From a virus: a DNA stretch of 26,336 nucleotides. The DNA is taken from the IMG/VR virus record IMGVR_UViG_3300046167_000128, positions 1-26,336 of that record. One strand, given 5' to 3'. The notes below the pieces were generated by a model that did no database searches, had not been told where the DNA came from, and was given only the letters and a program-made list of their open reading frames with translations. The position numbers and the translations under genes were made by a program. Every line of letters begins with the position of its first letter. Positions within the stretch are counted from its first letter, which is position 1. This document shows positions 1-26,336 of the stretch, piece after piece.

Positions 1-20
1 AGTTTTGACCCCCCACCCCC

Positions 21-399
21 TTATCCTAAGTCTATTGACACCTTGATGTCCCCTGCTAATTGCACCTGAGATCTATCTATCGGCTTAAACCCTGCTCTAT
101 CCAGTAAATCCTTGCTAGCTTCCAGCTGTACGTACTCACTCTTAGCCTTCCTAGATAGCCCTGCCAACTGATGTACAGCTGCAGGAGCATGTCTGCTAAA
201 CTCCTTCGCCACCACTTCCATCATGTACTGTTGCACATGGGCTAGCTTCATACTCTTCTGTGCAGTAACTCTTCCGCTGTCGCCTTCAGCGTATCCAGCT
301 TCTTGTGAGGCTTGTGTAAGATTCCCACCATTTGCTACATACGCATCAACCGAGTGCAGTCTGTTTATCTGTTAGTTTTCTTTGTGTGATGTTGCTCAT
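21..399 (-). CDS. terS: terminase small subunit (one frame break)
   Basis: DNA-recognition subunit of the packaging motor; it would bind the packaging site and hand DNA to the large subunit. The start is the ATG at 399 (MSNITQRKLTDKQTAL), preceded by TTGGAG at good spacing. A stop follows directly in this frame, but the next frame continues with DAYVANGGNLTQASQEAGY, the classic N-terminal helix-turn-helix of small terminases, and then KSEYVQLEASKDLLDRAGFK, the typical C-terminal part. Removing one C of the CC at 350-351 joins both parts into 125 residues, a normal length. The ATG at 251 that a gene caller would choose lies inside the protein. The large subunit is expected next, off the left edge. 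Family assignment is from sequence resemblance; the break is probably a sequencing indel. Confidence 0.85.
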
Positions 400-642
400 A
401 CTAACTCCAACTGTAGCCCCCCTCTCCCTCTCTCCCCCCATGTTTAGCACATCAATTATACCCTGTGTCAACGCACAAAACAGATGTTGGGCGATTAACA
501 GGCTATCGTGAACGGAGCCTAAAGTCTCCGCCCTTCGGGCTTCTATCCTGATCGCGGTGCTTATCTCTTCTTCTGCGCTGAACACTAGCCGTTTGATCGG
601 CTCTACAAGGATGCTTGAACTATGTTCGTCGGTGAACAACAT
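400..642 (-). CDS. possible small unknown gene upstream of terS
   Basis: An open frame from ATG 642 (MLFTDEHSSSILVEPIKRL) runs without a stop into the terS reading frame. The middle part (EEEISTAIRIEARRAETLGS, then LLIAQHLFCALTQGIIDVLN) looks protein-like, with amphipathic helices. I do not recognise a family. The frame passes through a G-rich run at about 418-440 where an indel is likely; in the +1 frame a TAG lies two bases before the terS start, so the real gene may end there. The ribosome binding site is weak and distant. It could equally be non-coding leader. Confidence 0.3.
418..440 (-). other. G-rich purine tract upstream of terS
   Basis: On the minus strand this stretch contains only A and G, with a run of six G, a GGG and another run of six G, about 20 bases before the terS start codon. 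A second G-rich stretch (five G, T, six G on the minus strand) lies at 9-20, just after the terS stop. Possible roles are a quadruplex-forming element, an extended ribosome-binding region or part of a packaging site; none is shown by the sequence alone. Confidence 0.4.
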
Positions 643-984
643 TACATGGCAACTTGCCTTCAGCAAGTTGGCTACACTTCATGTTGTCCAACGAGAACAG
701 AGTCCTAGTAGCATCCTTATTCGCAGATCAAATGTATTAACATACACACACATGAACCCCCGTGCGGATTCTGCCTCGCTTCGCAACATAAAATACAGTC
801 CGTCAACCCCTCATGCTCATTCACAAGAGTTCATTTGCGCGTGAGAGGTAATGAGATTATCAATTTTTCTTTTAGAAAAATGGTCGCTTTGCTTAATCTC
901 AATGACTGACAGTATTTTCCGTGCATATGTATTGGCATATCCACAAGGTGGTCTTGTGTGAGTATTAATATAAGAGGAAAGACA
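643..984. promoter_or_regulatory. divergent control region, no convincing gene
   Basis: The region lies between the leftward terminase side and the rightward early operon, so promoters for both directions are expected here. I found no good sigma-70 pair and no T7-like promoter. Visible structure: a hairpin with perfect 8-bp arms at 650-657/663-670; a perfect 7-bp AT-rich inverted repeat at 863-869/875-881 (ATTTTTC/GAAAAAT); and ATGACTGACAGTA at 902-914, which recurs with one mismatch at 1184-1196 in the large hairpin. Open frames through here look like chance. Confidence 0.45.
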
Positions 985-1158
985 ATGTATACAGTAAATA
1001 GATTACCATACAAAGATGGCATAGCAGAAATAGAGTTAGAAGAAATAGGTAGATATAAATCATACACAATAGCTCATACTATAGCCGAAGCTCTCGAGTA
1101 TCAGCACAAGCTAGATTATTTCTTCGTAATAAAAGAACAAGAGATAGAAATAGTATAA
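985..1158 (+). CDS. small early protein, unknown function
   Basis: First gene of the rightward early operon, 57 residues, beginning MYTVNRLPYKDGIAEIEL. I chose the ATG at 985 because AGAGGAAAG lies just before it; the GTG at 958 has no such site. The protein is acidic, with lysine and tyrosine, and ends in a charged tail rich in glutamate and isoleucine. No motif or membrane segment is visible. The position suggests a host-takeover or regulatory protein, but nothing in the sequence proves this. Confidence 0.6.
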   Translation: MYTVNRLPYKDGIAEIELEEIGRYKSYTIAHTIAEALEYQHKLDYFFVIKEQEIEIV

Positions 1159-1173
1159 AGATATAAGAAGTTC

Positions 1174-1252
1174 GCCTGCCCCGATGACTGACAATAGTCA
1201 AGGGTTCCCTTTGGCTTGCGCCCTTGACTATCATCAGTCTTCGGTGCTGGCC
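1174..1252 (+). promoter_or_regulatory. long imperfect stem-loop between early genes
   Basis: Two arms of about 31 bases (1174-1204 and 1221-1252) are nearly complementary, with a perfect inner core AATAGTCAAGGG-type helix (only the outermost base of the core mismatched) and a few mismatches further out. The loop is about 16 bases. No T-run follows, so a simple intrinsic terminator is unlikely. A long double-stranded RNA in an early phage transcript could be an RNase III processing site, as in T7 early mRNA, or a translation or attenuation element. Confidence 0.6.
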
Positions 1253-1291
1253 AGAGATATAAGAAACAGTAATATATAAAGGATATATACA

Positions 1292-1759
1292 ATGACTAAT
1301 TTAATCACAACAATGACTGAAACATATGTAAACAATACAGAACTATTCAACAACAGACCTACGCTATCTGACAAAGATGGTTGGTACAACGCAGATAGCA
1401 TGACCTTTTTGCGTAAGATGAAGTTACAACAAGAGATACGTTTCTTAGAGTACTGGATACCACGTCAAGAACGTAGGCTCGATCAGCAAAAAGGTTGGGT
1501 ATCACATTGGGCAAGACGCCGCAATGGTGACGAGATCTCAGAGAATAATTACCAAGCATCTTTGGCTCAGGCAAAGGCTGACCAATACAACGTAGAGTTT
1601 CTTCAAGCTCAGTTAGATGATGCGCAACTTGCGTATCAAGCAGAGAACGAAGAAGTATATACAACTGTTACTAACTCTAACGTAGCACCAGATGGCGCAC
1701 CGACAGAGATAGACTCAGAGACAGCGCAAGATCTAGCGTCGCTAGGTATTACGCTTTGA
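1292..1759 (+). CDS. unknown early protein, 155 aa, coiled-coil-like
   Basis: The start at ATG 1292 follows AAGGA at suitable spacing. The first 40 residues are polar (MTNLITTMTETYVNNTEL...). Residues of about 45-115 are rich in K, R, Q, E and A with regular leucines (LQQEIRFLEYWIPRQERRLD; QAKADQYNVEFLQAQLDDAQ), which suggests a helical or coiled-coil structural protein. The tail is acidic. No catalytic motif is evident and I do not recognise the family. It lies alone between the long hairpin and a tiny overlapping membrane peptide. Confidence 0.7.
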   Translation: MTNLITTMTETYVNNTELFNNRPTLSDKDGWYNADSMTFLRKMKLQQEIRFLEYWIPRQERRLDQQKGWVSHWARRRNGDEISENNYQASLAQAKADQYNVEFLQAQLDDAQLAYQAENEEVYTTVTNSNVAPDGAPTEIDSETAQDLASLGITL

Positions 1760-1833
1760 TAAAAGATATAATCTTAGGCTTGGTCATGGGTATTACCCTT
1801 GGCCTTGCCCTTTTTATTGGTGTGTACTTTTAG
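1756..1833 (+). CDS. tiny single-span membrane peptide
   Basis: A 25-residue open frame starts at TTG 1756, overlapping the stop of the preceding gene (TTGA), so it would be translated by coupling. The product, in two parts MIKDIILGLVMG and ITLGLALFIGVYF, is almost entirely one hydrophobic helix after a short charged start. Small membrane peptides of this kind occur in phage early operons and can affect host membranes or exclude other phages. No homology is claimed; the case rests on frame overlap and hydrophobicity. Confidence 0.45.
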   Translation: MIKDIILGLVMGITLGLALFIGVYF

Positions 1834-1917
1834 AAGACACGCCAAGGAATTGTTTGCACTGCGCGTGTGCTAGTGCTAACATACTGAATAGAAATGGAAA
1901 ACAAAATGAGGAATCAA

Positions 1918-2151
1918 ATGGAAAAAGAAACAATGTTTAACACGCCAGATTACGAGGCGTTAGATTATTTATTTAACACTGTATACAAACAGATCGTTGC
2001 ATCAGGTATGCTAGCTGACAAGTACATAGAAGATAATGATTGTGAGCTTGCTAAAGAAACTAAAGAAAGCAATCCGTTTTCAATTATATCACTGATGCAA
2101 ATCAAAAACTTTATAGTGGAGAAGCACAATGAAACACACACAACTGATTAA
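1918..2151 (+). CDS. small unknown early protein
   Basis: 77 residues beginning MEKETMFNTPDYEALDYLFN. The ATG at 1918 is preferred over 1894 because GAGGA sits at the right distance before it. The protein is acidic and helical-looking (VYKQIVASGMLADKYI) without a recognisable motif. Its end overlaps the next gene by 23 bases in another frame, which indicates compact, coupled translation. Confidence 0.65.
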   Translation: MEKETMFNTPDYEALDYLFNTVYKQIVASGMLADKYIEDNDCELAKETKESNPFSIISLMQIKNFIVEKHNETHTTD

Positions 2152-2392
2152 GTTTATGCGTGAAGACTTAGGTCTTCAAGGCTACTCGTATAAAGTATTA
2201 AAACTTGTAATGAAAACTAGTTCATCAGTAATTGCTGAGAAGATAGATCACCATCTTGCTCAAGAAATTATACATCAAGATGGTGAGCGTCATCCATATC
2301 ATGCTTATCAAAGAGAAGCATTCATGTATAAAGTAGCGGCTCAGTTCTTAGATCTGTATCCGAACGAAACAATAGAGGAGTATTACCCATGA
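2129..2392 (+). CDS. small unknown early protein
   Basis: 87 residues beginning MKHTQLIKFMREDLGLQGYS, with GTGGAG before the start. It is rich in histidine and tyrosine (KIDHHLAQEIIHQDGERHPY), but no metal-binding pattern is complete enough to name. It overlaps the preceding gene and shares ATGA with the following one, so the three are probably translated as a coupled set. Function unknown. Confidence 0.65.
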   Translation: MKHTQLIKFMREDLGLQGYSYKVLKLVMKTSSSVIAEKIDHHLAQEIIHQDGERHPYHAYQREAFMYKVAAQFLDLYPNETIEEYYP

Positions 2393-2631
2393 TAGAAGTA
2401 TACGATTGCTTTCAACGCACATGGTGGAAAGACAACAGCGACTGGCCTAATGGTTTAGAACCACATGCTGGTCGTAAGAATTACTATTTCAAAAACGAAA
2501 TAGGAAGTGAGACACACGCCTTCTTCACTGAAGAGGAGGCTGTCGATTTTTGTAGACAGTGGAACGACACGCATGATGCAGGTCGATACAGTCTTAAAGC
2601 AGAGTACCAAGTAAGAGGAACAGGGAGATAA
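2389..2631 (+). CDS. small unknown early protein
   Basis: 80 residues, starting at the ATGA overlap with the previous stop. The sequence is aromatic-rich (CFQRTWWKDNSDWPNG; KNYYFKN) with an acidic stretch TEEEAVDFCRQWN that resembles the end of a small alpha/beta fold. No family is recognised. A good site (GGGAG) for the next gene lies at its end. Confidence 0.65.
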   Translation: MIEVYDCFQRTWWKDNSDWPNGLEPHAGRKNYYFKNEIGSETHAFFTEEEAVDFCRQWNDTHDAGRYSLKAEYQVRGTGR

Positions 2632-2633
2632 CA

Positions 2634-2813
2634 ATGAACATAACTATTATGAATGCAAGTAAGATTAGACAAGTGCGTAAGATCTTCAAAGATTTTACTG
2701 CTCTTGAACTCAAGGTAACTGACACCAAAGGCAATGATGATTATATTACATTGCACTTTGACAACAACAAGCAGCTTAAATGGGAGGCTTTGCCAGATGA
2801 CCAACACAATTAA
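2634..2813 (+). CDS. small unknown early protein, 59 aa
   Basis: Begins MNITIMNASKIRQVRKIFKD, with GGGAG eight bases before the ATG and only two bases after the previous stop. It is a small, mixed-charge protein with an alternating strand pattern (ALELKVTDTKG...YITLHFDNN) suggestive of a beta hairpin. The last 17 bases overlap the next gene. No known function. Confidence 0.6.
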   Translation: MNITIMNASKIRQVRKIFKDFTALELKVTDTKGNDDYITLHFDNNKQLKWEALPDDQHN

Positions 2814-3021
2814 AACACCGCCGATGACACGGCAGCACTATGAATTTATAGCAGATCTAATGGGGCCAATGGTTGCTTGGCCTTCACATCTCATTGACAT
2901 TGCAGATGCATTAGAGAAATCAAATCCTAAATTTGTGCGCAAGAAATTTCTTGAACGAGCAACCAAAGCATGGGAGGATAATCAAAACACAGGAGATTTA
3001 GATGACACAATTCCATACTGA
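2797..3021 (+). CDS. conserved-type phage hypothetical protein, 74 aa
   Basis: Starts at ATG 2797 (MTNTIKTPPMTRQHYEFIAD) with TGGGAGG upstream; the longer open frame upstream of this is a shadow of the preceding gene. The pattern HYEFIADLMG...HLIDIADALEKSNPKFVRKKFLERA resembles a class of small phage proteins common in marine phages, in which a helical segment precedes NPxFxxxxFLxA. The role of that class is unknown to me. It overlaps the next gene by 20 bases. Confidence 0.7.
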   Translation: MTNTIKTPPMTRQHYEFIADLMGPMVAWPSHLIDIADALEKSNPKFVRKKFLERATKAWEDNQNTGDLDDTIPY

Positions 3022-3172
3022 AGTTGCAGCTAAGTTCAATGATTGTCCTGAGTGTGATGGTACTGGCGTAGTTGTATACTCCAGTCTCAACGACGACATA
3101 CCATTAAGAGCATGCACTAACTGTAACGGAGATGGTTACGTAGAGATGGATAAACTTGACTGGCTTGATTGA
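3002..3172 (+). CDS. small DnaJ-type zinc-ribbon protein
   Basis: 56 residues, from ATG 3002 inside the end of the previous gene to TGA 3172. It carries two CxxCxGxG-like knuckles, CPECDGTG (about residues 19-26) and CTNCNGDG (about 43-50), the pattern that binds one zinc ion in the cysteine-rich domain of DnaJ. There is no J domain. A free-standing zinc knuckle like this could bind nucleic acid or a protein partner; its exact job is unknown. Confidence 0.7.
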   Translation: MTQFHTEVAAKFNDCPECDGTGVVVYSSLNDDIPLRACTNCNGDGYVEMDKLDWLD

Positions 3173-3190
3173 CTGCTGCATAAGAGCAGT
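3172..3190 (+). promoter_or_regulatory. inverted repeat abutting an HTH gene start
   Basis: ACTGCT (3172-3177) and AGCAGT (3185-3190) form a perfect 6-bp inverted repeat with a 7-base spacer. It begins at the stop codon of the zinc-ribbon gene and ends at the base before the ATG of the HTH gene. It could be an operator for that protein, or an RNA hairpin limiting its translation, since it contains the only purine-rich site before the start. Confidence 0.4.
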
Positions 3191-3430
3191 ATGATACAAA
3201 GTTATTGGCATACCATACAGGAAAAGCATAAGGAATTTAATATTCCTTTGCATAAAGTATTCATCAAGGCAGGGCTACCAACCTCAACGTATTATCGTAC
3301 GTTAAATGGCAGCACTGAATTGAGATATGAAACCGCAAAGAAAATTATGAGAGTGATGGAACTAATGGAAGGTGCATATCCTACGAGCAGGGATAAGCGT
3401 AAGCTGCATGCAAAAGTTTCCAAACTATAA
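3191..3430 (+). CDS. HTH regulator-like protein, 79 aa
   Basis: Small DNA-binding protein. Residues of about 15-55 (HKVFIKAGLPTSTYYRTLNG then TELRYETAKKIMRVME) match the helix-turn-helix layout of Cro/CI-type regulators: a helix, a turn with G, the recognition helix TSTYYRTLNG, then ETAKKI. The ATG at 3191 directly follows an inverted repeat that may be its own operator. The C-terminus is basic. Together with the next gene it forms a pair of regulators in the middle of the early operon; targets unknown. Confidence 0.7.
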   Translation: MIQSYWHTIQEKHKEFNIPLHKVFIKAGLPTSTYYRTLNGSTELRYETAKKIMRVMELMEGAYPTSRDKRKLHAKVSKL

Positions 3431-3659
3431 ACGTGATACATATGTAACAACATCTTATGATGAAATGATTACAAGCCTGATTGATAGACGGAATCAATTA
3501 GGTATGTCACAAGAAGGGCTTGCATTTAGTATAGGTTGTACGCCATCATTGATTCATAAGTGGGAGCAGTACAAGCGAGTTCCCTCAGGTTTCATGTTCG
3601 CTTGTTGGGTAGAAGCACTTGGCTGTCAGATCGAAATCAGCACGAAAGATATTAAGTAA
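3408..3659 (+). CDS. XRE-family HTH protein
   Basis: 83 residues from ATG 3408 (MQKFPNYKRDTYVTTSYDEM), overlapping the preceding HTH gene by 23 bases. Residues of about 25-75 read LIDRRNQLGMSQEGLAFSIG then TPSLIHKWEQYKRVPSG, a clear HTH_3/XRE fold with the expected SQEGLA first helix and the recognition helix SLIHKWEQ. Such proteins act as transcription regulators. No separate repressor domain or protease site is present, so it is more like Cro than a full-length CI. Confidence 0.75.
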   Translation: MQKFPNYKRDTYVTTSYDEMITSLIDRRNQLGMSQEGLAFSIGCTPSLIHKWEQYKRVPSGFMFACWVEALGCQIEISTKDIK

Positions 3660-3939
3660 TCCCACGTATCCGTGTGATGCATGTAATAATCGTACTGAAT
3701 TTTTTGTTCAGATCATGGCAACAACAAGTCCAGCTACATATCATACCATATGTATGACATGTTATGAGGAGCAGACATGGCAAACAAAAATAAGTCTAAA
3801 GGAATCTACCACGAAAAAAGATTCTGCGAATGGCTCGACAAAATCGGCATCGAAAACTACCGAGTCCCACTCTCAGGTGCGCTCGGAGGTGAGTGGAGTG
3901 GTGACATCCACGTCACACTGGGCGGACGAAAGCTGGTAG
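3619..3939 (+). CDS. putative zinc-binding protein, end uncertain
   Basis: An open frame with CDACNNRTEFFVQIMATTSP followed by CMTCYEEQTW, a CxxC...CxxC pair spaced like a small zinc ribbon. The only start seen is TTG 3619, inside the previous gene and without a good ribosome site. After about 3777 the frame overlaps the next gene for more than 150 bases and its sequence becomes low-complexity (S, T, K), so that part is probably shadow. A one-base shift near 3770-3780 would end the protein at a TAA close to 3797. I trust the zinc ribbon, not the limits. Confidence 0.5.
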   Translation: MAVRSKSARKILSNPTYPCDACNNRTEFFVQIMATTSPATYHTICMTCYEEQTWQTKISLKESTTKKDSANGSTKSASKTTESHSQVRSEVSGVVTSTSHWADESW

Positions 3940-4118
3940 CCGAGGTAAAGTACAGAGATAAATCTAATTTCCCTAGTCCATTTACTGTACTGGATGGCAG
4001 GGACATAGCCTTCTATAAAAGAAAGACAGGCAAACCACAGTCCCTGGTCATTATGCCAGCGGAATTATTTGAACACTTACTAGGAGAGACAAATGGAAAA
4101 CCAAACGAAAATGATTAA
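3777..4118 (+). CDS. PD-(D/E)XK nuclease, Holliday-junction-resolvase-like
   Basis: 113 residues starting MANKNKSKGIYHEKRFCEWL, with GAGGAG before the ATG. The core fits the archaeal-type resolvase / PD-(D/E)XK fold: N-terminal helix with E (HEKRFCEWLDKIG), then SGALGGEWSGDIHV with the metal-binding D, and LVAEVKYR with the ExK pair. Such enzymes cut branched DNA to resolve recombination or replication intermediates before packaging. It overlaps the next gene by 26 bases and sits upstream of the replication and recombination genes, which fits. Exact substrate not provable from sequence. Confidence 0.75.
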   Translation: MANKNKSKGIYHEKRFCEWLDKIGIENYRVPLSGALGGEWSGDIHVTLGGRKLVAEVKYRDKSNFPSPFTVLDGRDIAFYKRKTGKPQSLVIMPAELFEHLLGETNGKPNEND

Positions 4119-4296
4119 AGCACACCTTGATAAAGGTGAATCAATCACAGCCATTGAAGCATTGAATATGTTTCAGTGCTTTAGATTAGCAGCACGTATG
4201 CATGACCTTAAAGAAAGTGGCTATCCTTTTATGAAAGAAATGGTTAAGCTAGATAACGGCAGAGCTATCGCTCAGTACACAAAGGTAAACCTCTAG
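4093..4296 (+). CDS. HTH_39-like small DNA-binding protein
   Basis: 67 residues beginning MENQTKMIKAHLDKGESITA. The pattern HLDKGESITAIEALNMFQCF then RLAARMHDLKESGYPF matches the small helix-turn-helix family known as HTH_39 (PF14090), where ITxxEAL..F...RLAARI.DL is the hallmark. These proteins are common in phages; their targets are mostly unknown. Its stop codon lies in the left arm of the hairpin at 4286-4321, and it precedes the replication-initiator gene. Confidence 0.75.
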   Translation: MENQTKMIKAHLDKGESITAIEALNMFQCFRLAARMHDLKESGYPFMKEMVKLDNGRAIAQYTKVNL

Positions 4297-4321
4297 TACG
4301 GCTCATGATACTAGAGGTTTA
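4286..4321 (+). terminator. 13-bp perfect hairpin over a stop codon
   Basis: TAAACCTCTAGTA (4286-4298) pairs perfectly with TACTAGAGGTTTA (4309-4321) around a 10-base loop. The TAG stop of the HTH_39-like gene is inside the left arm. No T-run follows, so it may be a factor-dependent or partial terminator, an mRNA processing or stability element, or an attenuator ahead of the replication genes. Confidence 0.6.
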
Positions 4322-4342
4322 ACAGTAAGAGGACATTAAGAA

Positions 4343-5027
4343 ATGGAAAGACCTAATGTATGCAGACATATTACTACGAGATGTAATTGATTGGCAAGTA
4401 AACAATCCTAATGCTAAATATATTTTGATTGTGCTTGCACGTTACACAGATTTAAATGGTGAGTGCTTCCCAAGCATACCAACTTTAGTCAAGACTACTG
4501 GCCTCAGTAGAAGTACAGTCATACGTGCTATCAACTGGTGCATAGATAATAATTATATAACAAGAAAGTCTGGACGCACTGGCATAGCTAGTGTGTATAG
4601 ATTCAAACATTTAATGGAGGATGATATGAAGAAGACCAGTGTCACACAGACACCCCAAGTTATATCTAATGTAATAGATATTAATAGTAATAGTAATACT
4701 ACTTGGAGTGTCACACAGACACCCCCCTTCGATGCGTTCTGGTCAGTGTACCCACGCAAGATAGCAAAGGGACACGCTCGCAAGGCATTCGATAAAGCAT
4801 GTAAGATTGCAGATCCCATTGCAATTCTTACTGCTGTTAAAAAATTTGCTGATGCTACTCAAGGCACAGACAAACAGTTTATCCCTCACCCTACCACATG
4901 GCTCAATGGTGAGAGATGGGAAGACGACATCGAGGACGTTGCACCTAGCAACAGAACCAACACAGATTTCTTAGATGAAATCATCAATGATATGTCGCAT
5001 AAAAAATTAGCCATAGATAAGGAGTAA
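4343..5027 (+). CDS. phage replication initiator, lambda O-like
   Basis: Likely origin-binding protein that loads host replication factors. The N-terminal part (LLRDVIDWQVNNPNAKYILI...GECFPSIPTLVKTTGLSRST) is the winged-helix HTH_36 / replication protein O type. The C-terminal part has FDAFWSVYPRKIAKGHARKA and FIPHPTTWLNGERWED, typical of phage helicase-loader/O-family tails. The central linker encodes two identical repeats that look like an origin. Start: ATG 4356 gives 223 aa but has a poor ribosome site; ATG 4343 follows AGAGGA, and removing one C of CC at 4352-4353 joins it in frame (MERLMYADILL, 227 aa), which I favour. No initiator of another type is present. Confidence 0.8.
4638..4656 (+). 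repeat. origin-like iteron 1
   Basis: AGTGTCACACAGACACCCC, identical over 19 bases to 4707-4725. It contains the short inverted repeat GTGTC/GACAC. In the protein it encodes SVTQTP. Confidence 0.75.
4707..4725 (+). repeat. origin-like iteron 2
   Basis: Exact copy of 4638-4656, in the same codon phase (69 bp = 23 codons), again encoding SVTQTP with identical third positions. Confidence 0.75.
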
Positions 5028-5030
5028 CAC

Positions 5031-5516
5031 ATGGACTACAACCAACGCACATCAATGATAGGTAACTGGCTACAGGGTATCTTAAAACGCTACACGCCAC
5101 CATCTAGCATGGATCGTGACACACTCGGTCAAGAGCTTCAGCTTATTGTCGAGGACATCAACAACAATATACCTTCTTCATTCGAGAAGGTAGACTTAGA
5201 GGTCGTGCTAAAAAAGATCGATGGTCACGTCCGACAGTATCAAGCTTCTCGTACGTGGCCGACAATCAAGACGTTCATCATGTCAACGAAGACAGCTGTC
5301 GACGAATACTCACGCAATACAGAGAGCTTGAAGGTGACATCACAGAGCAAGCTCGACGCAGCTGTACTCATGGTCAAGCGAATCAAATCTGGCGGCGCAA
5401 TACCAGAGTGGATACTCAACCCTGACTCTATCTATCGACAGCGACTGCTGCTTGACACAGATCTTGTCGAGTCTGACTTCAATAAATATCTTGATCCTAC
5501 TGCAACAATGCAGTAG
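5031..5516 (+). CDS. unknown protein in the position of a helicase loader
   Basis: 161 residues beginning MDYNQRTSMIGNWLQGILKR, with a strong AAGGAG before the ATG and three bases after the O-like stop. It is largely helical and charged (IVEDINNNIP; VVLKKIDGHVRQYQ; KLDAAVLMVKRIKSGGAIPE). No P-loop, zinc or nuclease motif is visible. Its place immediately after an O-like gene corresponds to lambda P, which brings the host helicase to the origin, so an analogous role is possible; this rests on position only. It could also serve recombination with the downstream genes. Confidence 0.65.
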   Translation: MDYNQRTSMIGNWLQGILKRYTPPSSMDRDTLGQELQLIVEDINNNIPSSFEKVDLEVVLKKIDGHVRQYQASRTWPTIKTFIMSTKTAVDEYSRNTESLKVTSQSKLDAAVLMVKRIKSGGAIPEWILNPDSIYRQRLLLDTDLVESDFNKYLDPTATMQ

Positions 5517-5543
5517 ACAAGTACATATAAGAGGAGAATAATA

Positions 5544-6322
5544 ATGGAACGTAAAGGATTTATTGGCGGCAGTGACGCTGTCAAAATAATGAACGGCAAC
5601 TGGTATGAACTGTGGCAGATCAAGACAGGTCGTGTCGAGCCAGAAGATTTGTCACACAAGTAGCAGTACAGATGGGTATTACTACTGAGGACATGAACCT
5701 TAGTTGGTTTGAAAAAGAGTACAGCAAAAAAATATTAGACAAGCAAGATAAGTACACACGCACACACAATGGCGTGCCGTATGTAGGTACGCTTGATGGT
5801 GTGCTAGAAGATACCAACGAGATTGTTGAGGCCAAGCATACGTTTGCACACAATACATTAGACAAAGTGTGTGACTACTACATGGCACAGGTGCAGCTGT
5901 ACCTATGGCTATCCAATATGGATGGTGCATACATGTCAGTATTCTTTGGCAACAACAGATGGGAATGTGCATACGTTAAGAAGCATGACTCATACATAGG
6001 TGTAGTGCTTGATGCTTGTACTGATTTCTGGGCGCACGTTGAGAGTGACGATGAGCCTATTGGTCACGACCAACCGATAGCATCACCGATTAATCAGATA
6101 CCTATAGATGATATGATTAAACGTGACGCTAGTTCAGACAATCATTTCACATACCTAGCACAAGAATATTTAGAGTTCGAACCTGCAGCCAAGTCATTTG
6201 AGTCAGCCAAGAAAGATCTCAAGGCTATAGTTGCAGACAATGAACGTGAGGTATACTCAGATTTATTAACCATACGCCGCGATAAACGTGGCGCATTACG
6301 TATCAGTAAGAGGAGCAAGTAA
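5544..6322 (+). CDS. YqaJ-type 5'-3' exonuclease (one frame break)
   Basis: Recombination exonuclease of the RecB-like PD-(D/E)XK family, which resects DNA ends for the annealing protein. ATG 5544 follows AGAGGAG and gives MERKGFIGGSDAVKIMNGNW and TGRVEPEDLSHK, the canonical N-terminus with the GGSDA motif, then stops. The next frame continues VAVQMGITTEDMNLSWFEKE, then YVGTLDGVLE (metal-binding D) and IVEAKHTF (the ExK motif), then AQVQLYLWLSNMDGAYMSVF, the QxQ.Y motif. Adding one A near 5658-5660 restores a 259-residue protein of normal length. Its TAA overlaps the ATG of the annealing protein (TAATG). The break is probably sequencing error. Confidence 0.85.
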
Positions 6323-6774
6323 TGGACAATTTAAATATATGGAACAAGCTATCCAAGTCAGACCCCAAGTATCTGAAGAAGGTTAGCTTCGGGTCGCGTA
6401 GCTTTACAGCTATCGATCCGCAATACCAAGTGCGCATGATGACAGAGCAGTTCGGCCCTGTTGGTGTGGGCTGGGGCTGGCAGTCACACACAGAAATAGT
6501 GCAGCTAAGTAATGGCGATGCCAGTATACTAGCACACATATCTGTTTGGCATGGCGAGCAAATGAATATGTTCGGCCCCTTCACAGGGTGTCGTAAGTTC
6601 TTCGATGCAACCAAAGGCAGACTAGCCGAGGATGCACCTAAGATGGCTGTCACTGATGGCCTAACCAAAGCCCTATCCCATCTAGGATGTAACGCTGATG
6701 TGTTCCTAGGTGAAATGGATGGCAATAAGTACGCCGCAGATAGCGGCAAGAAACCTACTAGCAGTAGCTGGTAA
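6322..6774 (+). CDS. single-strand annealing protein, Rad52/Erf-like
   Basis: 150 residues beginning MDNLNIWNKLSKSDPKYLKK. The core FTAIDPQYQVRMMTEQFGPV then GVGWGWQSH, the strand-rich middle (ASILAHISVW) and DATKGRLAEDAPKMAVTDGL then TKALSHLGCNADVFLG match phage annealing proteins of the Rad52-like superfamily, in which the last segment is the hallmark (D..K.A.TDALKKAL..LG). It would anneal complementary strands exposed by the upstream exonuclease. Translation is coupled (TAATG) to that gene, and SSB follows, giving a complete Red-like unit. Confidence 0.85.
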   Translation: MDNLNIWNKLSKSDPKYLKKVSFGSRSFTAIDPQYQVRMMTEQFGPVGVGWGWQSHTEIVQLSNGDASILAHISVWHGEQMNMFGPFTGCRKFFDATKGRLAEDAPKMAVTDGLTKALSHLGCNADVFLGEMDGNKYAADSGKKPTSSSW

Positions 6775-6794
6775 TAACTAAAGGAGCCAGAAGC

Positions 6795-7190
6795 ATGGCA
6801 TATGATAACACAAATACAGGCGCAGCATTCAAACCTTTCGATAGCATGAAGATGATATTGCAAGGCAAGATAAACCTAGAGGGTAATGATCGTAAGGTCA
6901 CACTCGTAGCAGATACAACTAAGAGTGGCATGAAGATCATTGAGGTTTATCAAAAGGTAGGTGTGTTGTTTGAGAACGACAAGCGTGGCAACGAGAATGC
7001 CCCAGATTATTCTGGGCCAATGGAAGACTACGCTGCAAGAACACAAATGCAGATCGCTGGCTGGAAGAAACAGAAAGATGATAACAACTATCTTTCTATG
7101 CAGATCAGTCAGAAACATGGCGGTCAACAACAGGCACAACAGGTTAGCACTGCTCACCTCGATGTCGATGATGACACCATACCATTTTAA
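6795..7190 (+). CDS. ssb: single-stranded DNA-binding protein
   Basis: 131 residues beginning MAYDNTNTGAAFKPFDSMKM, with AAGGAG upstream. The body (ILQGKINLEGNDRKVTLVAD; KIIEVYQKVGVLFEND; YAARTQMQIAGWKKQKDDNN) is strand-rich, like an OB fold of a phage SSB rather than the E. coli type. A glutamine-rich linker leads to an acidic C-terminal tail, DVDDDTIPF, close to the DDDIPF tip by which bacterial SSBs recruit partner proteins. It protects single strands during replication and works with the exonuclease and annealing protein just upstream. Confidence 0.8.
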   Translation: MAYDNTNTGAAFKPFDSMKMILQGKINLEGNDRKVTLVADTTKSGMKIIEVYQKVGVLFENDKRGNENAPDYSGPMEDYAARTQMQIAGWKKQKDDNNYLSMQISQKHGGQQQAQQVSTAHLDVDDDTIPF

Positions 7191-7199
7191 TTAACAGGG

Positions 7200-7215
7200 G
7201 CGAGCTTCGGCTCGC
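7200..7215 (+). terminator. GC-rich hairpin with TTCG tetraloop
   Basis: GCGAGC (7200-7205), loop TTCG, GCTCGC (7210-7215). The UUCG tetraloop makes it very stable. It lies between the SSB stop and the ribosome site (GGAGGA) of the last early gene. No T-run follows, so it may be a partial terminator or mRNA 3'-end protector. Confidence 0.5.
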
Positions 7216-7232
7216 TCACACACGGAGGACTT

Positions 7233-7674
7233 ATGACTGTACCAATCACACCAGAACTAATTGAACGCATCAGATTCTATGCAAATAATGGCATGACTAA
7301 AGCACAAGCCAACAGAATCTATGGCATACCACGCCATGCAATCAGGGTGGCTGTTGAACGCTACGATGTAAAGTTTACAACAGGCTACACGACAGGCGTT
7401 GAGCGTGCGTTTAGAAATCAAACAGACAAAGAGTACGAAGAGAAAGAACTAATCTACAAGTCAACTGTTCAGCGCAACAGGTATGACCAGTACAAAGAGA
7501 TACTAAAGACTGCAAAGACAGCAGCAGAACGTAAAGAAATTACCTTATGGGTTTGTGCTACATGAGTTTGAATTGACTCAAGCTGCAAAGAATAAACGCA
7601 CACCATTACCAGGATTTACTTCAAAATTTTCTAGCCAACCAAGGATAGCGGACATGCTTCGTGCGGAGCATTAA
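7233..7674 (+). CDS. HTH/homeodomain-like protein, last early gene (one frame break)
   Basis: Starts at ATG 7233 after ACGGAGGAC. Residues of about 5-40 (ITPELIERIRFYANNGMTKA then QANRIYGIPRHAIRVAVERY) form a homeodomain-like helix-turn-helix, suggesting DNA binding. The frame ends at 7565 with an odd tail (TLWVCAT), but the +1 frame continues YGFVLHEFELTQAAKNKRTP then LPGFTSKFSSQPRIADMLRA to a TAA at 7672-7674. Removing one C of CC at 7543-7544 gives one 146-residue protein. The stop lies in the loop of the hairpin at 7663-7681. Possible late regulator; function unproven. Confidence 0.65.
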
Positions 7675-7681
7675 GCTCCGC
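7663..7681. terminator. hairpin at the convergence of early and late operons
   Basis: GCGGAGC (7663-7669), loop ATTAA, GCTCCGC (7675-7681). It is symmetrical, so it can form on transcripts from either direction, and it lies between the last rightward gene and the last leftward gene (the endolysin, ending at 7697). Neither strand has a clear U-run. A bidirectional terminator is the likely role. Confidence 0.6.
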
Positions 7682-7696
7682 CAGAAATCTATATAC

Positions 7697-8320
7697 TTAA
7701 ACGCCAACGTGTGCAATCCAAGAATGTATTTTCTTTGTCTGCTCCATACGATCATCAAGCCCATGCGTGCCACCATTCACACGCTTGGTGATGCTAGTAA
7801 TAACTGAATCATTCACACCATCATCAGCCATCTCGAACAAGCCATTGGATTCAAAGAACCACATGGCAGATTCAAATGCATACTCAGTAGCAACAAGATC
7901 AGGGTCAGTCATCACATCAGGCAACCCCATGTCACTAGCAAAAGATCTATAGTTTGCCTTGCCTGTCAACTGGATGAAGCCGCGCCCTACCCAAAGCGCC
8001 CCTTCATTATCCCCATTGCCCATGCGATTAGAGTACACCTTGTTAGCTAGTGCCTCTGGGTTACGCGCATAAGGTGCAGCCGATTCCATAGTTGGAAATC
8101 TCTTAGGCCACACACGCATCATAGACTCAGCAGAGTAATTAAGATTCTCTCTGGTTAAGCGAAACATACCTGACTCATGTGCTGCTTGACCAAGCAGGTG
8201 TGCGCCACGCTTACGATTCAAACCAAAGTAATCAACGATTGCTCTTGCTGTGTTGGGCCCGAAGTTACCATCAGCTGTTGCACCGATACGATCCTGCAAT
8301 ATCTTCATAGCTTCAGTCAT
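7697..8320 (-). CDS. endolysin, GH19 chitinase/lysozyme type
   Basis: Muramidase-like enzyme that breaks peptidoglycan at the end of infection. 207 residues. A short N-terminal part (KILQDRIGATADGNFGPNTA) resembles a peptidoglycan-binding repeat (LQ..G...DG.FGP.T). The GH19 domain follows: LLGQAAHESGMF with catalytic Glu near residue 49, then ESMMRVWPKRFPT, YARNPEALANKVYSNRMGNG and LWVGRGFIQLTGKANY, all signature segments. No signal peptide, so it needs a holin. It overlaps the upstream holin-like gene by ATGA and is the last gene of the late operon. Confidence 0.9.
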   Translation of the reverse strand: MTEAMKILQDRIGATADGNFGPNTARAIVDYFGLNRKRGAHLLGQAAHESGMFRLTRENLNYSAESMMRVWPKRFPTMESAAPYARNPEALANKVYSNRMGNGDNEGALWVGRGFIQLTGKANYRSFASDMGLPDVMTDPDLVATEYAFESAMWFFESNGLFEMADDGVNDSVITSITKRVNGGTHGLDDRMEQTKKIHSWIAHVGV

Positions 8321-8664
8321 TTTTTAAATCCCTTCATGGTACGGATACCAAAGCTTGCAGCTATACTTGCATACAACGACCATTGAAACCACTGCGGTGC
8401 GGCTTCGAGATTAGCAAAGCCCTCCCTCATATAGGGCTGCAGCGGTGGAACAAAAGAACACCCAACGATTGCAATGAAACACACAGTCCAAGCTTCATCC
8501 TTCCAAGAGTTGTCACTTGCTTTGATAGCTGCTTGCTCCCAACTAATCTCACCAGTTGCAATCTTCATATTAGTTTCAGCTTCTGCTTTCTTCACAGCAG
8601 TCTTACCATCAATGTAACTACCAGCTAGGTCAGCTACCTTACCTACTAAACTAAGTCCAAGCAT
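8317..8664 (-). CDS. holin, GTA 3-TM type
   Basis: 115 residues from ATG 8664 (MLGLSLVGKVADLAGSYIDG), preceded by AAGGAAAG; the longer frame start at 8697 lies inside the neighbouring gene. The helical N-terminal part, the segment DEAWTVCFIAIVGCSFVPPL and the C-terminal QWFQWSLYASIAASFGIRTM match the holins found in alphaproteobacterial gene transfer agents and related phages (GTA_holin_3TM). It would form the membrane lesion that lets the endolysin reach the wall. It shares ATGA with the endolysin gene and starts one base after the stop of the EF-hand membrane protein. Confidence 0.75.
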   Translation of the reverse strand: MLGLSLVGKVADLAGSYIDGKTAVKKAEAETNMKIATGEISWEQAAIKASDNSWKDEAWTVCFIAIVGCSFVPPLQPYMREGFANLEAAPQWFQWSLYASIAASFGIRTMKGFKK

Positions 8665-8665
8665 A

Positions 8666-8977
8666 TTACTTTCCTTTCGTAAACGCTGACGCTCCAAAGA
8701 ACGCAGCCACTATGCCAGCAACACTGACAAAATACACACTTGCCATGCTGCCGAGTATCTTAGCAGCCTCAATCAAAGTCAAGAGATCTGCTAGCACCAC
8801 CGCCAAGGGGTATAGGAGCATCCCTGACAGGGCAAACCATGTCATCTTGCGTTGTGCATCCCTTTGAGCGTCTTCGTCCTCTAGCCTACGCTTACGATCC
8901 TCGTACTCAAGAGCATCCCACTCTGCTTTATCTATTGCGCCATCACCATTGACATCAAATTTTTTAAACTCATCCAT
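8666..8977 (-). CDS. EF-hand protein with two membrane helices
   Basis: 103 residues. Residues of about 1-20 (MDEFKKFDVNGDGAIDKAEW) contain a complete EF-hand calcium-binding loop, DVNGDGAIDKAE, with acidic or Asn ligands at positions 1, 3, 5, 9 and 12. A charged helix follows (residues of about 25-45, R, D, E, K rich), then two hydrophobic segments (FALSGMLLYPLAVVLADLL and ASVYFVSVAGIVAAFFGASA). It sits within the lysis genes beside the holin, so a second holin or holin regulator sensitive to calcium is possible. The membrane topology and EF loop are seen; the role is inference. Confidence 0.7.
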   Translation of the reverse strand: MDEFKKFDVNGDGAIDKAEWDALEYEDRKRRLEDEDAQRDAQRKMTWFALSGMLLYPLAVVLADLLTLIEAAKILGSMASVYFVSVAGIVAAFFGASAFTKGK

Positions 8978-8986
8978 GTTATTCTC

Positions 8987-9466
8987 CTAATCAGCCAGAG
9001 GATTATCCAATGCCCTCTGTAATTTATCCATCAACTTATCTTCAAGGTCTTTCATCTCAGCATCTTGATTTGATCGCAAGCGTTCACGTTGCGATTCGAA
9101 TCTAAGATCTGCTGCATCTATCATAGTGCGTACCTTCTCTTCTGTCTTACGCACCAACGACTCAACACGATCCGCTTGCTGCTCAACTCTAAGAAGATCA
9201 TCACGTAAATTATTTTTAATGTCGCGTGTGTACTCAACTGTTTGTTGTACCTGCGCATCCATCAAATCCATTTGCTGTTGGTATTCTCCTAGGTCTAAGC
9301 CAGCTACCTCTTCTATCTTTTGGTACATGACGAACCCACCATACAGGCCAGCAACTACAGTAGATATAAATGTTATGATTGCAAAGACAGACGCAGCTGA
9401 TAGCTTAAAGCCACCAGCACTTACTTTCTTATCAGCAAGACTATCAAATTCTGTTAGGTCTACCAT
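8987..9466 (-). CDS. membrane-anchored coiled-coil protein, lysis cluster
   Basis: 159 residues. One membrane helix near residues 22-48 (SAASVFAIITFISTVVAGLY) follows a short cytoplasmic N-terminus. From about residue 65 to 150 it is highly charged and heptad-like (VQQTVEYTRDIKNNLRDDLL; RVEQQADRVESLVRKTEEKV). The shape, N-terminal anchor plus long periplasmic coiled coil, is that of an inner-membrane spanin (Rz-like). No small lipoprotein partner (Rz1) was found nested inside. It may also be a structural or assembly protein. No database family recognised. Confidence 0.6.
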   Translation of the reverse strand: MVDLTEFDSLADKKVSAGGFKLSAASVFAIITFISTVVAGLYGGFVMYQKIEEVAGLDLGEYQQQMDLMDAQVQQTVEYTRDIKNNLRDDLLRVEQQADRVESLVRKTEEKVRTMIDAADLRFESQRERLRSNQDAEMKDLEDKLMDKLQRALDNPLAD

Positions 9467-9484
9467 CAGTTCTCAAAGTCCATA

Positions 9485-9856
9485 TCATCCTTGTAAATTT
9501 TTAAGCTGCTCTAATTCATCACGCAACTTTTGTATCTCTAACCTACGCTGTGCTAACTCTACTTGGTATAGATCATCACAGTTAATACGAGACTTAGGTT
9601 TGTCTAGCGGTATAACTATACGTGCATACACACCTATGTCTTTACCTCTGCTGCTTGTCTCTAATCCAGACAACACACCAGTAATACCATACTCAAGGTT
9701 AACACCACCACCTACAGCATTACTACATCGCAAGTTGTTTGCTTGAAAGCTATCTGATTGCCCATTGATAGGTGGACTAGGCAATGACAATGCAAGAGAA
9801 CTACTGTCTGCACATACGCTACTTGCTAATAAATAAAAAATTACTGCAAGTCTCAT
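9485..9856 (-). CDS. secreted protein with C-terminal coiled coil
   Basis: 123 residues from ATG 9856 (MRLAVIFYLLASSVCADSSS), a clear Sec signal peptide with cleavage after VCA; the longer frame start at 9883 would spoil it. The mature part has two cysteines (LRCSN and INCDD), a strand-like middle (GGGVNLEYGITGVLSG; DIGVYARIVIPLDK) and a charged helix at the end (QVELAQRRLEIQKLRDELEQ). ATGA overlap with the next gene upstream. It belongs to the secreted cassette; I do not recognise a named family. Confidence 0.7.
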   Translation of the reverse strand: MRLAVIFYLLASSVCADSSSLALSLPSPPINGQSDSFQANNLRCSNAVGGGVNLEYGITGVLSGLETSSRGKDIGVYARIVIPLDKPKSRINCDDLYQVELAQRRLEIQKLRDELEQLKNLQG

Positions 9857-10236
9857 GCTGGCATCCCATCTAATCGTGAGCAAATCCTAGAAGATACTAA
9901 TGTTTTAGTTTCTCTTTGCCTTCTAATCTTAGAGGTAGTACATACATACACTGCTTCATCTAAGTCTGACTCACGTATGTATACACTAAAGTTCTTACGC
10001 TCTTTGTATCCCACCTTAATGATTCGGTACACAGCAGAGAAGGGAATGCCATCCCAGTTTAAATCATACAGACCTATCTCATAGTAGTTGATCTCTTCCC
10101 TTGAATTAAACAAAGACAGATCAACCTTAACCACACCAGTAACATGTGATGGTTTTACTATAGGATAGGCTGGTGTCATCTCATGTGCAGAGATAGCAGT
10201 TGCCCACCCTAGAAATATAAGTACCTTACTTAGCAA
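9853..10236 (-). CDS. secreted, pilus-chaperone-like small protein
   Basis: 127 residues with a signal peptide (MLSKVLIFLGWATAISAHEM). The mature part reads as a beta sandwich: VVKVDLSLFNSREEINYYEI, LYDLNWDGIPFSAVYRIIKV, KNFSVYIRESDLDEAVYVC, then TSKI. This is reminiscent of the N-terminal domain of periplasmic PapD-type pilus chaperones, though it is shorter (no second domain) and I cannot confirm homology. It overlaps both neighbours by a few bases. The pilin-like protein upstream makes a chaperone-client pair conceivable. Confidence 0.6.
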   Translation of the reverse strand: MLSKVLIFLGWATAISAHEMTPAYPIVKPSHVTGVVKVDLSLFNSREEINYYEIGLYDLNWDGIPFSAVYRIIKVGYKERKNFSVYIRESDLDEAVYVCTTSKIRRQRETKTLVSSRICSRLDGMPA

Positions 10237-10714
10237 TGCAGCTAGCCTGTACTACCGCAGTATATATACCACCAGTAAAAGGTTTACTTGCAGCTAGTGT
10301 TGCAGTGCTTGATGTACTAAACCAAGTGCTGCCAGCTACAGTTAAATCAAATACAGTTGTGTTATCATATACAACCTTGGCTGATTCATAGCCTGACATA
10401 CCAGCGTCACTTGTTTGCGTTACTGATGTAGACCCTGCCCAAGTTACATTATCTGTAAGAACTGGCGATGAAGAAAACGATGAAGGGTGAGTTATGTTTG
10501 CAGTATAGTAGTCAGCTAAAGCTACATCAAATCTTATAACAGGTAACACACCACCATCAGAAGGTGCAGTGCTTAGAACTGATGCACTTGGATTGCCATA
10601 CACACCAGCTTTATCTGTTTGTATTACGCACTTAGCTGCAACATTACCTGTAATATCTACGTCAGCGTATGCTGGTAATGCACAGAGTGAAAGTATTGCC
10701 AAAGAATATTTCAT
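10226..10714 (-). CDS. secreted pilin/spore-coat-U-like protein
   Basis: 162 residues from ATG 10714 (MKYSLAILSLCALPAYADVD): GAGG at ideal spacing decides this start over the ATG at 10726. After the signal peptide, DITGNVAAKCVIQTDKAGVY at the N-terminus and GGIYTAVVQASCIAK at the C-terminus, with one cysteine each, resemble fimbrial subunits of the spore coat U / DUF4402 kind, with a Ser/Thr-rich beta sandwich between. It may be a secreted or surface subunit. In a phage this is unexpected. The family call is by resemblance only. Confidence 0.6.
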   Translation of the reverse strand: MKYSLAILSLCALPAYADVDITGNVAAKCVIQTDKAGVYGNPSASVLSTAPSDGGVLPVIRFDVALADYYTANITHPSSFSSSPVLTDNVTWAGSTSVTQTSDAGMSGYESAKVVYDNTTVFDLTVAGSTWFSTSSTATLAASKPFTGGIYTAVVQASCIAK

Positions 10715-10722
10715 GTTAAACC

Positions 10723-11588
10723 TCATTTGTTGTACTGCATATCAACCATTTGTTCATGCAGTATCTGTTGTGCTAAGTTATTGCGCAAGGCTTTCTTGTT
10801 GTCAGCTATTTCTGAATCAGCAAGACCAGCAACGTCAGCATACACGCCACCATTGATAGATGCATTGTAGTACATAGCTATATTAGTTTGTTGATTGATA
10901 GCCATAATAATATCATCTTGTCCTTGTGCTTGGAATAGAGTCAGCGCATTGGCAGATGCAGTTAACCCCATCTCAATTCTAGTTTCTTCTTCTTCCTCTT
11001 CTTCACTAAGAATCAGATTACCATCTTCATCATACTGAAACTCATCAGCTTCTAGTGTCTCGATAACAGCATCATCTTCTAATGCATCATAGACTACAAC
11101 CTCTGGTAACTCAGGCATAGGCTTTACATATCCAGCACAAGTAGGATCAGACTGTGGGTCAAAGCATCTATCTATTCTGTAGTTGTAAATAACAACAGCA
11201 TCCTTAACGCTGCCCTTCTCCCTCTACTTCAATAGATCCTGTACCCCAGTTTGTTGCTGGTATGTTGCTAAGATTAAAAGACTTTACGATTGTATTGCTT
11301 GGCATACCTGACCAATCATCTGTCTCTCTAAATATATAACCGCTGCCGTTTGCATTCTTATTGCCAACGTGTACCAAGCATATCATCTTCAGTGTTCTTT
11401 ACTGTGGTGTACCTATAGATCAAACCATTTATATCTATGCCAGATGCATCAGGTAGCACACCTGTCATGCTCCAGCTTAGTGAACTAGATGCAGCGTTAC
11501 CTGTAGCCCCATAACTATAGGGATCAGAGTGCAAGTAAGAAGGCAAGAGTGCTAAAGATAACACCCAAACCAATTTTTGTTTCACCAT
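10723..11588 (-). CDS. secreted protein of about 287 aa (two frame breaks)
   Basis: Starts at ATG 11588 with a signal peptide (MVKQKLVWVLSLALLPSYLH). The coding frame then shifts twice: near 11374-11375 (CC; LGTRWQ-stop versus LVHVGNKNANGSGYIFRETD) and near 11216 (GGG in the gene; GQR-stop versus GSVKDAVVIYNYRIDRCFDP). Removing one base at each restores a continuous 287-residue protein. The mature part has a beta-rich domain with TTVKNTEDDM and GTGSIEVEGEGSV, a pair of cysteines (DRCFDPQSDPTCAG), a run of seven Glu and a helical C-terminus (ADNKKALRNNLAQQILHEQM). It overlaps the gene upstream. Function unknown; part of the secreted cassette. Confidence 0.65.
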
Positions 11589-12078
11589 TTTTATCAAAGA
11601 CTCTCTTGATTACATTGTTTTGATCACGCTCGATCTCTTCCTTAACCGCTTCCATTTCCCATGCTAGCCTAGCTTTATCACCTACCAACCCATCCTTGGG
11701 ACAGGGCGTACCAGCATTGAGCATGGCTTCAAACACTCTTTCGTCCTGACACATTACAGATACGGCTGCAACTTTCATACCCATATCATACATGGTTTTG
11801 GCGTTCTTTAATTTTTCACAGTTCATATCTCTAACAGTACGACCAGCAGAGATACCAAGTATCTGTGTCTGCACAGCACCAGCAACACCGACAGTACATA
11901 AGTCAGAGTTACTTGCGCTGATCTGGGGAGAAATTGCAGAGGGTGGTGGACTATTAATTGTAGTATCCATCGACCCATCAGAGGTTATTGTACTGTTAGT
12001 ATCAGTGTAGATTGTGTCATCAGCAGCAAGACTGCTGCCGATTAAGATAAACAAACCAATTAATATTGTTCGTAACAT
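11524..12078 (-). CDS. secreted/membrane protein with signal peptide and C-terminal helix
   Basis: 184 residues with a signal peptide (MLRTILIGLFILIGSSLAAD). A Thr/Ser/Asn/Pro-rich linker follows, then a domain with conserved-looking cysteines (NSDLCTVGVAGAVQ; VRDMNCEKLKNAKTMYDMG; VMCQDERVFEAML; TPCPKD), a charged helix (ARLAWEMEAVKEEIERDQNN) and a hydrophobic C-terminus (LGVIFSTLAFLLAL) that could anchor it in the membrane. First gene of the secreted cassette; its start follows the stop of the preceding small gene by one base. No named family recognised. Confidence 0.65.
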   Translation of the reverse strand: MLRTILIGLFILIGSSLAADDTIYTDTNSTITSDGSMDTTINSPPPSAISPQISASNSDLCTVGVAGAVQTQILGISAGRTVRDMNCEKLKNAKTMYDMGMKVAAVSVMCQDERVFEAMLNAGTPCPKDGLVGDKARLAWEMEAVKEEIERDQNNVIKRVFDKNGETKIGLGVIFSTLAFLLAL

Positions 12079-12079
12079 G

Positions 12080-12274
12080 TTACATTTTCATTAGTACCGC
12101 AACGAGTAGGGTTAGTATTGCTCCTGTTGCTGCAATCATAATGCTTTCCATACGTTTAACTCGACCAAATAGATCTTTGAATTGTATCTTAACTTCTGTT
12201 TTAATTGCAACCACCTGCTTTTCTAATGTGTCAAGCCTGTCATGCGCAGAAGATATAGTTCTTTTGTCACTCAT
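12080..12274 (-). CDS. XhlA-like coiled coil with C-terminal membrane helix
   Basis: 64 residues. A charged heptad segment (HDRLDTLEKQVVAIKTEVKI then QFKDLFGRVKRMES) is followed by one C-terminal membrane helix (IMIAATGAILTLLVAVLM). This layout is that of XhlA-type proteins, small membrane-associated partners of phage lysis or toxin release. It overlaps the upstream small gene. It may add to the lysis system; resemblance is by architecture only. Confidence 0.6.
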   Translation of the reverse strand: MSDKRTISSAHDRLDTLEKQVVAIKTEVKIQFKDLFGRVKRMESIMIAATGAILTLLVAVLMKM

Positions 12275-12482
12275 TTGATTCCTCAGTTTCTAGTGATGCT
12301 ATCAAACGATTAACAAAAGCTTCTCGACCTACATTTAATTGATCTAAATTAAAAGTAGCATTGTCTAATTTTCTAACTAAATCATTTATATGATTTAACA
12401 TAACCTTTTGTTCATTAGTAAAGTCATCAATGTTATATTCTTTGTCGTTGATTGTAATGAGGTTCTTTTCTTTTTTACTCAT
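12267..12482 (-). CDS. small conserved-type phage protein, DUF6447-like
   Basis: 71 residues beginning MSKKEKNLITINDKEYNIDD. The segments ITINDKEYNIDDFTNEQKVM and LNHINDLVRKLDNATFNLDQ then LNVGREAFVNRL resemble a small family common in marine phages near fibre genes (I recall it as DUF6447, not verified). It is helical, with no membrane segment or catalytic motif. Role unknown; the place between fibre and lysis genes suggests a minor virion or fibre-associated protein. Confidence 0.65.
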   Translation of the reverse strand: MSKKEKNLITINDKEYNIDDFTNEQKVMLNHINDLVRKLDNATFNLDQLNVGREAFVNRLIASLETEESNE

Positions 12483-12507
12483 TATAGTCTCCTATGGTTA
12501 AGTTAAT

Positions 12508-12753
12508 TTAAGAAGCGGTGTATCCGTTCCCTGCTGTGATAGCAGCATTAGCCGCTGTCATATCTTCTGATGTCCAGTAATCTTTAGCAACCATTAGTTC
12601 TAGGTGCTGAGTATTACGATCCACACAGTCTTGTCGATCTTCTGCATCATCATCTGCCATAGCATTACCTGCTATCACGTCATTGATAAGTGCAACTGAG
12701 TCACCCATTGCTGAGTAGTTCTGTGCGATTTGTTCTGCTGTTAAGTCATCCAT
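12508..12753 (-). CDS. small acidic protein downstream of the fibre gene
   Basis: 81 residues beginning MDDLTAEQIAQNYSAMGDSV, strongly acidic in the middle (MADDDAEDRQDCVDRNTQHL) and ending MTAANAAITAGNGYTAS. It starts three bases after the fibre stop. Small proteins just after phage fibres can be fibre-assembly helpers, but no motif here supports that directly. Confidence 0.6.
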   Translation of the reverse strand: MDDLTAEQIAQNYSAMGDSVALINDVIAGNAMADDDAEDRQDCVDRNTQHLELMVAKDYWTSEDMTAANAAITAGNGYTAS

Positions 12754-12756
12754 TGG

Positions 12757-15700
12757 TTATGCTCCTTCTAAAGCTGTAATACGAGCCTCTAGCTCTTGGA
12801 TTGTTTTTACTAATAGTGGTACAAGTTTAGATTGATCTATACCTTGCATTACTGCATTGCCATCATCATCAACTTCGTTGTGTGTACCTGTTACTGCTTC
12901 TGGTACAACTGCTTGTGCTTCATGTGCTAAGAACCCATCGACTGTAGTGTCAGCATCAGCTATAAAGTTAAACCTTGCTGGCTTGAGTTGCTTTAATCTA
13001 GTTGTAGCATCCCATGTGTAATTTACGTTTTCTTTTAGTCGGTAGTCTGATGATGTGTTATATGATGTTGATGATGTATTACAACTTATTGAGCCTACTA
13101 GTCCATTAGAGCTATTTGTCATGTATGCAAAGTAATAGTGTCCATTATATGTACTTTTTGAAGCATAGCAAACATAACTTTCATTCTGTACTTCAACCTT
13201 AATACCGTTGTGGTTGTTTGAGGATTTAACTTGTAAAGCCGCTGGGTTTAAAGCTATAACAATATTTCCTACGTGGTTTATTCTTGTAGTGTTTGCCGAA
13301 TCTATATGCAACCTAGGATTACCATCCCCATCAGACAGCACGATGTTGTTGCTTGAGGTGCGGATGTCTAGGCTGTTTTGGTTGCCGTTGTATGCACCTA
13401 TAAGTGTGTTATTAGCGCCTGTTGTTATTTGATTCCCAGAGTTAATGCCAATAAATGTGTTTTGGTTTGGAGTAGTTAAAGAATATCCAGCCTTACGACC
13501 AATTAATGTATTACTGAGACCAGTAGTATTACTATACCCAGCCTGATACCCAACCGCCGTGTTGTCGCTTGCGGTGGTGTTGTAAACTAACGCATCTCTA
13601 CCTATTGCTACATTATTACTACCAGTAGTGTTTCCATCTAATGCTTGATAACCCAAGGCAGTATTACTACCGCCTGTAGTATTAGATTGTAAAGAGAAAG
13701 AACCAAACCCTGCGTTTTCTGAGCCTGTAGTGTTAAGTTTTAACGAATGATACCCCAAAGCTGTGTTGTAGCTTGCGGTGGTGTTGTTTTCTAGTGCAGA
13801 CATTCCAAGTGCAGTATTGGAGTTACCTGAGGTGTTGTCTTGCAGTGCATTTCTGCCGAAAGCAGCATTATAATTTCCTGTTCTATTATAAAGCATAGAA
13901 TACTGACCGGTAGCTGTATTATCTCCTCCGGTAGTATTATCAAGCAACGACCCCCTACCAATAGCAGTGTTTTCTGAGCCAGTAGTATTATAACGAAGCA
14001 TTATTACCAAACGCATCGTTTCTAGTACCTGTAGTGTTACTACCCAAAGCATAACGCCCAACCGCTGTATTGTCGGAAGCGGTAGTGTTGGACTGTAATG
14101 ACCCTTGACCAACAGCAGTGTTGTAACCGCCTGTAGTGTTGGATAAAAGCGCATCACTACCTACAGCAGTATTTCTAGTACCTGTAGTATTAAGATAAGC
14201 CGCTTGATAACCAACCGCTGTGTTAAAACTTGCGGTGGTGTTGTGCTGTAGTGCCGCCTGACCTAATCCTGTATTTTGATTACCTCCAACATTTAACAGC
14301 ATTGCCGCTGAACCAACTGCTGTATTGTATTGTCCATTTGTATTAGCATTAAGAGATGCGTTACCAAAGGCGGTGTTGAAAGATGCATTAGTATTAGAAC
14401 GCAAACTTAAACGCCCAAATGCACTATTGTACTGACCAGTAGTATTAGAGTAAGCCGCCTCATACCCAACTGCCGTGTTGTTACTTGCGGTAGTATTTGA
14501 GAGCAATGCATTTTGACCAACAGCTACGTTGTTACTACCAGTAGTGTTGTTATATAGAGATTGACCGCCATAAGCGGTGTTAAAGTTTCCTGTTGTGTGG
14601 CTGTAAAGCGCTTTTACACCAAACGCAGTTACCCAAGACCCTGTAGTATTACTATAAGCCGCCTGATACCCAACCGCTGTGTTGTTAGATGCGGTGCTGT
14701 TGAGTAGAAGGGCATCATCGCCAATAGCTGTATTATAAGAGCCTGTAGTATTTAGAAGTAAAGCACCATTACCTAGCGCACTATTTGAAGCTCCGCTTGT
14801 ATTAGTGCTAAGAGCATTTGATCCAATTGCCGTGTTCTTACCACCTGTTAAAGAAGCATCAAGCGAACCATCACCCAACGCCACGTTGTTTGTACCAACA
14901 GGATAGTTACCGTCTAGCTTGATTGTGCCACCGTCTACTGAAACATTACCTGCAACTGTAAGGACCGTCTGTTACGGCTGTGCCTGTTACGTCAATACCT
15001 GTTGATGTTGTGGTTAGTTTTTTAACATCGTTATAATACAAATCAACTGAACCATCAGCCGTTGCAACTAAACCAACTTCACCAGTGTATTTTCCTAAAA
15101 CGACACTATCGCTTCGCATATACAAAGAGCCAGCGCCAGCATCATCAATGAAACTATCAGTCCCATCATGGTAAATCTGTAAGTCAGACCCAGCACCGAA
15201 TATGGCTTTGTCGTTGTCACCGAATGACAAGTTGCCTGTCATTGTGCCGCCAGTTGTAAGCAATCCAGCTGCATTAGTAACGTCAGCAGAGCTTAATGTA
15301 ACAGCACCAGATCTAGTATTGAAAGATGTAACAGCACCAGATGCAGTAAACGCAGCATCATCCCATGCAGAACCATCCCAAATATAAAGTTGGTCTACTC
15401 CAGAGTTCCAATAAATACTACCTGTTGCTAACGCATTGCCATCATTATCAACTGTTGGTGCAACAGATTTACTACCTAAATAAATATCAGTAAATTCATC
15501 TAATGCAGTTTCAGCAGCAGTCTTAGCTGTTTGTGCTGCCTGTTGCAGAAGTAGCAGCACTTGTTGCAGAGTTTGCAGCATTTGTTGCATTTGTTCCAGC
15601 ATTTTGTATAGCAGTTAAATTATCAGTAACATTAGTTAAATCACTTGCAAGAGGTGCAATAGCATTTATAGCTGTAATATTGTTAGCTACATCTGATAAA

Positions 15701-16719
15701 TATTGTGCGTTAGGTGCTACTAAATTTACATTTGTAATGTTGTCAGCAACAGTAGTTACTTTAGTAATTACATTACCAACATCATTAACGTCATCTACAT
15801 TATTAGCAACTAAGTTAATGTTAGTAGAATTAGCATTGGCTGTAGTTATCGCTGATATATTATTATTAACCCCAGTAACGTCAGCAATCTTAGAAGCTAC
15901 ACTGTTTACCTGCGATATAGATCCAGCAACTGTACCTATATTTGTAGAAGCAATAGCTACTGTGTCTATATTTGTTAGTTTTGCTTGTACCGCAGAGATT
16001 TCACCAAGAGAATCAGCTACATCATTGACATCAGATATAGACCCACCAACTGTATTAATGTTAGATATAGAACCAGCTACTGTATTTATATTTGTAAGCG
16101 CAGAATTGATTGCAGTTATGCTAGTCATTGAGTTACCAACTGCAACAACCTGTGCGTTAGAGCCAGCAACAGTAGTAATATTACTGCTGATACCAGCTAG
16201 TGTAGCAATCTCAGAGGTAACTGATCCGATTGCTGTTAAATCCGCGCCAGTAGGGCCAACCTCTAAAGCACCAGTGCTGGTGTTAAATTGAATTGTCTTA
16301 CCTTTGCGGCTGTCAAGTGCAGGGAGGAGTAAACCACTTGCCAACTCATAGTCATTAATTTGTATCGTGCGTGAAGCCTTGTCATCAAGGTCAGCAATCT
16401 GGGCAACAATGCGATCTAGCTGCGCATCTATAGACGAACCATTATAACTAGACGTTAAATCGGTTGTACGCTCCATAGGAACGTCTCTGACAAGCGTTAC
16501 CTCGTCATTTAACGTAGCACCAGCAGTTAGAGTTACAGAGCCTGTAGAGCCATTTCCTCCAGAAACTGTATAATGCGTGGTAATTGTCTTTAGTGTACCC
16601 TCGATGTAAACTTTTATGTCTGTGTTATCAAAGAACTCAAACGGAACTGTAAACACAGTTTGTCCAGCAGTTGCCGTGTAGTTTATTCTTGGGTCATTGT
16701 TAGCTATGTTTATTGTCAT
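12757..16719 (-). CDS. tail fibre: T7 anchor, repeat shaft, S74 chaperone (three frame breaks)
   Basis: About 1320 residues when repaired. Residues 1-115 (NNDPRINYTATAGQTVFTVP; EFFDNTDIKVYIEG; VTLVRDVPMERTTDL) are the T7 fibre N-terminal domain that binds the tail. Residues of about 150-390 are a repetitive shaft (SNINTVAG, ITNVN type). Residues of about 610-1120 are 30 tandem 17-residue units. Residues of about 1223-1320 (DYRLKENVNYTWD; FLAHEAQAVVPEAV; PLLVKTIQELEARI) are the peptidase S74 intramolecular chaperone, which trimerises the fibre and cleaves itself off. Frames break near 15539 and 14962 (one extra base each) and near 14000 (net two bases short). Ribosome site AGAGGTG before ATG 16719. 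Receptor-binding protein. Confidence 0.9.
13360..14887 (-). repeat. 30 tandem 51-bp units coding a 17-residue repeat
   Basis: The consensus unit is NTAVGxxALxxNTTGSx. Typical copies: NTAIGSNALSTNTSGAS, NTAVGYQAAYSNTTGSW, NTALGYHSLKLNTTGSE. Thirty units would span 1530 bp; the segment is 1528 bp, so exactly two bases are missing, and the missing pair falls in the unit reading NDAFGNNA-RYNTTGSE near 14000. The units diverge at DNA level, so this is an old protein repeat, similar to head repeats of trimeric adhesins. Confidence 0.85.
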
Positions 16720-16786
16720 GTGTCACCTCTGTGTTCTTTTTTCCATTGATTGCATAGAAGCGCAACGCACAAAATATTTACACAAT

Positions 16787-19700
16787 TTATGGCCTGTTAG
16801 GTAATTGCCCTACAATATCTTTCATTGTGTCTTTAATTACGTCACCAGTAGCTACTGTTTCTATAAGAGGAAGCATATTTACAAATTTCTTTGCGCCATC
16901 TCCTACATCACCTTCAATCATAAGCTTTATTGATCGCATCATTTCTAATGTCCAATCTGCTGGTGCGCCACCTACACTTACTGCTGCACCTAATGGATCG
17001 TATCCACCGCTATATTTTGGCTGTATTGGAAAACCACTATCAAAACCAAACTCATGTGCCATTGATAGCGTTCTATAAAGCATATCGCTTTGTAGTGCAG
17101 CTATACCTGACATATCAAAAGATCTCATTACTTTATCTTCTATATCCATTTTTTCCCAAGCCCAGTCAGGTGTGCGGAATTTTGTAATACTATATCCAAG
17201 TATCATTGCTACAGCTATATGAGCCGTTTTATTTCTTACAGCACCAGCTGCCATATTACCTGTAATTTTGTTTAATGCTCCAACCACAAAGCTATAAAAA
17301 GTAAATGGTAATGCTAAGAAGCCAGATTCAAATCTAACATATCCTGGGACTCTAGAATCTTTTGGCATTTTATCATAGTATGGCAAAGTTCTAGCTATAT
17401 GATCTGGTATATATGCTACACCATCCATAGTAATTGGCTTATCTTCTGGACCACCCATAATAACCCTGTTCATAACGCCAGATCTTAACGCATTTCTAAA
17501 CTCAGTTACTGCCTCTACGTCAGTCCACGCTTCAGTGTTTGGCTGTATTAAGTCACCACCTTTAGATCTTTGATATGGCATTTTGCTTATACGTTTTGCC
17601 ATTGCTGGAGTTATATTATACCTAGCTAAAAATTCTTTTTCAAAATCTGAAGCTTGATTTTTTGTTAATCTAATTGATGACTCAATAATTGTATGGCCGC
17701 GGACTATACTGTCTAATACTTTCATACCTACAGTTACAGGGCCAAGTCCATTTGCTACAAAAAATGCATTGTTAAGTTTGTCTGGGACTGTTTTATTAAA
17801 CATATTGTTAGATAAACTTTCCATTAACCTTAAATGTGTAGTTCCTTGCTTTAACTCTAAGGCTTCACCAGCTAATTTTAATTCGTTTGCACCAACACCC
17901 CATTTAACATCATCCATTAACCCTATAACTGTACGGCCTAACACATTTAACTCATGATCCATAAATATAGATGCAGCGTCACCAAATGCTGCTACACCAG
18001 AACCACCAAGAAACGTCCAGCTTGTTGCTGTTCTAAGCATATCTGCTATTTTTGTATCCCAAGCATCAGGTCGTTTTAATGCAGCACCAACTACTCTATC
18101 ATATGTATGCACATAATTTTTTATAAACTTATTTATTTTTTTAGGAGGAACATTATCTTTTTTCATATCATTGCGTAATCTATCAATTTTTTCCTCTAAT
18201 GTCATGAGCTTGCCATTATCAGGATTTAAATTAGCTTTGTGATATTCTAGTTTTGGAGCAACTCTTGCGCCATAATTAATCATAAGTTCTTTAACGTCAG
18301 TAACTAAATAATTTTTTATATCTTTATTAGGTATACTTAGTCTCCTAGAGACAAGAGGACCGCTGCGACCATAACCAGTAAAAATAGCGTCAATGGCATC
18401 TTCTTCTGTTTCCTCCATAATGTTTTCAATCGTTTCTTCTGCTCTACGATACAATGAATCTGGATCAGTTGCTAGTTTTTGCATAATATAAAAACCATTA
18501 GCATCTTTACTAATTACAGTAGGATCTTTTTTATATGCCTCTATAAGAGCGTTTCTAAATCCATCTCTATCTTTGTGTATTTTTTTTCTATTAAATATTC
18601 TAGGTAAATCATATTTAGTTTTTGCAGTTTTTTTGTCATTAAATTTAATAACTTCAGCTGCATTGTCTATTTTTGCTCTTATTTCTTTAATTGCTGTATT
18701 TAAATCAACTAAACCTTTTTCCATTTTTTTTGTTAAATTTAATTTACTATGCGCTAATTGTAATTCTTCTATAGATTTAGCATTATTAATTGTGTCAAAT
18801 TGTTTGTTAAAATTATCAATTTGATCTTGGTATTTTGTTATTGTATCTTGCACATCAGCTTTTAATTTAACTTGCTTAGATGTTAAGCCTCTATTGCTTT
18901 CTTGTGCAATAATTGATCTTTGTATTACTTTTTGCTTATCTATAATAGCTTGCATTGCATCTATTTCAGAAGACATCCATCTTTTATTTTGATCAATTAT
19001 TTTATTAGTAACGCTTATTACCTCAAACGCTCTACCTAAATCTTTATTGTAAGATTCTTCAAATACATCACGTTTATTTATTAAACCTATTTCTTCAAGC
19101 TCTTTACCAAATGGCTCAAAATACCCTCTTACAGCTTGCATAGCTTGCGCTTCTTGTAGAGATACTTTGTCATATGGAACATCATCCATAATTAATTGGC
19201 CAATATGGCTTTGCCATTCAGACGGAGGAAAAGCACTCATACCAATTCTTTTTCTTACACCTTCGATTGGCCCTGCAAGATTTACATTAAGAACTTCTGG
19301 GTTTCCTCTAGGGCTTACTTCCCTATAACCATTATCAACTACTTCCATAGCTTTGTACCATTCGCCCTGTCTGCGACCAGCATTTATAAACACAGAATTA
19401 CCAACACTTTTACCCATTTGATTTGCAACTAATGGCAATCCATTAGACCCACCAAGCAATAACATTTCTTCAGTATATTTATCTGGTATGTCTTTGTCTG
19501 TAACAGTAGCTTTTAAAGGACTTGGTATTGCTTTACCAAGCCAAGACTCATTAAACCATTTACCAGTATATGATAATGGAGTTCCATCTTTTGTTGGCCT
19601 TGAATTTACACTATTTAAAAATTGTTTATATTTTGTACTATAATTTCTAACTCTTACTTTTCCATTTCGTGGACGTTCAATATATTTTCCAAGACCATAG

Positions 19701-20377
19701 CCAAATGCACTTGAGATTGCTGTATCAGCCATAGTGCTAAGAGAAGCAGCAAACATAATATCATCTACTTCATCAGGGTTTACACCTATATCTGTAAATG
19801 CTGTTGTTATATTATATGCGCCACTTGTTACTGCAGCATCTAATGCAGCTATTTTTGATAGCTCTTTACCTGTATACCTTTTGCCTGTTAACAGTGCATT
19901 TGCTCTAGCAACTTGCTTTAAGCTACCTTTAAGACCACCTTTATATAAAGCATATCCTGTTGCTCTTGATAAATTTACAGCAACATATGGTGTAGCTATT
20001 GTAACTGGTAGCAATGGATCACTTACAAATGCAGTTAAAGTAGAAGCATTGTTCATAGATTCTTTATCTCTATTTTTTCTGCTAATATAATCTAATGCTG
20101 ACAAAAAGTTTTCTTCGCTGCCTATTCCATACGCTCTTAAATATTGTGCGTCTTGTGAATAAAGATCGTTATTTTCAATATATGTTTCAATTCTATCATT
20201 TGAATCTGGATCGTAAGGTGTATCACTTGTGTAAAATTTTAATTGCTGTAAAGGCGCAGAAAAAAGTCTACGTGATTGTGCGTTAAATGCTTGCCCATAA
20301 CTTGTTTTTGTTATGTCTCTTGGTTTACCTTGAGTCTGAGAATATACTGGTGCTAATGGAATTTCTATATCTGCCAT
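16787..20377 (-). CDS. internal virion protein, large, gp16-like position
   Basis: 1196 residues, the second of two very large proteins between tail tubular and fibre genes, the place of T7 gp16. It begins MADIEIPLAPVYSQTQGKPR. Hydrophobic stretches occur near residues 112-150 (DPLLPVTIATPYVAVNLSRA), 207-235 and 1015-1070 (FLALPFTFYSFVVGALNKIT; HIAVAMILGYSI); residues of about 450-600 are highly charged and helical. It would be an ejected protein that helps form the trans-envelope DNA channel. I do not see a lytic transglycosylase domain as in T7 gp16. ATG overlaps the upstream stop by one base (TGATG). Role by position and size. Confidence 0.65.
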   Translation of the reverse strand: MADIEIPLAPVYSQTQGKPRDITKTSYGQAFNAQSRRLFSAPLQQLKFYTSDTPYDPDSNDRIETYIENNDLYSQDAQYLRAYGIGSEENFLSALDYISRKNRDKESMNNASTLTAFVSDPLLPVTIATPYVAVNLSRATGYALYKGGLKGSLKQVARANALLTGKRYTGKELSKIAALDAAVTSGAYNITTAFTDIGVNPDEVDDIMFAASLSTMADTAISSAFGYGLGKYIERPRNGKVRVRNYSTKYKQFLNSVNSRPTKDGTPLSYTGKWFNESWLGKAIPSPLKATVTDKDIPDKYTEEMLLLGGSNGLPLVANQMGKSVGNSVFINAGRRQGEWYKAMEVVDNGYREVSPRGNPEVLNVNLAGPIEGVRKRIGMSAFPPSEWQSHIGQLIMDDVPYDKVSLQEAQAMQAVRGYFEPFGKELEEIGLINKRDVFEESYNKDLGRAFEVISVTNKIIDQNKRWMSSEIDAMQAIIDKQKVIQRSIIAQESNRGLTSKQVKLKADVQDTITKYQDQIDNFNKQFDTINNAKSIEELQLAHSKLNLTKKMEKGLVDLNTAIKEIRAKIDNAAEVIKFNDKKTAKTKYDLPRIFNRKKIHKDRDGFRNALIEAYKKDPTVISKDANGFYIMQKLATDPDSLYRRAEETIENIMEETEEDAIDAIFTGYGRSGPLVSRRLSIPNKDIKNYLVTDVKELMINYGARVAPKLEYHKANLNPDNGKLMTLEEKIDRLRNDMKKDNVPPKKINKFIKNYVHTYDRVVGAALKRPDAWDTKIADMLRTATSWTFLGGSGVAAFGDAASIFMDHELNVLGRTVIGLMDDVKWGVGANELKLAGEALELKQGTTHLRLMESLSNNMFNKTVPDKLNNAFFVANGLGPVTVGMKVLDSIVRGHTIIESSIRLTKNQASDFEKEFLARYNITPAMAKRISKMPYQRSKGGDLIQPNTEAWTDVEAVTEFRNALRSGVMNRVIMGGPEDKPITMDGVAYIPDHIARTLPYYDKMPKDSRVPGYVRFESGFLALPFTFYSFVVGALNKITGNMAAGAVRNKTAHIAVAMILGYSITKFRTPDWAWEKMDIEDKVMRSFDMSGIAALQSDMLYRTLSMAHEFGFDSGFPIQPKYSGGYDPLGAAVSVGGAPADWTLEMMRSIKLMIEGDVGDGAKKFVNMLPLIETVATGDVIKDTMKDIVGQLPNRP

Positions 20378-23300
20378 CAGTTATTGTCCCCATAAGATAA
20401 TTCTTTTCTTGCATCAAATATTTCTTTAATTTGCTCTTCTGTGTAAACCTGCAAAAGTTGTGGATATTCATCAAGAAGTTTAAGCTGTTCATAGCTTTTA
20501 AAAAATTCACGCGATGCTAAAACTTCAATAAAAGATTTTGACCTTACAGATAAATCAGGACTCATTAATGCGCTTCTATGCTGCTGATGTGTAACAAATC
20601 TATCTTTAGCTTTTCCTTCTTCATCTGACGGAATTAAAGTGTATTGCTCTCCGTTTATAGGTATTTCTTCCCATCTATCAAAATCATTTATAAAACCTGC
20701 TATATATTTAGGTTGTCCATTTGCAAAAGAAACTGTGTCAGGTTTCCAAACAATAGACGCAATTAAAGTATCATAGCCTTGCCTAACTCTTTCTTGGTTA
20801 TATAAATTTGCAGATGCATCATAAGAACCTTCTTGAAATCCCATTGACTCCAAGACTGTGCCAACTAACAAACCAGCATTCATACCAAGTATATCTCTAA
20901 ATCCTTGTTTGATTTGATCAAAAGTTGTCGTTTCTCCTAGCAATGGGCTGTCTGGATTGCTAGCAATTAAAGCATCTGTAAGACTCCCAACTGATTCTAA
21001 AAAGTCAGTTTTGCTTATATGTGAAGATATAGCATACTCAACTGCTCCATCTATAGTTGGTGCAATAACATTAGAATCTGCTTTTGCGCTTATGTCTTTT
21101 GTATAATCTTCTATATATTCATTAACATATTCATCTGTTATAATGTTTCCTCTAGCTTTAGCCATTTTTAAACCAGCTATTATTTGCGCTTTGTAATTTG
21201 CACTCATATTTTTATCATCAAAATAACGAATTAAGTTTTTGTATTTTTTATTATCTTTTGACAAATCAATTAATATATCTTGCTCAACATTTCCTTGATA
21301 TTCATTAAGTTCAAACATTGCTGTAGAAGCAAGTATGCCTTCTTTTTTAGCTGTATAATGTGCAGCTGCTAATTTGTTGTAAGCACCTTTGCTAATTTTA
21401 TTCTTTAATCTATCACCTACATATGGTGTTCCAGCAGATGTTGTTTGTGCATTTGTATATTGTGACCACAAACCTGCTGCTGTATTTATATCATCTTCAT
21501 TTTGTGAGTTTACTACATTTTCAAAATAAGTTTTTACAGCTGGAAACATATTATTATTACCAAGCTCTTGAAATAACTCTTCATACATTTTTATATTACT
21601 AGAATTTATTAATAAATTTTCACCATAAACTTGATCTTGATAAAATTTAAGATCGTCTTCTGGTACTTGGCCTTGGCCTTCCATTGTAATACCAATAATG
21701 TTTAATCTTTTATTGGTTAAATTTGTATCAATTTCACGTTTTATATCATTTAGTCTTGCTTGTATGGATCTATTTACCACTGTTGGTATGTCATCAAATG
21801 CATTTCTGTAAGCTGTAAGTACATATTTACCATCATCAGATAATGCAGCCTCATCGTGTAGAGTTGGATTTTCAAGCATACCTTTAATTTTTATTAATTC
21901 ATTATAAGACACACCTCTTTGCCTTGCTAACCTATTCATAGTATGACCAAATATAGTACCTAAAGAATCTAGCTTTGATTGTTGATCTTTAAATTTACCA
22001 TTTAATATTGCTTTTTGAAATTTAGTATAATCATTTACAGGGTCTTGTGATGTAGCCATGTTTCTTAAATTATTTTGTATTTGTTTTTCTACTTTATCTA
22101 TAACTAACGAATCTCTTGTTCTTATAAATGTAGCTTTAGTTGTTAAATATTTTACTAAATCACCTCTACCTTTAACATCCATATCTATAATAAATTGTGC
22201 TAACTCGCCTGTATTTTCAAAAAGCTCGTTTCTTTGTATTTGATGTTGGTCAAGCAATGCAGTTAAACTAACTACATCTGGATTTGGTTTATTTAATTCA
22301 AGTTGTAGATTGTTTATCTTTTCCTCATCATCTGAAGCAAAATCTATTTTCATAGATATATAATGTGTTAATAAACCTTCTTTAACTGCAGCCCTTGTAT
22401 CAACAGGTACACCTTTTACTAATTCATTTATTTGCTCAACTGTTGTTACTGAACTTAATTTTGGAATTAATAATGTTGTATAATTATCTTTTGCAGTTTC
22501 TATATATTCTTCTGTTCTAACGCTAGAATTTTCTAATGCATTAGCTAATGTTTCTGGTTTAGTATCTAACAGTGCATCTATAGTTAATTGTCTTAATTCA
22601 AAATTTTGTATAGTTTCTGGTTTACTTAATAAGCTAAGAAATTCTTTTTGTTGCACGCTATCAAACTCTGCGTATTGCTGTGCTAAAGATGTGTGCGCTG
22701 ATAACAATTGTAAGCTGTCTATTTGCTCCATTCTTTGTGTGTATTGTGGAAATGTAAGACCGCCAGTATTTTTTAATCTTTCGCTACGCGCTCTTTCCAT
22801 ATCTAAATTTTCTAATACATCAAGATGTGAAGTTGTACCGCTTGTTACAGCTTCTTTAATTGAAGCCATATGATTATAGCCAACAGTAAGATCATTTAAC
22901 AAAATAGATTTTCTACTATTTTCTATTTCTTCTGCTTTCATAGAAGTATATGTTTTAGACGCATAAGCTGTACCAGACTCATTTATATAACGACTAAAGT
23001 AAGTATCTTCTCCATCTGCGTTAATCATGCTAGCAACATGACTACTAATTAATTCATTATAATGGTCTGCATTTCTTGCAAATTTTGCATAGTGTGCGCC
23101 TTGCGCAGCTAACTCTTTGTCAACAGATTCTTCAAAGCGTGCATTAATTATTTCTTGAAATGAACTTGCTGCAATCTCCCCATATTCTTCTGGTGGTTGA
23201 TATACTTTTGGTTGATTTGTTTTTGGGTCTAGCGCAACAATGTCACTAGAAGACAATGACATAGCTTTTTCCGCACCAATTTTATTTGCTTCTACAGCTG

Positions 23301-23436
23301 CACTTTTAAAAGCACGATTGCTAAACTCATTTGCTTGTGCGGCTACTTGTTCCCACAACTCAGCTTCGCCTGTGTTTATTCTGCGCACGCCAACTGGCTT
23401 ATTAAAAACTTGTGTTTGTTGTCTTATAACAGCCAT
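20377..23436 (-). CDS. internal virion protein, large, gp15-like position
   Basis: 1019 residues beginning MAVIRQQTQVFNKPVGVRRI, preceded by AGGAATAAAAC. It is almost wholly alpha-helical and charged (QVAAQANEFSNRAFKSAAVE; NKIGAEKAMSL; DIKREIDTNLTNKRLNIIG), without membrane spans, as is typical of T7 gp15-type core proteins ejected into the host. It follows the gp14-like gene by nine bases and is coupled to the gp16-like gene. Sequence identity to T7 is not visible; the call rests on gene order, size and composition. Confidence 0.65.
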   Translation of the reverse strand: MAVIRQQTQVFNKPVGVRRINTGEAELWEQVAAQANEFSNRAFKSAAVEANKIGAEKAMSLSSSDIVALDPKTNQPKVYQPPEEYGEIAASSFQEIINARFEESVDKELAAQGAHYAKFARNADHYNELISSHVASMINADGEDTYFSRYINESGTAYASKTYTSMKAEEIENSRKSILLNDLTVGYNHMASIKEAVTSGTTSHLDVLENLDMERARSERLKNTGGLTFPQYTQRMEQIDSLQLLSAHTSLAQQYAEFDSVQQKEFLSLLSKPETIQNFELRQLTIDALLDTKPETLANALENSSVRTEEYIETAKDNYTTLLIPKLSSVTTVEQINELVKGVPVDTRAAVKEGLLTHYISMKIDFASDDEEKINNLQLELNKPNPDVVSLTALLDQHQIQRNELFENTGELAQFIIDMDVKGRGDLVKYLTTKATFIRTRDSLVIDKVEKQIQNNLRNMATSQDPVNDYTKFQKAILNGKFKDQQSKLDSLGTIFGHTMNRLARQRGVSYNELIKIKGMLENPTLHDEAALSDDGKYVLTAYRNAFDDIPTVVNRSIQARLNDIKREIDTNLTNKRLNIIGITMEGQGQVPEDDLKFYQDQVYGENLLINSSNIKMYEELFQELGNNNMFPAVKTYFENVVNSQNEDDINTAAGLWSQYTNAQTTSAGTPYVGDRLKNKISKGAYNKLAAAHYTAKKEGILASTAMFELNEYQGNVEQDILIDLSKDNKKYKNLIRYFDDKNMSANYKAQIIAGLKMAKARGNIITDEYVNEYIEDYTKDISAKADSNVIAPTIDGAVEYAISSHISKTDFLESVGSLTDALIASNPDSPLLGETTTFDQIKQGFRDILGMNAGLLVGTVLESMGFQEGSYDASANLYNQERVRQGYDTLIASIVWKPDTVSFANGQPKYIAGFINDFDRWEEIPINGEQYTLIPSDEEGKAKDRFVTHQQHRSALMSPDLSVRSKSFIEVLASREFFKSYEQLKLLDEYPQLLQVYTEEQIKEIFDARKELSYGDNN

Positions 23437-23445
23437 GTTTTATTC

Positions 23446-23888
23446 CTATGTTTTAGTTTTTTGATAATCGTGTATACCTTGCGCCACAGTTCCAGCGGCC
23501 TGTAGCAAAGAAGCACGTTTAGCATTTTTACCAGCGCGACGTAGAGCCATAGCCTCTCTAGTTCTTGCGCTAGCCTCCATGTTTCTTTGTTGTGATAATC
23601 TGCTTAGATCTTCAGCGGCTATTTCTTTTTGTTTTTCTAAGAACGCTTCAACTGATCTATCTGATCCTATGTCACGACCACTGGCTGCAAACATTGCTAC
23701 ATTTGTTTTTGTTGCAATATCGTACTCGTATCTGCGTTGCGCTGCTTGTTGCAGTGCTAACACTTCACCCTGTTCACGTTCAGTCTCAGTGTTAAATGCA
23801 TCCATTCTAGCTGCATCTTCTTTAGCTTTACCTGCCTGTATTGAGGCATATGCTGATATTCCAGCGCTAAGTAATTGAAAAAAAGCAT
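23446..23888 (-). CDS. internal virion protein, gp14-like (frame break at the start)
   Basis: The open frame from ATG 23805 (MDAFNTETEREQGEVLALQQ) is coding, but protein-like sequence continues upstream in that frame: FFQLLSAGISAYASIQAGKA, KEDAAR. The natural start is ATG 23888, which overlaps the upstream stop as TAATG, exactly like other junctions here; it is out of frame by one base across a run of seven T. One more T (MLFFQLLSAG...) gives 147 residues. The hydrophobic start plus long Ala/Gln/Arg-rich helix (QAAQRRYEYDIATKTNVAMF) suits the smallest ejection protein. The sequence at the run is also a -1 slippery heptamer. Confidence 0.65.
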
Positions 23889-26077
23889 TATGTAATCAAC
23901 TCCGATATTAAGCCATTAATTTGTAATGGCATGGGATCAACTTGCTCGATAGTAACTTGTGGGTTTCTACCATATCCTAAAAGCCTAACCTCTTTGTTAC
24001 CTGTAAATCCAGTAATATTATTAATAGTCCTGTTATTTACCTTAACAGATGTAGAGTCTTTCATATTAAGTACAACTGTACTTATACCCCTTACATCGCC
24101 TGTAACTGGCCCATTTGCAGCCACAGTATCTACAGGATTAGTAATTACTTTAGATGTAAACTTTTTACCTACATAGAAATGTGTATAGCCACTGTGCGCT
24201 GTCATAGTAATATTACCACCGCTTACAGTAAACTCGCCTAAGTAAACCTTATCTGTGCCATCGTAACCAATAACATCTACTGTACCGCTAGAATACAAAC
24301 TACTTACATCTACTGTGCCACTACCATACGCAACGTATAAATAGTTATCTAAGCCTATGTCGTCTACAAACTCTGACAATACATAGTTATTATTTATATC
24401 TTTTGCATAATAAAATAACCTATCACCTACAGACGCAGCTGCTAAGAAGTCGCCTTGCGTTGTAACTCTTGTCCAAGCTGCACGTTTTTCCGCCCTGTTA
24501 GAACTAAACAATGCCATGTCACCATTGCCCATAACTAAAGCTGCATAAGATTCTTGGGTTTTAAATCCAGAATGCACTACTGCTATATCAACTGGGTTAA
24601 CTATTGTATGACTTGCAACTGTAGATACACCTGTAGATATGTAAGCATCTTCTGCATCAGAGTATATGTATTCGCGTACTGCTCTACCACCACGCTCAAC
24701 GAATATAGTAGCACCATCAATAGAGGTAGGTAATACAAACTCAGTACCAAATGGTGTTTGCTTTCTTATCTGTGCATTTGTAGGTGTAATAGCTTGGTTA
24801 AGATACGTTGGTACATATAACTCATCTGATAGCGTAAAGATCTGTAGGTCGCGATTTGACCTCATATATCTTATTTCATTTACATCACCTGTAGCCGCAA
24901 CCAAGTTTATAGCGTCAGTATCAGCACCTTCGCCAACATCGTAGTTAAAGAACTCACCGAGTTGACTCATAAATATTGTATCGGGTTCAGCTATTGTGCC
25001 AGCAAAACATAATCTATTTTCATGGAATGTAACGGCTGCTGGATAACCACGTAATGCAGAAAAAGATTGCTCGTCCCATACTGTAGTCGTTGCGTTAGAG
25101 CTTATCTTAACAAAACCACCACCATCTTCAGAAGCATTTGCGTTAGTGCTAGAAACAATACTGTATGTATTTTCGTCTATAATTGATAATATTGATTTAG
25201 TTCCATTGATATTACTTGCATTAATACCACCAACAGCTACAGCATCTGCAACTACAATAGTAGCACCACCTGTTAACCCATGACCTATATGCGTAACCTC
25301 AATAACATTTGACCCATCTCTAGTGCGCAATGGGTTAGAGACTGTAAGCCTAGTAGATAATTCTCTTATTACAGTACCAGTAGCAATCGTTGATGATGTT
25401 ACTGAATCTATTCTTATTTCATTACCACCATATCTTAATACAACATTGTTATGTTTTCCTGTTGTATCAAAGTAAGCGGAGCTAGCGGTTAATGTTCTAC
25501 CGCTACCTTCAGTATATGAACTTACTGTTAATGTTTGGTTAGTGCTATGAAACACACTGTATGGTTGATATGTATCTTTACCATCATAACTTTCATCAAA
25601 GCTAAATACACTAACCTCAAATGTTGTAAGGCTTGTTCTTGTAAGCATACGTGGTGCAAACAATGGGTGACATATAAACATAACGTCACCATATTGCGCA
25701 GTATTGTATTGATGTATGTAGTCTTTATCAAACGGCAGCACATTGCTTTGTGTGTCTTGTGTAATCGTAGCCACTAAACTTAAATTATTATTAGCAGTAA
25801 TTCTCCAGCACAGTATGTATGCTTCACCAATACTAATTATATACTCTTCGTTATCGTCAAATATAAATGGAGCTAAGTACAACTCCTTATTGGTTTGTGT
25901 ATTTTTGTAATGAAACTTAGCACCATGTCGTTTCTTTACAGCACCTTCTGGCAATACAATCATATTCTCTAAGCTTTGTGCAGACGCAGCATAGATAGGA
26001 CTATCAGTCCTCATTACAGTATTGTCACTTATTTCTCCGTACTGAAAGCTATTCTGTGGGATTCTTACCTTCTGCAT
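23888..26077 (-). CDS. tail tubular protein B (T7 gp12-like nozzle)
   Basis: 729 residues beginning MQKVRIPQNSFQYGEISDNT. Hallmarks of the family: the N-terminal NSFQYGEIS...SPIYAASAQSLENMIVLPEG then VKKRHGAKF (a segment common to phage nozzle proteins), RGYPAAVTFHENRLCFAGT and DTIFMSQLGEFFNYDVG, then EIRYMRSNRDLQIFTLSDEL. It forms the tail nozzle below the adaptor and holds the fibres. It starts one base inside the stop of tail tubular protein A (TAATG) and ends at TAA 23888-23890. Confidence 0.85.
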   Translation of the reverse strand: MQKVRIPQNSFQYGEISDNTVMRTDSPIYAASAQSLENMIVLPEGAVKKRHGAKFHYKNTQTNKELYLAPFIFDDNEEYIISIGEAYILCWRITANNNLSLVATITQDTQSNVLPFDKDYIHQYNTAQYGDVMFICHPLFAPRMLTRTSLTTFEVSVFSFDESYDGKDTYQPYSVFHSTNQTLTVSSYTEGSGRTLTASSAYFDTTGKHNNVVLRYGGNEIRIDSVTSSTIATGTVIRELSTRLTVSNPLRTRDGSNVIEVTHIGHGLTGGATIVVADAVAVGGINASNINGTKSILSIIDENTYSIVSSTNANASEDGGGFVKISSNATTTVWDEQSFSALRGYPAAVTFHENRLCFAGTIAEPDTIFMSQLGEFFNYDVGEGADTDAINLVAATGDVNEIRYMRSNRDLQIFTLSDELYVPTYLNQAITPTNAQIRKQTPFGTEFVLPTSIDGATIFVERGGRAVREYIYSDAEDAYISTGVSTVASHTIVNPVDIAVVHSGFKTQESYAALVMGNGDMALFSSNRAEKRAAWTRVTTQGDFLAAASVGDRLFYYAKDINNNYVLSEFVDDIGLDNYLYVAYGSGTVDVSSLYSSGTVDVIGYDGTDKVYLGEFTVSGGNITMTAHSGYTHFYVGKKFTSKVITNPVDTVAANGPVTGDVRGISTVVLNMKDSTSVKVNNRTINNITGFTGNKEVRLLGYGRNPQVTIEQVDPMPLQINGLISELIT

Positions 26078-26336
26078 TAGCTACGCCTTTGTGCTATAAA
26101 CCTTGATGTCATTAACTTGCGTGTTGTTTGTTGTTGCGAGTCAAGTCGTCTAGCTTTTATCATCTGTCTTTCAGCTTGTTGATCCATCATACTACCTAAA
26201 GAAGCATCCCTAGCTATAGATATTGACAGCATTGCAGCCACTTGAAACTCTACAGCAAGTGTAAAATATGAAGGCCATGTGGCCTCAGTAGCGCGGTATA
26301 TGTAATCTGCTACAACAACTTCATTAGTTGACGTAT
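26077..26336 (-). CDS. tail tubular protein A (T7 gp11-like adaptor), partial
   Basis: C-terminal 85 residues only; the gene runs off the right edge. The visible part, VVVADYIYRATEATWPSYFT then LAVEFQVAAMLSISIARDAS and SMMDQQAERQMIKARRLDSQ, has the signature of the adaptor family (DYIYR....WP..F...LA..LA..IA..I..). The protein connects portal and nozzle. The stop overlaps the nozzle gene start. No start visible. Confidence 0.8.
   Translation of the reverse strand, partial: TSTNEVVVADYIYRATEATWPSYFTLAVEFQVAAMLSISIARDASLGSMMDQQAERQMIKARRLDSQQQTTRKLMTSRFIAQRRS

Follow-up and report, generated by a model that had tools for sequence, protein, structure and literature searches.

A conserved EF-hand in a family of small phage membrane proteins, candidates for calcium-regulated lysis

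What triggers holins, which time host bursting, is an old question, and a calcium site would offer a handle on it that can be mutated at two residues. The viral DNA analysed here (the window; all 26,336 nucleotides of the stretch taken from IMG/VR record IMGVR_UViG_3300046167_000128) encodes, at 8666-8977, a small membrane protein with a predicted calcium-binding EF-hand, hereafter the EF protein. Does this protein act in lysis, and could calcium regulate it?

The EF protein and its cassette

The stretch 8666-8977 contains a single gene, an ORF of 103 codons on the minus strand with an ATG start and AGGAG six bases 5' of it; the plus strand across the same positions is interrupted by stops. 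In the 103-residue product an EF loop (residues 8-19, DVNGDGAIDKAE; 8921-8956, minus strand) is followed by a charged helix and two TM segments. TM1 (residues 48-66; 8780-8836, minus strand), predicted by hydropathy and in the structural model, is continuous with the EF exit helix and contains the invariant P57. TM2 (residues 81-99; 8681-8737, minus strand), predicted by hydropathy, is followed by a short basic C-terminus. Pfam EF-hand_5 matched the protein at E 4.9e-7 (29.4 bits, where 25.9 is required), and the loop has 12 residues with ligand residues at positions 1, 3, 5 and 12 and glycine at position 6. Judged from these features, the EF-hand is real and canonical. An earlier note on this DNA, in which no strand was given, had described a complete EF loop fused to a two-helix membrane protein, and both parts of that description were borne out. 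Pfam matched one stretch of the protein, and one loop is likewise seen in the family representatives inspected, unlike paired EF-hand sensors of the calmodulin type with two loops per chain.

AlphaFold2 modelled the window protein (58 rows) with a mean pLDDT of 85.3 and a pTM of 0.54. Helices were predicted at residues 2-7, 17-65, 69-77 and 79-102. The first two flank the loop as in an EF-hand, and the helix at 17-65 runs unbroken into TM1. The entering helix is short and was modelled with low confidence, with a mean pLDDT of 65 for residues 1-10. Modelling of a DC31-type member (pLDDT 72.5) likewise placed a helix at 10-14, the loop and a helix at 24-64, giving the same continuity. The EF protein thus carries the canonical 12-residue loop and ligand pattern of calmodulin and EF-hand_5 proteins but differs from other EF-hand proteins in its one loop, its short entering helix and an exit helix that passes into a TM segment. 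With a single EF-hand and a short entering helix, affinity may be low. Foldseek of the model against the PDB gave no match at E <= 0.001. A BFVD search returned a single match (A0A516M8G9, 84 aa, E 1.3e-5), and VIA-align gave middling helical matches alone (best Z 6.8), none of them informative.

A simple hydropathy scan found two TMs in 58/58 members; when the threshold is made slightly stricter, the CRP-810 member, outside the 58, shows one. K+R residues average 2.8 over the 15 positions preceding TM1, 0.55 in the stretch that separates the TMs and 2.4 beyond TM2. The N-terminal flank is richer in K+R than the inter-TM loop in 58/58 members and the C-terminal flank in 55/58. Because of this distribution, the positive-inside rule predicts that both termini and the EF-hand are cytoplasmic. 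With this predicted N-in topology, the loop would meet rising Ca2+ if the membrane leaked.

The EF gene is the second of four tightly packed genes, in the order TM-coiled-coil protein, EF protein, phrog_2524 membrane protein and GH19 endolysin, separated by a 9 nt gap, a 1 nt gap and a 4-nt overlap. The earlier note placed it directly upstream of a holin and an endolysin. The endolysin half of that claim stands, as the cassette ends in a GH19-type endolysin of 207 aa (7697-8320, minus strand; Glyco_hydro_19 E 7.7e-7, phrog_181 'endolysin' E 4.2e-53), but the neighbour called a holin matches no holin family. This next gene (8317-8664, minus strand, 115 aa) matches phrog_2524 at E 6.3e-28 and falls in the phrog_2524-like neighbour cluster at E 1.8e-48; a simple scan gives it one clear hydrophobic segment. 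A Pfam search with it gave nothing at E <= 1. In some relatives (such as locus L022) its slot is occupied by GTA_holin_3TM. Comparison of the family TM core with the adjacent phrog_2524-like protein gave a weak hhalign similarity (E 8e-4, probability 24%), and on these profiles an old duplication possibly lies behind the two.

The preceding gene (8987-9466, minus strand) encodes 159 aa and, by reading, has an N-terminal TM and a coiled coil. It belongs to neighbour cluster 0 (E 1.7e-60), which is found at position -1 in 12/61 family representatives, and matches the Rz-like phrog_214 weakly (E 0.003), making an inner-membrane spanin-like protein possible on sequence grounds. Two genes upstream of the EF gene lies a secreted-type protein, again by reading, of 132 aa (9485-9883, minus strand; phrog_37374 E 7.7e-8). 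It falls in cluster 5 (E 4e-61), present in 8/61 loci, seven times at position -2. Several relatives show this arrangement too, with a secreted-type, coil-ending protein and then a TM-coiled-coil gene ahead of the EF gene; together the two proteins may form a spanin-like pair of two components that has so far escaped recognition. A protein annotated as putative lysozyme (CRP-207 gp73; L083:3292-3873) clusters with the TM-coiled-coil type of 8987-9466, and its label is probably wrong.

Conservation and context across the family

Two scans of viral contigs yielded, among the matches listed, at least 591 and at least 595 confirmed relatives. Queries with the TM region only retrieved 308 DC31-type, 53 CRP-810-type and 567 CRP-1-type relatives; all these sets may overlap. 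At most the best 80 loci from each list of relatives were analysed. Among isolate phages, tblastn with the window protein returned 10 records (four of them Melnitz strains and two of them one phage), and CRP-1 and CRP-9 were found with a more distant query. All isolate members are annotated hypothetical protein. The EF protein is thus a member of a large unnamed phage family that includes marine and freshwater isolates. A scan of genome contigs gave 16 loci, several flanked by phage genes. A cellular family was considered and rejected, as 15 of the 16 come from binned or MAG assemblies (seven from one) and a weak Leifsonia match (L176) did not hold up against the TM profile.

The TM profile matched 310 of 311 sequences, a set that includes the window and its own copy (L177). 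Five sequences lack the N-terminus at a contig end; the other 305 loci (210 distinct regions) all carry the EF loop. The loop is also present in members retrieved with TM-only queries, and CRP-1-type loci carry it in 80 of 82 cases (80 contigs and two isolates), the exceptions being L319, which starts inside the loop at a contig end, and L374, which has no ORF in the motif search. A strictly kept predicted calcium site therefore recurs in hundreds of viral contigs. In three members (L140, L119 and L075), upstream start codons would allow a long Pro/Ala-rich linker before the EF-hand.

After merging of identical regions that appeared twice, the 305 loci were reduced to 61 representatives less than 80% identical. 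These were drawn from the best-80 lists and the isolates, so that sampling is uneven, and the window protein itself lies outside them, represented by near relatives. All 61 have D at loop position 1 and E at loop position 12, with D1 encoded by GAT in 41 and GAC in 20, and E12 by GAA in 47 and GAG in 14. Position 3 is N or D in 61/61, position 5 is D, N or S in 61/61 and G6 is present in 60/61, while positions 2, 7, 10 and 11 vary. Across all 305 intact loci, position 5 is T in three and G6 is missing from two. In the 62-row alignment of the representatives and the window, whose rows are 28-81% identical to the window protein, D8, E19, D40 and P57 are the only invariant columns; D8 and E19 are positions 1 and 12 of the loop. 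EF-hand_5 matched 43/62 members at E <= 0.01, and a PDB profile search with the family matched calcium-binding proteins and calmodulin EF-hands (best E 3.3e-9).

These data support strong purifying selection on the predicted EF-hand. A chance match in a membrane protein, conceivable in that the motif is short, is practically impossible: the loop pattern occurs in 60/61 representatives against 0/531 neighbouring proteins (94,340 aa), and the ligand positions are kept in 61/61. Glutamate at EF position 12 is the usual bidentate Ca2+ ligand, and the loop very probably binds Ca2+. Its conservation is, however, equally expected of a switch and of a fixed structural site.

Genomic context was scored with profiles built from neighbour clusters and with simple ORF calling, in which some genes were missed or split (e.g. 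in L155), over flanking DNA that differs in length between loci. On this basis, an endolysin (GH19, GH108 or either of two M15 types) is found in the flanking DNA of 35/61 representatives and an Rz- or Rz1-like spanin in 13/61. Either GTA_holin_3TM (6/61, as the following gene) or a phrog_2524-like protein (10/61) is present in 16/61, and 39/61 have a lysis profile of any kind in the flanking DNA examined. In 7/61 the gene lies shortly after a gp51-like gene in a T4-like tail-hub cluster, and the DNA examined around it contains no lysis profile. The remaining 15/61 have neither context, two of which (L110 and L304) end about 300-400 nt past the loop start. Checks of single members identified clusters as Peptidase_M15_3, GTA_holin_3TM, Glyco_hydro_108, Peptidase_M15_4 and Rz-like spanins, and the window's own neighbours belong to the family neighbour clusters. 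The family tree, built on 107 columns, leaves 24 of 58 inner branches open and allows only rough counts. On it, the 34 rows labelled by endolysin type require at least 13 changes of that type, and the 30 labelled by neighbour type (one of three next-gene types, or the hub context) at least seven. In much of the family, comparison of these loci thus supports a lysis-cassette position retained through endolysin replacement.

The isolates illustrate this range of contexts. In CRP-1 and CRP-9 the EF gene lies directly 5' of the annotated endolysin; next comes a lipoprotein-like protein that bears a TM at its C-terminus. CRP-1-type loci have an endolysin match less than 300 nt past the EF gene in 43/78 and anywhere in the flanking DNA in 75/78; the GTA_holin_3TM and phrog_2524-like profiles matched the flanking DNA of none of 80 such loci, CRP-1 and CRP-9 included. 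Among nine isolate records searched, GTA_holin_3TM was found in one, CRP-810, and in neither CRP-1 nor CRP-9. The freshwater Limnohabitans phage DC31 has the EF gene, an Rz-like protein and an M15-type peptidase in that order, with no 3TM profile in the stretch examined. Both DC31-type and marine cassettes repeatedly encode, upstream of the EF gene, a phrog_32327 protein with a C-terminal TM (L182:3438-3920, L311:3227-3688 and others). In HTVC008M and Melnitz the EF gene sits between the gp51-like baseplate hub assembly gene and a large gene, annotated in HTVC008M as a putative tail tape measure. T4 lysis genes are scattered among late genes, and the hub position of these T4-like members is therefore weak evidence either way.

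Relatives lacking the EF-hand and known lysis proteins

Homologues without the EF loop were found in Stenotrophomonas phage DLP6, MW202520 and Limnohabitans phage DC33. They have a homologous TM core, with its RRMAW motif, in common with the EF family but have an N-terminus that is short or unrelated. The EF-family TM profile matched the three with an hhalign probability of 97% (E 2.9e-11), against at most 2.2% for 20 of 21 neighbour families and 24% for the phrog_2524-like family. The DLP6 homologue (148 aa) lies 3' of the hub assembly gene, and the next gene carries a lysozyme annotation, though by reading it resembles a tape-measure protein. In MW202520 and DC33 the short versions are directly 5' of an Rz-like gene, which by reading embeds an Rz1-like frame, and then an endolysin; MW202520 has an extra small hydrophobic protein before its lysozyme. 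Among 37 loci of the EF-less type the searched motif was found in 30, mostly close relatives of one another, with an EF loop in 0/30 and an endolysin in the flanking DNA of 28/30. Judged from these relatives, the TM core seems to be a membrane protein of lysis cassettes even by itself, and the EF-hand looks like an added module, strictly kept where present. The DC33 record (PQ492659.1, L395) is labelled Inoviridae, yet spans 39 kb with an Rz-like gene and an endolysin, and the label looks wrong.

The EF protein has the shape and place of a holin, being small, with two TMs in 58/58 members, and lying in a cassette with an endolysin in the window, as do members near an endolysin in 35/61 representatives. 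No known holin profile in Pfam or PHROG matched the EF family over its cut-off, and none of the PHROG families matched by EF members is described as holin. None of 62 members matched GTA_holin_3TM (PF11351) at E <= 0.01, and homology to it was unsupported by hhalign (0.9%); in some relatives GTA_holin_3TM is instead encoded in the same cassette, adjoining the endolysin. Phage_holin_3_6 (PF07332) matched 2/62 members (best E 0.0056), and the CRP-1 member scored 15.4 bits against a cut-off of 28.4. T4 holin T (PF11031) had no match in nine isolate records, and the positive control likewise gave none.

Class II holins of the S21 pinholin type, LysF1a and the EF protein are alike in general features, not by direct comparison: all are small, have two TMs, are predicted N-in/C-in and are encoded in a lysis cassette, and to our knowledge no EF-hand occurs in S21 pinholin or LysF1a. 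Cassettes of class II holins and LysF1a, like those of the EF protein, sometimes hold a second holin-like gene. EFm1 and LysGH15 are reportedly calcium-binding endolysins; there calcium is tied to a soluble lysis enzyme, whereas in the EF family the predicted site is in a membrane protein.

In F1 mycobacteriophages, the available text reports that a two-TM N-in/C-in protein, LysF1a, and a second protein jointly set lysis, the former being judged not a pure antiholin (PMC13056207). This two-protein system is a precedent for the pairing of the EF protein with its neighbour. For Melnitz, the available account names one lysin-like gene and no holin and suggests that a curli pore acts in the manner of a pinholin; the term EF-hand does not occur in it (PMC9004378). 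Most CRP-822-type roseophages have a holin gene, according to the part of the source at hand (PMC12629253). No holin annotation is present in the examined record stretches of Melnitz, HTVC008M, CRP-1 or CRP-9, and the titles and abstract starts listed from the open-licence PMC literature contained no report of an EF-hand holin. Two candidate models were set aside: PM2 as a calcium-linked lysis case, Ca2+ being cited in the text at hand for entry and not lysis, and the AP1 holin HolAP, described in the accessible text as a one-TM protein of the phage-holin-2_3 type (PMC8879335).

A possible calcium-regulated role in lysis

Taken together, sequence and context suggest that the EF protein probably functions in lysis. 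Regulation by Ca2+ is quite possible, though we stop short of calling it probable. The reading we favour, which we hold tentatively as it could just as well prove wrong, is that of a holin resembling class II, or of a protein partnering a holin, under Ca2+ control on its cytoplasmic side. The EF protein would be an inner-membrane lysis protein with both termini inside, two TM helices and a Ca2+-binding EF-hand in the cytoplasm. It would build up with its loop empty or filled by Mg2+ while cytoplasmic Ca2+ is low, until a first leak, its own or that of a neighbouring 3TM-type protein, admits Ca2+. As Ca2+ is low in the cytoplasm and higher outside, the predicted site would fill at that first leak. 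In the models the loop caps a long helix that turns into TM1; through this continuity, metal occupancy could act directly on TM1 packing or on subunit assembly. Binding of Ca2+ would then pair the EF-hands of adjacent subunits, which we infer would favour assembly, and lead to abrupt assembly or hole opening.

Where a 3TM-type protein follows, the EF protein is probably its partner or regulator; where no 3TM profile is nearby, as in CRP-1, CRP-9 and DC31, it is probably the holin itself. It is a holin candidate for Melnitz, HTVC008M, CRP-1 and CRP-9. It may be the unrecognised holin of the T4-like pelagiphages and Melnitz, and for Melnitz is a simpler candidate than the curli pore. The most specific version, a Ca2+-gated holin in which external Ca2+ passing the first lesion fills cytoplasmic EF-hands and causes all-or-none opening, is rather doubtful; if true, it would couple the lysis clock to membrane integrity. 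More generally, a role for the site would make calcium a factor in the lysis timing of marine and freshwater bacteria. The earlier note had argued from calcium-rich seawater, a point weakened by freshwater phage DC31, which retains the loop. Its sequence observation was right and is part of a much larger pattern, and the mechanism it proposed, influx of calcium triggering or amplifying lysis, is plausible. Several findings count against the favoured reading: no known holin profile matches over its cut-off, seven of 61 representatives lie among hub genes and 15 have neither context, many cassettes hold another holin candidate beside the EF protein, and the EF-less relatives show that the TM core does not need the EF-hand. 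The single EF-hand, the one TM of the CRP-810 member at the stricter threshold and the weak tree also count against it.

It is also conceivable, if somewhat unlikely, that the EF protein acts in lysis with a merely structural metal site, permanently holding Ca2+ or Mg2+ to cap a helix or pair subunits and sensing nothing. The loop does cap a continuous helix in two models, and a lone EF-hand with a short entering helix, conserved as a fixed site would be as well as a switch, is consistent with this. However, E12 in 61/61 suits Ca2+ more than Mg2+, cytoplasmic Ca2+ is normally too low to keep a weak site filled, and relatives occupy the lysis slot without the site. The EF protein could instead be an antiholin-like brake, keeping a neighbouring 3TM-type protein inactive until Ca2+ enters and then releasing it. 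We regard this as unlikely, as neither neighbour profile occurs in the 80 CRP-1-type loci or the DC31 stretch, even though GTA_holin_3TM or phrog_2524-like proteins lie near the EF gene in 16/61 representatives and the weak profile similarity to the phrog_2524-like family, the best of the 21 compared, allows a duplicated pair. The two-holin-like cassettes of F1 mycobacteriophages also favour a brake, although, in the text available, their two-TM protein is not a pure antiholin (PMC13056207).

A role outside lysis is also unlikely. The EF protein would then provide a platform at the membrane on which tails or baseplates assemble, or be a virion protein contacting membranes, and its gene would have drifted beside lysis genes among the late genes. 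Its position in HTVC008M and Melnitz, the seven of 61 representatives with a gp51-like gene just upstream and no lysis profile in the flanking DNA examined, and the EF-less DLP6 relative 3' of the hub assembly gene all point this way. Yet the family is repeatedly linked to four endolysin clusters through many replacements, and EF-less relatives adjoin Rz-like genes and an endolysin. The annotation of the gene after the DLP6 relative as lysozyme also opposes a tail role, though that gene is tape-measure-like by reading, and the scattering of T4's own lysis genes blunts the argument from position.

Two further observations concern other genes of the window. Small coiled-coil proteins with a C-terminal TM, encoded at 12080-12274 (minus strand) and at L110:2710-2901 in a relative, recur near the lysis cassette; by eye, we take them to be XhlA-like. 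At 12757-14157 and 13988-14884 (minus strand), two overlapping frames share NTTG-type repeats, which suggests that a frameshift or an error of assembly has split a tail-fibre gene.
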